Assembly: GCF_007752535.1 (NCBI RefSeq) | Contig: NZ_CP036426.1 | Location: forward strand, 6,820,001 to 6,884,000 | DNA: 64,000 nt | Reading direction: 5' to 3' | Source of the DNA: Tautonia plasticadhaerens | GTDB taxonomy: Bacteria; Planctomycetota; Planctomycetia; Isosphaerales; Isosphaeraceae | Shown here: piece by piece, positions 1 through 64,000 of the stretch | Layout of the letters: every line of letters starts with the position of its first letter | Numbering within the stretch: the first letter of the stretch is position 1 | Position numbers and translations under genes: made by a program | Notes under the pieces: model-generated | What the model saw: only the letters and a program-made list of their open reading frames with translations | Database searches by the model: none | Told to the model about the DNA's origin: nothing

Positions 1-1
1 A

Positions 2-961
2 GCGGGCATGGTCGAGGATCACAACGGGCTGATGAATGAACGATTCGGAGAGGACGCCTTCCTGGCGCAATGCGACGACGCATGGCGCGAGCGCGAGGCG
101 ATGATGCTCCACGAGCTGGACCGCTTCGACGAGGGCCTGTTCTACTGCCTCTTCGACACGCCCGACCGCGTCCAGCACATGCTCTGGCGGTTCCGCGAAC
201 CGGAGCACCCGGCCAACCGCGGGCGGGCACCGGACCCGGCCTTCCGGCGGGCCATCGAGGAACATTACCGCCGCGGGGACGAGGTCGTCGGGCGAGTCCT
301 CGAATCGGTCGACGATCGGACGCTGCTAATCGTCCTGAGCGATCACGGGTTCGGCAGCTTCCGGCGCGGGTTCCATCTCAACAAGTGGCTCCTCGACCGC
401 GGGCTCCTGGCCCTGAAGGCCGGGCTCGAGCCCGGCCCGGATTCGGGCGACCTGCTGCGGGGCGTGGACTGGGACCGGACCCGGGCCTACGCGATCGGGC
501 TGAGCGGCCTCTACCTCAACCTGCAAGGACGCGAAGGGCGCGGCGCGGTCCGGCCCGAGGATGCGGAGGAGTTGAAAACGACCATTGCCCGAGAGTTGAA
601 CCGCCTCGAAGATCCCCAGGAGGGCGTCGTCGCCGTGCGCAGCGCGCTGACGCGCGAGCAGGTCTACGCCGGGCCGTTCGTCCACGAGGCCCCGGACCTG
701 ATCCTCAACTACGCCCGGGGTTATCGCGTCTCGTGGAGCTCGTCGCTGGGTGGCGTGGCCGCCGGGGGCCCGTTCGAGGACAACACGCGCAAGTGGTCTG
801 GCGACCATATCATCGACCCGGCCCTGGTCCCCGGCGTCCTCCTCATGAATCGCCCGTTCCGCGGGGAAGGGCCGCGGCTGGTCGACCTTGCGCCGACCAT
901 CCTCGCCGCCCTCGGCCTCCCGATCGGAGACACGTGGGAGGGGAGGTCGCTGTTGTCCTGA
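2..961 (+). CDS. Alkaline phosphatase superfamily phosphodiesterase, C-terminal part (5' end outside window)
   Basis: The reading frame is open from the first bases of the window, so the N-terminus with the nucleophile and first metal ligands lies upstream. The visible 319 residues carry the metal-binding SDHGFGSF motif and a C-terminal WSGDH segment followed by VPGVLLMN. This pattern is typical of the type I phosphodiesterase/nucleotide pyrophosphatase branch of the alkaline phosphatase superfamily. These are metal-dependent hydrolases of phosphate mono- or diesters; the substrate here is unknown. The SDHG context and the following FHLNKWLLDRGLL closely resemble SDHG and FCVNEWLVREGLL in the gene at 1366-2832, so the two are probably tandem paralogues. 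A 137 bp palindrome starts at the stop codon. The family call is good; the exact activity is not determinable. Confidence 0.8.
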   Translation, partial: AGMVEDHNGLMNERFGEDAFLAQCDDAWREREAMMLHELDRFDEGLFYCLFDTPDRVQHMLWRFREPEHPANRGRAPDPAFRRAIEEHYRRGDEVVGRVLESVDDRTLLIVLSDHGFGSFRRGFHLNKWLLDRGLLALKAGLEPGPDSGDLLRGVDWDRTRAYAIGLSGLYLNLQGREGRGAVRPEDAEELKTTIARELNRLEDPQEGVVAVRSALTREQVYAGPFVHEAPDLILNYARGYRVSWSSSLGGVAAGGPFEDNTRKWSGDHIIDPALVPGVLLMNRPFRGEGPRLVDLAPTILAALGLPIGDTWEGRSLLS

Positions 962-1097
962 TCCACGGACCCGCTGATGCGGTCCGATCCGGGCGTGTGG
1001 GACAACCGCCCCCGGCTGTCCTCCGGTCGGGACAGCCGGGGGCGGCTGTCCCACACCGGACCTGCCCGAATCGGGCCGCATCAGCGGGTCCGTGGAT
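961..1097. repeat. Large imperfect palindrome with CCCGCTGATGC ends (copy 1)
   Basis: Bases 961-982 are an exact inverted copy of 1076-1097. Inside, about 27 bases from 994 pair with the segment ending near 1055 with one mismatch, so most of the 137 bp can fold into one hairpin centred near 1028. There is no T-tract. The terminal motif CCCGCTGATGC/GCATCAGCGGG recurs at 8365-8448, so this is probably a dispersed palindromic repeat that also sits where a terminator would. The remaining bases to 1365 show no gene. Confidence 0.75.
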
Positions 1098-1365
1098 GAG
1101 GAGGTGCCTTCGCCGATCGTCATGTCGGCCCTTCGCCATCCCCTCGGGCAGGGCGAGCAACGTCGCGACTCGGGGGAGCCGCCCGTCGACCGTCGGCCCA
1201 GCCCGCTCGCAGCCGGTGACTTGTTCGGTAAGGGGTCGCCGGATAACCTCGAATCCCAGCCGGATCACGACACTCCCCATTCACGGAAAACATCCTCACC
1301 CACTGGTTTTTTCATCAGATGTGGATCCGGTACCAAACCGAAGCTCTGGGCCACGGGCACTCGCC

Positions 1366-2832
1366 ATGAAGATCCTGGTCGTCGGCCTCGACTGCGCCGC
1401 CCCCGAATTGCTGCTGGGGGATGAGCGTCTGGTCAACATCCGCCGCCTGATGGATGCGGGCTGCTACGGCCGGCTGGAGAGCGTGATCCCGCCGATCACC
1501 GTCCCGGCCTGGATGTGCATGGCGACGAGCCAGGACCCCGGCTCGCTCGGCGTCTACGGGTCCCGCGACCGGGTCGGCCGCTCCTACGACGGCCTCGGCC
1601 TCGTCGATTCCCGGTCGATCCAGGAGCTGGCCATCTGGGACCAGGTGGCGCGCGAGGGGGGGAAGTCGGTCATCATCGGAGTCCCCCCCGGATACCCGCC
1701 GCGCGAGGTCAACGGCCTCTCGGTCGGCTGCTTCCTGACCCCCGACACAACCCGGGGCGCCTACACCCACCCGGCCGGCGTGGCCGGGCGGATCGAGCGG
1801 CTCGTGGGCCACTATCCGGTCGATGTGAAGGACTTCCGGACCCGCGACAAGGATCGGCTCCGGGACGAGATCGACGTGATGACCCGGAAGCACTTCGCGG
1901 TCGTGCGTCACTTCCTGGAGCATGAGGAGTGGGACTACTTCCAATTCGTCGAGATCGGCCTGGATCGCGTGCAGCACGGCTTCTGGAAGTATCACGACCC
2001 CGAGCACGTCCTGCACGAGCCCGACAGCCCCTATCGCGAGGTCATCCGCGATTATTATCGGTACCTCGACGATGAGCTGGGGAGCCTCCTGGAGCTGTTG
2101 ACCGAGGAGACCATCGTCCTGGTCGCCTCCGACCACGGCCCACAGCGGCTCGACGGCGGCTTTTGCGTCAACGAATGGCTCGTGCGCGAGGGCCTGCTGG
2201 TCCTCCGCAGCTACCCGGATCGGGTCACTCCATTCAGCAAGCTCGACGTCGATTGGGGCAGGACCCGGGCCTGGAGCGAGGGCGGATACTACGCCCGCTT
2301 CTTCCTCAACGTGGAGGGGCGCGAGCCCGAGGGGACGATCGCCCCGTCGGATTACGAGCCGTTCCGCGACGAGCTGAAAGCGCGGCTTGAGGCCACCACC
2401 GACCCGGAAGGCCGGCCTCTGGGGACACTCGTCTTCAAGCCGGAGGAGATCTACCGGGCGGTTCGGAACGTGGCCCCGGACCTGATCGCCCACTTCGGCG
2501 CCCTGTCGTGGCGGTCGATCGGCGGGGTAGGGTACCCGACACTCCACGTGCGGGAGAATGACACCGGGCTGGACAACTGCAACCACGCCCAGCACGGCGT
2601 CTTCGTCCTCGCTGCGCCGAACAATCCCGTGCGAGGCGAGGTCCAGGGGGCCCACTTGCTGAACATCGCCCCGACCCTGCTGGAGCTGGCCGGGTACGAT
2701 CGCCCCCCATCCATGCAAAACCGGTCGCTGGTGGAGGCCGGGGGCCCGGATGTCGGCCCCGACTCCGGCGACTCTGACGACGACGAGAGGACGGTGCGCG
2801 ACCGCCTCAGCGGCCTGGGCTACATCGGCTGA
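1366..2832 (+). CDS. Alkaline phosphatase family protein (type I phosphodiesterase-like)
   Basis: The 488-residue protein opens with MKILVVGLDCAAPELLL, where the Asp is the usual first metal ligand. ITVPAWMCMATSQ around residue 45 provides the Thr nucleophile. The later metal ligands are in VASDHGPQRLDGG near residue 250 and in the NHAQHGVFVL segment near 405. The fold is the alkaline phosphatase superfamily, nucleotide pyrophosphatase/phosphodiesterase branch. The ATG at 1366 is chosen because the catalytic N-terminus begins immediately after it; the longer open frame upstream runs through the palindrome and the preceding gene and has no family similarity. No signal peptide is seen. It is probably a tandem paralogue of the upstream partial gene. 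The substrate is unknown. Confidence 0.85.
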   Translation: MKILVVGLDCAAPELLLGDERLVNIRRLMDAGCYGRLESVIPPITVPAWMCMATSQDPGSLGVYGSRDRVGRSYDGLGLVDSRSIQELAIWDQVAREGGKSVIIGVPPGYPPREVNGLSVGCFLTPDTTRGAYTHPAGVAGRIERLVGHYPVDVKDFRTRDKDRLRDEIDVMTRKHFAVVRHFLEHEEWDYFQFVEIGLDRVQHGFWKYHDPEHVLHEPDSPYREVIRDYYRYLDDELGSLLELLTEETIVLVASDHGPQRLDGGFCVNEWLVREGLLVLRSYPDRVTPFSKLDVDWGRTRAWSEGGYYARFFLNVEGREPEGTIAPSDYEPFRDELKARLEATTDPEGRPLGTLVFKPEEIYRAVRNVAPDLIAHFGALSWRSIGGVGYPTLHVRENDTGLDNCNHAQHGVFVLAAPNNPVRGEVQGAHLLNIAPTLLELAGYDRPPSMQNRSLVEAGGPDVGPDSGDSDDDERTVRDRLSGLGYIG

Positions 2833-2875
2833 TCCCCGGAAGGCCCTCGGGGACGAGGCCGAAGGGGCTGCGACG

Positions 2876-3211
2876 ATGGAACCCGCTTCGGCCCCGCACC
2901 AGTCCCCCGTGCCGGCGCGCGCGAAGTCCCATTCCCCGCGGTCCGCCCTCGTCCTGGCGACCTGGTTCGGCCTCGTCGGCGGCTACCTCGATCTGGGCGC
3001 GATCTTCCCGAAGTTGACGTGTTCCATGCGACGCTGTCCTACGAGCAGGGGCGGCATTTCCGCTCCGCCGGGTCGTGCCGGTGGTGAACCTGGCCGTCAT
3101 GATGATCCTCCGATCGCTCTTCGGCGGGGCCAACCGACTCCGCCAGGAGCTGTGCTCCCGCCGGTCCGCAACCCTGCTGCCGGGGAGCTGGCGATCTGGG
3201 GCCCCTGCTGA
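2876..3211 (+). pseudogene. Sulfatase-like membrane protein, frameshifted N-terminal remnant
   Basis: The first 46 codons encode a proline/serine-rich lead followed by LATWFGLVGGYLDLG, which matches LLATWVGLVAGWLDLG in the intact protein at 8588-10528. After about base 3013 the similarity jumps to another frame (DVFHATLSYEQGRHFR) and then to a third (VVPVVNLAVMMIL). Together these resemble the next membrane segment and the HFVWLIPLG region of the intact protein. The copy therefore carries at least two frameshifts and stops where the IS5-like element begins. It is a dead fragment of a second gene of the same family, lying just after the phosphodiesterase genes. Confidence 0.6.
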
Positions 3212-3224
3212 GGGCGCCGCTCTA

Positions 3225-4127
3225 GGGTCCGTCTGACGAATCACAAGGTGTCATCATGGTGGTCTTTTCGCGGAGGACGCCGTGCGGATCCGACGCCCCT
3301 ACGAGTTGACCGACGGGCAGTACGCCCGGATCGAGGACCTGCTACCGACCAACGGCCGTCGCGGCGGCCAGTGGGATGACCACCGCACCACCCTCGATGG
3401 CATCGGTCGGATCCTCCGCACCGGGGCCCGGCGACGCGAGCCGCCCGGCCGCGACGGCAAGTGGAAGTCGGCCTACGGCCGCTTCAATCGCCGGAGCGAG
3501 GACGGGCCACTCGGCCGCGTCCGTCGCCGGCTCCACGCCCGGCCGGACCGGCTCCGGCGGCTGGACTTCGACCTGCGGTGCGTCGACGGCAGCGGCATCC
3601 GGGCCAGCCGCTCGGCGGCCGGGGCCCGGCGGCGCGTCGATGGGGAGCCGGGCGACCATGCCCTGGGCCGGTCCCGCGGCGGCTTCGGCACCAAGCCCCA
3701 CCTGATCGTCGATGGCGATGGCCCGCCCCGCGCCGCGTCGATCTCGCCGGGGCAGGCCCCCGAGTCGAAGCGCCGGGAGCCGGTGCTCCAGGCCGAGCGG
3801 ATCCCCCGAGCCGGACGGGGCCGGCCGAGGAGCCGCCCCAAGGCCCCGGCCGGGGGCAGGGGCCACAGCTCCCCCCGAGTCCGCCGCTACCTGCGACGCC
3901 GCCGGACCAAGGCGGTGATCCCGACCCGCAAGGACCAGCGACGGAGCCCGCACTTCGACGAGGCGAGCGATCGCCGACGCAACGTGGTGGAGCGGTGCAT
4001 CGACTGGCTCAAGGAGAGCCGGCGGATCGGGACCCGTCACGAGAAGCCGGCGGTGAGCTTCATGGGGATGGTCAAGCCGGCCATGATCCGCCGCTGCCAG
4101 CGCCTCCTCGCTTCGTGAGACAGACCC
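3225..4127 (+). mobile_element. IS5-family element (IS427-like) with TA target duplication
   Basis: The ends are imperfect inverted repeats: GGGTCCGTCTGACGAA at 3225-3240 against TTCGTGAGACAGACCC at 4112-4127. Each end is flanked by TA (3223-3224 and 4128-4129), as expected for the TA-targeting IS5 groups. It holds one transposase gene that fills nearly the whole element. It lies directly beside the IS701-like element that starts at 4134. A truncated relative with the same end sequence is at 26396-26653. Confidence 0.8.
3282..4118 (+). CDS. IS5-family DDE transposase, second catalytic Asp missing
   Basis: The 278-residue protein shows the IS5/IS427 layout. The N-terminal recognition domain is YELTDGQYARIEDLLP, the first catalytic Asp is in CVDGSGIRAS, GGFGTKPHLIVDG follows, and the catalytic Glu is in NVVERCIDWLKESRRIGTRHEK. 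The second Asp normally sits in a GDKGY-type motif before the SPRVRRYLRRR segment. Here that position reads GGRGHSSPRVRRYLRRR, so the Asp is Gly. The enzyme is full length but probably inactive. The GTG start at 3282 has GGAGGA about 7 bases upstream. Confidence 0.8.
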   Translation: MRIRRPYELTDGQYARIEDLLPTNGRRGGQWDDHRTTLDGIGRILRTGARRREPPGRDGKWKSAYGRFNRRSEDGPLGRVRRRLHARPDRLRRLDFDLRCVDGSGIRASRSAAGARRRVDGEPGDHALGRSRGGFGTKPHLIVDGDGPPRAASISPGQAPESKRREPVLQAERIPRAGRGRPRSRPKAPAGGRGHSSPRVRRYLRRRRTKAVIPTRKDQRRSPHFDEASDRRRNVVERCIDWLKESRRIGTRHEKPAVSFMGMVKPAMIRRCQRLLAS

Positions 4128-4229
4128 TAATACTACAGCGCAGGTCGGTCCTCTCTTCTACGCCGCGATGGCTTCGGGTACAAGAGCGATCATTCGTGAG
4201 TCCCGCCGGACCTCCCGAGGCGATCGCTC

Positions 4230-5282
4230 GTGGACGAACACCAACTCCTGGCCCTCAAGCCCGAACTCGACCGCTTCCTCGACCGCTTCGCCCCCCTCTT
4301 CGGCCGCGACGAGAACCGGGCCCACGCCCGCCGCTTCGTCCAGGGGCTGCTCCACGGCGGCGAGCGTCGCAGCATCGAGAACATCGCCCAGGCGACCAGC
4401 GGCGGCCCGGTGCGCTCGCTGCAAGCCTTCATCAGCACCGGCGCCTGGTCCGATGGCGCGATCCTCAGGCAGATGCGCGGCGCGGTCCTGGAGCTGCTGG
4501 CCGATGACGACGCCGCCTGGAATGCCGCCGAGACCGGGTTCCCCAAGAAGGGGACCAAGTCCGTCGGCGTCAAGCGGCAGTACTCCGGCACGCTGGGGCG
4601 GACCGACAACTGCCAGGTCGCCGTCTTCGCCGACTACTGCTCGGCCAAGGGCCACACCTTCCTCGATCGGCGGCTGTTCCTGCCCGAGGAGTGGGCCGGC
4701 GACGGCGAACGCCGCGAGGAGGCCGGGGTGCCCGCCGGCGTGATCTTCCGCACCAAGCCGGAATTGGCCCTGGCGATGGCCGCCGACGCGGTCGCCGAGG
4801 GGGTGCCGTTCCGCTGGGTCGGCGGCGACGGCGTCTACGGCGACAGCCCGACCTTCGTGCAGGGCGTCCGGCAACTCGGCAAGCGGTACGTGCTGGACAG
4901 CTCGGCCGATGCCCGGGTCTGGACCGGCGAGCCGCGGGTGATCCCGCCCGAGGAGCGGCCCAGGCCGAGGCGCGGACGCCCGTGCACCCAGCCGCTGGTC
5001 GTCGGGGAGGCGAAGCGTGTCGACGAGGTGGTCGCCGCCCTGCCGGCGACGGCCTGGCGCCGGCTGACGGTGGCCGAGGGGAGTCAGGGGCCGCGGGTCT
5101 ACGAATACGCCGAGCTGTGGGCCTGGTTCAGCGAAGGGGGCCTGCCCGGCCCGCGCGAGCGGCTGCTTGTGCGTCGGTCGCTGGGGCAGGAGCCGGAGCT
5201 GAAGTATCACCGCTCCCACGCCCCGGCGGAGGTCCCGCTGTCGAAGTTGGCGCAGGTCCGGGCGACGCGGTGGCTGGTCGAG
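4230..5282 (+). pseudogene. IS701-family transposase, N-terminal two thirds
   Basis: It begins with GTG at 4230 and reads about 350 residues of an IS701-type transposase. Visible family motifs are ETGFPKKGTKSVGVKRQYSG, WVGGDGVYGDSPTF (catalytic Asp region) and KYHRSHAP. The position before ETGF, usually Asp in VDETGF-type motifs, is Ala here (WNAAETGF). The frame is cut after RATRWLVE, exactly where the family continues with the Glu-containing segment. The missing C-terminus resumes at 7796. The coding sequence is broken by the inner element, so no full transposase can be made from this copy. Confidence 0.8.
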
Positions 5283-5417
5283 ACGTGCCAAGCAGACTGC
5301 ACCTCAAGCGACCGGTGGTGCAGCACCCCCGGCGGCGGTTACGATCAGCGCCGCCGCGCTGCTTGAGCTGGCGGCGTGGTGCCGACATCACCTGACCTCG
5401 GCATCGGGAGACATCGC

Positions 5418-5607
5418 ATGTCCGTCGCCCCCCGTCACAACGCTCCCCCCCGCGCCTGACGACGGCGCCCTGCCCACCGCCGACGGTCGCACCGACGATC
5501 TGGGCCCGCCTGCCGGCCGACCGGCAGCGACAGCTCCGCGACCTGCTCGGCCAACTCCTCGCCAGGCTCCTGGCGGCCACCCGAAGCGAGGAGGCCGGCC
5601 ATGAGTG
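5418..5607 (+). pseudogene. Small ORF coupled to the serine recombinase, frameshifted in a C run
   Basis: An ATG at 5418 reads MSVAPRHNAPPRA and stops. Adding one C to the seven-C run at 5445-5451 opens a frame of 63 residues whose second half, TIWARLPADRQRQLRDLLG and onward, is helical and charged. That frame ends with TGA at 5605-5607, overlapping the recombinase ATG at 5601. The overlap is typical of translational coupling and suggests a real accessory protein, perhaps a regulator or directionality factor (inference). The frameshift may be real or a sequencing error. Confidence 0.45.
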
Positions 5608-7718
5608 ACGCAACCCGCTCGCCCAAGCTCCGGCCCTGGCATCTCGACCGGGCGGCCTTCGTCTACGTCCGCCAATCCACACCCCAGCAGGTGCTCGACC
5701 ACCGCGAGTCCACCGACCGGCAGTACGCCCTGGCCGACCGCGCCGTCGCCCTCGGGTGGCCACGGGACCGCGTCACCACGATCGACGACGACCTGGGCAA
5801 GAGCGGCCAGTCGATCGAGGGCCGGCCCGGGTTCCAGCGGCTGCTGGCCGAGGTGGCGCTCGACAACGTCGGGCTGATCCTCGGCCTGGAGATGAGCCGG
5901 CTGGCCCGGTCCAACCGCGACTGGCACCAGCTGCTCGAGCTCTGCGCCCGCTTCCGCGTGCTCCTGGCCGACGCCGACGCCGTCTACGACCCGGCCGACC
6001 ACAACGACAGGCTCCTGCTGGGCCTGCACGGCATGTTGAACGAGGCAGAACTTCATGTCATCAAGGAGCGGATGTGCCAGGGCCGGCTCAACAAGGCCCG
6101 CCGGGGCGAGCCGATGGGCTCCCCGCCGCTGGGCTACGTACGCCTCGCCTCGGGCGAGTGGGCGATCGACCCCGACGAGCAGGTCCAGGCGACCGTGCGG
6201 CTGATCTTCGACCGGTTCGACCGCGAGGGTACCCTGCACGGCCTGCTCCGCTACCTGGTCCACCACGGGGTCCGCATCCCGATCCGACCCCGCCACGGCC
6301 CCAACCGCGGCGGGTTGGAGTGGCGGCGGCCGAACCGCCCGACGCTGTCGAACGTCCTGCACCACCCGGCCTACGCCGGTGCCTACCGGTTCGGCCACCG
6401 GGAGGTCGACCCGCGGCGCAAGCGGCCCGGGCGGCCCGACACCGGCAAGCTGGTCCGCCGCCCGGAGGAGTGCCTGGTGCTGATCCGCGACCGGCTGCCG
6501 GCCTACATCACCTGGGAGCGGTTCTGTGACAACCAGGAGCGGCTGGAGGCCAACCGGGCCCGCCGGGACCGCCCCGGCGCGCCGCGGCAGGGGGCCTCGC
6601 TGCTGGCCGGACTCCTGCGGTGCGGGCGGTGCGGCCGGCGGATGCTCGTGCGGTACTCGGGGGCGACGGGCCGGTACAGCTACACCTGTGCCCGCGGGGC
6701 GGCCGACCACGCCGAGCCGATCTGCCAGAGCCTCTCCGGGCCGGCGCTCGACGGGCTGGTCGCCGGCCGGGTCCTGGCGGCGGTGGAGCCGGCGGCGCTG
6801 GAGGCGAGCTTGGCGGCGGTGGCCGAGGTCGAGCGCGAGCGGTCCGAGCTGGCCCGGCACTGGCGGCTCCGCCTCGAACGCGCCGGCTGCGAGGCCGACC
6901 GCGCGGCCCGGCAGTACCAGGCCTGCGAGCCGGAGAATCGCCTGGTCGGCCGCGAGTTGGAGCGGCGCTGGGAGGAGGCGTTGAGGGCGCAGCGGCGCCT
7001 CGAGGACGAGCACGAGCGGTGGCGGGGGTCGGCCCCCGGTCGGCTCTCACCGGACGACGAGCGGACGATCCGGTCGCTGGCCGGCGACTTGCCGGCGGTG
7101 TGGCAGGCGACGACGACGACGCCCGCCGAGCGGCAGCGGATCGCCCGACTCCTGATTGACCACGTGTCCGTCACCGTGGACAAGGCGAGCGAGCGGGTCG
7201 ATGTGACGCTCCACTGGTCCGGCGGCATGACCGAGTCGCACGCCATGTCCCGGCCGGTGAAGCGGTACGACCTCCTGGCCGACTACCCCCGACTGGTCGA
7301 GCGACTGCGGGGATGGCGCGCCGAGCGGCTCAGCCCGGCGGCGATGGCCGAGCGGCTCAACGTCGAGGGGTTCCGTCCCCCGAAGCGGGCCGAGCGGTTC
7401 ACGCGGGGGATGGTGCAACGGCTGCTCTGGCACCTGGGGCTGGCCCGCACGCCCTTCGGCAGCCCGGCCGGCCTCGGCCGCGACGAATACCGGCCGTCGT
7501 CGCTGGCGCGTCGGCTGGGGGTGTCGCGAGACACGGTGCGGCGATGGGTGCGGGTCGGGTGGTTGACGGCGCATCGCGACGCCCAGGGCCACCACGTGAT
7601 CTGGGCCGACGGGTCCGAGCTGCGGCGGCTGCGCGAGCTCCGCCGGCTGCCGCGGACGTGGGCGAACAAGGGGCGGCTTGCCGAACTGACCAGACCGAGG
7701 CCGCGCCCGGGACGGTAG
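5601..7718 (+). CDS. Large serine recombinase
   Basis: The 705-residue protein has the resolvase/invertase catalytic domain at about residues 18-175. The nucleophile is Ser26 in YVRQST, and LGLEMSRLARSNRDWHQL and LHVIKERMCQGR carry the other active-site and arm residues. The recombinase domain follows (residues 180-340). A zinc ribbon starting LLRCGRCGRRMLVRY has four Cys in the CxxC-C-C pattern. A long Arg/Glu-rich coiled coil spans roughly residues 395-480. The C-terminal 130 residues include a MerR-like helix-turn-helix around SLARRLGVSRDTVRRWVRVG. This is the full-length layout of the enzymes that integrate and excise elements through short att sites. It is intact and is the only complete gene in the 5283-7795 element, so it probably moved that element. 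Confidence 0.9.
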   Translation: MSDATRSPKLRPWHLDRAAFVYVRQSTPQQVLDHRESTDRQYALADRAVALGWPRDRVTTIDDDLGKSGQSIEGRPGFQRLLAEVALDNVGLILGLEMSRLARSNRDWHQLLELCARFRVLLADADAVYDPADHNDRLLLGLHGMLNEAELHVIKERMCQGRLNKARRGEPMGSPPLGYVRLASGEWAIDPDEQVQATVRLIFDRFDREGTLHGLLRYLVHHGVRIPIRPRHGPNRGGLEWRRPNRPTLSNVLHHPAYAGAYRFGHREVDPRRKRPGRPDTGKLVRRPEECLVLIRDRLPAYITWERFCDNQERLEANRARRDRPGAPRQGASLLAGLLRCGRCGRRMLVRYSGATGRYSYTCARGAADHAEPICQSLSGPALDGLVAGRVLAAVEPAALEASLAAVAEVERERSELARHWRLRLERAGCEADRAARQYQACEPENRLVGRELERRWEEALRAQRRLEDEHERWRGSAPGRLSPDDERTIRSLAGDLPAVWQATTTTPAERQRIARLLIDHVSVTVDKASERVDVTLHWSGGMTESHAMSRPVKRYDLLADYPRLVERLRGWRAERLSPAAMAERLNVEGFRPPKRAERFTRGMVQRLLWHLGLARTPFGSPAGLGRDEYRPSSLARRLGVSRDTVRRWVRVGWLTAHRDAQGHHVIWADGSELRRLRELRRLPRTWANKGRLAELTRPRPRPGR

Positions 7719-7723
7719 AGTGA

Positions 7724-7756
7724 GGGCGGCCCGGCTCAGGGCGAGCCGGGCCGCCC
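7724..7756 (+). terminator. Hairpin after the serine recombinase
   Basis: GGGCGGCCCGGCTC at 7724-7737 pairs perfectly with GAGCCGGGCCGCCC at 7743-7756 around a 5-base loop, 5 bases after the recombinase stop codon. There is no clear T-tract, so it may act as a weak or Rho-aided terminator or as an end structure of the element. Confidence 0.6.
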
Positions 7757-7795
7757 CATCGCGCTCTTGGAGGGCATTATGGCTGGAACATCGAG

Positions 7796-8141
7796 GAGGA
7801 CATCCAGTCGGCCAAGGGGGAATGCGGCCTGGACGAGTACGAGACCCGGGGCTGGGTCGGCTGGCATCACCACACGGCGTTGTCGATGCTGGCCCTGGCA
7901 TTCCTGGTGCTCCAGCGGGTGCGGCTGGGGGGAAAAAGAGGCGCCGATGAGCGTGCCGGAGGTGCGTGCCCTGCTGAGGCACCTGCTGGAGGTGCGGGCG
8001 TGGGACGTCGGCGAGATCCTGCGGTGGTCGGAATGGCGTCGCGAGCGGAACCGTCGGGCCGCCGTCAGCCACCGCAAGCGGCGGCTCGCCGTGCTGCGCC
8101 AGCGCGGCGTGAAAAGTAGGACGAGGGAACCTGCGCTGTAA
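7796..8141 (+). pseudogene. IS701-family transposase, C-terminal part
   Basis: The frame continues the split transposase with EEDIQSAKGECGLDEYETR, which contains the catalytic Glu region, then GWVGWHHHTALSMLALAF. After a six-G run at 7927-7932 the family sequence moves to the next frame (KEAPMSVPEVRALLRHLLEVR) and ends with a stop inside the right terminal repeat. One G fewer would restore LGEKEAPMSVPEV. The gene is thus broken twice: by the recombinase element and by this run. Confidence 0.75.
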
Positions 8142-8224
8142 TACTAAGGGGTCGCCAGCCAGCTCCTGGCGTGCGGCGCCGCCCGCGGGATCAGCTGCCG
8201 GGTCGCTGGTCGCGGGCGGGCCCT

Positions 8225-8365
8225 CGAAGGCCCGTGCCGTCGAGCCTGGTCGTGCACCCGCCCGCGCGGCGTGCCGTCGGCGACGTCCCAGAGCCGGAGG
8301 TCTGGTCCGAAGTCCCCGCCACGACGGTCCCCCATCCGGGCTGAAGGCCGCTCTGACACACAAAC
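8225..8365 (-). pseudogene. WD40-repeat remnant
   Basis: On the minus strand the segment reads AAFSPDGG, then GTVVAGTSDQT, then LRLWDVADGTPRGRVHD, each in a different frame. Put together they form one recognisable WD40 repeat of the kind found in planctomycete WD40 kinases. The rest of 8145-8587 shows no gene apart from the palindrome at 8365-8448. This is debris of a larger gene, probably the flank into which the IS elements inserted. Confidence 0.45.
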
Positions 8366-8448
8366 CCGCTGATGCTTTCCGGTTCCTGAGCGTGAACCGG
8401 GCCGGTTTTCCGCCGAAAAGCCTCTGCAAACCGGAAAGCATCAGCGGG
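8365..8448. repeat. Palindromic repeat with CCCGCTGATGC ends (copy 2)
   Basis: A perfect 20-base inverted pair lies at 8365-8384 and 8429-8448, with a further AACCGG/CCGGTT pairing inside. The outer 11 bases are the same as in the palindrome at 961-1097, and both right ends are followed by a similar CGTGRATGAG flank. The cores differ. It lies about 140 bases beyond the stop codon of the sulfatase-like gene. Confidence 0.7.
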
Positions 8449-8587
8449 CACGTGAATGAGAATGGAAGCCAGGTGGGTGGAGGGCTTGTCATGGGCATCC
8501 TTGCCGGTCTCGTGACCTGGGTAGGCGGCGACGTCACCTGGGGAACGGTCCCGGGGGCGGCTGCGGTCACCGGCGCCACCTCTGGCA

Positions 8588-10528
8588 CTACTTCTTCCGG
8601 ATCATGGTGACCAGGCCGGCACGGAATTGCTGGAGGATCCCCCCGGCCGCGGGAGCACCGGACAAGTTGACCCGCTCCTGTGGGTCGGACCTCAGGGAGT
8701 ACAGCTCCTCGGAGCCGTCCCCCGAGCGGATGTAATGCATCCCCCCGGCGACCAGCGACTTCATCGGGCCCTTGGCGGCCGGCTCGCGGCCCTGGTTCAT
8801 CAGGACGATCGGCTTGTCGGTCTCCATCAACAACGGCTCGGCGGACGGCCGGGCCCCTCCCGAATCTTCGCCCCACAGCCGGGCGAGCGACCGGCCGGGG
8901 AAGGGGGCCTCCAAGTTCAGCCCGAGGACGTCGACGATCGTGGCCGGAACATCGCGCAGGCTAACCGGCTCGGCCACGACTCGGCCCGCCGCCTGCCCCT
9001 GCGGGTCCACGATCACCAGGGGGACCTGCACGACTTGACGGTACAAGCTGCAACCGTGAAAGAACAGGAGATGGTCGCCGAGATGCTCGCCGTGATCCGA
9101 GGCGACGATCACCAGGGTGTCGTCGAGCACACCCCGACGGCCGAGTTCGTCGAGGAGCACGCCCAGTCGCCGGTCCAGATACGAGATGCAATCGTCATAG
9201 GCATCGGAGGCCATCCGGACGTCGTTGCGCGCGAGCTTGGCCTTCTCGAGCCCCGCCCAGTGCCTCAACGTCAGGCGGTCGCGGCATGTCACCGGCCGGA
9301 GTCCGAATCCCGGAGCTGATGATTCCGGCGGTTCGTAAGGCGTGTGGGCATCGTTGTAATTCAGGAAGGCGAAGAACGGGCGGCGACGCCCCTGTTGCCA
9401 TGACAGCCAATCCAGGAACTCCCGGTCCACCTCGGCGCCGCGCTTCGCGTGCTCGCGCGAGCGAGGTTTCAGTTCCAATGGGCGCCCGGAGGCCCCCTCC
9501 GCCAGTCGTTCCAGGATGCAGGCCCAACCGAGGAGGTCCGTCCGATGGCCCAGTCCGACGTAGCGAGTGAAGGTCTCGTACAGCCCGATTGGATAATCCT
9601 CGTAGTGGGCGAAGCCGCGGTCCAGGCCGGTCTCGCGGCTGCAGTAATCGAGGTTGGCTACGAATCCGGCGGTGTCATAGCCGCGGGAGCCGAGGTACTC
9701 GGCGAGGGTCGGGACGCCCGGGCGGAGGGGGGTCGTCCAGCCGACCCCTAGCTCATACGGCCAGCGCCCCGTGAAGAGGCTGGCGTGCGACGGCAACGTC
9801 CACGACGACGTCGCGAACGCCAGGTCGAACCGGACCCCGCGGCCTGCGAATCGCTCCAGGTTGGGGGTGGTGGGGCGGCCGTAGCCGTAGAGGCTGAGAT
9901 TCCCGGCCCGTACCGTGTCCCAGACGATCAGCAGCACGTTCCGGGCATCCTCGGGAGGCGGCGGCAAGGCGGCCGTCGCCCGATGCTCCGACCAGGCCCG
10001 CCCGCCGATCTTCGCCAGCATGACCGCCAGCAGGACGCCGACGAGCCACGGCGTCGTCCGGCGCACCAGCCCGAGGGTCGCCCGGCGGCGGGCACCGGCC
10101 AGCCGAGCGGACTGGACCGCCACACCCGCGGAGAGCACGAGTGACGCCCAGACCGACAGGGGCAGCCGCGCGCAGATGTCGAGGAATCCGACGAAGGCGA
10201 GCAGCCCCAAGGCCATCCCCGGGCGGACACCACCCCGGCGCAACCCGGCGATGAGCGCGAGCACCGTCCCGGGCACGAGCATCAGGACGGCAACCCCCAG
10301 GGGTATGAGCCAGACGAAATGCTCGCCGAGTCGATAGAATTCCCCGCGGATCAGCCTCCGTTCGACGACCATCAGCCCGAGGTCGAGCCAGCCGGCGACC
10401 AGGCCGACCCAGGTCGCTAGCAGGAGGATCATCGCCGGCGAGACGCCGACCGACGGCGATCCCCCTTCAGTTGCCTGGAGGGTCGTCTCCGGCGGCTCCG
10501 GGGCCGTGCTTCCTGATCGAAAGACCAT
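8588..10528 (-). CDS. Sulfatase-like membrane hydrolase
   Basis: The 646-residue protein has several hydrophobic segments in its first 190 residues (ILLLATWVGLVAGWLDLG, VWLIPLGVAVLMLVPG and others), so it is membrane anchored. An alkaline-phosphatase/sulfatase-fold domain begins at NVLLIVWDTVRAGNLSLYGY. Family features are the first Asp in VWDTVRA, SSWTLPSHASLFTGRWPYEL, and the metal-binding VIVASDHGEHLGDH. The position that is Cys or Ser in formylglycine sulfatases (C/S-x-P-S-R) is Thr here (TLPSH), so a classic formylglycine sulfatase is unlikely; a Thr-nucleophile hydrolase or transferase is an alternative. A broken relative lies at 2876-3211. Confidence 0.8.
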   Translation of the reverse strand: MVFRSGSTAPEPPETTLQATEGGSPSVGVSPAMILLLATWVGLVAGWLDLGLMVVERRLIRGEFYRLGEHFVWLIPLGVAVLMLVPGTVLALIAGLRRGGVRPGMALGLLAFVGFLDICARLPLSVWASLVLSAGVAVQSARLAGARRRATLGLVRRTTPWLVGVLLAVMLAKIGGRAWSEHRATAALPPPPEDARNVLLIVWDTVRAGNLSLYGYGRPTTPNLERFAGRGVRFDLAFATSSWTLPSHASLFTGRWPYELGVGWTTPLRPGVPTLAEYLGSRGYDTAGFVANLDYCSRETGLDRGFAHYEDYPIGLYETFTRYVGLGHRTDLLGWACILERLAEGASGRPLELKPRSREHAKRGAEVDREFLDWLSWQQGRRRPFFAFLNYNDAHTPYEPPESSAPGFGLRPVTCRDRLTLRHWAGLEKAKLARNDVRMASDAYDDCISYLDRRLGVLLDELGRRGVLDDTLVIVASDHGEHLGDHLLFFHGCSLYRQVVQVPLVIVDPQGQAAGRVVAEPVSLRDVPATIVDVLGLNLEAPFPGRSLARLWGEDSGGARPSAEPLLMETDKPIVLMNQGREPAAKGPMKSLVAGGMHYIRSGDGSEELYSLRSDPQERVNLSGAPAAGGILQQFRAGLVTMIRKK

Positions 10529-10846
10529 CGCGGCGTCCAGGGATGAGCGGGGTATGACCGGAGTCTACTACACCGGATCGGGGGGGCGGATTCAAGCCGC
10601 GGCGGCCGCGTCAAGTGCCCGGCAGGAGGGCGTGGGGGAGTCGGCCCCGCGACCTCACCCACCCGTCGCCGCTCACCGAGCGATCCGCCGACCTCGCGCG
10701 GTGCGACCCCGGATCGTCCGGGCTCGAATCTCTCCGGAGGGGCACCGATTCGGCGAACCAGGATCAAAGACCGGGCCTCTCGAATGCTCGGGACCCGTCG
10801 GTGAGACCCCGGAGGCGCCCGGCGCAGGGCGGCGTACCGGGGCGGC
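10529..10846. other. Intergenic region without recognised gene
   Basis: This 318 bp lies between two minus-strand genes and should hold the promoter of the sulfatase-like gene at its left end. No ORF with family features, hairpin of note or repeat was recognised. Confidence 0.4.
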
Positions 10847-11737
10847 TCACGACGGTCGCGGTGCGGGATGGTTCGTCCCGCGCCGATCCCCCGTGAGCAG
10901 GGCCGCCCCCGCCGCCGCGCCGAGGGCCACGCACAGGCGGGCGATCAGGCGCGTCGCCCAGGTCAGCGAGAAGGCGCGGTCGGTCCGGGCGAACGGGAAC
11001 GCCAGGCCGCCGATCACCTCGTAGGCTCCCGTCCCGAGCAGGGCCCCCAGTCCCCCGCCCAGGGCGGCGACCAAAAGCGGCCCGCGCCGGCCGCCCGCGC
11101 CCAGGCCGAAGGCCAGCCCGCCCGCGACCCCGAGCGGCACCCAGGCCCCGGCGTGGATGAGGAACGGCCGGAGCAAGTCATCCTCTCGGAAGTCGTCCGT
11201 ACGAAGGGCCGTCGGCAGGACGGCCGCGGCGGCCACCACCCCCGCGACCCCGCCCGCGATCAGGCCGACGGCGGCCGCGGTCGCGGCCGCCCGCGCCGAG
11301 CGACGGACCAGGCCGCCGCCCACGCCCAGGGCCAATCCCACCGTCGCACCTAGGATCCCGAAGGCCAGCATCGCGTTCTTCAAGGTCGCCGCGTTGCTCG
11401 TCTCCATCGTCGGCCCCCGGCCCGTCCGGCCCATGATCGTGGTCTCGACCAGCACGGGCTCGAAGAACTCATGAGTCGCCTCGCCGATGAGCCAGGCCGC
11501 GATCCCGGCGGCGAACCCGGCCGCCAGGGCTGCCGACCAGAGGGCGGCGGCACGCTCCGGCCCGGAACTGATGGTCGGGTCACCTCCCGGGGCGCCCGTG
11601 GGGGAGCCGGGCTCGACATCGGGCGAACGGTCTCGCGATTCCATGGGCTCTCTCCCGACGTCGAGGCCCTTCCCATCGACCGGGGGGCCGTCGGCTCGTG
11701 CCCCATCATCCGGTGTCGGACCCGAACTGCCCTCCAT
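10847..11737 (-). CDS. Uncharacterised polytopic membrane protein
   Basis: From the ATG at 11737 the protein has 296 residues: a polar, Pro/Gly/Asp-rich N-terminus of about 60 residues, then roughly six hydrophobic segments. Examples are ALWSAALAAGFAAGIAAWLI, AMLAFGILGATVGLALGVGG and GLIAGGVAGVVAAAAVL. No catalytic motif is seen, and glycine/alanine richness dominates. I do not recognise a named family. The longer open frame upstream of 11737 has a different, arginine-rich character and is not believed; a start 30 codons later (MESRDRSP) is also possible. Confidence 0.6.
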   Translation of the reverse strand: MEGSSGPTPDDGARADGPPVDGKGLDVGREPMESRDRSPDVEPGSPTGAPGGDPTISSGPERAAALWSAALAAGFAAGIAAWLIGEATHEFFEPVLVETTIMGRTGRGPTMETSNAATLKNAMLAFGILGATVGLALGVGGGLVRRSARAAATAAAVGLIAGGVAGVVAAAAVLPTALRTDDFREDDLLRPFLIHAGAWVPLGVAGGLAFGLGAGGRRGPLLVAALGGGLGALLGTGAYEVIGGLAFPFARTDRAFSLTWATRLIARLCVALGAAAGAALLTGDRRGTNHPAPRPS

Positions 11738-12017
11738 TTGGTCCGCCCCGAGGCCGCCGGTCAAGCGGTCCGGCCGCCGGGAGGTGGAAAACTCGCTTGA
11801 GTCGATCCGCTTCCGGCCGAGAGACCGCCTGGAACGGGTGCCCTGACCACCCAGTTTGCCCAACTTCCTGGGACTCCGGCGGCTGTGAGCGGCACACAAG
11901 CGAGTTTTGCCTCCCTCGAAAAAAACTGAGGAACAGATCCCGAATTCGCTTGCCTTAACCAGGGCAGGTGGACTAGGCTCTGCGTTCGCATGGATAGTTC
12001 CAGACAGGGGCGATCGT

Positions 12018-12227
12018 ATGCTGCATGTAACGCGATTCGGCCGGACTTTGGCACCCATCGTGATGCTCATCCTCGCCGGCTTCGTGCTCGGCTGCTCGGA
12101 TCAAGGCGCATCGAGACCACCCCCGGATGAAGAGACATCGAAGAAGATCGCAGCAGAAATGAGGAATTCCATGAAGGAGGCGCAGAAAGCGCGGAGATCG
12201 CAGGGCCAGGGTCGAGGCCGCCCTTGA
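12018..12227 (+). CDS. Small lipoprotein
   Basis: The 69-residue product has a lipoprotein signal sequence: positively charged MLHVTRFGR, a hydrophobic stretch, then the lipobox VLGC at about residue 26. The mature part of about 43 residues is charged, with Lys/Glu/Arg-rich helical sequence and no known domain. Short lipoproteins of this kind are common next to DUF1559 genes in planctomycetes (family knowledge). It precedes the DUF1559 gene by 219 bp on the same strand. Confidence 0.65.
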   Translation: MLHVTRFGRTLAPIVMLILAGFVLGCSDQGASRPPPDEETSKKIAAEMRNSMKEAQKARRSQGQGRGRP

Positions 12228-12446
12228 TTGGGAGGGTGACTGATCGCCGGTGGGCCCGGCCGCGGAAATGAGGAGAAGTCATCACCCCACCATGTATGAT
12301 TGATGCCACAAATAGCGAAATGCGCACATGATTGGGTTTTTCGTTCAGGATGAGGGTCGTCACCCCTCGGCTATTGCAGGTCCTGCGAGGGCGGCCGACC
12401 CGTGCGTTATTTCCTGTCCATCACTTCTTGCAGGAGGGATCATCTC

Positions 12447-13517
12447 ATGAGAACGGAACCACGCCGCGGGTTCACGCTGATCGAGCTGCTGGTGGTGATC
12501 GCCATCATCGGCATCCTCATCGCCCTGCTGCTGCCGGCCGTGCAGTCGGCCCGCGAGGCCGCCCGACGCGCCCAGTGCACCAACAACCTCAAGCAGCTCG
12601 GCCTGGGCATGCACAACTATCACTCGGCCCTCAATTCGTTCCCGTCGGGCGGCACGGAGAACTGGTCCTCGTACGGCTACAACGCGGGTTGGGGGACCTG
12701 GAGCGCCAATGCCCTGCTGCTGGGATACATGGAGGGGCAGCCGCTCTACGACGCGGCCAACTTCAATTGGGTCTGCTGTTGGTCTCAGGGCTGGGACATC
12801 AACTCCACCGTCACCGTCGCCATCATCAACACCTTCATCTGCCCCTCCGATGGTGTGTCGCCGCGCGACCCCCAGAACGATATCTGGACGGGCCTGACCA
12901 ACAACTACTATGCCTCGGCGGGTCCCTCGACGACCTTCTACGACAGAACCTCGGGGCTTTTCACCGCGTCGGGTGATGTCTACGGCGTCCAACATTGCAG
13001 GGACGGGACCAGCAACACGATCGCGTTCGGCGAAGCCCTTGTCGGCTCCGAGAATCAGCCGCAGGTGCAGTGGCGAAGCGGCCCGGTGCTCTCGGCTGCC
13101 TCGGCCTTGTGCGGTAGCTCCTGGTGCGGCGTCTACAATGTCAGCGCGAGCTACAACAACGTCATCGCCGACCTCCAGACCTGCGAGCAGGGATGGGTGG
13201 ATCAGACGAATTCCACCGGGAACTCGAAGGGATTCCGGTGGTGCGAGAACCTGCCCGGCCACTCCCTGATGAACACGGTCGTCCCGCCGTCCCCGAGCAA
13301 TTGGCGGTTCGGCTGGTGTGCCCTCCGCGGTGGTAGCCCCAATTCGAATGCCTCCGACGGACAGTACCAGAACGCGAACAGCAACCACCCCGGCGGCGCC
13401 AACTTCCTGTTCGGCGACGGCTCGGTGAGATTCATCAAGTCGACGATCAACATGAGGACGTACTGGGCGCTGGGCAGCAAGGCCGGCGGCGAGGTCGTCT
13501 CGGCCGACCAGTATTGA
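12447..13517 (+). CDS. DUF1559 protein with type IV pilin-like N-terminus
   Basis: The ATG at 12447 follows GGAGGGA and gives a 356-residue protein. It opens with the prepilin cleavage/methylation motif [20 protein letters not shown] and a hydrophobic helix. Then comes the DUF1559 signature [20 protein letters not shown] and, near the C-terminus, [19 protein letters not shown]. Proteins of this family occur in dozens of copies per planctomycete genome and are thought to be exported through a type II secretion/pilus-like route; their function is not known. It is intact, with 6 Cys in the exported part. Confidence 0.95.
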
Positions 13518-13681
13518 CCCTGTCGCGGCCCCGCTCCGGCGGGCGTATTCGAGGGCCTCGAATCGACCGCTATCGGGGTAGGGCCCGAGTCGCTGGAAGC
13601 CGGAACGGCATCAACCGAGTCGGCCCCGGGCAGGTGACCGCCGGCCGGCTCGGGGCTAGCTCGCGTCAGGGCTTCGATTTG

Positions 13682-13722
13682 GGCCGGAACGCCCGTCGTT
13701 GGCAACGGCGGGCGTTCCGGCC
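13682..13722. terminator. Bidirectional hairpin between convergent genes
   Basis: GGCCGGAACGCCCG at 13682-13695 pairs perfectly with 13709-13722, and the loop can itself form CGTT/AACG. It lies 165 bases after the DUF1559 stop and before the convergent CRTAC1-like gene, so it may stop transcription from both sides. The rest of 13518-13958 (441 bp) shows no gene. Confidence 0.55.
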
Positions 13723-13958
13723 TCTCCATTCGTCCCCTGCCCTTCGTGCAAGGGGTGTCGCGCGGGGATGGTTCGGCGACATGACCGGCGTGCCGCCCAT
13801 GCCCTACTGTTCACCCGAGCTATCCCACCGATCGCCATGGAGTTGATCGGCGTCGAGGGACATCCCGCGAGCCGGGCCGGGCGTGCGGCGGGCCGATGGC
13901 ACTCCGGCTCGGATCGCCACGCGGGGGCCGGGTCGTGGCGACAGGAGGACGGCGAGGG

Positions 13959-16880
13959 TCAGGGTCCGGCGGGGTCGCCGGCAAACCCGGCCAGGGGTTC
14001 GGGCGTTGGATCCCCCTCCCGCAATCGATAGCCGGTGCCCGCCGTCAACCCCTCGTAGGTATCCCGCCGCCCCGAGGGCCAGCGCACTTCCACGCGATCG
14101 ACACGTCGCTCCGCCCCCAGCCCGAAATGCAGCCGGGGGTCGCTCGCCGACAGGTAGCTACCGCCGCCGAACCGCGCCGCGACCCGATCTCGGCCCCCGG
14201 CGGACACCGTGACCCTGGCGCCGACGCCGTCGCGATTGGAGGCGACTCCCTCGAGGGCCAGGGTCAGGAAGCGCCCGGCGGCGGGGGTCGGCTGGTTGAC
14301 GAGGAGGGCCAGCGGGGCGCCCTGCCCGACCACCAGGACGTCCATGCGGCCGTCGTTGTCCATGTCGCCGACGGCCAACCCGCGGCCCAGGCGGGGGACC
14401 TGCCAGGGGGGCCCGGCCCGTCGGGAGGCGTCGCGGAAGCGGCCCGTCGCATCGCCGAGCAGGAGCTGGGCCGTCATCTCGTAGGGGAACGCGGGGCTGA
14501 AGTCGGAGACGTGCCCGTTGGCCTGGACCAGGTCGAGTCGGCCGTCGTTGTTGGCGTCCAGCGCGGCCACTCCGAAGCCGAGGAACTGCCGGGTGGCGAC
14601 GGCCAGGCCCGCGTCGGCCGATCGGTCGCTGAACAACCCGCCGCCGTGGTCATGGTAGAGGGTGGTCGCCTCGTTGTGGAAGTTGGTGACGGCCAGGTCG
14701 AGACGGCCGTCGCCGTCGAAGTCGCCGCGGGCCGTGCCCATCCCGGCCAGGTATCCGCCCTGCCCGCTGGCCGCCAGGCCCGCCTCCATCGCCTGCTCGG
14801 TGAACCGGAAGCCGCCGAGGTTGCGGTAGAAAAGATTCGCCGACAAGTCGTTGGCCACGAACAGGTCGACCTTGCCGTCGTCGTCGAGGTCGTCGGCGAC
14901 GACGCCCAGGCCGCGACCGTCGCGGTCGACGAGGCCGGCCTCCGCGCTCACGTCGATGAACCGGCCGCCCTCGTTGCGGAAGAGGTGGTCCGGCAGCGCG
15001 GGGAAGGCAAGCGGATCGCAATGCATATACCCCGGCTTGGAGCGCTCCGGATACTCGCAAAGGGTCGGGTTCTCGGCGTCCCACTTGAGGTAGTGGCAGA
15101 CATAGAGGTCGAGGTCGCCGTCGTCGTCGAAGTCGGCCCAGGCCGCCGACGTCGGCCAGTCGCGGTCGCCCCCGAGCCCCGCCCGCGCCGTGGCATCCTC
15201 GAACCGGCCACCGCCCAGATTGCGATACAGAGCATAGGACCGCCATCGGGTGACGAAGAGGTCGGGGCGGCCGTCGTTGTCGAAGTCGCCCACGGCGACG
15301 CCATGGCCGTAGCCGCCGGGCAGCGCGGCCAGGCCGGAGGCCGCGGTGACATCCAAGAACCGGCCGTCGCCGCGATTGCGGAAGAGGCGGTCGCCGAACG
15401 GCGGAGGGCTCTCGCGAGGCGGGAAGGGCCCCCCCTGAAGGGCGTAGATGTCGAGCCAGCCGTCGCCGTCGAAGTCGAGGACCGCGACGCCGCCGGACAT
15501 GGTCTCGGGGAGCTGGTGCTCCTCGCTGGGGCCGTGGTCGAAGCGGTACACGAGGCCTCGGGCGGCGGCCTCGTCCACGAACGTGGGGATGACCGGGTCG
15601 TGCGGTCCCGAGTCGGTCGGTCTCCCGCCAGTCAGGCCCGGCCCGAGGAGATCGGCCAGGGTCCGGCCCCCGGTCGGGCGCACCGCCTCATTTCTGGCGG
15701 CCAGCCGGGTGATCGCGGCCCTCGCCTCGCCCACGGCGGACGCATCGCGCCGGGCTGCCAGGGCCCACCAGGTCCTGGCGTCGAACCACCGGCCGATCTC
15801 CTCGGCGGTGCGGGCGAGCTCGGCGGCATGCGGCGCCTTCTCGGGCAGTTGGATCAATCGCCTGTACCGATCGACGACCGCATCCATCGCCGCCTTCCGG
15901 CGTCGCAGCTCGGCGACCTTCCCCGGCTCGCCGGCCTGGGCGGCAAGGTCGGCCAGTCGCTCGAGGGCGGCATCATTGGCCGGCTCCAGCGCCAGGAGCG
16001 CCTCGAGGGCCGACCGCTCGGCCTGCCGGTCGCCGTCCCGGGCCGCCAGCCAGACCCGCGTCGCGAGCATCGTGGCCCGGGGCAAGGCCGGAGCGGGCAG
16101 GTGCGCCGCGGCGCGACGGACTTCCTCCGGCCGGCCGACCCCTTTGGCCCATTCGAGGCGGGCCCTCCATACGGCGGGGTCATCGGGCCGCGCCCGCTCG
16201 CAACGATCCAGCCACGCGCCGGCCTCGTCGAACCTTCCCGTACGGATCGCCAGGTCGGCCGATGCCAGCCAGACCAGGTCATCGCCGGGGGTGGAGCGTC
16301 GGGCCTTGGCCAACGCCGCGGTGATGCCAACGACCGGATAGGGATCGCGGTCGATGCTCCACAACTCGCGCAGGGTCTTGGACGGGTCGGCCTCCCGCTC
16401 TGCCCGCGCCCGCAGGACGGCCCGCTGCTCGTCGCGACGGCCCGTCAGCCAGTAGAGCACATCGAGGAGGCGCCACGCCTCGTCGGCGACGTCGCCGCCG
16501 GCGCGGCTGGCGCGGAGGAGGCGGGCCTCAGCGAGGCGGAGGCGGCCCAGCCCAAGCGCCATCCGGCCGCTCGCCAGCGCCGCCGGCGCGGCCTGCTCCG
16601 TGCCATCGGGGACTCGGCCCCACGCGGCCAGGGCGGCGTCCGGATGCCCGAGCCTCCGCTCGCATTCGCCCCGCAGGAGTTCGACCTCGCCGTCGCCGGG
16701 CCGGCGCTCGGCCAGCCGGACCAGCCGCTTTCGGGCCGTGGCGAATCGCTGCGCCCCGAACTCCGCGCGCGCCCGGGCCAGATCCTCGCGGAATCGGCGG
16801 GCCTCCACCGCGCGGACCCCCAGCCAGGCGCCCATCGCCAGCCCGACCCCGACGGACATCAACACCAGTAGGCGACGCAT
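13959..16880 (-). CDS. CRTAC1-like FG-GAP/VCBS repeat protein with TPR-type N-terminus and ASPIC/UnbV tail
   Basis: From ATG 16880 the product has 973 residues. It starts with an N-terminal membrane anchor (MRRLLVLMSVGVGLAMGAWLG), followed by about 430 residues of Ala/Leu/Arg-rich helical repeats of TPR character. Then come FG-GAP/VCBS repeats, each with a calcium-loop motif such as DFDGDGWLDIY, DFDNDGRPDLFVTR, DDDGDLDLYVCHY, DLDDDGKVDLFVAND and DANNDGRLDLVQANG. The C-terminus is an ASPIC/UnbV domain (VGARVTV, then LHFGLG and VEVRWPSGRRD). It is probably exported and membrane-tethered, with a calcium-binding beta-propeller. It follows the cytochrome gene on the same strand with 157 bp between, a possible operon. 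A close paralogue is at 19256. Confidence 0.88.
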   Translation of the reverse strand: MRRLLVLMSVGVGLAMGAWLGVRAVEARRFREDLARARAEFGAQRFATARKRLVRLAERRPGDGEVELLRGECERRLGHPDAALAAWGRVPDGTEQAAPAALASGRMALGLGRLRLAEARLLRASRAGGDVADEAWRLLDVLYWLTGRRDEQRAVLRARAEREADPSKTLRELWSIDRDPYPVVGITAALAKARRSTPGDDLVWLASADLAIRTGRFDEAGAWLDRCERARPDDPAVWRARLEWAKGVGRPEEVRRAAAHLPAPALPRATMLATRVWLAARDGDRQAERSALEALLALEPANDAALERLADLAAQAGEPGKVAELRRRKAAMDAVVDRYRRLIQLPEKAPHAAELARTAEEIGRWFDARTWWALAARRDASAVGEARAAITRLAARNEAVRPTGGRTLADLLGPGLTGGRPTDSGPHDPVIPTFVDEAAARGLVYRFDHGPSEEHQLPETMSGGVAVLDFDGDGWLDIYALQGGPFPPRESPPPFGDRLFRNRGDGRFLDVTAASGLAALPGGYGHGVAVGDFDNDGRPDLFVTRWRSYALYRNLGGGRFEDATARAGLGGDRDWPTSAAWADFDDDGDLDLYVCHYLKWDAENPTLCEYPERSKPGYMHCDPLAFPALPDHLFRNEGGRFIDVSAEAGLVDRDGRGLGVVADDLDDDGKVDLFVANDLSANLFYRNLGGFRFTEQAMEAGLAASGQGGYLAGMGTARGDFDGDGRLDLAVTNFHNEATTLYHDHGGGLFSDRSADAGLAVATRQFLGFGVAALDANNDGRLDLVQANGHVSDFSPAFPYEMTAQLLLGDATGRFRDASRRAGPPWQVPRLGRGLAVGDMDNDGRMDVLVVGQGAPLALLVNQPTPAAGRFLTLALEGVASNRDGVGARVTVSAGGRDRVAARFGGGSYLSASDPRLHFGLGAERRVDRVEVRWPSGRRDTYEGLTAGTGYRLREGDPTPEPLAGFAGDPAGP

Positions 16881-17037
16881 GGCTCGGTTCAGACTCCGAG
16901 ACGAAACCACGAGGTCCGGTGGAGCCCGCCACTCCGCCGAACGTTGCCTCGCCGATCGACCCACCACCGCGAGTCGAATCGATTTTCCCGGATTCTCCGC
17001 GGCTCGGCCAGGCGACGGAGCTACCCAAACGCGAGCT

Positions 17038-19041
17038 TCAGTTCGAGGCGGGGCCCACGTCTCCCGGTCCCGCCCGCTTCAGCTGCTCGTACCGTTGCTG
17101 CCAGAGTTCGCGACTCTGGGGGTCGAACCTGAGCAGGGTCTGGAACTCGGCGTCGGCCTTCGCCGGCTCGCCGGAGTCGAGGTAGGCCTGGACCAGCAGC
17201 GACCGAGCCTCGATCAGCTCGGGGTTGAGCCGGATCGCCTCGCGGCAGGCCGCCACCGCGCCGGGCCAGTCCCCCGCCTGGGCGCAGTACCGGGCCAGCG
17301 CCAGGCGATAATCCGACCCCCAGGGATTGACGGCGATCGCCTCCCGCAGCGCCGCGGCAGCCAGGTCGGGCCGTCGGAGACCGGCGAGCGTACGAGCGAG
17401 GTAGGGGAGGGCCGACTCGCGGCGCGGCTCGATGCGGAGGACCTCTTCGTAGGCGTGGCGCGCCTCCGCCAGACGGTCCAGCATCCCTAGGGAATATCCG
17501 AGGGATTCGCGGGCGGGCAGGTCGTCGGACCGGTCGCGGACGGCCGCCTCGAGCAAGGGAACGGCCTGCGCCGCGGCGAGGCGGGCCAAGGGGGGCGAGG
17601 CACGACTCAGCTCCTCGGCCGCCAATTCCAGGGCCACGCCCCAATCGCGCGCGGCCTCCCGCCGTTCCTCCGCGGTCATCAGGTCCCAGTGATAGTCCCT
17701 CGGAACGAACTCCCCGGGCAGGCCGGGCGCCATCCGCGGGCGAGCGGGCCTCGGGCCGGGAGTGCCGCTCACGCGGGGGATGCGGTGGTCGGTCGTCACC
17801 GTGTGAGGGATGTCCGCGACGGCCGGGCGCGGCATGTGGCAGGCGATGCAGTCCTCGCCCGGCCCCCGCGACCGCCGCTCGGCCAGCGGCAGGGCGCAGC
17901 CGCTCCGCTCATGGCACTGCAGGCAGCGGCCGCGATAGTACTCGGCCTTGGTGGCCGGCGGCGGCAGGCGGTGCGGGTCGTGGCAGGAGATGCAGCCCAA
18001 CCCCCCCCCGCTGGCGCGGAAGCAGCGGCTCGACTCCATCTGCTCGACTTGCCCGATCAACTCCATCCTGCCCGGATCGCTTTCCGTCCTGACGAAGACC
18101 GACAGGAAACGGTGCAACGGGAGGCCCGGGCGGAAGTCGAAGGAGTCACGGCCCGCCCTGGGGAAGCGGAACCAGCCCTGGAGGTGGCATTGCTGACAGA
18201 CCGACTCCCGCAGCGCGGGGGCCAGGCGGGCCGGGTTAACGATCGTCAGGTCGGGCTCGGCCAATCCTCCCCCCCCCTCCGCGTGCAGCGCGCCCGGGCC
18301 GTGGCAGCGTTCGCAGCCGATGGCGTGGCCTTGGAAGATCGGCGGCTCGTAGCGGTTCAACGTCCCTGACGCGGAATGGACCTGATTAGCGTGGCAGAAC
18401 AGGCACCCGCGCTGGATCGCGCGCTCGAAGCTCGGCGGCGGGTTGGCCCCCCCGTAGCCGGGTGAGATATCCCAGCGCCGCTGCTGCGCGAACCAGGCGA
18501 TCGGCGACTGCATGAGGAAGCCGTCGCGTTCGACCAGGTAGGTGATTCCCCGCGTCCCCGAGCCTAGCGCGTAGCGGACCTCGGCCTCGGCCTCCGCGAA
18601 CGCGCCCCCGTCCGGGCCCTGCCGCCACGCCTTGTGGAACATCCGCCCGTCGCGGCGCTCGATCGTGTATTGGACCCCCTGCGACTCGAATGGCAGCCCC
18701 GCGTCGTCGCCAATCGGCGGCCCATCTTCGGCGACCCCGACCGGGCCCAACGACCGCCCCATCGAGTGTCTGCGGTAGGCCTCGGCGATCTCGCGGTGGC
18801 AGCGTGCACACGCCTCGTCGCCGACGTAGGCGACCCCCGGGCGCGTGTTCTGATACGGCGAGTCGGCGTAGACGTCCCGAACGCGGGGGCGGCCCGGGGT
18901 CGGTGCCCGGGAGCCGCCGGCCGTCCACGGCGCAATGCCGACGGCCCATGCGATCCCGGCCAGGATCAAGGCTGCGACTACCCCGACGGCCAGTCGCGTT
19001 CGAGCGGGGTGGGGGGAGCGGGGAGGGTTAGGGTGGTCCAC
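17038..19041 (-). CDS. Heptahaem cytochrome c with C-terminal TPR repeats
   Basis: The 667-residue protein has an N-terminal membrane segment (residues 17-38) and seven CxxCH haem sites: CARCH 78-82, CLFCH 213-217, CERCH 243-247, CQQCH 282-286, CISCH 350-354, CLQCH 373-377 and CIACH 398-402. Residues from about 440 to 655 form TPR-like helical repeats (AVPLLEAAVRDRSDDLPARE and onward). It is predicted to be periplasmic and anchored, with an electron-transfer or redox role. The mix of multihaem and TPR parts is widespread in planctomycetes without a proven function. It sits between two CRTAC1-like genes, one downstream on the same strand and one divergent, suggesting a joint extracytoplasmic role. 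Confidence 0.9.
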   Translation of the reverse strand: MDHPNPPRSPHPARTRLAVGVVAALILAGIAWAVGIAPWTAGGSRAPTPGRPRVRDVYADSPYQNTRPGVAYVGDEACARCHREIAEAYRRHSMGRSLGPVGVAEDGPPIGDDAGLPFESQGVQYTIERRDGRMFHKAWRQGPDGGAFAEAEAEVRYALGSGTRGITYLVERDGFLMQSPIAWFAQQRRWDISPGYGGANPPPSFERAIQRGCLFCHANQVHSASGTLNRYEPPIFQGHAIGCERCHGPGALHAEGGGGLAEPDLTIVNPARLAPALRESVCQQCHLQGWFRFPRAGRDSFDFRPGLPLHRFLSVFVRTESDPGRMELIGQVEQMESSRCFRASGGGLGCISCHDPHRLPPPATKAEYYRGRCLQCHERSGCALPLAERRSRGPGEDCIACHMPRPAVADIPHTVTTDHRIPRVSGTPGPRPARPRMAPGLPGEFVPRDYHWDLMTAEERREAARDWGVALELAAEELSRASPPLARLAAAQAVPLLEAAVRDRSDDLPARESLGYSLGMLDRLAEARHAYEEVLRIEPRRESALPYLARTLAGLRRPDLAAAALREAIAVNPWGSDYRLALARYCAQAGDWPGAVAACREAIRLNPELIEARSLLVQAYLDSGEPAKADAEFQTLLRFDPQSRELWQQRYEQLKRAGPGDVGPASN

Positions 19042-19255
19042 GGCTCGTTCCCCAGGGCGGTCCGGATCGAAGGTCGCCGCTCGCCATTGCCCGCGATTCT
19101 AACCCGAGGATCGCTCGCCCGGCAAGCAGCCGAAACATCGTCATCCTCCCCGAGGAGGGGCCGGCCCGGGGGACGCGATTCCGCCAACGAATGGTGGCTC
19201 GCCGGACAAGGCGCCGCGGCCTTGACAGGGGTCGCATCGTCGATGGAGGATGTCG

Positions 19256-22234
19256 ATGAGGATGACGACGGCAACCCGTGGGTCTTCGATGATGCAGAGA
19301 CGGCGGCGCTGGCGGCGGCTCGGGATCATCGCCGGGCTACTCGCCCTGGCCTGGGCCCTGCTCATCCAGCTCGATACCTGGAGGGCCCGGGACGAGCTGC
19401 GGCGGGCACAGCAAGAGATCGCGAACGGCCGGTTGCAGGCGGCGCATCGACAGCTGACCGTACTGGCGGCGCGTCCGGGTGCACTGGACGGAGCGGCCGA
19501 TTATTGGTTGGGGATCTGTGAGGCGCTCGGAGGCCGCCCCAACGCCGCGCTCCGCGCCTTCGACCGGGTGCCGGAAGGATATGCCTTCGATCCTCTCGGC
19601 GCGTACCTAGAGGCGAAGGCCAACCTATGGCGAGGGCGGCTCCGCGACGCCGAGCGTCGCCTCGAGCAGGCCCTGGCCCGGGGCGGCCCCGGCCGCGACC
19701 AGGTGCGCGACCTGCTGAGCCACATTTATCAGATCGAGGTCCGCTTCGACGACGTCAAGGCCCTGCACTACGCCAGCCTGGCGGAGGCGCAGGACCCGAA
19801 CCGTGACCTCAAGGAGCTGAGCAATCTCGACCTGGCTCGGCTGCCCTACGAGGGCCTGAAGGGCGCCCTGGAGAAGGCCGGCCAACTGGCCCCACAGGAC
19901 GACCGAGTCTGGCTCGGCAAGGCCCGACTGGCCCTCCAGCGCGGCCGCTGGGACGAGGCATCCCTCTGGCTCAGGCGCTGCCGCGAGGCCGGCGCCGATG
20001 AACCGCTCTGGAGGGCCTGGCTCGAGTGGGCGCGGGGCTCCGGCCGGCCCGCCGAGGCCCTGGAAGCCGCGCGGCAGCTCGGGCCGGGTCAACTCGACCC
20101 GGGGGAGCTCCTAGAGTTGCGAGCGTGGCTCCATCAGCATCGGGGCGAGTCCGAGGTGGAGACCTCGGCGCTGGAGCGTTGGCTCCGGATCGAGCCCACG
20201 GCGACGCGGGCGTTGGAGCGCCTCGCCGAGCTGGCTCATCGGGCGGGCCGGCCCGATCGCGCTGCCGAGCTCCGGCGCCGCAAGGCCGAGGTCGAGCGGG
20301 CGATGGAGGCCTACCGGGACCGCCTCTGGAGCGACGAGCCGCTCCGCACCGCGGCCGACCGGGCCGGGCTGGCCCGGATGGCCGAGGCCGCTGGCCGCCC
20401 GCGCGAGGCCCGAGCGCTGTACACCTGGTCGATGAAGGCCGATCCTGGTGAACCGTCCGCCCGGGAGGGCCTGGCCCGGCTCGACCGGGCCGACGCCCGG
20501 CGCTCGGATGCCCACCCCACGGAGGTCGATCCGTGGGCCGAGACGGCGTCCTCGCCCAGCCCCCGGCGCGACGAGTCGGGTGCTGAGGCCGGCCGCGGGC
20601 TCGCCTTCACCGACGATGCCGAGGCCGTCGGACTGCGATTCGTCTACGACACTGCCGAGACGCACCTCCACCAACTGCCCGAGCCCTTCGGCGGCGGGCT
20701 CGCCCTGCTCGACTACGACGGCGACGGCTGGCTCGATGTCTACTGCGCCCAGGGCGGCCCGTTCGCCGATCCCTCCGACCCCGGATCACCACCGCCCGGC
20801 CCCGGGGATCGCCTCTTCCACAATCGGGGCGACGGCACCTTCGAGGACCTCACCGACCCTTCGGGGATCGGCCGTTTCCCCCGCGGGCATGGCCACGGCA
20901 TCGCCGTGGGCGACATCGACGGCGATGGCCACCCCGACGTGTTCCTCACCCGTTGGCGATCGTACGCCCTCTACCGCAACTGTGGCGACGGCACCTTCGA
21001 GGACGTCACCGACGCCTGGGGACTGGGCGGCCGGCGAGATTGGCCGACCTCGGCGGCCTTCGCCGACCTGGACGCCGACGGCGACCTGGACCTCTACGTC
21101 TGCCACTACGCGGCCTGGGACCTCGCCAATCCTCAAATCTGTCGCGATCCGGAGACCCAGGCCTATCTCAACTGCAACCCGCTCCTGGCCGAGGCCCTGC
21201 CCGACCGCCTCTTCCGCAATGATGGGGGGCAGTTCGTGGATGTCACCGCCGATTCGGGGGTCGTCGACCGCGACGGCCGCGGCCTCGGGGTCGTCGCCGC
21301 CGATCTCGATGCGGACGGCCGCGTGGACCTGTTCGTTGCCAACGACTCATCGGCCAATTTCCTGTTCCGAAACCTCGGGGGGATGCGCTTCGAAGAGATC
21401 GCTCACGCAGCCGGTGTGGCCGGCAATGCTTCGGGACTCTACCAGGCTGGCATGGGTGTCGCCGCGGGCGACCTGAACAGCGACGGGCTCATCGATTTGG
21501 CCGTCACCAACTTCTATGGCGAGTCGACGACGTATTACCGTAACCTGGACGGAGGCTTCTTCACCGACGCAACCGCCGCGATCGGGCTGGCCGTCGCCAG
21601 CCGTCACCAGCTAGGCTTTGGTGTCGCCTTCCTCGACGCCAACGACGATGGGAGGCTCGACCTCGTCTCGGCGAACGGGCACGTCAACGACCTCCGGCCC
21701 AACTACCCGTACCTGATGCCCGCGCAACTTCTCGTGGGCGGCTCCGGCGGCCTCCTGACCGATGTCTCCGACATCGCCGGCGCGCCATGGCGCGTGCCAC
21801 GCATGGGTCGCGGCCTGGTCGTGGGCGACCTCGACAACGACGGCCGTCAAGACGTGCTGATCCAGTCGCACAACCAGCCCCTGGCCTACTTCCACAACCG
21901 GACCGAAGGGGGCCGGTCGCTCACCCTCCGCCTGGAGGGCCGCGGCTTTAACCGCGACGCCATCGGCGCCCGAGTCGTAGTCGTCGCCCGTGGCCAACAC
22001 CTCGTGGCCTGGCGCACCGGGGGAGGCAGTTACCAGTCCGCGAACGACCCGCGGCTACACTTCGGCTTGGGCAACGCCCCCGGCGGCGAATACGCCGAGG
22101 TCACCTGGCCCTCCGGTCATGTGGATCGCTACGTGGGCCTGAGCGGCTGCGATGGCTACCTCCTCCGCGAAGGGCGGTGCGAGCCAGAGCCCCTGGTAGA
22201 ATACTCGGCCGGCGGCCGGAAGCGTCTTCCCTAA
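19256..22234 (+). CDS. CRTAC1-like FG-GAP/VCBS protein with TPR-type N-terminus and ASPIC/UnbV tail (paralogue)
   Basis: The start at 19256 is preferred because GGAGGA at 19245-19250 is 5 bases upstream; an ATG at 19250 or the MMQRRRR start at 19289 are alternatives. The roughly 992-residue product has one membrane segment (LGIIAGLLALAWALLIQL), about 400 residues of TPR-like helices, and FG-GAP repeats with DYDGDGWLDVY, DIDGDGHPDVFLTR, DADGDLDLYVCHY, DLDADGRVDLFVAND and DANDDGRLDLVSANG. It ends in an ASPIC/UnbV domain with VEVTWPSGH-like character. Shared motif pairs such as LTRWRSYALYRN and FVTRWRSYALYRN show that it is a diverged paralogue of 13959-16880. The divergent arrangement with the cytochrome gene points to a shared 210 bp promoter region. 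Confidence 0.88.
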   Translation: MRMTTATRGSSMMQRRRRWRRLGIIAGLLALAWALLIQLDTWRARDELRRAQQEIANGRLQAAHRQLTVLAARPGALDGAADYWLGICEALGGRPNAALRAFDRVPEGYAFDPLGAYLEAKANLWRGRLRDAERRLEQALARGGPGRDQVRDLLSHIYQIEVRFDDVKALHYASLAEAQDPNRDLKELSNLDLARLPYEGLKGALEKAGQLAPQDDRVWLGKARLALQRGRWDEASLWLRRCREAGADEPLWRAWLEWARGSGRPAEALEAARQLGPGQLDPGELLELRAWLHQHRGESEVETSALERWLRIEPTATRALERLAELAHRAGRPDRAAELRRRKAEVERAMEAYRDRLWSDEPLRTAADRAGLARMAEAAGRPREARALYTWSMKADPGEPSAREGLARLDRADARRSDAHPTEVDPWAETASSPSPRRDESGAEAGRGLAFTDDAEAVGLRFVYDTAETHLHQLPEPFGGGLALLDYDGDGWLDVYCAQGGPFADPSDPGSPPPGPGDRLFHNRGDGTFEDLTDPSGIGRFPRGHGHGIAVGDIDGDGHPDVFLTRWRSYALYRNCGDGTFEDVTDAWGLGGRRDWPTSAAFADLDADGDLDLYVCHYAAWDLANPQICRDPETQAYLNCNPLLAEALPDRLFRNDGGQFVDVTADSGVVDRDGRGLGVVAADLDADGRVDLFVANDSSANFLFRNLGGMRFEEIAHAAGVAGNASGLYQAGMGVAAGDLNSDGLIDLAVTNFYGESTTYYRNLDGGFFTDATAAIGLAVASRHQLGFGVAFLDANDDGRLDLVSANGHVNDLRPNYPYLMPAQLLVGGSGGLLTDVSDIAGAPWRVPRMGRGLVVGDLDNDGRQDVLIQSHNQPLAYFHNRTEGGRSLTLRLEGRGFNRDAIGARVVVVARGQHLVAWRTGGGSYQSANDPRLHFGLGNAPGGEYAEVTWPSGHVDRYVGLSGCDGYLLREGRCEPEPLVEYSAGGRKRLP

Positions 22235-22509
22235 TATTGTTTCCTCTGAATATGGTCGCTGCCAGAGGCCAGGAGTGCGAGCATCCATTTTCATAGGGTG
22301 AGGTGACCGGCCGCGAGTCATGACCTGTTTGTCACTAACCAGGGCAATTTAGGGCAAGAAAGTGATTTACGCTGGACAGAGGGCTTCTGAAGTCTCCTCA
22401 GCGGCTCGATTTCGGCCTCAGACAGCAGTAGCAGTGGCAGGCATCCAGGAGGACCGATACCTGTAACGCCAATCCAGCGAATGACCTGGGACAACTGATA
22501 GAGCGGTAC
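22235..22509. other. Lower-GC intergenic stretch before the IS cluster
   Basis: These 275 bases are visibly less GC-rich than their surroundings. A minus-strand open frame (LYQLSQVIRWIGVTGIGPP and onward, stop near 22318) runs into the IS630 element; I do not recognise it, and it may be the truncated end of a gene. No other signal was found. Confidence 0.3.
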
Positions 22510-22511
22510 TA

Positions 22512-23736
22512 GTGAAGCGTCACTCGCTGATTTTCGGGTAAAATGACCCCCCTTGTCCGGCCGCATCGTGGCTCGCCGGGGGGGTTGCCATGGCAAAGAA
22601 GTACGTCCTGAAGCTGACGGCCGAAGAGCGGGCCGAGCTGGCTCGCCTGGTCCGCAAGGGCAACATCGCCGGCTGGAAGGTGCAGCGGGCTCAGGCCCTG
22701 CTCAAGTGCGACCAGGGGCCCGACGGGCCGGCCTGGCCCGACGCGAAGATCGCCGAGGCGTTCGGCGTCACGACCCGCAGCCTGGAGTCGTGGCGCAAGC
22801 GGGCCGTCGAGCACGGGCCGATGGCGCTGCTGCAGCGCAGGCCGCGGACCCCGTCGGCGGTCCCCAAACTCGGCGGCGAGAACGAGGCGCGGTTGACGGC
22901 CCTGGCCTGCTCGCAGCCGCCCAGGGGCCTGGCCCGCTGGTCGCTCCGGCTGCTGGCCGAGCGCCTGGTGGAGTTGGAGGTCGTCGCGGCGGTCTCGCAC
23001 GAGACCGTCCGCCGCTCTTTGAAAAAAGCGCGCTGAAGCCGTGGCTCAGGCGGATGTGGTGCATCCCGCCGGAGCAGGACGCGGCCTTCGTCTGCCAGAT
23101 GGAGCAGGTCCTGGAGGCCTACCGGCGCCCGTATGATCCGAGGCGCCCCGTCGTCTGCATGGACGAACAGCCCAAGCAGCTGATCGCCGAGGCGCGGCGG
23201 CCATCGCCGGCGGCGCCCGGACGCCCGGCCCGGGTCGACTACGAGTATGTCCGCGAGGGGACCTGCACGGTGTGGATGTTCGTCGAGCCGCTGGCCGGCT
23301 GGCGCGACGTGCGCGTGACCGAGGCGAAGACGGCCGTGGACTGGGCCCACCGGGTGCAGCGGCTGGTGGACGACCCGCGCCACGCCGAGGCCGAGCGGAT
23401 CACGCTGGTCTGCGACAACCTCGTGACCCATTCGCTGGCGTCGCTGTACAAGGCGTTCGAGCCGGCCGAGGCCTTGCGGTTGGCGCGGCGACTGGAGCTG
23501 GTGCACACGCCGAAGCACGGCAGCTGGCTGAACGTCGCCGAGATCGAGCTGTCGGTGTTGACGCGGCAGTGCCTGGACCGGCGCATCGCGGTGCAGGACG
23601 AGGTGGCCGGGGAGGCCGGCGCCTGGGGCGAGCGCCGGAACGCCAAACAGGTGGGCGTCGAGTGGCACTTCACCACCGAGGACGCCCGGATCAAGCTGAG
23701 GCACCTCTACCCGAAGATTAACGAGTGACGCTTCAC
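22512..23736 (+). mobile_element. IS630-family element A
   Basis: The inverted ends GTGAAGCGTCACTCG (from 22512) and CGAGTGACGCTTCAC (to 23736) are perfect over 15 bases and extend imperfectly for about 15 more. TA flanks both ends (22510-22511, 23737-23738), the IS630/Tc1 target. The right TA is shared with the next IS630-type element, so the two abut exactly. Confidence 0.85.
22590..23728 (+). CDS. IS630-family transposase in two frames (-1 shift at A6)
   Basis: The first frame (22590-23036) encodes the helix-turn-helix part (AKIAEAFGVTTRSLESWRKR) and ends RRSLKKAR-stop. The second frame enters at the six-A run at about 23022-23027 by a -1 shift and reads SALKPWLRRMWCIPPEQDAAF. It continues through the catalytic Asp in PVVCMDEQPKQL, the Asp in LVCDNLVTHSLASLY and the Glu in SWLNVAEIELSVL, to the stop near the right end. 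All three DDE residues are present. A -1 shift on AAAAAAG is a plausible programmed frameshift for this family; a sequencing error in the A run is the alternative. It is otherwise intact and potentially active. Confidence 0.75.
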
Positions 23737-23746
23737 TAGTGCGGTC

Positions 23747-24378
23747 TCAAGCGACTTGTTGTGTGATCGGGTCCGATGGCTCGCAGCCGTAGTAGACGCA
23801 GACCCGCTCCACGACCTCGGCCGCCGTCAGCTTCCGCTGCGGCTCGACGAGGGCCCGCTTGCCGTGGACCCACTTCGGCTCGATGGCGTTGAGCCACGGG
23901 GCCTTCACCGGCAGCCGGCAGGCGACGGTCCTTACGCCCCCCTCGGCCTTCGCCCGGCGGTCGTGCGCCTTGATCCGGGACCGGGCCCGCTTGCCGACGT
24001 GCCAGGCGGCGTTGTCCCAGACCGGCGGCAGGGCCGTCTTGCCCTCGGCGGCCAGCCGCTCGCGGGCCCACGCGAGGAAGTCCTCGCTCACCTGGCTGAC
24101 CGGCCGGCCCCGGACGAACCGCAGCAGCATCCCCCCGGTCTCGCCGCGCAGCAGGCCGTAGCAGGCCGGCGCCTGCCGCGCAGCAGGCCGTAGCAGGCCG
24201 GCGCCTCGGGGTCGGGGTCGGTGTCGGCGGCGTCGGCGGCCGGCTCGTGCAGCCGCAGCGGCTCGCCGCCGGCCCAGGCGTGCAGGCCCGGCCGGGCCAG
24301 GCGGCTCCACCAGACCTCGCCCTGGAAGCCGAGCACCCAGCCCGGATGGGCCTCCGCCAGGCGGATCAGGCGGTCGCG
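23747..24378 (-). pseudogene. IS630 transposase (element B), C-terminal part
   Basis: It resumes after the IS110 insertion with RDRLIRLAEAHPGWVLGFQ and runs through VWDNAAWHVGKRARSRIKAH and PWLNAIEPKWVHGKRA. The first catalytic Asp of the family (GFQDEVWW) is Gly here (GFQGEVWW). A 32 bp tandem duplication at about 24141-24204 shifts the frame. One further change from the other copy gives VCVYYGCE instead of VCDYYGCE. It is non-functional on three counts. Confidence 0.8.
24141..24204 (-). repeat. 32 bp tandem duplication in the IS630 B transposase
   Basis: A 32 bp unit (30 bp identical plus AG) is repeated once, so PACYGLLRG appears twice and the frame changes. The identical duplication exists in the other arm at 28805-28866, so it predates the duplication of the arms. 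Confidence 0.75.
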
Positions 24379-25837
24379 TGCCCCTGCTATGAGGCCGGTT
24401 GTCAAGGGGCGAGATGCGGAGCCCGAGGCGTGGGAGGATCGGCCTGCTCTTCGTGCTCGGGGCACGGGTTAGGGTCTGCGATCGCGAACGAGGGCCGCCC
24501 TCTTCTTCCGCGGGCCTCAGCCCGCCGGGGGCGCGACGCGGTCACCTCACTCGCAGATCCTCACTGGCTCGGGGTCGTCCTGCCCCACTCGACGGTCGCT
24601 CGGGCAGGGGTCGCGGCCGCGAACCGGGCCGCTCCGGGGTTGCCGGGGCCGGGCCGGGCCGCCAGGCGGCCGCCCGGTAGGGCTCACCGCTGAGGCTCAG
24701 CCGCCACAGCAGGATCGCCAGACGCCGGGCCATCCCCGCGATGGCCTTCTTGCCGTTGCCGGTCGTGGCGACCAGCCGGCGGTATCGCGCCTTCGCCGCC
24801 TCATCGCCGGCGACCCACCTCCGGGCCGCCTCGACGGGCGCCGTCCGCAGCCGGGCGTTGCCCGACTTCAGCCGCCGCCCCTCGCGGCGCGTCGGGCCGC
24901 CCTGCGAGACCTGCGGCGCCAGCCCGATCACCCGCGCCACCTGGCCGCCGTCGCGGAACCGGGCCGGGTCGTGCAGCTCGACGCGGGAGGTCATCGCCGT
25001 GATCGGCCCCACCCCGGGCGCCGTCCGCGGCGTCGCGACCGTCTCGCGATGGCGGCCCGCCCCGGCCGACTCCTCCAGGCGTCGGGGGGCGCGGGCCACC
25101 CGCTCCCGATCATGCTGCCGCTCGTCGAGCATCACGTCCGGGCGGAGCCGCGGCTCGGGGGTCAGCTCCAGCCGGCGAGGGGCGTCGACCGACGCGGCCG
25201 TCCAGCGGGTCAGCCCCGCCGGCTCGGCGATGCCATGCTGGAGGAGGAACGCCTGGACCTGTTGCTGGGCCGCGCGGAGCTTGCGGGCCAGCTGCTCACG
25301 CAGCCGCAGGACCCGGCGGTCGGCTCCCTCCCGCTCCTCGGGGACGCGCACGGGTTGGAGCGGCCCCTTCCGGGCGAAGACGGCCAGCTTGCGGCGGTCG
25401 AGCCGGTCGCTCTCGGCCTCGGGGCCCGGCATGGTGGGGGTCTTCGGCGGGGCGATCACCCCGGCTCGCAGCCCGGAGGACCTGAGCCGTCGGGCCAGCG
25501 TGAAGCCGGTCGGACCGGCCTCGTAGACGACCCGGGCGACTTGCGAGCCGATGGGCTTGGGCCGCTCGCTGAGCGACTCGGGGTCGGCGGGCGGGGTCCG
25601 GGAGGCGACGAGGCCCCGCAGGTCGGTGACGACGGCGACGTGGTGGCTGGCCTTGTGGACGTCGACGCCGACGTGGGCCGTCTCGCCGGAGTCGAGGCGG
25701 GGCGTCGAGGACGTCGAGGAGTTCGGGCGGACGAAGCGGACCTTCTTCTTGGTGGTGGTGGTCATGGCCGAGGTCTCCGGGAAGGGGACGAGCGTGTCAC
25801 TCGCTCAAGCCTGCCTCCCGAACGGCTCCGGCCTTCA
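24379..25837 (-). mobile_element. IS110-family element nested in IS630 element B
   Basis: The element of about 1.46 kb separates codons of the IS630 transposase (LRKERA and RDRLIRLAEAHP). Both junctions carry GCA, and removal between them restores the IS630 frame exactly. There are no terminal inverted repeats, as usual for IS110. It encodes one transposase. Confidence 0.75.
24542..25765 (-). CDS. IS110-family (DEDD) transposase, full-length copy
   Basis: The 407-residue protein has the RuvC-like DEDD domain: Asp in VGVDVHKASHHVAVV, Glu in VVYEAGPTGFTLARRL, and Asp residues in ESDRLDRRKLAVFARKG. After a helical linker comes the C-terminal Transposase_20 domain, GVGPITAMTSRVELHD, then VIGLAPQVSQGGPTRREGR with the conserved Ser, then SGNARLR. 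It looks complete and may still be active. IS110 enzymes act with an element-encoded bridge RNA; a candidate RNA would lie in the noncoding ends of this element, but I cannot identify it by eye. Confidence 0.85.
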   Translation of the reverse strand: MTTTTKKKVRFVRPNSSTSSTPRLDSGETAHVGVDVHKASHHVAVVTDLRGLVASRTPPADPESLSERPKPIGSQVARVVYEAGPTGFTLARRLRSSGLRAGVIAPPKTPTMPGPEAESDRLDRRKLAVFARKGPLQPVRVPEEREGADRRVLRLREQLARKLRAAQQQVQAFLLQHGIAEPAGLTRWTAASVDAPRRLELTPEPRLRPDVMLDERQHDRERVARAPRRLEESAGAGRHRETVATPRTAPGVGPITAMTSRVELHDPARFRDGGQVARVIGLAPQVSQGGPTRREGRRLKSGNARLRTAPVEAARRWVAGDEAAKARYRRLVATTGNGKKAIAGMARRLAILLWRLSLSGEPYRAAAWRPGPAPATPERPGSRPRPLPERPSSGAGRPRASEDLRVR

Positions 25838-26344
25838 TGCTCTCTCCTTGCGCAGATATGAGGGGCCGGGGCTGGTGATCCAGTCCTCGGCCCGTCTCCA
25901 GCCGACGCCGAGGCGCTCCAGGGCCTGGCGGATCGCCTCCCCGCTGACGAGCCGGGCGGTGAGGCCCTCGGCGAAGGCCGCCCCGGCGGCCGGCTCCGGG
26001 GTCCACAACGAGGTCGGCTCGCCGAAGTCGCGGGGGCTGCGGTGCAGCAGGGCCCGCGGCCGCTCGCACCCGGCGTCGTCGATCCCGGGGCGGGCCGACG
26101 CGGGGCGGTGGGACTTCTCGCGCAGGCAGTCGGTGCCCTCGGCGGCGAAGGCCCGCAGGGCGTTGCGGGCGGTCTGGGACGGGCGGCCACACCGGGGGGC
26201 GATCTGCGAGGGCTTGAGGCCCTCGGCGCTGGCCGCCAGGATCCGGCAGCGGCGCAGGGTGAAGGCCGAGGGCGAGCGGGGGCCGGCCCGGATCGCCTGA
26301 TGCTCGTCGGGGGTCAGCGGTCGGACGAAGAGAGGTGGGACCAT
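25838..26344 (-). pseudogene. IS630 transposase (element B), N-terminal part
   Basis: From the ATG at 26344 it reads MVPPLFVRPLTPDEHQA, the helix-turn-helix region LKPSQIAPRCGRPSQTARNA, then LLHRSPRDFGEPTSLWTPE and WITSPGPSYLRKERA, where the IS110 element interrupts. This is a standard IS630 N-terminal half. Its continuation is at 23747-24378. Confidence 0.8.
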
Positions 26345-26395
26345 ACCACTCCTACGACGATCGGCCCGCAAAGGATCATCCTTGGACCTGCACTA

Positions 26396-26653
26396 GGGTC
26401 TGTCTCACGAACCGAGGACCCGCTGGCAGCGGCGGATCATGGCCAGCTTGATCATGCCCATGAAGGTGATCGCCAGCTTCTCGTGGCGGGTCCCGATCCG
26501 CCGGCTCTCCTTCAGCCAGTTGATGCACCGCTCCACCACGTTGCGGCGCCGATAGCTCGGCTTGTCGAAGTGCCGGCTCCGACGCTGGTCCTTGCGGCTG
26601 GGGATCACCGCCTTGATCCGCCGCCGCCGCAGGTAGCGGCGGACCCGCGATCA
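26396..26653 (-). mobile_element. Truncated IS5-family remnant
   Basis: It starts at the IS5-like end GGGTCTGTCTCACGAA and encodes on the minus strand the transposase C-terminus: AVIPSRKDQRRSRHF-like sequence, NVVERCINWLKESRRIGTRHEK, then LAMIRRCQRVLGS. Similarity ends near 26653. It abuts IS630 element B through a shared TA. The remaining spacer to 26793 (about 140 bp) shows nothing recognisable. Confidence 0.7.
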
Positions 26654-26844
26654 GTTCGACGGCTCGGCGCCGGCGGCGTTCCAGTTCGCCTGCGGTCCCG
26701 ATGGGCCTCATACCGGTACTACGCCGCAAACCGCCCAGGTGTTTCTTTGGCCAGGATGGAGTCAATAGCCGAGCGCCGCGGGCCGTTCCCTCCTAGTGCA
26801 GGTCCAAGGATGATCCTTTGCGGGCCGATCGTCGTAGGAGTGGT

Positions 26845-27351
26845 ATGGTCCCACCTCTCTTCGTCCGACCGCTGACCCCCGACGAGCATCAGGCGATCCG
26901 GGCCGGCCCCCGCTCGCCCTCGGCCTTCACCCTGCGCCGCTGCCGGATCCTGGCGGCCAGCGCCGAGGGCCTCAAGCCCTCGCAGATCGCCCCCCGGTGT
27001 GGCCGCCCGTCCCAGACCGCCCGCAACGCCCTGCGGGCCTTCGCCGCCGAGGGCACCGACTGCCTGCGCGAGAAGTCCCACCGCCCCGCGTCGGCCCGCC
27101 CCGGGATCGACGACGCCGGGTGCGAGCGGCCGCGGGCCCTGCTGCACCGCAGCCCCCGCGACTTCGGCGAGCCGACCTCGTTGTGGACCCCGGAGCCGGC
27201 CGCCGGGGCGGCCTTCGCCGAGGGCCTCACCGCCCGGCTCGTCAGCGGGGAGGCGATCCGCCAGGCCCTGGAGCGCCTCGGCGTCGGCTGGAGACGGGCC
27301 GAGGACTGGATCACCAGCCCCGGCCCCTCATATCTGCGCAAGGAGAGAGCA
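26845..27351 (+). pseudogene. IS630 transposase (element C), N-terminal part
   Basis: It encodes the same residues as the minus-strand copy at 25838-26344. GGAG precedes the ATG at 26845. It is interrupted by the IS110 element after LRKERA. Confidence 0.8.
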
Positions 27352-28630
27352 TGAAGGCCGGAGCCGTTCGGGAGGCAGGCTTGAGCGAGTGACACGCTCG
27401 TCCCCTTCCCGGAGACCTCGGCCATGACCACCACCACCAAGAAGAAGGTCCGCTTCGTCCGCCCGAACTCCTCGACGTCCTCGACGCCCCGCCTCGACTC
27501 CGGCGAGACGGCCCACGTCGGCGTCGACGTCCACAAGGCCAGCCACCACGTCGCCGTCGTCACCGACCTGCGGGGCCTCGTCGCCTCCCGGACCCCGCCC
27601 GCCGACCCCGAGTCGCTCAGCGAGCGGCCCAAGCCCATCGGCTCGCAAGTCGCCCGGGTCGTCTACGAGGCCGGTCCGACCGGCTTCACGCTGGCCCGAC
27701 GGCTCAGGTCCTCCGGGCTGCGAGCCGGGGTGATCGCCCCGCCGAAGACCCCCACCATGCCGGGCCCCGAGGCCGAGAGCGACCGGCTCGACCGCCGCAA
27801 GCTGGCCGTCTTCGCCCGGAAGGGGCCGCTCCAACCCGTGCGCGTCCCCGAGGAGCGGGAGGGAGCCGACCGCCGGGTCCTGCGGCTGCGTGAGCAGCTG
27901 GCCCGCAAGCTCCGCGCGGCCCAGCAACAGGTCCAGGCGTTCCTCCTCCAGCATGGCATCGCCGAGCCGGCGGGGCTGACCCGCTGGACGGCCGCGTCGG
28001 TCGACGCCCCTCGCCGGCTGGAGCTGACCCCCGAGCCGCGGCTCCGCCCGGACGTGATGCTCGACGAGCGGCAGCATGATCGGGAGCGGGTGGCCCGCGC
28101 CCCCCGACGCCTGGAGGAGTCGGCCGGGGCGGGCCGCCATCGCGAGACGGTCGCGACGCCGCGGACGGCGCCCGTCGAGGCGGCCCGGAGGTGGGTCGCC
28201 GGCGATGAGGCGGCGAAGGCGCGATACCGCCGGCTGGTCGCCACGACCGGCAACGGCAAGAAGGCCATCGCGGGGATGGCCCGGCGTCTGGCGATCCTGC
28301 TGTGGCGGCTGAGCCTCAGCGGTGAGCCCTACCGGGCGGCCGCCTGGCGGCCCGGCCCGGCCCCGGCAACCCCGGAGCGGCCCGGTTCGCGGCCGCGACC
28401 CCTGCCCGAGCGACCGTCGAGTGGGGCAGGACGACCCCGAGCCAGTGAGGATCTGCGAGTGAGGTGACCGCGTCGCGCCCCCGGCGGGCTGAGGCCCGCG
28501 GAAGAAGAGGGCGGCCCTCGTTCGCGATCGCAGACCCTAACCCGTGCCCCGAGCACGAAGAGCAGGCCGATCCTCCCACGCCTCGGGCTCCGCATCTCGC
28601 CCCTTGACAACCGGCCTCATAGCAGGGGCA
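27352..28630 (+). mobile_element. IS110-family element nested in IS630 element C (internally deleted)
   Basis: The element of about 1.28 kb is flanked by GCA at both junctions. It is 180 bp shorter than the copy in element B because of a deletion between two 14 bp direct repeats (CGGGCGCCGTCCGC; in copy B at 24835-24848 and 25015-25028). Confidence 0.75.
27424..28467 (+). CDS. IS110-family transposase, internally deleted copy
   Basis: The 347-residue product is identical to the 407-residue copy except for an in-frame loss of 60 residues after TPRTAP. The loss removes GVGPITAMTSRVELHD through the conserved Ser motif QVSQGG and SGNARLR. The DEDD domain is intact, but the catalytic Ser domain is largely gone, so it should be inactive, though it could still bind nucleic acid or compete with the full-length protein (inference). 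Confidence 0.8.
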   Translation: MTTTTKKKVRFVRPNSSTSSTPRLDSGETAHVGVDVHKASHHVAVVTDLRGLVASRTPPADPESLSERPKPIGSQVARVVYEAGPTGFTLARRLRSSGLRAGVIAPPKTPTMPGPEAESDRLDRRKLAVFARKGPLQPVRVPEEREGADRRVLRLREQLARKLRAAQQQVQAFLLQHGIAEPAGLTRWTAASVDAPRRLELTPEPRLRPDVMLDERQHDRERVARAPRRLEESAGAGRHRETVATPRTAPVEAARRWVAGDEAAKARYRRLVATTGNGKKAIAGMARRLAILLWRLSLSGEPYRAAAWRPGPAPATPERPGSRPRPLPERPSSGAGRPRASEDLRVR

Positions 28631-29262
28631 CGCGACCGCCTGATCCGCCTGGCGGAGGCCCATCCGGGCTGGGTGCTCGGCTTCCAGGGCGAGGTCTGGT
28701 GGAGCCGCCTGGCCCGGCCGGGCCTGCACGCCTGGGCCGGCGGCGAGCCGCTGCGGCTGCACGAGCCGGCCGCCGACGCCGCCGACACCGACCCCGACCC
28801 CGAGGCGCCGGCCTGCTACGGCCTGCTGCGCGGCAGGCGCCGGCCTGCTACGGCCTGCTGCGCGGCGAGACCGGGGGGATGCTGCTGCGGTTCGTCCGGG
28901 GCCGGCCGGTCAGCCAGGTGAGCGAGGACTTCCTCGCGTGGGCCCGCGAGCGGCTGGCCGCCGAGGGCAAGACGGCCCTGCCGCCGGTCTGGGACAACGC
29001 CGCCTGGCACGTCGGCAAGCGGGCCCGGTCCCGGATCAAGGCGCACGACCGCCGGGCGAAGGCCGAGGGGGGCGTAAGGACCGTCGCCTGCCGGCTGCCG
29101 GTGAAGGCCCCGTGGCTCAACGCCATCGAGCCGAAGTGGGTCCACGGCAAGCGGGCCCTCGTCGAGCCGCAGCGGAAGCTGACGGCGGCCGAGGTCGTGG
29201 AGCGGGTCTGCGACTACTACGGCTGCGAGCCATCGGACCCGATCACACAACAAGTCGCTTGA
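28631..29262 (+). pseudogene. IS630 transposase (element C), C-terminal part
   Basis: It continues the split IS630 gene from RDRLIRLAEAHPGWVLGFQGEVWW, shifts frame at the 32 bp tandem duplication (28805-28866), and then reads ETGGMLLRFVRGRPVSQVSED to CDYYGCEPSDPITQQVA. The first catalytic Asp is Gly. Confidence 0.8.
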
Positions 29263-29279
29263 GACCGCACTAGCTCGCG

Positions 29280-29540
29280 TCAGGAGCAGGGCCGTCGCGA
29301 GCCGGGTCTGGGCCTGGTCATCCAGCATGGACATGAGGAACGGCCACCGGACCGGCCGGTGGCGGGGGGCCGAAGTATCGCGCGGACGGGCCGGTCCGGC
29401 GGGATCGAGCGCACGCTGGGGGCCAGGGTCTTGCCCATCATGCCGTGCTCGTCGCGGACGTGGCTGAGCAGGTAGCCGACCTCGTGGACCAGGACGATCA
29501 GCAGGTCGATCCGGCGGGAGGCCGGGCCGCGGCGGCGCGG
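29280..29540 (-). pseudogene. C-terminal remnant of a metalloprotease-like extracellular protein
   Basis: The minus strand reads RIDLLIVLVHEVGYLLSH, then RDEHGMMGKTLAPSVRSIP. Planctomycete extracellular proteins often end with a zinc-protease-like HExGHxLG segment followed by a DDGxMxxTLxxGVR-like segment. Here the second His of HExxH is Tyr and no upstream coding region remains. It is best read as a decayed tail of such a gene; the body may have been removed by the adjoining insertion sequences. Confidence 0.4.
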
Positions 29541-29590
29541 AGGTCCGTGGTGCTCATGACGATCTCCCGGGGTGGCCGGCCGTCGCGGCG

Positions 29591-31021
29591 CTACGGCGCA
29601 CTTCGGCCGGGCAGGGAGAAGCCGGCGGTCTCGTCCTCCAGGATCAAGACCCAGTCGTGCCCCGGGCCGGAGCTGGGGGGCGTGAAGCCCTGGAAGGCGG
29701 AGGTCGTGGCCGTGTGGAAGTGGTGGGCGACCCCGTAGCGGGGATCGTACCAGATCTGCTTGATCCGACGCCCGCTCAGCCTCGTGTCGTCGACGGCGAA
29801 CGGCTCCCCCATCGGCGAGTAGATGAAGGCGAAGGAGCCGTCCCGGGCGCGGGCGGCTCGGACCTTGGCGCCCCCGCTGGTCGGGCCGCCGACGATCATC
29901 GCCGGGTCGGGCTCCAGCTTCTCGAAGGGGCGGGACTCGAAGAGCCGCCTGACGAGCCGCATCTGGAAGGCGCCGGGGTGGTCGATCGCCTCCCACCAGG
30001 GGATGTCGGCGTGCAGGACGGGGTCCCGGCCCGGGACCCACATCTGCCAGACGTTGTTGTTGCCGTAGGTGTGCCCGGCCGCCCCGGCCAGGAGCGACCA
30101 GTAGGCAGCCCGGCGGACGTCGAACGCGTCGAAGCGGTCCAGGGGGTCGGCGTTTCGGAAGTAGAAACCGACGGGGATTGCCTCGTAACGCGGCTCTCCG
30201 TCGAGCGTCGGCCGGGCGGGCTCGAGCGCGCGGTCGTGCTCGGCGAAGAGGCCGTTGTCCAACTCCCGGGACGCATGAGACGACTGATACATGTGGAAAT
30301 CCAGCCAGTCGGCCCCGTGGACGAGGTCGGACGACCGGCCGGGGCCCCTCGGGTGGTAGGTCATCAGGTGTGCCCCGCCGTCCCCCTCGGCCAGGCCGGC
30401 GGCCATGGCGTCGACGATGGCACGCTCCTCGGGCCCCTCGATCGTGTTGTCGCCGCCGAGGATCCAGACGAGGTCGGCCTCCCGGTAGCGAGCGCCGAGG
30501 AACCGGCCGAATGACCGAGCGTTCTCGGGCGTGAAGATGGAATCGGGCAAGTCGAGCTTCCAGTACTTCCCCCAGGTCGGCAGCATGCCGACGACGAGCC
30601 CCCGGTCGTTCGCCAGCCGGACGATCACGTCGACGTGCTCGAAGTAGGCGTCGACCGGCCGGCTCGGGTCGCGGTCCTCCAGCGGCAGGTCGCCGTTGGG
30701 GTTGGGAACGTCCAGGCCACCCAGCTCGGCCAGGACGACCGCCTGGACGACGGTGAAGTCCTTGGAGGCCCGGTCGTCGAGGTAGCGGCGGGCCTCGTCG
30801 AGGTCGAGGCGGTGGAACAGCTCCCAGGCCGTGTCGCCCAGCCAGAAGAAGGGGGTGCCGGCCGGTCGGGCGAGGTGCCGGCCGTCGTCGCCCACCAGGA
30901 GCCCCTGCGCGGGGGCCGACGCCGACGACGCCAGCCAGCCGACGACCACGGTCAGGGCCGCCGCGGCCCGGCCGGCGGGGCGGGCCGATCGCCGGACGTC
31001 CCGGATGCCCTGTCGCGCCAT
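29591..31021 (-). CDS. GH140-like glycoside hydrolase (DUF4038) with collagen-binding-like C-terminal domain
   Basis: From ATG 31021, preceded by GGAGGG, the 476-residue product starts with an Arg-rich signal peptide (hydrophobic AALTVVVGWLASSASA, cleavage near APA-QG). The apiosidase-like DUF4038 domain follows: FFWLGDTAWELFHRLDLDEA, VVVGMLPTWGKYW, and the acidic motif LVWILGGDN near the predicted active site. The last 100 residues (IKQIWYDPRYGVAHHF to HDWVLILED) match the putative collagen-binding domain commonly attached to these enzymes. It is a predicted secreted glycosidase acting on plant-type polysaccharides such as apiose-containing chains; the substrate is inferred from the family only. 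Confidence 0.85.
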   Translation of the reverse strand: MARQGIRDVRRSARPAGRAAAALTVVVGWLASSASAPAQGLLVGDDGRHLARPAGTPFFWLGDTAWELFHRLDLDEARRYLDDRASKDFTVVQAVVLAELGGLDVPNPNGDLPLEDRDPSRPVDAYFEHVDVIVRLANDRGLVVGMLPTWGKYWKLDLPDSIFTPENARSFGRFLGARYREADLVWILGGDNTIEGPEERAIVDAMAAGLAEGDGGAHLMTYHPRGPGRSSDLVHGADWLDFHMYQSSHASRELDNGLFAEHDRALEPARPTLDGEPRYEAIPVGFYFRNADPLDRFDAFDVRRAAYWSLLAGAAGHTYGNNNVWQMWVPGRDPVLHADIPWWEAIDHPGAFQMRLVRRLFESRPFEKLEPDPAMIVGGPTSGGAKVRAARARDGSFAFIYSPMGEPFAVDDTRLSGRRIKQIWYDPRYGVAHHFHTATTSAFQGFTPPSSGPGHDWVLILEDETAGFSLPGRSAP

Positions 31022-31532
31022 GTCACCCTCCGTCGCCGGGCCGTACCGGGCCGGGGAGCGGTAGGGGATGTGCCCCGACGCCGCCCCGGCCGTCGGGGAC
31101 GAGGTCGATCCGTCGCGGCCCGATGCCGCTGGCGAGGGCCCTGTCCGCCGATGCCCGTCGGCGTACGATAACCGCCGGCCGGCCGCGTTGACAGGCCCCG
31201 GCGTCGTGTCGCGGGAGGATGGGTGACGACGAGGCCCCAAACTCTTGCCATGGAATTCACCCTCCGGACGACTACTCCGAAGCGAGCAGAGGCGTCGGTT
31301 GACCTGGTGAGGGCGCCTCGAACATGCGTTCTCGCGCGTCTCGTCGAGGAGCGACCGGGTTTCGCGAGGGCGCGTCGGCGGTCACACTGGAGGGGGCCTC
31401 GCGTGGGAGGCCGACCCGGGGCTTGGCGTCCGGTCCGGTTCTCCCGGTCAGTTCGCGGGGCAGGCCCGAGTCTGGCCCATGCGATCGAATCTCGATAAAG
31501 TTCCTGCTTACCAGCCCGGGGGATTGCGGCCG
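31022..31532. other. Divergent intergenic region
   Basis: About 510 bp lie between the divergent glycosidase and helicase genes and should contain both promoters. No ORF with family features, RNA gene or strong repeat was recognised. Confidence 0.4.
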
Positions 31533-33809
31533 ATGCCGTTGGAGATTCCGACGCGCGACGAGTTGTACGTGCGGTATGTGGACCAGCTGCCCTACGAGCC
31601 CTACCCCGTCCAGGACGCCGCGCTGGCGGCCTGGTTCGAGTCCGAGCAGGGGGTCCTCGTCTGCGCCCCGACGGGCACGGGCAAGACCCTGATCGCCGAG
31701 GCGGCCCTCTTCGAGGCGCTCCATACGGGAAAGTCGGCCTACTACACGACGCCCCTGATCGCGCTGACCGAGCAGAAGTTCCAGGAGATGCAGGACCGCG
31801 CCGTCGAGTGGGGCTTCCGCCGCGAGGACGTGGGGCTGGTCACCGGCAGCCGCAAGGTCAACCCCGAGGCCCCGGTGCTCGTCGTCGTGGCCGAAATCCT
31901 CCTGAATCGGCTGCTCAACCGGTTCGACTTCTCCGGCGTGACGGCCTGCGTCATGGACGAGTTCCACAACTTCGCCGAGGTCGACCGCGGGATCGTCTGG
32001 GAGCTGTCGCTCGGCATGTTGCCCGGCCACGTCCGCCTGCTGCTGCTCTCGGCGACGGTCGGCAATTCGTACGAGTTCGTCAGCTGGTTGGACAGGCAGC
32101 ACGGCCGCACGATCAGGCTGGTGGAGGGCAAGGAACGACGGGTGCCGCTGACCTACGAATGGGTGCCCGACCGGTTCCTCAACGAGCAGCTCGTCGTGAT
32201 GGCGGCCGGCGACGAGGAGGGCCCCCGGACGCCCGCCCTTGTCTTCTGCTTCGACCGCGAGGAGTGCTGGAGCGTCGCCGAGAACGTCATGGGCAAGGAC
32301 CTCAACCTGTCCGACGCGCAGAAGAAGGAACTCCACGACCGGGTCGACGCGCTCGACCTCGGCCAGGGGGCCGGCCCCAAGCTCAAGCGACTGCTCCACC
32401 GCGGGGTCGGCGTCCACCACGCGGGGCTCCTGCCGAAGTACCGCCTCGCCGTCGAGGACCTCTTCCAGCGCAAGCTCCTCCCCGTCGTCGTCTGCACCGA
32501 GACCCTGGCGGCCGGCATCAACCTCCCGGCGCGCTCGGTGGTGCTCTCGTCGCTGGTGAAGGGCCCCTTCGGCGCGAAGAAGCTGATCGGCGCCAGCATC
32601 GCCCACCAGATCTTCGGCCGGGCCGGCCGCCCGCAGTTCGACGACCGGGGCTTCGTCTACGCCATCGCCCACCCGGACGACGTCGACATCGAGCGGTGGA
32701 AGGCGAAGTACGACGCCATCCCCGAGGACACCCGCGACCCGGGCCTGCTGAAGGCGAAGAAGGCCCTCAAGAAGAAGAAGCCGAGGCGCCGCGAGACCGA
32801 GCAATACTGGGTCGAGGGGCACTTCAACCAGCTCCAGGCCGCCCCGCCCGGCAAGCTGTCCAGCAAGGGGCCGCTCCCCTGGCGGCTGCTGGCCTACCTG
32901 CTCGAGGTCTCGCCGGAGGTCGAGGGCATCCGCGTCGCGGTCCGCAAGCGGATGATGGACGACCCTCGGATCGCCGCGGGCGAGAAGGCGCTCGACCGGA
33001 TGCTGCTGGCCCTGCACGACGGCGGGTTCGTGACCCTGGGCCCCGAGCCGCCGGCGCCCCCGGAGGCCGGCCAGCCCCCGACGCCCTACACGCCGACCGT
33101 GGCCCGGCCGACGCCCGCGCTGGGGAGGCTGCTGGCGTTCCGGAGCATCCATCCCCTCTACGGCGCCTTCCTGGCCGAGATCCTGGCCGGGGCCGATGCC
33201 GACGAGCGCGTGCAGGCGATGGAGAGCACCCTGGAGATGCCCGGCCCGGTCCGGAGGCGTCTCCGGGTCCCGTTCAGACTGCTGGAGTCGGGCGCCCTGG
33301 CCACCTCGATGCTCGACGCCGAGCTGATCCAACGCGGGCTCATGGCCGCGCAGGTCGAGGAGGAAGAGGAAGAGGACGATAGGGACGATTGGGAGAAGAG
33401 GCCGCCGACCCTGGCGGAGAAGCTCCGGTCCTACTTCGACCACTGCTACCCCGACTTCACCGACGTCCACACGCACCCGATCTGGTGCGTCGGCGAGCTG
33501 CTCGATTACGACGGCAACTTCAACAAGTTTGTGACGAGCGTCGACCTGACCAAGCAGGAGGGGATCGTCTTCCGCCACGTCCAGCGGATGATCATGCTCT
33601 GCGGCGAGTTCGAGCGGGCCTGCGCCCTCGATGCCGACGCCGGCCCCCCCGCCCTCGCCTGGCGGGACGAGCTGCGCGAGCTGGCCGCGAAGCTGACCGA
33701 GAGCTGCCGGGTCGTCGACCCGACCAGCACCGATCAACTGATCGCGAGGATCGGCGAGCCCGACATGATCGATGCCGAGGCGGCGAAGCTCGCGGGCGGG
33801 GCGACCTAA
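31533..33809 (+). CDS. Ski2-like DEAD/DEAH-box helicase
   Basis: The 758-residue superfamily 2 helicase has motif I CAPTGTGKT near residue 50, motif II MDEFHNF (a DEFH variant) near 145, motif III LLSATVG, an IHHAGLLP-like HHAGLLPKYR segment, and motif VI HQIFGRAGRPQFDD. The order and the AGLLP-type motif are those of Ski2/Mtr4-like RNA/DNA helicases. The C-terminal 300 residues carry a Lys-rich stretch, an acidic EEEEEDD run and a helical region with no recognised domain. ATG 31533 is preferred because GGGGGA lies upstream and the family sequence begins there; an in-frame ATG at 31479 adds 18 residues. The gene stands alone and its role is unknown. Confidence 0.85.
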   Translation: MPLEIPTRDELYVRYVDQLPYEPYPVQDAALAAWFESEQGVLVCAPTGTGKTLIAEAALFEALHTGKSAYYTTPLIALTEQKFQEMQDRAVEWGFRREDVGLVTGSRKVNPEAPVLVVVAEILLNRLLNRFDFSGVTACVMDEFHNFAEVDRGIVWELSLGMLPGHVRLLLLSATVGNSYEFVSWLDRQHGRTIRLVEGKERRVPLTYEWVPDRFLNEQLVVMAAGDEEGPRTPALVFCFDREECWSVAENVMGKDLNLSDAQKKELHDRVDALDLGQGAGPKLKRLLHRGVGVHHAGLLPKYRLAVEDLFQRKLLPVVVCTETLAAGINLPARSVVLSSLVKGPFGAKKLIGASIAHQIFGRAGRPQFDDRGFVYAIAHPDDVDIERWKAKYDAIPEDTRDPGLLKAKKALKKKKPRRRETEQYWVEGHFNQLQAAPPGKLSSKGPLPWRLLAYLLEVSPEVEGIRVAVRKRMMDDPRIAAGEKALDRMLLALHDGGFVTLGPEPPAPPEAGQPPTPYTPTVARPTPALGRLLAFRSIHPLYGAFLAEILAGADADERVQAMESTLEMPGPVRRRLRVPFRLLESGALATSMLDAELIQRGLMAAQVEEEEEEDDRDDWEKRPPTLAEKLRSYFDHCYPDFTDVHTHPIWCVGELLDYDGNFNKFVTSVDLTKQEGIVFRHVQRMIMLCGEFERACALDADAGPPALAWRDELRELAAKLTESCRVVDPTSTDQLIARIGEPDMIDAEAAKLAGGAT

Positions 33810-33979
33810 GGACAGATGGGCCTGATCGCCTTCTGCCCGGCTCTTTCGCACGATCTCCGGATTTGAGATCTCGACTTTCAAAACTTGATCACAAGCACGG
33901 GGCCTAGCTTGGCGCCTTCCGACATCCCGGAGTCGTTGCCAGGAGGCGATCGGGGGAGGGATGTGCGGGCCTGCCTTCG

Positions 33980-35747
33980 CCTTTGATCCTGCTGGCGAAT
34001 CCGAGATCGACCAGCGGGTGGGGCTTACGCTACGTCCCAGGGGAATCCCACCCGGACGGAGCCCGCACATGTCGCTTCACCCACGGCCGATCGGATCGGT
34101 GCCCGAGGAGGCCGCCCGCGTCGCGCACGCCGCCTTCCCCGGTGGCAACACCTACATTGCCCTGCGCGATGAGCTGGGCACGATCTTCCGAGACGACGAC
34201 TTCGCCGACCCGTACCCGAGCCGCGGCCGCCCCGCTGAGTCCCCCTGGCGGCTGGCCCTCGTGACCGTCTTCCAGTTCGCCGAGGGGCTGTCCGACCGCC
34301 GCGCCGCCGACGCGGTGCGCGGGCGGATCGACTGGAAGTACGCCCTCGGCCTGGGGCTCGACGACCCCGGCTTCGACGCCTCGGTCCTCTGCGAGTTCCG
34401 GGCGCGGCTCGTCGCCGGCTCGGCCGAGGGGCGGCTGCTCGACGCGCTCCTCGATCTCTGCCGCGGGCGCGGCTGGCTGAAGACCCGCGGCCGCCAGCGC
34501 ACCGACGCGACGCACGTCCTGGCCCGCGTCCGCAACCTCGACCGGCTCGAGTGCGTCGTCGAGACGATGCGCCACGTCCTGAACAGCCTGGCAGCGGCGG
34601 ACCCAGAGTGGCTCCGCCGTCAGGCCCGGGCGGAGTGGGTCGAGCGCTACGGCCGGCGAGCCGAGGAGTCCCGGCTCCCGGACTCCGAGGAGGGCCGCCG
34701 CGCCCTCGCCCGGGAGGTCGGCAAGGACGGCCACGCCCTGCTGGCGGCGGCCTACGACGCCGGCGCCCCGCCCTCGGTCGCGCGATCGCCGGCGGTCGAG
34801 ACGCTGCGCCGGGTCTGGGTCCAGCACTTCCTGGTCGAGGCCGGCGGGCTGCGTTGGCGGGCCGAGGGTGACGGCATCCCGCCCTCCGCCGCGTCGATCA
34901 ACTCGCCTCACGACTCCGAGGCCCGGTACGGCAAGAAGCGGTCGACGATCTGGGTGGGCTACAAGGCCCACCTGACCGAGACGTGCGACGACGAGTCGCC
35001 CCACCTGGTCGTCCAGGTGACGACCGCGCCGGCGCCGGCGGCCGACGGCGATGCCCTGGCCGGGATCTACGAGCAGCTGGGCCGGAAGGATTCGCTGCCG
35101 GGCAAGCACCTAGCGGACACCGGCTACATCGACGCCGAGCTGCTGGTCAGCAGCCGCCGCGACCACGGCGTGGAGCTGATCGGGCCGACGCGGCCGGACT
35201 ACGGCTGGCAGGCCCTGGCCGGCGGCGGCTTCACGGCGTCGGACTTCGCCATCGACTGGGAGGGCAGCCGGGCCACCTGCCCGGAGGGGCGCGTCAGCTC
35301 GGGGTGGACGCCGGCCGTGGAGCGGGACCACACCGAGGTCGTGCACATCAAGTTCTCGAGGAAGGACTGCAAGCCCTGCCCCGCCCGAGAGCGGTGCACG
35401 GGGGCGGCGAGGCGGTCGCTGACGATCCGGGCCCGCGAGCCGTTCGAGGCGCTGAGGGCGGCCCGCGCGCGGGAGGAGACGGAGGAGTACCGGGCCGACT
35501 ACGCCCACCGCGCGGGGATTGAAGGGACGATCTCGCAAGCGGTCCGGGTCGCCGGGCTGCGGCGATCGCGCTACGCGGGTCGGGCGAAGACGCACCTCCA
35601 GCACCTGGCGACGGCGGCCGCGATCGACATCTTGCGCGTCGTCGACTGGCTCGCGGAGGCACCTCGAGAAGCGACCAGGACGTGCGCCTTCGTCCGGCTG
35701 ATCACCGCGGCCGTCCCGGCCTGACATTTCGCCAGCAGGATCGCAGG
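33980..35747 (+). mobile_element. IS1182-family element
   Basis: The inverted ends GATCCTGCTGGCGAA (33985-33999) and TTCGCCAGCAGGATC (35728-35742) are perfect over 15 bases, with CCT/AGG further out. It contains one intact transposase. No clear target duplication was seen. Confidence 0.8.
34069..35724 (+). CDS. IS1182-family transposase
   Basis: The 551-residue transposase has the IS1182 N-terminal domain (IALRDELGTIFRDDDFADPY, then GRPAESPWRLALVTVFQF). The DDE core has Asp in QRTDATHVLARVR, Asp in HLADTGYIDAELL and Glu in AHRAGIEGTISQAVR, with a Cys-rich KDCKPCPARERC insert between the last two. All catalytic residues are present, the frame is intact, and both element ends are visible, so this copy may be active. 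ATG 34069 is the first start after the left terminal repeat that gives the family N-terminus. Confidence 0.9.
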   Translation: MSLHPRPIGSVPEEAARVAHAAFPGGNTYIALRDELGTIFRDDDFADPYPSRGRPAESPWRLALVTVFQFAEGLSDRRAADAVRGRIDWKYALGLGLDDPGFDASVLCEFRARLVAGSAEGRLLDALLDLCRGRGWLKTRGRQRTDATHVLARVRNLDRLECVVETMRHVLNSLAAADPEWLRRQARAEWVERYGRRAEESRLPDSEEGRRALAREVGKDGHALLAAAYDAGAPPSVARSPAVETLRRVWVQHFLVEAGGLRWRAEGDGIPPSAASINSPHDSEARYGKKRSTIWVGYKAHLTETCDDESPHLVVQVTTAPAPAADGDALAGIYEQLGRKDSLPGKHLADTGYIDAELLVSSRRDHGVELIGPTRPDYGWQALAGGGFTASDFAIDWEGSRATCPEGRVSSGWTPAVERDHTEVVHIKFSRKDCKPCPARERCTGAARRSLTIRAREPFEALRAARAREETEEYRADYAHRAGIEGTISQAVRVAGLRRSRYAGRAKTHLQHLATAAAIDILRVVDWLAEAPREATRTCAFVRLITAAVPA

Positions 35748-35884
35748 TGGTGCCGCCTCCATGTGAGTGCACCGATCATCTCGGCCATCGACGCAGGCTC
35801 GAGGATCGAAGCACCGAGGCCCGGCGTCCACATCGCGAGCGCCTCGGGCGCCTGCCGGTTAAATGCATCGGACCGAAACTCCGC

Positions 35885-36034
35885 ATGACCGTACGACTCG
35901 CTGCATCCGGCAAAGCCGCCAGGCGCGACCGCCTCTCGTTGACTTTCGAGCCCGACCGCATCGGCGTGCGTCCGATCATCACGCCTGAATCCGACAAGAC
36001 GGCTCGGGCTGGGACCCGCAAACCGGCCGGTTGA
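35885..36034 (+). CDS. Small hypothetical ORF upstream of the tyrosine recombinase
   Basis: A 49-codon frame (MTVRLAASGKAARRDRLSL) ends 33 bases before the recombinase start and has basic character. I recognise no family. Its position suggests a possible accessory gene of the recombinase, but it may be chance. Apart from it, the interval between the IS1182 element and the recombinase (35748-36067) shows nothing. Confidence 0.25.
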   Translation: MTVRLAASGKAARRDRLSLTFEPDRIGVRPIITPESDKTARAGTRKPAG

Positions 36035-36067
36035 AGCGGCGAGAGTAGTGTCGCCGGAGCCGATGCG

Positions 36068-37113
36068 ATGCCGACGAGCATCAGGACGGCCGCGGAGGGC
36101 TACTTCCGGGCCAAGGCCCTCTCGCGGGGGACACGCAACGAGTACCTCACGACCCTCCGGAAGTGGGAGGAGTGGGGCGCCGGCACGCCGATCGAGCAGC
36201 TCCAGCGCAGGGACATCCGCGAGTTCCTCGACCGGGTCCACGAGCAGGCCGTCAGGGATCGGGGGACCAACCCCGGCCGCACGGCCAACAAGGCCCGCGA
36301 GCACCTCCGCGCCATCCTCTCCTGGGCCTGGGAGCAGGAGCTGATCGAGGCGCCCCCGCGGTTCCCCGGCCCCAGGGACCAGCGCGACGTGGCCGGCCGC
36401 CACTACCTGACCAAGGCCGAGATCAACGCCCTCTACTTCGCCACCTACAAGATGGGGCGGCCGCGGGGCTGGGACGCCGCGTACCCGGTCGGCCGGTACT
36501 GGCGTGCCGCCCTGGTCGTGTTCTTCAACTACGGCGTGGACACCGGGACCGTCTGGCGGTCCACGCCGGCCCACGAGCCGATCCTCAGGCGGCACGTCAT
36601 CTGGGACCGGCGATCGCCGGACCGAGAGGCGAAGGAGCAGTCGCCCGGGGATGGCTGTTCTACCGCCGCGTGAAGACCGGCAAGGCGTTCTACCGGCCGA
36701 TGAACCGGGTGTTGCACGCGCACCTGCAGGGCCTGATGCCGAACGACCCGCAGCCCGACGCTCCTATGTTCCTCGGAGGCGGGGCCCGGCCCAACGCCCG
36801 CTTCCAGGCCCTGTGCGAGCATGCCGGCATCAAGCCGAGGCTGGACGTCGAGACCGGCCGGGAGGAGCCCTGGGAGCTGAAGGACCTGAGGAAGACGTGC
36901 GCGACGTACCACGACGAGCACGTGCCGGAGTCGTCGGTGGAGATCCTCGGCCACTCGGTCGGCGGGATCACGTATCGCCACTACGCCCACCGTGCCCCGC
37001 TGGCCTTCCGGGCGATCATGACGCTACCGCAGCCGAGTGCGTTCTCGACCATCCTGAGGGGGAAGGACGGCGAGTGCACGTGCTGCCGGCGGCGGTTCGC
37101 CGACGCCGCCTGA
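36068..37113 (+). pseudogene. Tyrosine recombinase/integrase with one frameshift
   Basis: The first frame encodes the SAM-like N-terminal domain (YFRAKALSRGTRNEYLTTL, IREFLDRVHEQ) and the start of the catalytic domain (VVFFNYGVDTGTVWRSTP). At CCCGGGG (36644-36650) the family sequence moves by -1 into GWLFYRRVKTGKAFYRPMN. It then runs to ELKDLRKTCATYHDEH (HxxR-equivalent region) and LGHSVGGITYRHYAH with the nucleophilic Tyr, and ends with a CTCCRRRF zinc-like motif. One extra C would rejoin the frames as SPRGWLFY. The protein type is common in planctomycetes as a stand-alone integrase. It is either a pseudogene or a single-base sequencing error. Confidence 0.75.
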
Positions 37114-37192
37114 CGCGGCCGACCACACCGAAGCGTGCACCGTTCCCGGCTCAGCTTGGGCGCGACCCGGGCCGACCTCGGGGTCGACGCCG

Positions 37193-37687
37193 TCACTCGG
37201 CCGGGGGCGGCAGGGCGAGGTCTAGCTCCGCGACCAGCAGCTCGACCTCGGCCAAGGCCCAGACCGCGTCGGCCTCGACGCCCGGCAACGCGGCTCGCGC
37301 CCTGAGCGCGGCCTCGCCCGCCGCGTCGTCGTGGCCGAGGCGATGCTCGGCAAGGGCGAGGAACAGCCAGTCCTGGAACACGCCGCCGCCGGGGTCGAAG
37401 CCCATCCCCTCCCGCAGGGCCCCCACCGCCTCCTCCTGTCGGCCGGCCCGATAGAGCAGGGCGCCTCGTGTGTTGAGGAACGCGTGCCGGACCTGCCGGA
37501 TCTGATCCCTGGCCCCGGGGTTCGCCTCCGCCGCCGCCGTCAGGCGGCCCAGGGCGTGGTCGATCCAGGCGAGGGGCGTGGCCCAGTCGTCGGTGGCGCC
37601 CGGGCCGAGGGCGAAGATCATCGCCGCGTTGTTGGCCTCGCCGGCGGAGAGGTCCGGGCCGACCAGCGGGAGCAGCCGCGCGACCCC
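37193..37687 (-). pseudogene. Detached C-terminus of the WD40 Ser/Thr kinase gene
   Basis: The minus strand reads RLLPLVGPDLSAGEANNAAM, then IFALGPGATDDWATPLAWIDH and a TPR-like tail (TRGALLYRAGRQEEAVGALR, LFLALAEHRLGHDDAA), to the stop at 37193. This is the expected end of the kinase gene that starts at 42587. When the 213 bp insertion and one of its 10 bp flanking repeats are removed, CDGVA joins RLLPLVGPDLS in frame. It has no start of its own. Confidence 0.8.
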
Positions 37688-37900
37688 GCAGGGCTACCGC
37701 GCGATAGGTGCAGCGTCCTCCTGCAGGGCCATTTCCCCGGCGATTCCTATCCGGAGCCGCATGAGAGGCACTTCATGCTGATGGACAAGCAGGGCTCCGA
37801 TGTCGCTCACAGGCTTCCGAGTATCGCAAGAAAGACCGGCTGGGTAGGCCATTCAGTCGGAAAGTCTTACGCCATCAGAAGTTCATAGTGCGGTGACCCT
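37688..37900. mobile_element. 213 bp MITE-like insertion in the kinase gene
   Basis: The 10 bp sequence GCGCGACCCC occurs at 37678-37687 and again at 37901-37910, bracketing 213 bp. Its ends GCAGGGCTACCGC and GCGGTGACCCT are imperfect inverted repeats (10 of 12 matching). No transposase fits inside; a short plus-strand frame is open through the element but is not recognised. The size, terminal repeats and target duplication are those of a non-autonomous miniature element. Confidence 0.75.
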
Positions 37901-40900
37901 GCGCGACCCCGTCGCACTCCGACCGGTAGCCGGCGGCGTCGACGGCCTTCAGGCAGGCGAGCCACTGGCGGTAGCGGACCATCGTCGGGAGCCCCGGGCC
38001 GCGGCCGGCGCCGCCGAAGAGGGCCGCGGATCGCCCCCAGTCGCCGGAATCGGCCGCCTGGTCGGCCGCCTGCGCGATGATCCCCGGCTCAGCCCCTCGG
38101 CGGATCGCCTCGTCGAACTCGGCGACCGCCCGCGACGGGCTGGTCCGGCCGGCCCTGAGCACGTATAGGGTCCAGTCCTCCGGGGTCAACGCGATGGCCC
38201 GGTCCGGGTTCCACAGGGCCGCCTCGCCCCGGCCAGCCATCTCTTCGTCCACGGCGGTGACCCGGAGCCAGTCGGACAGGACCTGGGGCGACGGTGCCAG
38301 CCCCCGCACCGCGGCGTAGGCCGCGTCGGCCTCGTCGCGACGGCCGGCGGCCGCGAGGACCCGGCCGCGTCGGGCGGGGATCGTCCAATCGACCGGCCGC
38401 TGGGCGGCCAGGCGGTCGAGGTGCCACTCGGCCCCGAAGGCGTCGCCGTCCTGCTCGGCGTCGTCGGCGGTCGCGTCGTGCCAGTCGGCGTCCGGCCGGG
38501 AAGGGACCAGGGCCGTGCTGCCCTCGCCCACCAGCCTCGCCCGGAGTGACTGCCACTCGTCGGCCGGGACGGTGTCCAGCCCCTGGTTGTCGTCCATCCG
38601 CTGGCCGGTCATCAGGGCGACGCGGTCCGACAGGCGGTCGAGGTCCGGCTCGGCGAACGGGGCGGGCACCGGCCAGCGGCGGACGGTGCCGTCGGCGGCC
38701 ACGCCGACGCACGTCTTGCCGTCGGGGGTGAAGCTTACCGCGAGGATCGGGCCGATGAGCACGGCCGGCGGGCCGATCGGCTTGCGGGCGGCCACGTCCC
38801 AGAGCTGGGCCGACCCGTTCTCGTGGGCGGTCAGCAGGGACGCCCCGTCCGGGCTGAACGCAAGGTCCCGGATCGGGTCGGGATGCGAGAGCCAGCCGGC
38901 GGGGAGCGGGGCGAGCGTGCCGCCGTCGAGCAGGCGGACGCCGAGGTTCGCCGACGCCGCGACCATCCGGCCGTCCGGCGAGAATCGCGTCTTGCCGTCG
39001 CCGTCGAGGGGCCGCTCGCCGAGGAAGTGGCCGGACGGGACCTCCCAGAGGCGCAACACGCCGCCCACGTCGCGCAGGGCCACGGCCCGATCGTCCGATC
39101 GGAATCGGGGCGTCTCTCGGAGGAAGTGGCTCGGGGCGGGATACGGCACCCGGACGGCCACCGACCCGGACGCCACCTCCCAGACCAGGAACTCGGGCGA
39201 CTTGGACCAGTCGGGCGCCTCGACGACGGCCAGGTATCGGCCGTCGGGGCTGAAGGCGACGCCCAGGACGATGTCGTCATGCTGGAGGGGCGGGCGGACC
39301 TCCTTCCCGGCCCGCCAGTCCCAGAACTTGACGAGCCCGTTGGGCCCGTAGTCGCCGGCGGCCAGGGTCTGGCCGCCGGGGCTGAACGCGACCGACGCGA
39401 CGTAGTTGCCGTGGGGCAACGGGGGCCCGGCCGGCCTCCCGGTGGCCGCCTCCCAGACCTGCGCGGTCCCGTCGAAGCTGGCCGAGGCGAAGTGCCGGCC
39501 GTCGGGGGCGAACACGGCTTGCCGGATCAGTGCGGAGTGGTGGATGCTCGTCACTCGGGCCGCCCCGGTCGTCGCGTCCACGAGGCGCAGGTCGTGCGTA
39601 TTCTCGGCCACCTGAGTCCAGTGCTCCGGCAAGTAAGGCCAGAGGATCGCGCCCGCGCCGCTCGGGTCGAACTCGGCGTCGGAATAGGCGGCCGTCCGTC
39701 CCGGTCGCCGTGCCGATTCGGCGGGCGACAGCGCGGGCCGGCTGTGGGGACGAGGGAGCCGCCAGAGTCGCCCGCCCCCCTCACCGATGCCGACCCAGCT
39801 CGCGGCGAACCGCCCGCCCGGGCTCTGTTCCCACCAGGCATTGTCGCTCCGCTGCCAGCCCGGGTGATTGAAGCGGACCCCGGACGGCCGGGGCGGCCAG
39901 GTCCCGGTGTCGTGGAACCGACCATCGACCTGGGAGGTCACGGATCGGCCGTCCGCCGATCGGCCATAGAACATGGAGCGGAAGGGGGTCGGGATGCCGG
40001 GCCCGAGCACCTCGGGCGTCGTCGCCGACCAGCGATGCAGCTGGTCGTCCTTGATCACCAGCGCGGTCCTCATGAGGTTCTCGAAGTGGAAGATCCAGGG
40101 CGCCCCGTCCCCGACCTCGGGCAGTTCCTGATGGACGGGCGGCTCGTCCCCGACCACGGCGAAGCGGATCTGTTCGAACCGCTTCGCGGCACGCTGGACC
40201 CAGAGGATCGCGGAGTTCCCGTCGGGCGACAGGGCCAGGTAGGCGTCGGGCCACCGGTTCGCGGTCTCGCGGTCGGACACGGCATCGACGACGACCCGGC
40301 CGCTCGCCGCCTCCCAGGCGACGACCGCCGCCGTCCGCCACAGGCGGGTCCGGTCCGCGTCCGCAACGCCCCCCCGGTCGTCCGGGCGCAGCCCCCAGAC
40401 CAGCCCGACGAAGTGGCGCCCGTCCGGGGTGACGGCCAGGCGATTGACCGGCCCGGTGGTCGGGATCGGCGGCTGGACGGGGCGGCCCGACACCGGGACT
40501 AGCCGGTGCAGCGTCCATCCATCGACGAAATCCGCCCGGTCCGGCGACGCGACCCACAGGCTCCGACCGTCGGCCGCGAATTCCATCGCCGCGTTATCCC
40601 GGACGAGGAGCTGGATCGGCGGGCCGACCGGTCGGCCGGTGTCGGTCCGGACGCACCAGATCTCGTCCTTCCGGGCGGCCACGGCGAGCCATTCGCCGTC
40701 CGGGGAATAGGCGATCTCCGCCGAATGGAACCTGTCGGGCCAGATCTGCTCCAGGCCCGGCAAGGTCTCGGCCCAGGCGGCCAGGTTGGCCCGGATCGCG
40801 TGCCCGAGCGGGGCCGCTTGCGGGTCGTCCGCCGGGATCGCTTTCAGCGCCCGCACGAACAGGTGCAGCGCCCGGGCCGGCTCGCCGGCGCGGGCGTCCT

Positions 40901-42587
40901 CGATCCCCCGGTCGAGCAGCAGCTCGGCGGCCTGCAAGGCGGCGGCGTTGCGGGCCCACTTCTCCGCCTCCCGGTCCCGGTCGGCGTCGGCGTGCGCGGC
41001 GATCTCCGCCTTCGCCGTGCGGACGGCGTCCTGGCGCGCCGCTCGTTCGGCGTCCGCCGCGAGCCGACGGTCGTCGGCCAGGTCGGCCATGTGGCCGGCG
41101 ACGACCAGCGAGACCGCCGTCGAGAGGACGAGCACGGCGGTCAGGACCGCGCCCAGCACCGCGATCCCCGGGTGGTGCCGCGCCCATCGGGCGTAGCGAT
41201 CGGCCGCCGACGCGCGTCGGGCCTGGATCGGATCGTCGTCGAGGAACCGCCGCAGGTCCTCGGCCATCGCGTCGGCCGAAGAGTACCGCCGCTCCGGGGC
41301 CTTTTCGATCGCCTTCAGGACGATCGTCTCCAGGTCGCGGGGAATCCGGCCATCGAGCGATCGGGGCCGGTCCGGCTCCTCATTCTTGATTTGCTCGATC
41401 AGCCTCAGGCGGTCCGCAGACGCGTAGGCCGGCCGGAGCGTCAGCAACTCGTAGAGGGTCAAGCCCAGCGCGGAGATGTCGGCGCGGGCGTCCCCCTCGC
41501 CCCGGAACCGCTCCGGGGCCAAGTAGCGGAGCGTGCCGAGGAGGTCTCCCGTGGCGGTCAGGCCGTCGTCCTCGTCCCTGGCCAGGCCGAAGTCGGCGAT
41601 CCAGACGACCCCCTGCGTGTCCAGCAGCAGGTTCGAGGGCTTGATGTCGCGATGGACGATGCCGCCGGCGTGGGCATGGGCCAACCCGTGCGCCGCCTGG
41701 CGGCCGATCCGCGCCACGCTCCGGAAGAACGGCTGGCGGCGGCCGGAAGTGTCGACCTCCGAGACCTGAGTCCCGCCGGGCAGCACCGCCGAGTTTGACA
41801 CGCCCGGGGCCAGCGGGGCCGGTGGCCGGTCCCCGATCGTGACCGTCGGCGTGAGTCCCGAAGGCGTGATCGAGTCGAGCGGCTCGGTCCCGGTTAGGAC
41901 GGTGGGCGATCCCAGCCCTTCGTTCGGGGGCCGACCGCCCAGGAGCGATACCGCCACGCCCCCGGACGTGCGCTCCAGCGGACCCGCCGTCGCGGGCGCC
42001 TCGGTCCCCGAGGGTCCGGGTCCGCCCGATTCGTAATCGGGAGCACGAAGCCGCACCAGCTCGTCGATGACCTGGTCGAGTCCCTGCCCCCGGATCAGTT
42101 GCATGGCGTAGAAGGCGAAGTCGCCCTCCCGGCCCACCTCGAAGACGGGCACGATGTTGGTGTGGTGCAGCCGCGCCGCGGCCTTGGCCTCGCGGCGGAA
42201 CCGCTCCAGCGCCCTGGGGTCGTGCGCGACCCGGTGGGGCAGGACCTTCAGCGCCACCCGGCGGCCCAGGCTGACCTGCTCGGCCTCGTAGACGACCCCC
42301 ATGCCGCCTCGGCCGATCTCCCCGAGGATCCAGTAGTCGCCCAGTCGCCACGCCCGACCCTCGATCACACCCCGGGCGGCCGGTGCCGCATCGTGGACGT
42401 CGACGTCGACCGAGAGATCCTGCTCGACGCGCACCAGGGCCGGCAACAGCCTGCGGATCGGCCCGGCCAGCTCGGGGTGACGGGCGGCCAGGTCCTCGAT
42501 GCTCGGCCGCTCGCCGGCGCGATACCGTGCCAGGAACGACGCGGCGACGACCTCAAACGGATCGCGATCGGACGTCTCGTCGCTCAA
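37875..42587 (-). CDS. Ser/Thr protein kinase with WD40 repeats, C-terminus cut by an insertion
   Basis: The TTG at 42587 overlaps the sigma-factor stop codon (TTGA), so the two are translationally coupled. The first 85 residues contain a short N-terminal segment (FLARYRAGERPSIEDLAARH). The kinase domain spans about residues 86-460 with IGRGGMGVVYE, VALK (Lys114), HRDIKPSNLLL (312-322), ADFGLA (331-336) and APERFRG. A low-complexity Pro/Gly/Thr insert of about 110 residues lies between the two lobes. One membrane segment is near 500. The rest is WD40-type repeats (FSPDGRYLAV, FAPDGRHFASASFDGTAQVW) and a TPR-like end. Translation ends in the insertion with GHRTMNF; the true C-terminus is at 37193-37687. 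Kinase residues are intact, so a shortened protein may still work. Confidence 0.85.
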   Translation of the reverse strand: MSDETSDRDPFEVVAASFLARYRAGERPSIEDLAARHPELAGPIRRLLPALVRVEQDLSVDVDVHDAAPAARGVIEGRAWRLGDYWILGEIGRGGMGVVYEAEQVSLGRRVALKVLPHRVAHDPRALERFRREAKAAARLHHTNIVPVFEVGREGDFAFYAMQLIRGQGLDQVIDELVRLRAPDYESGGPGPSGTEAPATAGPLERTSGGVAVSLLGGRPPNEGLGSPTVLTGTEPLDSITPSGLTPTVTIGDRPPAPLAPGVSNSAVLPGGTQVSEVDTSGRRQPFFRSVARIGRQAAHGLAHAHAGGIVHRDIKPSNLLLDTQGVVWIADFGLARDEDDGLTATGDLLGTLRYLAPERFRGEGDARADISALGLTLYELLTLRPAYASADRLRLIEQIKNEEPDRPRSLDGRIPRDLETIVLKAIEKAPERRYSSADAMAEDLRRFLDDDPIQARRASAADRYARWARHHPGIAVLGAVLTAVLVLSTAVSLVVAGHMADLADDRRLAADAERAARQDAVRTAKAEIAAHADADRDREAEKWARNAAALQAAELLLDRGIEDARAGEPARALHLFVRALKAIPADDPQAAPLGHAIRANLAAWAETLPGLEQIWPDRFHSAEIAYSPDGEWLAVAARKDEIWCVRTDTGRPVGPPIQLLVRDNAAMEFAADGRSLWVASPDRADFVDGWTLHRLVPVSGRPVQPPIPTTGPVNRLAVTPDGRHFVGLVWGLRPDDRGGVADADRTRLWRTAAVVAWEAASGRVVVDAVSDRETANRWPDAYLALSPDGNSAILWVQRAAKRFEQIRFAVVGDEPPVHQELPEVGDGAPWIFHFENLMRTALVIKDDQLHRWSATTPEVLGPGIPTPFRSMFYGRSADGRSVTSQVDGRFHDTGTWPPRPSGVRFNHPGWQRSDNAWWEQSPGGRFAASWVGIGEGGGRLWRLPRPHSRPALSPAESARRPGRTAAYSDAEFDPSGAGAILWPYLPEHWTQVAENTHDLRLVDATTGAARVTSIHHSALIRQAVFAPDGRHFASASFDGTAQVWEAATGRPAGPPLPHGNYVASVAFSPGGQTLAAGDYGPNGLVKFWDWRAGKEVRPPLQHDDIVLGVAFSPDGRYLAVVEAPDWSKSPEFLVWEVASGSVAVRVPYPAPSHFLRETPRFRSDDRAVALRDVGGVLRLWEVPSGHFLGERPLDGDGKTRFSPDGRMVAASANLGVRLLDGGTLAPLPAGWLSHPDPIRDLAFSPDGASLLTAHENGSAQLWDVAARKPIGPPAVLIGPILAVSFTPDGKTCVGVAADGTVRRWPVPAPFAEPDLDRLSDRVALMTGQRMDDNQGLDTVPADEWQSLRARLVGEGSTALVPSRPDADWHDATADDAEQDGDAFGAEWHLDRLAAQRPVDWTIPARRGRVLAAAGRRDEADAAYAAVRGLAPSPQVLSDWLRVTAVDEEMAGRGEAALWNPDRAIALTPEDWTLYVLRAGRTSPSRAVAEFDEAIRRGAEPGIIAQAADQAADSGDWGRSAALFGGAGRGPGLPTMVRYRQWLACLKAVDAAGYRSECDGVAQGHRTMNF

Positions 42588-43237
42588 GATTCGCCCCCGT
42601 CCACGCCCCCCGTCAGGTCGGCCAGGGTCTTTTCGAGACGTTCCAACGCCCGGGTGTACCGCTTGCTCGCCGCCGCCCTCCCCAGGCCGAGCGCCGCGGC
42701 GGCGTCGCCGTTGCTCATCTGCTCGTAGTGGCGCAGGACCAGGACCTCCCGGTCGATCGGGTCCATGCGGTTGAGGGCCTCCTGCAGTTGCAGCTTGCGC
42801 TCCGCCCGCACCGCCGCCTGGCTGGGGCTGGTCAGCTTGCCCAGCAGCCGGGCGGCAAGGGCTCCCGTGCTCGCGCCGGGCATGGCGCCGCGGTAGATCG
42901 AGACCTCTCGGCCGACGTCGCGGCCGGGCCGGGCCAGGTAACGCCGGTGGCACTCGGCCACGCGCTGCCCGACGAAGAACCGCAGTCAGATGTAGATCGA
43001 CACGGACGGGTCGCGGACGTACTCCTCCAGCCGCCTGATGGCGTCAATGTACCCCTCCTGGATCACGTCCGAGGCGCCGACGCGGCTCTGCAGCCGCGGG
43101 TCGAGGCGCAACGCCACCATCCGCCGCATGCGGGCGCGGTAGCGAGCCATCAGCTCGACGATCGCCTCCCGATCGCCGGCGGCGACGCGGGCGACGAGGT
43201 CGGGCACCTGACCAGGCGGTGGGGACATATCGTTCAT
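42584..43237 (-). pseudogene. ECF-type sigma factor with an in-frame TGA at a conserved Trp
   Basis: The gene reads MNDMSPPPGQVPDLVARVAAG, region 2 with ASDVIQEGYIDAIRRLEEY, then SVSIYI-TGA-LRFFVGQRV. After the stop it continues without a frame change to SLTSPSQ-like KLTSPSQAAVRAERK, ALNRMDPIDREVLVLRHYEQ and the region 4 helix-turn-helix GDAAAALGLGRAAASKRY. In this planctomycete sigma family the segment reads xxYVWLRFLxGQRL, so the TGA at 42986-42988 replaces a Trp TGG by one base. The stop at 42584 overlaps the kinase start. It is either a nonsense mutation or a sequencing error; the rest of the gene is well preserved. Confidence 0.75.
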
Positions 43238-43719
43238 CTTAAGATTTCATACTGCCAACCGCAATCCGCCCGCGACGGCTCCACCCGGATCGAGGCTGCC
43301 TTCGCCTGGGTAGGCCGGATGCCTCATGAACCGGCGTCTTCGAGATTCTCCCACGCAACCTGTCTCGCACCGCCGCCGGCTGGCAGTACCGGAGTATGTG
43401 CCTGAAATTGCCCGTGGTCGCCGACGCCCGACGCATCGACGCGACCGAGGAGGAATGCCAGGCCGCCGTCCCCCCCGGGCAACACATGGTCTCACGGTGT
43501 GGACGAGGTGCATCGGGCTAATCATCGGGACGAGGCGACCGCGTCGGGAGATGCGGTCCACGGGACGGACACCTCGAGAGGAACATTCGCCTGGCCGGAC
43601 GCTGACCGTTTCACGTCCGCCTGCTACGGGAAGCCCGGATTGGTCCACGCGCCGTGAGACTCGACCCCGGCCTTACGCGACCGGCACCTCGCCACATACA
43701 ACGAAGGTAGTCACGAATC
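43238..43719. other. Divergent intergenic region
   Basis: These 482 bp lie between the divergent sigma factor and TIGR03032 genes. They should contain both promoters. No gene, RNA or notable repeat was recognised. Confidence 0.4.
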
Positions 43720-44865
43720 ATGACGACCGCGGTTTCCCCGTCCGAGCCGGCGCCGTCCCTTGCCCCCACGGAGGTGGACGCCCCGACCCCGTTACGGGCG
43801 GTCCACACGGCGAACTTCCCCGCGTTGCTGAGGCAGATCGGCGCCTCGCTCCTGGTCACCACCTACCAGGCCGGCAAGCTGGTCATGGTCCGCGACGAGG
43901 GGGACGACCTCAACACCCACTTCCGCGGCTTCCAGGCCCCCATGGGCATGGCCCTCTCCGGCGGCCGGCTGGCCGTCGGCACGGCGATGCAGGTCTGGGA
44001 GTTCGTCGACGTCCCGGCCGTCGCCGCCAGGCTCGCGCCGCCGGGCCGCCACGACGCCTGCTTCCTGCCCCGCTCCTCCCACGTCACCGGCAACATCCAG
44101 GTCCACGAGATGGCCTGGGGGGCCGGGGAAGAGCCCTGGGTGGTCAACACCCAGTTCTCCTGCCTCTGCACGCTCGACCGCTCGGCCAGCTTCACGCCCC
44201 GGTGGCGACCGCAGTTCGTCACGGCGCTCGAGCCCACGGACCGTTGCCACCTCAACGGCCTGGCGATGGACGACGGCCGCCCGCGGTACGTCACGGCGCT
44301 CGGCGAGACCGACGCGGCGGCCGGCTGGCGGGCCGGCAAGGCGAAGGGCGGCATCGTGATGGACGTGGCCAGCGGCGAGGTGATCGCCAGCGGGCTGTCG
44401 ATGCCCCACTCGCCGCGTTGGCACGCCGGGCGCCTCTGGGTCTGCGAGTCGGGCGCCGGGACGTTCGGGTTCCTCGACCCGGAGTCGGGCCGGTACGAGC
44501 CCGTTGCCGCCACGCCGGGCTTCACCCGGGGGGTCGACTTCGCGGGCCACCTCGCCTTCGTCGGGCTCTCGCAGGTCCGCGAGAGCGCCGTCTTCAGCGG
44601 CATCCCGATCACCGAGCGGCTCACGGCGGAGGAGCGGACCTGCGGCGTCTGCGTGATCGACCTGAGGAGCGGCCAGGTGGTCGCGCTGCTGCGGTTCGAG
44701 ACCGCCATGCAGGAGGTCTTCGCCGTGACGTTGCTGCCGGGCAAGCGGTACCCGGACCTGATCAACGACGACGTGAAGCTGATGCAGAACTCGTTCTCGG
44801 TCCCCGACGAGGCGCTGGCCGACGTGCCGGCGGCGCTGAAGGGGACTACCGAGCCCGCCCGCTGA
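43720..44865 (+). CDS. TIGR03032 family protein
   Basis: The 381-residue soluble protein has the features of the TIGR03032 family: FPALLRQIGASLLVTTYQAGKL near the N-terminus, FRGFQAPMGMAL, VNTQFSCLCTLD, HLNGLAMDDGRPRYVTALGE, SPRWHAGRLWVCESGAGT, then PGFTRGVDFAGHLAFVGLSQVRE and GVCVIDLRSG. It is predicted to be a beta-propeller-like fold of unknown function, often described as a conserved protein near tetratricopeptide or sulfotransferase genes. There is no signal peptide. It appears to stand alone, with a hairpin at its stop codon. Confidence 0.88.
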   Translation: MTTAVSPSEPAPSLAPTEVDAPTPLRAVHTANFPALLRQIGASLLVTTYQAGKLVMVRDEGDDLNTHFRGFQAPMGMALSGGRLAVGTAMQVWEFVDVPAVAARLAPPGRHDACFLPRSSHVTGNIQVHEMAWGAGEEPWVVNTQFSCLCTLDRSASFTPRWRPQFVTALEPTDRCHLNGLAMDDGRPRYVTALGETDAAAGWRAGKAKGGIVMDVASGEVIASGLSMPHSPRWHAGRLWVCESGAGTFGFLDPESGRYEPVAATPGFTRGVDFAGHLAFVGLSQVRESAVFSGIPITERLTAEERTCGVCVIDLRSGQVVALLRFETAMQEVFAVTLLPGKRYPDLINDDVKLMQNSFSVPDEALADVPAALKGTTEPAR

Positions 44866-44874
44866 GCGGCGGGC
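44853..44874 (+). terminator. Stem-loop overlapping the TIGR03032 stop codon
   Basis: GCCCGC-C-CGC pairs with GCG-GCGGGC around a TGA loop that is itself the stop codon, with one bulged C. There is no T-tract, so terminator function is only suggested by position. Confidence 0.35.
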
Positions 44875-44966
44875 GGCCGGGCCCGGCGCGTCCCGCACGG
44901 GACCACGATGCAGGCGTGAATTCCATCCCTTAGTTCGATGTCCTTCAATGTTTGAGGTGCGACAGG

Positions 44967-46138
44967 ATGAGCGTCCGAACCCACGCAATCGCCCGGCTGA
45001 GTGACGATTCCAGGCGAACCAGGGACCGTAGCCGGCGGCTCCTGCGGCCGACGCTCCTGGCGCTGGAGGATCGGCGATTGCTCTCGACGTTCAGCGTCAC
45101 AAGCACGTTCGACGACGGCAGCGACGACACGCTTCGCTGGGCCGTCGCCCAGGCGAACTCGAACGCGGGGGCCGACACGATCGCTTTCGACGGCGCCGCG
45201 TTCGGCTCGCCCCTGACCATCACGCTGGGCGGGACGCAGCTCGAGCTGAGCGACACGACCGGCCCGACCACGATCGCCGGCTCCCAGGCGGGCGTCACGG
45301 TCAGCGGTGGCGGCGCCAGCCGGGTCTTCCAGAACGACGAGGGGGCCTCCGCCTCGCTCACGGACCTGACGATCTCCGGGGGCCAGGCCGACGCGGACGG
45401 CGGCGGGATCCTCAACCGGGGGACGACCGAGCTGATCCGGTGCACGGTCAGCGGCAACACCGAGGGCCTCGGCTTCGGCGCGACCGACCCTGGCCGGGGA
45501 GGCGGCATCCACAACAGCGGCACGCTGTCGGTCACCAACTCCACGATCGTCAACAACCAGGCCCGGTACGCCTACTTCTTCGACAATTCCACCAGTTACT
45601 ACTCGTACGTTCCCGGCTCCGGTGGCGGGAGCTTCAGCAGCGGCGCGGTCACGGTGGCCGGCTCGACCATCACGGGCAACTCGTCTGGGTACGGCGGCGG
45701 CGCAGGCATCGACTACTCCGGCGGGACCGCCACGCTGACCGACACGATCGTCGCCGGCAATGCCGGCAACGATCTTTCCGGGCCGGTCCCGGGGACGTAC
45801 AACCTGATCGGTTCCGACGACTCGAGCTGGCTGGTGGACGGGGTCGACGGCAACCTCGTCGGCGTGTCCGATCCGGGGCTGGGGGCCCTGGGCAACTACG
45901 GCGGCCCCACGCAGACGATCCCGCTGCTGCCCGGCAGCCCGGCGATCAACGCCGGCACCACGGCCGGGCGTCGGCGACCGACCAGCGTGGCCTGGGCCGG
46001 TTCGGCGCCGTCGACATCGGCGCCTTCGAGAGCCAGGGGTTCACCTTCGCGGCCGTCGCCGGCAGCACCCCGCAATCGGCGTCCATCGGCGCGGCGTTCG
46101 CCAACCCACTCGCGGTCTCCCTGACGGCCAACAACCCG
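44967..46138 (+). pseudogene. Extracellular beta-helix protein, frameshifted and cut at its C-terminus
   Basis: The protein begins with an Arg-rich leader and LALEDRRLLSTFSV, the N-terminal motif of many planctomycete exported proteins. It continues as a right-handed beta-helix of the polymorphic/choice-of-anchor Q type: DDTLRWAVAQANSNAGADTI, ADGGGILNRGTTELIRCTVSG, GNYGGPTQTIPLLPGSPAIN. At GGG (45966-45968) one G appears to be missing; restoring it continues GASATDQRGLGRFGAVDIGAFE. The sequence then reaches PLAVSLTANNP, where typical relatives would go on, and switches at about 46139 to the methylase. The start at ATG 44967 is preferred over the upstream TTG. Confidence 0.7.
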
Positions 46139-49100
46139 TTCGAGCCGTTCTACACCCGCCCCCAGCTCGCCGTGCCGACCGTCCACCGCACCCTGGAGCC
46201 GCTCTGCTACGACAAGGCCGAGGACGGCACGCTCGTCCCGAAGGAGCCGGAGGTCATCCTCGGCCTGAAGGTCTGCGACCCGGCCTGCGGCAGCGCCTCG
46301 TTCCTGGTCGCCGCCCTGCATTACCTGGCCGATGCCCTCTACCGGTCGCTCTGCCACCACCGGCAGCTCGACGACCCCGAGCGGGCCAGACGGATCACGC
46401 TCCCCTACGGCCGACCCCGCACGGGCAAGGACGGCGACGAACTCGTGCCGTTCCCGCCCGACGACCCGAAGCGGGGCCACACGTTCGAGGAGCGGGTCAA
46501 GGCCCTGCTGCGGCGGCACGTCGTCGAGCGGTGCATCTACGGGGTGGACATCAACCCGCTGGCCGTGGAGCTGTCTCGGGTGTCGCTCTGGATTGAGACG
46601 CTCGACCCCGACCTTCCGTTCTCGTTCCTCGACCACAAGATCAAGGTCGGCAACGCCCTGGTCGGCTGCTGGCTGGACCGGGTGGAGGTCTACCCGCTGA
46701 AGGCGTGGGAGCGGGAGGGGGGCGACGGCCCGAAGGGCGAGCGGACCGGGCGGATCGAGACGTTCCTCAAGGGCGAGAAGGTTGGCAACCGCCGCAGCGG
46801 CGACGGGATCATCAAGCGGGAGATGCGGGAACTCATCGAGGGCCGGTTCACGGGCCAGCCGCCGCTGTTCCCCGAGATGGAGGTCTCGACCGAAACCGTC
46901 GTCGCCCAGGCCCGAGCCGAGTACGAGAAGCTCCACGCCCTGCCGCCGCACACCGACCCCGATGAGCGGGAGCGGATCTACCGGGAACACATCCTGGGCA
47001 GCCCGGCCATACAACAGCTCAAGAGGGCGATGGACGAGTGGTGCGCAGTCTGGTTCTGGCCCACGGATGTGGAGTCACTCAAGTTTGTGCCAACTCCATT
47101 GACCTTTCACGACCCGACCGATCAGAAAAGAACCTTGGTCGAACGGCTGGCCGATGAACTGCGGTTCTTTCACTGGGAGCTTGAGTTTCCCGATGTCTTC
47201 ATGTCTGGACAGAGCGGCTTTGATACGATGCTAGGTAATCCGCCGTGGGAGAATGCCCAGCCCAATCCGTATGAGTTCTTTGCGGACCACGAACCAACCA
47301 TCCGCACGTTCGGACGCAATAATCTCCTGGCGTGCATGGAGAAACTTTTCCACGCATCTGCAATAATCCAAGACGAGTGGCTTGAGCATTGTGGATTTTT
47401 CAAGTCGTTTGCTAATTGGGTTACATTCATCGCAGATCCATTCGGCCTAGAAGGCGGCTCGGCGATACTTGGTCGAGGATCTTCAGGACTCGTTGCGACT
47501 TGGAAGAAACGCCGTCAATCATCGAAAGGATTCGTCGGGTCGAAATCACCCTTCCGATATCAAATGGGGCGAGTTTTTACGTACAAGCTCTTTTTGGAGT
47601 CTTCTAATTTTCTCCTGGGGGAGCATGGACGGCTAGGCATGATAGTGCCTGCGGGTCTCTACACCGATTCGTGGTCCCTACCACTCCGACAACTTTTTCT
47701 CGATCACTCAAACTGGGAATGGCTTTTCTCTTTTGAGAACAAATTAAAAATATTCAATATTCACAGTTCTTTTAAATTCTCTGTAGTGATTGTGGCCCGG
47801 CCTAATAGAGAATTGGGGAGCCATCATACGCCACTTCGGGCTGCGTTCATGGTTCATGATCTCGGAGACTGGGAACGAGCAGATCCACCAACCCTCACGT
47901 TTGACCCAGCGTTGGTTCCGCTCTTTTCGCCAAGGAGCAAATCGCTTCCCGAAGTCCGAACAGAGCGTGACCTCACGATTTGTCGAAAAATTTACGACAA
48001 CTCGATCCGCATTGGTGATAAGGCACCCGAATGGGAAATTAAATTTGGGCTCGAATTCATGATGAATACTGATGTGAAGCTTTTTCCGCTTAAAGAGAAG
48101 TGGGAAGAGGGGGAATATCGGCCCGACAGATACGGTCGATGGGTTGGACCAAACGGCAACATCGCACTACCTCTATACGAAGGTCGCATGATAGGACAGT
48201 TCGACTTCTCCCAGAAGGGATGGGTAAGCGGAAAAGGCCGCTCCTCTGTATGGCGAGACATTCCTTACGAACAGAAGTTGGTCGAGCCGCAGTTCTTAAT
48301 GGCTGAAGAAACCTACGTAAGTCGTCACGGACCACAGGGGGGCTTAAAGCTTGCATTCATGGACATTACCTCTGGAACCAATGTCAGAACAATGATCTCC
48401 ACGGCACAGGCTTCCTTCCCATGCGGCAATTCCGTTCCCATTCTGTCAGTCAAATACGATAACGGAGCAAGCACCCTTCTCCTTTCGGCAGTAACCAACT
48501 CACTCTCATTTGACTTTACTGTTCGTCAGCGAATCGGCGGGCTTCATCTGAACTGGTTCATTATCGAAGAATGTCCAATCCCGGTTTTAAATCTTGGTGA
48601 CAAATTAAACTTTCGTGGTCGAATTGTTCTCGACGCCGCCCGTTTGACGCTCCTCCACCGTCGCTTCGCCCCCGAATGGCTCAAGCTCAAGCGGCTCTAC
48701 CCCGAACTCGCTGGCCGGGAATGGAAGCACTGGTGGGCCGTCACCGAGGCCGACCGGCTGCGGCTGCGGGTCGAGATCGACGCCCTCTGCGCCGACCTCT
48801 ACGGCCTGGACCCGGACGACTTTGACTGGATCGTGCGGGACGACCCGACCGACCCCAAGGGCTTCTACCGGGTGGACAAGCAGTTCCCCTTCCGGGAGCG
48901 GCTCACCGGCCTGGCCGCTGCGGCGTTCCGAGCCCTGAAAGACGGCCGCTGGTCCGCCGAGTCCGCCGCCTCGCTCTCCAACGACGAGTTCTTCGCCCTC
49001 CTCGGCATCCCCGAGCTGACCAGCCCCCCCGCCGCCCACGCCCTCGGCCTCCCCGGTCCCCTCATCGAGAAGCGCCCCGGCTGCCACGTCTGGACGCCCG

Positions 49101-49306
49101 AGAACTTCCTCGAAGACGACCCCCGCTACGGCTGGACCTGGGACGACTGCTGGAAGGACGCCGTGGCCCTGCTCGGCAGCGAGGAGGCCGTGCGAACCTA
49201 TCTGGAAGACTCGTCATCCTCACAATCGAACAAAGCATCTCTCGATGATGGAGACTTTCGGCTCGTTTCAAAGCCACCCTCTAGGTCTCAGGGGAAACTG
49301 TTCTAA
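46139..49306 (+). CDS. N6-adenine-type DNA methyltransferase, 5'-truncated
   Basis: About 1055 residues of a large class I methylase remain. It starts at FEPFYTRPQLAVPTVHRTL (target of the PglX/Eco57I/DrmMI-type layout). Motif I VCDPACGSASFLVAAL follows near residue 45, then YGVDINPLAVELSRVSLWIE and the catalytic NPPW motif in MLGNPPWENAQP near 367. Residues about 300-830 are encoded by markedly less GC-rich DNA and likely form the target-recognition part; the last 200 residues return to high GC. The family's N-terminal helical domain is missing because the gene is joined to the beta-helix fragment, with no start codon of its own at the joint. It probably modifies host DNA for a restriction-type defence system, but this copy may be inactive for lack of its N-terminus. 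Confidence 0.75.
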   Translation, partial: FEPFYTRPQLAVPTVHRTLEPLCYDKAEDGTLVPKEPEVILGLKVCDPACGSASFLVAALHYLADALYRSLCHHRQLDDPERARRITLPYGRPRTGKDGDELVPFPPDDPKRGHTFEERVKALLRRHVVERCIYGVDINPLAVELSRVSLWIETLDPDLPFSFLDHKIKVGNALVGCWLDRVEVYPLKAWEREGGDGPKGERTGRIETFLKGEKVGNRRSGDGIIKREMRELIEGRFTGQPPLFPEMEVSTETVVAQARAEYEKLHALPPHTDPDERERIYREHILGSPAIQQLKRAMDEWCAVWFWPTDVESLKFVPTPLTFHDPTDQKRTLVERLADELRFFHWELEFPDVFMSGQSGFDTMLGNPPWENAQPNPYEFFADHEPTIRTFGRNNLLACMEKLFHASAIIQDEWLEHCGFFKSFANWVTFIADPFGLEGGSAILGRGSSGLVATWKKRRQSSKGFVGSKSPFRYQMGRVFTYKLFLESSNFLLGEHGRLGMIVPAGLYTDSWSLPLRQLFLDHSNWEWLFSFENKLKIFNIHSSFKFSVVIVARPNRELGSHHTPLRAAFMVHDLGDWERADPPTLTFDPALVPLFSPRSKSLPEVRTERDLTICRKIYDNSIRIGDKAPEWEIKFGLEFMMNTDVKLFPLKEKWEEGEYRPDRYGRWVGPNGNIALPLYEGRMIGQFDFSQKGWVSGKGRSSVWRDIPYEQKLVEPQFLMAEETYVSRHGPQGGLKLAFMDITSGTNVRTMISTAQASFPCGNSVPILSVKYDNGASTLLLSAVTNSLSFDFTVRQRIGGLHLNWFIIEECPIPVLNLGDKLNFRGRIVLDAARLTLLHRRFAPEWLKLKRLYPELAGREWKHWWAVTEADRLRLRVEIDALCADLYGLDPDDFDWIVRDDPTDPKGFYRVDKQFPFRERLTGLAAAAFRALKDGRWSAESAASLSNDEFFALLGIPELTSPPAAHALGLPGPLIEKRPGCHVWTPENFLEDDPRYGWTWDDCWKDAVALLGSEEAVRTYLEDSSSSQSNKASLDDGDFRLVSKPPSRSQGKLF

Positions 49307-49372
49307 GACGAATCGGGCCAATCGCAAGCGAGTTGAACGAAAGAATTGCACCTGTCTGAGCGGAGGTGAAGG

Positions 49373-49807
49373 TTGCCGGTCTTCTTTCATGGTACGAAGC
49401 ACGAATTCGCCCTGACCATGATATGCTGCTCGTCCTGCGGGCGCATCGATGTCACTCGGGGAGGTGGCGAGTTCGGAAGGGGTTTCTATACCCAGACTTC
49501 TCCTGCGAGCGCTCTGGCGTGGGCGAGGGGACGTTATTCTCCAACGCAACGACCTTGTTTGCTGAAGATCGATGTAGAAGATTCGGATTATGAAGGACTA
49601 CGGAGGATAGAACTGGAAGGGGACAAGGCAAGGCGGCTTTGCACACAAGTCCGCAGCCGAAAATCCCAGTATATTCACCTGTGTGGTTGCGACGTTGTAG
49701 TTGGTCCTATCGAGCGTCAACCCAGAAAGATACAGCAGAAGTTCGAGTCGGACAACGGCCAGACGGTGTTGAACGGCCCGACAACCCGCCGATCGGTGGA
49801 TCTATGA
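49373..49807 (+). CDS. DUF3990 (ADP-ribosyltransferase-fold) protein
   Basis: A strong GGAGGTGA lies 4-5 bases before TTG 49373, which therefore is the likely start, giving 144 residues. The N-terminus VFFHGTK, the GGGEFGRGFYTQTSP segment and SALAWARG match the DUF3990 pattern (F/Y-H-G-T/S, then DFGxGFYxT, then A-xx-WA), a family with an ADP-ribosyltransferase-like fold. No DUF3791 partner, its common neighbour in other genomes, is adjacent. Its stop overlaps the helicase ATG (ATGA), so the two are translationally coupled. The DNA is less GC-rich than the flanks. A toxin or effector role in the island is an inference. Confidence 0.65.
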   Translation: MPVFFHGTKHEFALTMICCSSCGRIDVTRGGGEFGRGFYTQTSPASALAWARGRYSPTQRPCLLKIDVEDSDYEGLRRIELEGDKARRLCTQVRSRKSQYIHLCGCDVVVGPIERQPRKIQQKFESDNGQTVLNGPTTRRSVDL

Positions 49808-52800
49808 GTCGCCCAATCCCGTTTGTCCATCTCCTGACCCGCATCGGTTTCGGCGACGAAGAGGGCTGGCTTGCCCCCGCTGAAGCCGATGACGACTCTC
49901 CGCAGGTTGGATGCTATACAATCCCTGTCGATAACACTGGAAAACCCTTTAACATATATGAGATCGAAGTCAACGAGTACGAAGGCGAAGGCATTCACGG
50001 CAAACCTGCTCGCTACCGCTTGATCCATAAAGGAAACGGCTTTTTCCTGCTTGTCCTTGGGACGAAGCGAATCATCTTCCGTGCCGCAGAGGAGGACAGA
50101 GAGGAATCAACTCTTCCCTACGTTGGTCGCCTCCTCCACCCGGATTTCAGCAACCGTCTCATGGAGATCGAGCCGGATGACCCCGATATTCTCGACAAAT
50201 TACTCCTTGAAGACAGTCTTCTCGTCATAGGCTGCGATGCGTTCCATCACTACGGTGGCCTTGAGGGAATGCCCATCCCCGCCGGTGCGATGGTGAAACC
50301 TGCACTCGCTTTGAGAAGTTCGACAATTAACCCCATTCAATTCGCCCACCAGATCTGCGACGAGTTCCTCCGCTACATCTTCTCGGCGTTCCCCCTGTCG
50401 GACCCCGAGTTGGCGCAGCAGGCCCGCTCGCTGCTGGAACGCCCCTCGTCGCTCGACATCCCGCTGGTGAAGGGGCCGTTCGTCTCCCTCTCCGAGGCGT
50501 TCGCCAAGGGGGAGTCGGTCCCGGCGATGGCCGAGCGGGGCCTGCTCCACCCGGTCATGCCGGGCCTGATCGGCTATCCCTCCATGTGGCTGCACCAGGA
50601 GCAAGTCCTCCACGCCGTCAAGGAGGGCCGGCACGTCCTCGTCGCCACCGGCACCGGATCGGGCAAGACCGAATCGTTCCTCTACCCCATCCTCGACGAC
50701 CTCTTGCGGCAGCGGGACCGGGACGTGTACGAGGGGCTGACGGCGATCCTCGTCTACCCGATGAACGCCCTGGCCAACGACCAGCTCGACCGCCTGCGGG
50801 ACATGCTCGGCGGCACCGGCATCACCTTCGGCCAGTGGGTCGGCACCACCCCGGCGAAGGAATCCGACGCCGGCGTGGACCGCTTCGAGGGCTCCGGCCG
50901 CCAGGCGTACCTCGCCGCCCGCCGGCAGCGCCGGGAGGAGGCCCAGGCCGAGGACCGGGCCGTCCGACCCCTGGCCCCGCCCGAGGAGTGCCTCTCCGAG
51001 GAGGACATCCGCCGCCGCCGGCCCCGCATCCTGCTGACCAACTACCGCCAGCTCGAAGTCCTGACCACCCGCCTGCCCGACGTGGCCCTCTTCGCCGGTG
51101 CCCCGCTCCGCTACCTCGTCTTCGACGAGGCCCACACCTACGGCGGGGCGACCGGGGCCGAGGTCGCCTGCCTGATCCGCCGGGTCCGCTCGCTGGCCGG
51201 GAAGTCCGCCGACGAGATCCTCTGCATCGGCACCTCGGCCACCCTCTCCGACCCCACCCGCCAGGGCGACGACGACGACACGGCCCGCCGCTTCGCCGCC
51301 CGCTTCTTCGGCGTCGATCCCGAGCACGTCACGTTGGTCGGCGAGTCCTACGTCAGCCGGGAGTGGCCCCGCCGGCGCTACAAGCCCGTCGTCCCCCACG
51401 GCGACGGCATGGACCGCCTGACCCGAGTCCTGGCAGCGATCACCGAGCCGGTCGATTTCGGGGCCATCAGCAAGGTCGTCGAGGAGCTGACCGGTCAGAT
51501 CTTCGAGCCTGGCGACGACTGGCGGGAGTCCCTGTTCGACCACCTCGTCGCCAACGAGTACGTCTTCCAGGCCACCCAGATCCTCAAACATCCCAGGCGG
51601 CTGGACGAGGCCGCCTGGCAGACCTCGCAGCGGGTGGCGATGAGTCGGCTGGCCGAGGGGGAGCGGGCCACCGCCGAGCTGCTGGCCTGCCTGATCCTCG
51701 GCGCCGCCGCCCGCAAGGGCGGGGAGTCGTTGCTGCGGCCCAAGGTCCACTTCTTCCTCCGGGGCCTCGACGAGATGGTCGTCGCCCTCGACGGCATCGA
51801 GTCCGACCCGAAGCTGCACCTGTTCCTCTCGCTCCACGACGCCAAGGAGCGGTTCGCCGGTCGCCACGACGACGGCTTCCTGCCGGTGCTGACCTGCCGC
51901 AGCTGCGGCCAGCACTTCTTCGAGACGCACCTCCTCGACCTGGAGCTGGCCCGTGGGGCGAACAACAGGCTCCGGGGCTTCGAGAACGGCAACGCCGCCC
52001 AGGACGCATCCGGCCAGGACAACGCCTGGTGGTCCCCCACGCCGCAGGGGACCGGCATCCGGCTCGTGCTGACCAACCGCCTGCTGGAGGAGGCCGACGG
52101 CGGCCCATCCGCCCGCAGCGCCCGCTGGCCCCGTGGCCACTTCTGCCGCCAGTGCGGGTCGATGCACCGTGACCCCTCGGACCGCTGCCTGGCCGACGGC
52201 TGTGGCCACCGGGAGCCGCTCCTGCCGCTGATCGTGTTTGGCCCGGTGCTCTCCGCCTGCCCTTCGTGCAACACGCCGTCGTTCCCGATCGGAGGCCGGA
52301 CGGTCGAGCCGGCCCGCAAGGTCCAGGCGGTCACCGTCTCGGATGTCCACATCCTCGCCCAGGCGATGATCAACGCCGCCCCCGAGGGCCACGAGAAGCT
52401 GATCATCTTCGCCGACAGCCGCCAGGACGCCGCCTTCCAGGCCGGCTGGATGCAGGACCACGCCCGCCGCATCCGCCTGCGGCACATGATGCACGGGGCC
52501 ATCGCCGAGGCCGGCACCCCGCAGCCGCTCGACGCCATCACCGACCGGCTCATGGATCAGTTTCGCAAGGATCAGAACCTCATCGACACCTTGCTGCCCG
52601 AGCTGACCGGCGAGGAGGCCCCGGCGGTCTTCGGCCACAACAAGTGGGTGCCGGTCCACAAGGCCCTGCGGTACATGGTCCTGCGGGAGTTCTCCACCGG
52701 CGTCCGCCGCACCGACTGCCTCGAATCGATGGGTCTGTCACGGGTTTCCTACGAGGGCGTCACCACGGAGAACACGGGCCTGCGCCGCTGGGCCGATGCC

Positions 52801-55800
52801 CTGGAGATCTCGCCCGAGGAGGCGGTCGAGGCCGTCAGCCTGCTGCTCGACAACTGGCGGCGGAGCCGCTACTTCTTCGTGACGAACGACCCGATCTTCT
52901 CCCGCTACCACGCCAAGGACGACCCCTACCTCCAGGCGGGCCTGCTGAACCTGCGGGAGTTCCACCCCGGCGGCCTGGTGCTCACGGCGGGCCAGGCGGA
53001 CCGGAAGGCGACGGGCTTGATCGCCCGCAAGGGGGCCTCGGCCGTGCAGGCCCTCGTCAAGAAGTGGTCCGCCCGCCCCGACACGCTCGATGTCGATGCG
53101 GCGGTCAGGATGCTCTGGGAGTTCCTGACCGACGAGGCGAAGATCCTGCGGAAGGTCACGCTCCGCTCCCAGAGGGAGACGCCGCTGGCCGACGTGTGGC
53201 AGGTGGACCTGGAGCGGCTCGTCGCCGGGCCGAGCCGGGTCCGGGAACGTTGCACGATCTGCCAGCGGATCACGGCCCGCAAGGCACCGAAGTCCGCCTG
53301 CACCCGCTACAACTGCCATGGCACGACGGTCACCGAGCAGCCCGACGAGGAGAAGTACGATGTCTGGCTCATGGGCCGCCCGTTCGTGATGGTCAACGCC
53401 GAGGAGCACACCGCCCAGGTGCCGGGCGAGGTCCGCAACAGGATCGAGCAGGACTTCAAGTCGAAGCACGGCCGGACCAACTGCCTGGTCGCCACGCCGA
53501 CCCTGGAGATGGGCGTCAACATCGGTGCCCTGGACATGGCCCTGATGCGGAACGTCCCGCCCCGGCCGTCGAACTACTGGCAGCGGGCCGGACGGGCGGG
53601 CCGAGAGGAGCGGATGGCCGTCTGCGTCACCTACTGCCGCCGCTCGAACCACGACCGCTACTTCTTCGACGACCCGCTGCGGCTGCTGGGCGGCTCGATC
53701 GAGGCCCCGACGTTCAACCTCCGCAACCCGCTGATGGTCGCCAAGCACATCCGCTCGGCGATCCTCTCGGATCTCCTCTTGCGCTCCCAGGAGCCCGAAA
53801 GTGTCGGCGAGCGGGTCCGGGGCATCCTCGACGACCTGTTCCCGATCTTCATCCGCAGGTATCTCCTGGACGAAAACAGCCACTTCCGGGAAACCCCGAC
53901 TAGCACAGCCCCGCTGAAGGCGCTGATCGACTCGATGCGGGGCGAGCTGGCGGACCGCCTCATCACCCTCTTCGCCGGCCACTGGCCCGAGGAGGCTGCC
54001 GAGCTGGCCTCACGAGAGGCCATCGAGCGGACGATCGCCGAGACGGCCGACGCCCTCGATGCGGTCATCAAGCGGCTGCACCGACGGCTGGGCTGGGCCA
54101 GGACGACCCAGGCGGACCTGCACGGCAAGAAGAACACGAGGTTGATCGAGCGGGAGGAAGAGCAGCTCCTGCGGCGTTGCGACGACTTTATCCGGTCGAT
54201 CGTCGCCTGCGACCGGCAGACCTATACCCTGACGGTGCTGGCCGTCGAGGGCTTCCTGCCCGGCTACGGCGTCTACGAGGGCGGCATCGTCGCCTCGGCC
54301 CGGCGGGGTTCCGGCCGCCAGGGCGGCCCCCGAGCCTTCGACCTGTCCCGCAGCAACGTCGTCGGCCTGCGGGAGTTCGTCCCCGGCAACCGGATCTACG
54401 CCAACCGGGGCTCGTACTACGTCTCCCGCTACCAACTCCAGGCCGACGAGACGGCCCGCATCCGCAGCCTGCGAGTCGATCCCGAGCGGGGCTACGTCAC
54501 CGAGCAGGCCGGCGATGCGTCCTACGGCCAGACCGGGGGCGTGCCGATCGACGCCCTGCCGCTGACCGACCTGGACCTCGCCCACGAGAGCCGCATCACC
54601 GAGGACGAGAACCTGCGGTTCTCGATGCCGGTGTCGGTGCTGGGCCGGCTCCGCAGGCGCAACCGGGGCGGGGTCGGCTACAAGATCGGCGACCGGGAGG
54701 TCAGCCACCTGCGGGGCCAGGGCATCGAGCTGGTCAACGTCGGCGAGGCCGGCCGGGTCAAGCGGGGCGAGATCGGCCACTGGATCTGCTCGGTCTGCGG
54801 GGCGGCCAAGTCGCCCTACGCCGTGCAGCAGGAGATCGATCGTTTCCTGGCCGTCCACAAGGAGCGGTGCGGCAAGGTCGTGACCCGGCTGGCCCTCGCC
54901 GTGCAGGCCGATGTGGACCTGCTGCGGTTTCACGACGTTGACGGCGAGGCCGAGGGCATCAACGTCGGCGAGGCCCTGCGGACGGCGGCGACCCGGCTGC
55001 TGGACATGGGGCCGGACGACCTGCAACTGCTGCTGGTCCGCAAGCCCGACGACACGCTGGACCTGCTGGTCTACGACCCGATGCCCGGCGGCTCGGGGCT
55101 GCTGGAGCAGATGCTCTACCGCTGGCAGGAACTCGTCGCCACGTCGAAGGAACTGCTCGCCGGGTGCGTCCAGGGTTGCGAGACGGCCTGCTACGCCTGC
55201 CTGAAGACCTTCCGCAACCAGTTCCATCACGACCGGCTCAACCGCCACGAGGCCCTGGGGCTGATCGGAGACCTCGACCACCTCCCCGAATCTTATCGCC
55301 AGATCGTGCCGGTGTTCGAGGAGGAGAAGCCCGGCGAGGGGATGCCCTCGAACACGCCCGAGGCCCGGCTCCAGCGGTTGCTGCTCGACCACCAGTTCCC
55401 GGCGGGCGTCTGCCGGCAGCGGATCGTCACCCCGGCGGGGCTGGCCACCGAGCCGGACTGGCTGCACGAAGCGAGCAAGGTCGCCGTCTACCTGGACGGC
55501 ATGAGTCGGGGCCTGCATGGCGACCCCAAGACCGCCCAGCGGGACCAGCTGATCCGGGGCATGCTCGAACTGGACGGCTACACGGTGATCGTCGTGCAGT
55601 CCCGAGACCTGGACGATCCCCAGGCGGTCCGGCAGCGCCTCAAGAACCTCGCCCAGGCGATCGGCCGGGCCGACCTGGCCGAGGCGGTCGAGTCCGGCCC
55701 CGTGCGGCACTCGGGGACCGCAACGGATCACGATCAGGATGCCACGGGCCGGATTCCGCCCGATCCCGTGCTCGCCGAACGGCGGCGTGAGGCCGAGGAG

Positions 55801-56067
55801 GCGCTGGAGTTCTGCGACGAGCGGTGCCGCCATCTGGTGCAGATTTGCATCGAGCACGATCGGCCGCTGCCGGTCGTCGGCTACGAACTCCAGGACGACG
55901 ACGAGCGGATCTGCGCCGACGCCGAGCTGGCCTGGGAAGATCGGGGGCTGGCCGTGCTGGTCCCCGAGCGGGCGGAGGGCCTGGAGGCGTTCCGCCGGCA
56001 GGGCTGGACCGTCTTCCTCGCCGATGACGTGACCGAGGAGCGGCTGCTCGACCTGCTGCCGGAGTGA
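49804..56067 (+). CDS. Giant DEAH helicase with DUF1998-type domain and nuclease-like C-terminus (DruE-like)
   Basis: The 2087-residue protein has an N-terminal domain of about 260 residues, then motif I ATGTGSGKTES (near 280), motif II VFDEAHTYGG (near 440), motif III TSATLSD, CxxC zinc pairs near 700, 780, 820, 1150 and 1660, and motif VI YWQRAGRAGREE (near 1260). Around 1750-1800 lies a DUF1998-type segment, LLVYDPMPGGSGLLEQM, followed by CVQGCETACYACL. Near 1890, TEPDWLHEASKVAVYLDG with a downstream RD and GYTVIVV resembles Vsr/DUF559-type nuclease folds (inference). This layout resembles DruE of Druantia and the DISARM helicases. The ATG at 49804 overlaps the DUF3990 stop. The first 180 codons are less GC-rich than the rest. 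It is intact. Confidence 0.85.
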   Translation: MSRPIPFVHLLTRIGFGDEEGWLAPAEADDDSPQVGCYTIPVDNTGKPFNIYEIEVNEYEGEGIHGKPARYRLIHKGNGFFLLVLGTKRIIFRAAEEDREESTLPYVGRLLHPDFSNRLMEIEPDDPDILDKLLLEDSLLVIGCDAFHHYGGLEGMPIPAGAMVKPALALRSSTINPIQFAHQICDEFLRYIFSAFPLSDPELAQQARSLLERPSSLDIPLVKGPFVSLSEAFAKGESVPAMAERGLLHPVMPGLIGYPSMWLHQEQVLHAVKEGRHVLVATGTGSGKTESFLYPILDDLLRQRDRDVYEGLTAILVYPMNALANDQLDRLRDMLGGTGITFGQWVGTTPAKESDAGVDRFEGSGRQAYLAARRQRREEAQAEDRAVRPLAPPEECLSEEDIRRRRPRILLTNYRQLEVLTTRLPDVALFAGAPLRYLVFDEAHTYGGATGAEVACLIRRVRSLAGKSADEILCIGTSATLSDPTRQGDDDDTARRFAARFFGVDPEHVTLVGESYVSREWPRRRYKPVVPHGDGMDRLTRVLAAITEPVDFGAISKVVEELTGQIFEPGDDWRESLFDHLVANEYVFQATQILKHPRRLDEAAWQTSQRVAMSRLAEGERATAELLACLILGAAARKGGESLLRPKVHFFLRGLDEMVVALDGIESDPKLHLFLSLHDAKERFAGRHDDGFLPVLTCRSCGQHFFETHLLDLELARGANNRLRGFENGNAAQDASGQDNAWWSPTPQGTGIRLVLTNRLLEEADGGPSARSARWPRGHFCRQCGSMHRDPSDRCLADGCGHREPLLPLIVFGPVLSACPSCNTPSFPIGGRTVEPARKVQAVTVSDVHILAQAMINAAPEGHEKLIIFADSRQDAAFQAGWMQDHARRIRLRHMMHGAIAEAGTPQPLDAITDRLMDQFRKDQNLIDTLLPELTGEEAPAVFGHNKWVPVHKALRYMVLREFSTGVRRTDCLESMGLSRVSYEGVTTENTGLRRWADALEISPEEAVEAVSLLLDNWRRSRYFFVTNDPIFSRYHAKDDPYLQAGLLNLREFHPGGLVLTAGQADRKATGLIARKGASAVQALVKKWSARPDTLDVDAAVRMLWEFLTDEAKILRKVTLRSQRETPLADVWQVDLERLVAGPSRVRERCTICQRITARKAPKSACTRYNCHGTTVTEQPDEEKYDVWLMGRPFVMVNAEEHTAQVPGEVRNRIEQDFKSKHGRTNCLVATPTLEMGVNIGALDMALMRNVPPRPSNYWQRAGRAGREERMAVCVTYCRRSNHDRYFFDDPLRLLGGSIEAPTFNLRNPLMVAKHIRSAILSDLLLRSQEPESVGERVRGILDDLFPIFIRRYLLDENSHFRETPTSTAPLKALIDSMRGELADRLITLFAGHWPEEAAELASREAIERTIAETADALDAVIKRLHRRLGWARTTQADLHGKKNTRLIEREEEQLLRRCDDFIRSIVACDRQTYTLTVLAVEGFLPGYGVYEGGIVASARRGSGRQGGPRAFDLSRSNVVGLREFVPGNRIYANRGSYYVSRYQLQADETARIRSLRVDPERGYVTEQAGDASYGQTGGVPIDALPLTDLDLAHESRITEDENLRFSMPVSVLGRLRRRNRGGVGYKIGDREVSHLRGQGIELVNVGEAGRVKRGEIGHWICSVCGAAKSPYAVQQEIDRFLAVHKERCGKVVTRLALAVQADVDLLRFHDVDGEAEGINVGEALRTAATRLLDMGPDDLQLLLVRKPDDTLDLLVYDPMPGGSGLLEQMLYRWQELVATSKELLAGCVQGCETACYACLKTFRNQFHHDRLNRHEALGLIGDLDHLPESYRQIVPVFEEEKPGEGMPSNTPEARLQRLLLDHQFPAGVCRQRIVTPAGLATEPDWLHEASKVAVYLDGMSRGLHGDPKTAQRDQLIRGMLELDGYTVIVVQSRDLDDPQAVRQRLKNLAQAIGRADLAEAVESGPVRHSGTATDHDQDATGRIPPDPVLAERRREAEEALEFCDERCRHLVQICIEHDRPLPVVGYELQDDDERICADAELAWEDRGLAVLVPERAEGLEAFRRQGWTVFLADDVTEERLLDLLPE

Positions 56068-56074
56068 ACCGCCC

Positions 56075-58192
56075 ATGCCCACCGTCGCCCTGGCCAGCGA
56101 GTTCCTCGACGCCTTCGCCCGGCTGCCCAGGCCGCAGCAGCGGAAGGTCCGGGAGTTCACCGAGAAGTTCAAGGCCGACCCGACCTCCTTGGCCATCAAC
56201 TACGAGAAGCTCCACGGCGTCCGGGACGACAAGATTCGGACGGTGCGGATCGACAAGAAGTACCGGGCGGTGGTCCTCCACCCGGACCGGGGTGACGTGT
56301 ACGTCCTGGTCTGGGTGGACAACCACGACGAGGCGATGGCCTGGGCCGCCCGCAAGAGCTTCGAGGTCAACCCGGTGACCGGTGCCTTGCAGGTCGTCGG
56401 CGTCGAGGAGGTCGAGCGGGCGGCCCCGACCGACGACGGCGACGGCCCCGTCCTTGGCCTGTTCGCCGCCTACGACGACGACGTGCTGCTCTCCTTCGGC
56501 GTCCCGGCCGTGCTGCTGCCCTCGGTGCGGTCGGTCCGCTCGGTTCGGGAGCTGGTGAGCCTGGGCCGGCACCTGCCGGCCGAGGCCGACGAGGCTCTGC
56601 TCTGGCTGGCCGAGGGCATCCCGCCCCCCGAGGTGAGGGAGGCGGTCGCCGTCCCGGCCGGGGGGCGGGTCGATCCCGACGACCTGGCCGCCGCCCTGGA
56701 GCACCCCGACACGAGGCGTCGGTTCGTCACCATCCACTCCGACGACGAGCTGGCGGCGATGCTGGAGGCCCCGCTGGAGAAGTGGCGGGTCTTCCTCCAC
56801 CCCGGCCAGGAGAAGCTCGTCGGCAAGGCGTTCAACGGCCCGGCCCGAGTCCTCGGCGGTGCCGGCACGGGCAAGACGGTCGTGGCGATGCACCGGGCCA
56901 GGCACCTGGCGGCGAGGGTCTTCACCGACCCGAGCGACCGCATCCTGGTGACGACCTACACCGCCAACCTCGCCGAGAACATCGAGGCGACCCTGAAGAC
57001 CTTCTGCGGGCCGGAGCGGGAGCGGGTCGAGGTCGTCCACCTGCACGCCTGGGCCGTCCGCCTGCTGCGGTCGCACGGGGTCGAGGGCGAGATCGCCGGC
57101 CCCGAGGAGATCGAGCAGGGCTGGCAGGAGGCGATCACCACGACGGGCGTCCGGGACTTCGATACGGCGTTCCTGCGCAAGGAGTGGGAGGATGTGGTCC
57201 TGGCCGGCGGGATCGAGGACCGGGACGCCTACCTGAAGGTGGCCCGGCTGGGCCGGGGCAAGACGCTCTCCCGGCCCCAGCGGGGCCGGGCCTGGCAGGT
57301 CTTCGAGCGGTACAAGGAGTCCCTGGGGCGGCGAGGCTTGAGGGACTGGCTGACTGTGATCCGGGAGGCCCGCCGACTGCTGGAGTCGGGCCGGGCCAGG
57401 CCGGCGTACCGGTCCGTGATCGTGGACGAGGCCCAGGACTTCCACCCCGAGGAGTGGCGGCTGATCCGGTCGCTGGCCCCGGCGGGGCCGGATGACCTGT
57501 TCCTGGTCGGGGACGCCCACCAGCGGATCTACGGCCCGAAGGTCTCGCTGTCCCGCTGCGGGATATCCATCCGGGGCCGATCGGCCTGCCTGCGGATCAA
57601 CTACCGGACCACCGAGCAGATCCGGGCCTGGGCGATGGGCGTCCTGCGGGGTGTCGAGGCGGACGACCTGGACGAGGGGCGGGACGGCGAGCGGGGTTAC
57701 CGCTCGCTGCTCTCGGGGTCGGAGCCGGAGGTCCACCACTTCGGCGGCCGGGACGAGGAGCGGGAGTTCCTGGCGGCGACCCTCCGCAGCCTGGTCGAGG
57801 CTCGTCAGCCCGAGGAGGTCTGCCTGGTCGCCCGCACCAACTCGCTGATCCGCAACGAATACGCCCCGTTGCTGAAGAACCTCGGCATCCCGCACCAGAT
57901 CCTCGACCGGGGCCGGGAGCGTCCCGACGGTGGTATCCGGCTGGCGACGATGCACCGGGTCAAGGGCCTGGAGTTCCCGGTGATGGTACTGGCCGGTCTC
58001 TCCGCCCGGACGATGCCCCTGCGGGTCGCCTCCCTGGGCGACGACCCGACGGCCCTGGCCGACCACGGGGAGCGGGAGCGGTCGCTGCTGTTCGTGGCGG
58101 CGACCAGGGCGAGGGACCGCCTGATCGTGACCTCCTTCGGCACGCCGAGCCCCTTCCTGGGAGCGATGGCCGAGCCGGCACGGGAGTCCTAG
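56075..58192 (+). CDS. UvrD/Rep-type helicase with RelE-like N-terminal domain
   Basis: This 705-residue protein starts 7 bases after the giant helicase. Residues 1-95 (FLDAFARLPRPQQRKVREF, DKKYRAVVLHPDRGDVYVLV, WVDNHDEAMAWA) have the pattern of RelE/YoeB-fold toxins. A spacer region follows, then a superfamily 1 helicase: motif I LGGAGTGKTV near 262, VDEAQDFHPEEW near 450, NYRTTEQIR, MHRVKGLEFPVMVLAG and FVAATRARDRLIVTS. Whether the N-terminal domain still cleaves RNA is unknown; typical catalytic residues cannot be fixed by eye. Its spacing of 7 bases on both sides places it in one operon with the neighbouring helicase and nuclease genes. Confidence 0.85.
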   Translation: MPTVALASEFLDAFARLPRPQQRKVREFTEKFKADPTSLAINYEKLHGVRDDKIRTVRIDKKYRAVVLHPDRGDVYVLVWVDNHDEAMAWAARKSFEVNPVTGALQVVGVEEVERAAPTDDGDGPVLGLFAAYDDDVLLSFGVPAVLLPSVRSVRSVRELVSLGRHLPAEADEALLWLAEGIPPPEVREAVAVPAGGRVDPDDLAAALEHPDTRRRFVTIHSDDELAAMLEAPLEKWRVFLHPGQEKLVGKAFNGPARVLGGAGTGKTVVAMHRARHLAARVFTDPSDRILVTTYTANLAENIEATLKTFCGPERERVEVVHLHAWAVRLLRSHGVEGEIAGPEEIEQGWQEAITTTGVRDFDTAFLRKEWEDVVLAGGIEDRDAYLKVARLGRGKTLSRPQRGRAWQVFERYKESLGRRGLRDWLTVIREARRLLESGRARPAYRSVIVDEAQDFHPEEWRLIRSLAPAGPDDLFLVGDAHQRIYGPKVSLSRCGISIRGRSACLRINYRTTEQIRAWAMGVLRGVEADDLDEGRDGERGYRSLLSGSEPEVHHFGGRDEEREFLAATLRSLVEARQPEEVCLVARTNSLIRNEYAPLLKNLGIPHQILDRGRERPDGGIRLATMHRVKGLEFPVMVLAGLSARTMPLRVASLGDDPTALADHGERERSLLFVAATRARDRLIVTSFGTPSPFLGAMAEPARES

Positions 58193-58199
58193 AGCACTC

Positions 58200-59008
58200 A
58201 TGGCCTCCTCATCCACCACACTCCCGATCCTCGACCCCGGTCGTCCGCTCCGGCTGACCCCGACGGACGTGTCGCTGTTCGTCCGCCTGGAGCAGTGCGA
58301 GCGGTTCCTGCGGTTCCGCCTGGCCGAGCGGGCCGGGCAGGATTTCATGGAGCCCTACGGCGTTGTCCCCCAGCGGATCAGCCCGCTGCTCTCACGCTCG
58401 GGCCACACCTTCGAGAAGACCATCGAGGAGGCGCTGGCCCGGCGGTCCCGCACCGTCCACTACGCCGTCAAGTATGCCCTGGCGCACAATCGCCCCGAGA
58501 ACAACCGGGAGGTCGCCGGCGAGGCCCGCACCCTGCGGCCCGGCGAGGCGGTCCTGCTGTTCCAGCCCCGGTTGGAGGCCGAGGTGGAGGGCTGGCGACT
58601 GCGGGGCGACGTGGACCTGCTGAAGCTGGAACGGGACGGCGACGGCACCCTGCATGTCCTGCTCGCCGACCTGAAATCGACCGCCGAGGTCAAGGTCGAG
58701 CACCGCCTCCAGGTTGCCTTCTACCGGCTAATGGTGGAGCGGATCTTCCGTGACGACGGCATCGCCCACGAGCCGATCACCATGGGCGTCCTCTACCGCT
58801 CGCCCGCCGATCCCACTCCGGAGGAGCAGGTCGAGATCGAGCCCCGGCGTGACGCCGCCGAGGGGTCATTCGGGCTGGTGGAGGAGGCCCTGCTCGAAGT
58901 CGTGGCCGATCCCGATGCCTACGTCCAGGCAGCCTCCGATCTGGTCCTGGGGTCCGGTTCGACCGCCCGCCGGGTGGCCCAGGCCCCCTTCGAGGACTTG
59001 CCCTACTA
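58200..59008 (+). pseudogene. Cas4/Dna2-like nuclease-helicase, N-terminal part before the insertion
   Basis: From the ATG at 58200 about 270 residues encode a RecB/PD-(D/E)XK nuclease of the TM0106-like type. It has an early Cys in RLEQCERFLRF, GDVDLLKLE, the LADLKSTAEV (DxK) active-site motif and the HRLQVAFYRL QxxxY motif. It stops at DLPYY where the nested IS701/ISAzo13 insertion begins; the coding sequence resumes at 61757. The first Fe-S Cys is in this part and the other three (CDGCLYNEFC) in the second, so neither half can make the cluster alone. Confidence 0.8.
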
Positions 59009-60441
59009 CTACTCCGTTAGTTGCTCGGGAGGTGGGTCGACGAGTCCCCGGCAGTAGGGGCAGTCGTGCCGGCAGATCGGGGCCAGCAGGCGTTGCAGGG
59101 CCCGGCGGATCGACGGCAGCGTGATCACCGGACCTCGGCGCCCCCCCTTTTGCCCGGCCGGGGTCGACCCCGGCGGGCTCGCCGCTGCTCGAGTGCCAGG
59201 AAGCCGTAGGCCAGCATCACCAGGCAGGCGTGGTGGTGGAACCCGCGCCAGGAGCGGCCCTCGAAGTGGTCCAGCCCGAGTTCCTCCTTCATCTGCTGGT
59301 AGCCCTGCTCCACCGGCCAGCGGCTCCGCCACAGCCGCACTGCCCGCAGGCGGCTGGTGCCCGCCGGCAGGTCGCTGAAGGCGTACTTGAGCTTGCCGTC
59401 GGCCTGCTCCTCGATCAGCAGCCAGAGCGGCTCCTCGCCGGCACAGTCGCCGGTGGCCCAGCCGTGCCCCGGCCAGACCCGCAGCCAGGCGAAGCGGCCC
59501 GACATCGGGCCCTTCGTCCCTTCGCGCCAGGTGACCTTCCGCCGCGGCGTCCGCGAGGCCAGCTCCCTCAGGCTGACCGGCCGGGGGGATCCCTCGGCCA
59601 GGCGGGGCCGCTTCTGCGGGCGGCCGCCCGTCGCGGCCGTCGGCTCGATCCACCGGGGCTCCTCGGTGAAGACCACCAACTCGTCGGTGACGCCGACGAT
59701 ATAGTGCAGGCCACGCTCGGCCAGGCCGGCGCGGGACGGCCCGGAGACGCCGTAGCCGGCGTCGGCCAGCACCAGCTGCCCCGGCAGCCCCTCGCCACGG
59801 ACCCGGTCCAGCAGCTCCAAGGCGATCTGCCCCTTGGTCAGCATCCGCCGCTCCGGCTCGGGCACGCCCGCCCGGTCGAGGCGCGCCTCGTCCCCCAGCC
59901 AGCTCTCCGGCAGGTACAGCCGCAGGTCGAGCGGGCAGTGCCCCTTCGGGCTGACGTAGTGCACCGAGACGGCGCACTGGCAGTTGGCCTTCTTGCCCAG
60001 CGCGCCGCAGTGCTGACGCTGCACCCCGACGGAGTGCTTGCCCTGCTTGGGGAAGGTCGTGTCGTCGATGACGAAGATGCCGGCCGGGTCGGCGAAGCAC
60101 TCGGCCATGACGGCCCTGTAGCGCTTCCAGGCCGCCTGCTCGTCCCAGGGGCTCTGGCTGACGAACTGCTGCAGCGCCTGCTCGGGGTCCTTGACGGCCA
60201 GCTCGGGCGGCAGGGGGACGCGTCGGGAGAGCGGCTCGATGCTCTTGCGCTCGCCGTCGGTGATCAGGCCGCGGAGATAGACCGGGCACCAGCGGGCGGG
60301 CCGATCGAGGGCGAAGGCGTCGCGGAAGCGGGCGGCGTAGGCGTCGAGGCGTGAGAGGGCCTCGGGGTCGAGTTCGGGGGTGTAGGTCTTGCTCAGGGGA
60401 TTGAAAGGACAAAACTCTTCCGTATCCTGAGACCTTCGCAC
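59009..60441 (-). pseudogene. IS701-family transposase with a frameshift near its C-terminus
   Basis: The main frame (59125-60441) encodes the IS701 layout with VIDDTTFPKQGKHSVGVQRQ, LADAGYGVSGPSRAG and the Glu region PVEQGYQQMKEELGLDHFEGR. At a seven-C run (59141-59147; G7 on this strand) the family sequence moves to another frame that ends ITLPSIRRALQRLLAP, HDCPYCRGLV and PEQLTE-stop, with the stop in the terminal repeat. The catalytic core precedes the shift. The exact start is uncertain because the ISAzo13-type element sits immediately upstream; the usual family start may be a few codons inside. Confidence 0.75.
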
Positions 60442-60442
60442 C

Positions 60443-61735
60443 AGGAGATCAAGGAGATACGCAGATGCGGCCCAGCCCCGAGATGATCCCCGTCCTCATC
60501 GATGCCGCCAAGGCCCTCAAGGGCAGTCCGAAGCGAGTCTTCATGGCCAAGACCGTCGCAGCGATGGGGCGGGGTGGACAACGCTGGGCCCAGGAGCATC
60601 TCGGCTGGTGCCGGGAGACCATCCGCAAGGGCACGCACGAACTCCGCTCGGGCATGACCTGCGTGGACGCCTTCTCGGCCCGCCGTCGCAAGCCCGCCGA
60701 GGAGCACTTGCCCCGACTCCTCGATGACATCCGCAGCATCGCCGACGGGCAGAGCCAGGCCGACCCCAAGTTCCAGACCAAGGGGCTCTTCACCCGGATC
60801 AGTGCCGCCGAGGTCCGACGCCAGTTGATCGCCACGAAGGGCTACACCGACGAGGAGTTGCCCACCCAGCAGACCATCAACACCAAGCTGAACCTGCTGG
60901 GCTATCGCCTCTCCAGGGTGGCCAAGTGCCGCCCCCAAAAAGAGTCCCGCAGACCGATGCCATCTTCGATCAACTGAAGGCGGTCAACCCCGAGGCGGAT
61001 CGGGCCAGGGGCACCCTGCGGCTCTCGATCGACGCCAAGGCGACGGTGCATGTCGGCCCCTTCTCACGGCGGGGCCGGAGCCGGACCGGCACGAAGGCGG
61101 CGGATCACGACTTCAAGCCCGTGGCGACGCTGACCCCCTTCGGCATCTTCCTGCCCGAGCACGACGACCTGTGGCTGTACATGGCCCGGTCGAAGGTCAC
61201 CAGCGACTTCATCGCCGATCGCCTGGAGCAATGGTGGGAGGGCGTCCGCCTGCGGTTCCTGCGGGTCAAGACGCTGGTGATCAACCTGGACAACGGCCCG
61301 GAGAACCACAGCCGGCGGAGCCAGTTCCTCAAGCGGATCGTGGCCTTCGCCCGCAAGTATCGCCTGGTGGTGCAGTTGGCGTACTACCCGCCGTACCACA
61401 GCAAGTACAACCCGATCGAGCGGTGCTGGGGCGTGCTGGAGATGCACTGGAACGGGTCGCTGCTGGACTCGGTGGAGGCGGTGTTGGGATTCGCCCGATC
61501 GATGACCTGGAAGCGGAAGCACCCGGTGGTCAGCCTGGTGGAGACGACCTACGCCAAGGGGGTCAGGCTGAAGCCCGAGGAGATGGAGGCGTTGGAGGCC
61601 GAGGTGATCCGCCTGCCGTCGCTTGAGAAGTGGTTCGTGAAGATCCCTCGTAAGCGAGGCAGGCCACGGAAGACGTAGCTTCTTTCTGGTGCCTCATACC
61701 ACCTGGTACGAACAAGACCCCGGGGCTGGTTCGTA
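60443..61735 (+). mobile_element. ISAzo13-type element (approximate ends)
   Basis: It is inferred from its transposase and from the displaced IS701 5' end. Its termini cannot be placed precisely; GCACCAG occurs near both ends and may belong to its inverted repeats. Confidence 0.45.
60465..61678 (+). CDS. ISAzo13-family transposase in two frames
   Basis: Frame one (60465-60977) reads MIPVLIDAAKALKGSPKRVF, RRRKPAEEHLPRLLDDIRSI, TRISAAEVRRQLIATKGYTD and LLGYRLSRVAKCRPQK. At CCCCCAAAAAG near 60935-60945 a -1 shift enters the second frame, VPQTDAIFDQLKAVNPEAD. That frame contains LRLSIDAKATVHVG (Asp), LVINLDNGPENHSRR (Asp) and YHSKYNPIERCWG (Glu). The DDE residues are all present. The shift may be a programmed frameshift or a missing A. 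Confidence 0.75.
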
Positions 61736-61756
61736 GTGGCTAACGGAGTAGTACTA

Positions 61757-64000
61757 CTGCCTGTCCTACAAGTGCGACGGCTGCCTCTACAACGAATTCT
61801 GCCTGAAGTGGAGTGCGGAACACGAAGATCTGTCGCTGCTGCCGTACATGAGCGGGACCGAGAAGCTGGCCCTCCGCCGGGCGGGGATCACCACGGTCGA
61901 GTCGCTCGCCACGCTCAAGGACTTCGCCCCCTCGATCGGAGGAGTCGATCCCAGGGAACTCGTCCCGGCACCCGGTCGGGAGGCGCTGGTCCGGCAGCTC
62001 GCCGCCACCTGGCCGGTCGGCCCGAGGCTCGACGAACTCGTCCACCGGGCCAGGAGCTTCCGCCGCTCGGTCCGCAAGGACGGCACCCAGGCCCTCGGCC
62101 ACATCCCCGGCAAGGGGAGCAGCTCGCTGCCGGTGTCCCGGCCCGACGTGAACCCGAACCTCGTCCGCCTCTACCTCGACGCCCAGCACGACTACCTCGA
62201 AGGCCGGATCTACCTGCTCGGCGGCCTGGTCGTCGCCTGCTGGGACGGGGAGCCGATCGCCAGGCGGTCCGTCATCCGATGCACGGAAGGCCCCCCGAAC
62301 ACGGCGGCGAGCGAACGCCAACTCCTCGTCGAGTGGACCCGAGACCTGCTCCGGGCCGTCGTCGAGCTGGCCGTCCCCGACGAGCCGCAGGACGGCACGA
62401 AGACGGCCCCGATCCACCTCGTCTTCTTCGATCGTCACGAGCAGCGGATGCTCCTGGAGGCCCTCGCCCGCAACTTCCCGCCCATCCTGGAGGCCACCCC
62501 GCCGCTGTACGACTTCCTGACCCAGCTCGCCGCCTTCGACTCGCCGATCGCCAGCTACCTGGACGAGGAGATCCGCTCGTCCCGCAACTTCCCCATGACG
62601 TGCCAGTCGCTCCAGTCGGTCGCCACGTACCTCAAGTTCGACTGGAATCGGCCCGACCCGTACCGGCAACCGTTCCAGGCCCGGATGTTCGACTACCTGG
62701 GCAAGCTCGACATCGACGGGCAGACCGAATGGACCACCCGGCGTTCCCGGTTCGGCAGCTCGATCCCGCTGGAATACGCCTACGCCGCCTGGGGCGAGTT
62801 GCCGCTTCCCGGCGAGGGCAAGGGGGACGAGTTCGCCGACTTCCGGGCCGTGACGCCGGGGCTGTTGCGGGCCTTCCAAGGGCGGCGGCTGGAGGCCCTG
62901 GAGCACGTCGCCGACTCGATCCCCGGCAATCCCAACACGCAGAAGACGCCGTTCGTCCTGCCCGACCTGGCCCATTACGAGGACAAGGCCGACGACCTGG
63001 CCCACGCCCTGCACGAGTTCGTCACCATCGAACGGCACGTCGAGCTGGGCGACTGGAAACGCATCCGGCACGCCCCGCCCGAGCGGCGGGTGCTGATGGG
63101 CGAGACGCTGCTGGCCCGCTACTGCGAGGAGGACCAGGAGCCGGAGATCCGGGAGCGGGTCCGGGAGAACCTGGGGAAGTACCACAAGAAGCTGGAGTAC
63201 GAGGCGGCCTTCCGGGCGGCGCACCCGCACGCCGGCAAGGTCGAGCTGGACAAGGCCCGGCGAGACGAGACCCGCTGGTCGCCCGGCGGCCTGTGGGTCC
63301 GGCTCCGGCTCGAATCGACCGGCCTGGACTGCGACCTCGACGACGCCCTGGCCCTGACCACCCTCCGGGCCGGGGACCGGCTGGTCCTTTTCTCCCGCTG
63401 GGCGCTGGACGAGCGCCTGCCGGAGGCCGATCGTAAGCCGTTCACCCCGACGCCCAAGCAGATGCTCTACGGCGACCGGGTGGACCTGAAGAAGATCGTC
63501 ACCGCCAGGGACGAGGGGTCGAACCGCATCGTCTCCGGGGTCGTCGAGGTGGAGTTCGCCCCGCCGAGGTGGGGCGGGGCCGAGGGCTTCGTCTTCGGGT
63601 CGATCCCCCGTCCGCTGGAGGACGGCCAGCTCTGCACGCTCGACCACTGCCCGAACAGCTGGTACGGCTCCTGGTGCCGGCAGGTCGTCGATGGCCTGTG
63701 CGCCGGCGAGCCGAACGCCCTCCTCGACCGGCTGGAGGGCCGGCCCCCCGTCGCTGCGGCCCCGGCCTCGCTCCCCGGACAGGCCCGGTTCCTGGCGGGG
63801 CTCTATGCCTTCCACGCCGCCGACCTGCTCCACGATTTCGAGGAGAGCAAGCGGGCCTACATCGGGGCCTACGGGCGGACCCCGCTGTTGCTGGTCCAGG
63901 GGCCGCCCGGCACGGGCAAGTCGTATTCCACGGCCTTCGCCCTCTTCGCCCGCATCCAGGCGGCCATGGAGGAGGGGCGGGACTTCCGGGTCTTCGTCGG
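61757..64000 (+). pseudogene. Cas4/Dna2-like nuclease-helicase, part after the insertion (runs off the window)
   Basis: It continues the gene begun at 58200 with CLSYKCDGCLYNEFCLKWSA, which supplies three Cys of a Cas4/Dna2-type Fe-S cluster. A domain follows (LPYMSGTEKLALRRAGITTV helix-hairpin-helix-like; VFFDRHEQRMLLEALARNF), and then the SF1 helicase domain with Walker A VQGPPGTGKSYST near 63900. The frame remains open to the window end. With the insertion excised it would be one bifunctional nuclease-helicase of over 1000 residues; as it stands, the second part lacks a start. Functionally it fits a DNA-degrading effector of the island. Confidence 0.8.

Follow-up and report, generated by a model that had tools for sequence, protein, structure and literature searches.

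A 213-bp transposase-less element with ISAs1-family ends in a Ser/Thr-kinase/WD40 gene of Tautonia plasticadhaerens

In the 9.4-Mb genome of Tautonia plasticadhaerens, a Ser/Thr-kinase/WD40 gene is interrupted by 213 bp of DNA that carries no transposase. This raises the question of what the inserted DNA is, what could have moved it, and what its arrival did to the gene. The window analyzed here is the 64,000-nucleotide stretch G000:C1:6820001-6884000, and the features of the locus are collected in Table 1.

The insertion and its host gene

The 213-bp length of the insert, its inverted ends, and the restoration of the reading frame upon its removal are all present in the sequence, and the original prediction is supported in that a small element without a transposase, bearing inverted ends and flanked by a 10-bp duplication, has inserted precisely. 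CAGGG is present at both ends of the insert (CAGGG...CCCTG). Read inward, CAGGGCTACCGC and CAGGGTCACCGC are identical at 10 of 12 positions, which bears out the imperfect 12-bp inverted ends first described, and at 13 of 18 over a longer stretch. The 10-bp duplication is present and perfect, but its earlier reading as GCGCGACCCC was one base off. The duplicated stretch is GCGCGACCCCG, with 11 identical bases; if the element, as in its relatives, has the termini CAGGG/CCCTG, one of the 11 is its own, and the preferred reading of the duplication is CGCGACCCCG (10/10 identical).

Together with one copy of the duplication, the element amounts to 223 bp, which is not a multiple of 3. With both removed, the minus-strand frame from 42587 encodes 1723 residues and stops at 37193-37195. 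With the insert present, the predicted protein consists of 1562 native residues and 8 that the element encodes, and then a stop. This truncation, which can be read in the frames of the gene as predicted, costs the protein 161 C-terminal residues of 1723. The Pfam matches to Pkinase and WD40 both lie inside the retained part, and for this reason “splitting,” the word originally used for the event, is too strong: the interruption is real, but only the C-terminal 161 residues are severed. No Pfam family was found at E 0.001 in the last 260 residues of the protein, which include the severed ones. Any effect of the insert on the kinase we would infer from the sequence only.

A direct repeat around imperfect inverted ends can also be a coincidence in G+C-rich DNA. 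When we scanned for a 10-bp direct repeat flanking inverted ends of at least 10/12, 60-400 bp apart, one place in the window was found, and 4 of 200 dinucleotide shuffles of the window gave at least one. By itself, the pattern of repeat and inverted ends protects only modestly against chance, and the shuffle test, which considers only this pattern, is less strict than the two observations that settle the insertion: an uninterrupted homologue and the ISAs1 ends. In G006, a genome of the same family but of another genus, the gene is uninterrupted across the junction, exactly at the insert site, with 187 of 260 residues identical and no gaps; the DNA across the junction is 83% identical over 233 bp, also ungapped. 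Searched with the end of the kinase gene, 44 other genomes of the family gave G006 as the sole match at E 1e-20 or better. Three same-genus genomes gave no match at E 1e-20, and a comparison from another genus is a point against the reading proposed below. In addition, 47 bp at one end of the insert and 25 bp at the other match ISAs1 ends. Coincidence is hardly credible against this evidence and is ruled out by the homologue in G006; the insertion is confirmed. It shows a route by which a kinase/WD40 gene lost its 3′ end.

Table 1. Features of the interrupted locus, in window positions
Feature	Position	Strand	Remarks
Non-autonomous ISAs1-ended element, 213 bp	37689..37901	-	Ends, duplication, length, uninterrupted homologue
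Target duplication, copy 1, CGCGACCCCG	37679..37688
Target duplication, copy 2, CGCGACCCCG	37902..37911
Terminal inverted repeat, CAGGGCTACCGC	37689..37700	+
Terminal inverted repeat, CAGGGTCACCGC	37890..37901	-
ISAs1-like end, 25 bp	37689..37713	+	92% to outer end of an ISAs1 transposase remnant (by eye) in a relative, G035 (L022)
Interior, about 141 bp	37714..37854		G+C 60% (window: 70%); no remnant of a transposase found
ISAs1-like end, 47 bp	37855..37901	-	83% to left end of the 1213-bp ISAs1 element (L002); similar end in a relative (L021)
Truncated Ser/Thr-kinase/WD40 gene, 1570 aa	37875..42587	-	Final 8 residues and stop come from the element
Severed 3′ end of the kinase gene, 161 codons and stop	37193..37678	-

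Assignment to the ISAs1 family

The element had been called a member of an unknown family, which proved wrong. In its ends and in the length of its duplication it conforms to the ISAs1 family, and the same genome contains an ISAs1 element whose ends match and whose transposase frame is open. ISAs1 elements are described as having 14-22-bp inverted repeats that start with CAGGG and a 10-bp duplication (PMC11946415). A search of the genome for ISAs1-family transposases gave 16 matches, of which 13 exceed the curated cut-off. At G000:C1:6420536-6421748 lies a full-length element of 1213 bp (L002/L013) with an open transposase frame of 386 aa; the protein matches NF033564 (E 1.3e-95) as well as PF13808 and PF01609. 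A candidate for the autonomous relative with the same ends, which the original prediction had proposed to look for, is found in the insert's own genome. The same 47 bp of the insert that resemble its left end also match a second copy of this element (L003; E 2.3e-6), in which the right end is altered and no duplication was found. CAGGGCTACCGC has four exact occurrences in the genome: one in the insert and three at ISAs1 ends of the L002-type element. Because the terminus that resembles the ISAs1 left end sits at 37901, the insert is assigned to the minus strand. In its CAGGG ends, its duplication of about 10 bp, and the 47 bp of one end, the insert is like the 1213-bp insertion sequence; it is unlike it in its 213-bp length, its lack of a transposase, and its unrelated middle.

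Among 12 distinct ISAs1 places examined in the genome, eight have a perfect 10-bp duplication, one (the 1213-bp copy L002) has a duplication at 9/10, and the three without are those lacking a qualifying end pair (L003, L005, and L014). This count omits the fragment loci L016 to L019, takes L012/L013 as the same elements as L003/L002, and keeps the best-scoring CAGGG/CCCTG end pair per locus; since the script selected by score, the end pairs of L004 (ends 10/18) and L015 were helped by the duplication itself. A full-length relative of 1214 bp in L028, titled Fimbriiglobus, has a perfect 10-bp duplication. A complete ISAs1 element of a second type (L008; 1288 bp, G000:C1:6885772-6887059), also with a perfect 10-bp duplication, lies about 1.8 kb past the right end of the window.

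An orphan mini-element is now assigned to a transposase family, with a likely helper element named in the same genome, and this makes the mobility of the insert testable.

Probable mobilization in trans and its alternatives

Very probably, the insert is a MITE-type, non-autonomous transposable element that carries ends of the ISAs1 family and that an ISAs1 transposase moved in trans. This enzyme, a DDE transposase encoded by a full-length ISAs1-family element (the 1213-bp copy of this genome, for example), would recognize the CAGGG...CCCTG ends and mobilize the 213-bp unit, which would be joined to a staggered cut and thereby gain its 10-bp duplication. Landing in the 3′ part of the Ser/Thr-kinase/WD40 gene would bring in a stop after 8 codons, with the last 161 of 1723 residues lost and the domains left in place. 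Judging by the ends and the duplication, both ends were most likely acted on by an ISAs1-type transposase produced from another locus of the genome; mobilization in trans we infer from the same two features, and any one ISAs1 copy is a putative source of the enzyme. The middle of the element would derive from another source, and not from any of the ISAs1 elements seen here by simple deletion.

The insert was predicted to be MITE-like, and it is short and transposase-less, with terminal inverted repeats and a target duplication. However, MITEs are expected in several copies, and the genome holds one. No second copy was found in the insert's own genome, in 98 relatives, or in a sample of 396 other genomes of the class (best 2 candidates per genome scored), and the “MITE” label is a loose one. 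Among the 98 relatives, G023, G035, and G040 gave partial matches to one end only, which were not counted as copies, and no copies were found in plasmids. Consequently, movement of the exact 213-bp unit is seen once. A lack of both further copies and a matching transposase had been named as evidence against the original prediction; no other copies were found, but a matching transposase exists.

A single copy is also what would be expected if a full-length ISAs1 element had inserted and then lost or exchanged its middle in place, never moving as a 213-bp unit, a history that excludes mobilization in trans. The 47 bp of ISAs1 left end kept at one end, and the imperfect inverted ends, are consistent with such decay. 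The two ends of the insert match each other at 13 of 18 positions, compared with 16 of 18 in the full 1213-bp element, and one of them follows the right end of that element for 12 bases and then diverges; like the single copy and the lack of a transposase remnant, this counts against mobilization in trans. However, after a plain deletion ISAs1 sequence would be expected to flank a single breakpoint on either side, and the middle of about 141 bp matches none of the fetched ISAs1 loci. Open frames of at least 60 aa, of all kinds, from seven of these loci gave only short matches to the element and its flanks. Two matches below 1e-3 were examined as a possible transposase remnant; both were to the stretch that includes the flanks and were read as a shared IS end or flanking DNA. 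The claim that the insert lacks a transposase agrees with these results, as neither the ISAs1 frames nor Pfam revealed a remnant in the 213 bp, and because the middle holds none, descent from ISAs1 is judged solely from the ends. Small elements with such ends and duplications also occur elsewhere (see below), which argues against decay in place. We regard that history as quite improbable, while a deletion in a more distant ISAs1 relative, beyond the loci seen here, could also have given rise to the insert.

Compatible with mobilization in trans is a further reading, in which the element took up foreign DNA between its two ISAs1 ends, perhaps part of a gene, and carried it along when it moved. 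The middle bears no relation to the ISAs1 sequences seen, its G+C content is 0.60 compared with 0.74 in the kinase gene, and one of its plus-strand frames is open, with a G+C content by codon position of 0.59/0.50/0.69, highest at the third. However, this frame had no convincing homologue in 44 other family genomes, where a match in G034 (E 0.005, 33% identity) was dropped as chance, and none in 293 other genomes of the phylum; in viral contigs, 16 pattern stretches were found and 0 confirmed. A 52-aa frame on the minus strand of the interior is likewise open, without a match in 293 other genomes, and neither frame belongs to a Pfam family. Uptake of foreign DNA is thus an unlikely source of the middle, although somewhat less so than decay in place. 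Structured RNA was considered and rejected, with no Rfam family up to E 1, a fold z of -1.53, and 12 of 200 shuffles equally stable. No sigma-70-like promoter or terminator carried in by the insert was found.

Miniature relatives and known systems

The 20-bp end pattern of the insert occurs in 12 stretches of genome contigs, titled Fimbriiglobus (9), Gemmataceae (2), and Planctomycetota (1), and in 1 stretch of viral contigs; two-ended patterns gave 4 and 4 stretches in viral contigs. One IMG/VR contig carries a 133-bp miniature element (L039:973-1105) with ISAs1 ends and a 10-bp duplication, identical to the insert at 20 of 20 end bases at one end. This contig also carries, by eye, an RHS-repeat-like gene and may for that reason be bacterial rather than viral. 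In G228, a genome of the same class, a 134-bp miniature element (L040) has a 12-bp duplication and shares 15 of its first 17 end bases with the insert. It was the only one returned by a two-ended search for short units that covered 397 genomes, the insert's own among them, and no further copy of it was found among the best 2 candidates scored in each of the 397. The two elements are 73% identical to each other and leave no room for a transposase. They are like the insert in their near-identical termini, their duplications, and their small size, and unlike it in being shorter and in having middles unrelated to that of the insert. A 113-bp element at L044:1032-1144, found also in L045, has CAGGGCAACCGCATC ends, related to those of the insert, and a 9-bp duplication. 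Two Porphyromonas gingivalis phage records contain DNA identical to the L044 stretch, and none of the DNA around this element was found in plasmids. Five other candidates (L046 to L050) were dropped as miniature elements for want of a duplication.

It is doubtful, although worth stating, that Planctomycetes hold scattered, low-copy miniature elements with ISAs1 ends whose middles have been swapped for unrelated DNA, the ends serving as a frame for capture and movement. If this is true, the cargo of the insert would be one without a known source.

Transposase-less elements that share their ends with a resident insertion sequence are already well known. For example, MITEPye1 of Paracoccus yeei is non-autonomous, has 1-3 chromosomal copies, and is thought to have been moved in trans. 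Like the insert, it is low-copy, with direct repeats and the ends of a full-length IS family, but those ends are of the IS1182 family and not of ISAs1 (PMC11578231). BrickBuilt, MITE239, and MITEPgRS of Porphyromonas gingivalis are MITEs with IS5 ends. They resemble the insert in lacking a transposase and sharing ends with full-length insertion sequences of the same genome, and differ in their IS5-family ends and many copies; BrickBuilt copies are said to lack a transposase remnant, as the insert does (PMC4596501). In Anabaena sp. 90, type I MITEs are those thought to be moved by an insertion sequence with the same ends (PMC3542288); the insert is of the same kind, but single-copy and with ISAs1 ends. 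No MITE with ISAs1 ends was met in the literature searched, which included the available portions of PMC9208149, PMC3281130, PMC5756416, PMC5771137, PMC3606827, and PMC4133298. The mechanism of insertion is an ordinary one, and the event is real and fairly ordinary.

Other mobile-element genes lie near the insertion. An IS1182-family transposase gene (window 33961-35724, plus strand; NF033551, E 8e-99) is about 2 kb away. Between them is an integrase-like gene (36068-37113, plus strand), whose N-terminal part matches Phage_int_SAM_1 (E 3.7e-07) and whose second part matches no Pfam family; by eye, the remainder of the gene seems to run on in a different frame, which suggests a frameshift. In one frame, the ISAs1 end encodes QG(Y/H)RTM followed by a few further residues and a stop, both in the insert (37875-37901) and in L023, where a frame that appears by eye to be oxidoreductase-like ends in QGYRTMKG. 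Consequently, ISAs1 insertions can give the genes that they interrupt a short shared tail.
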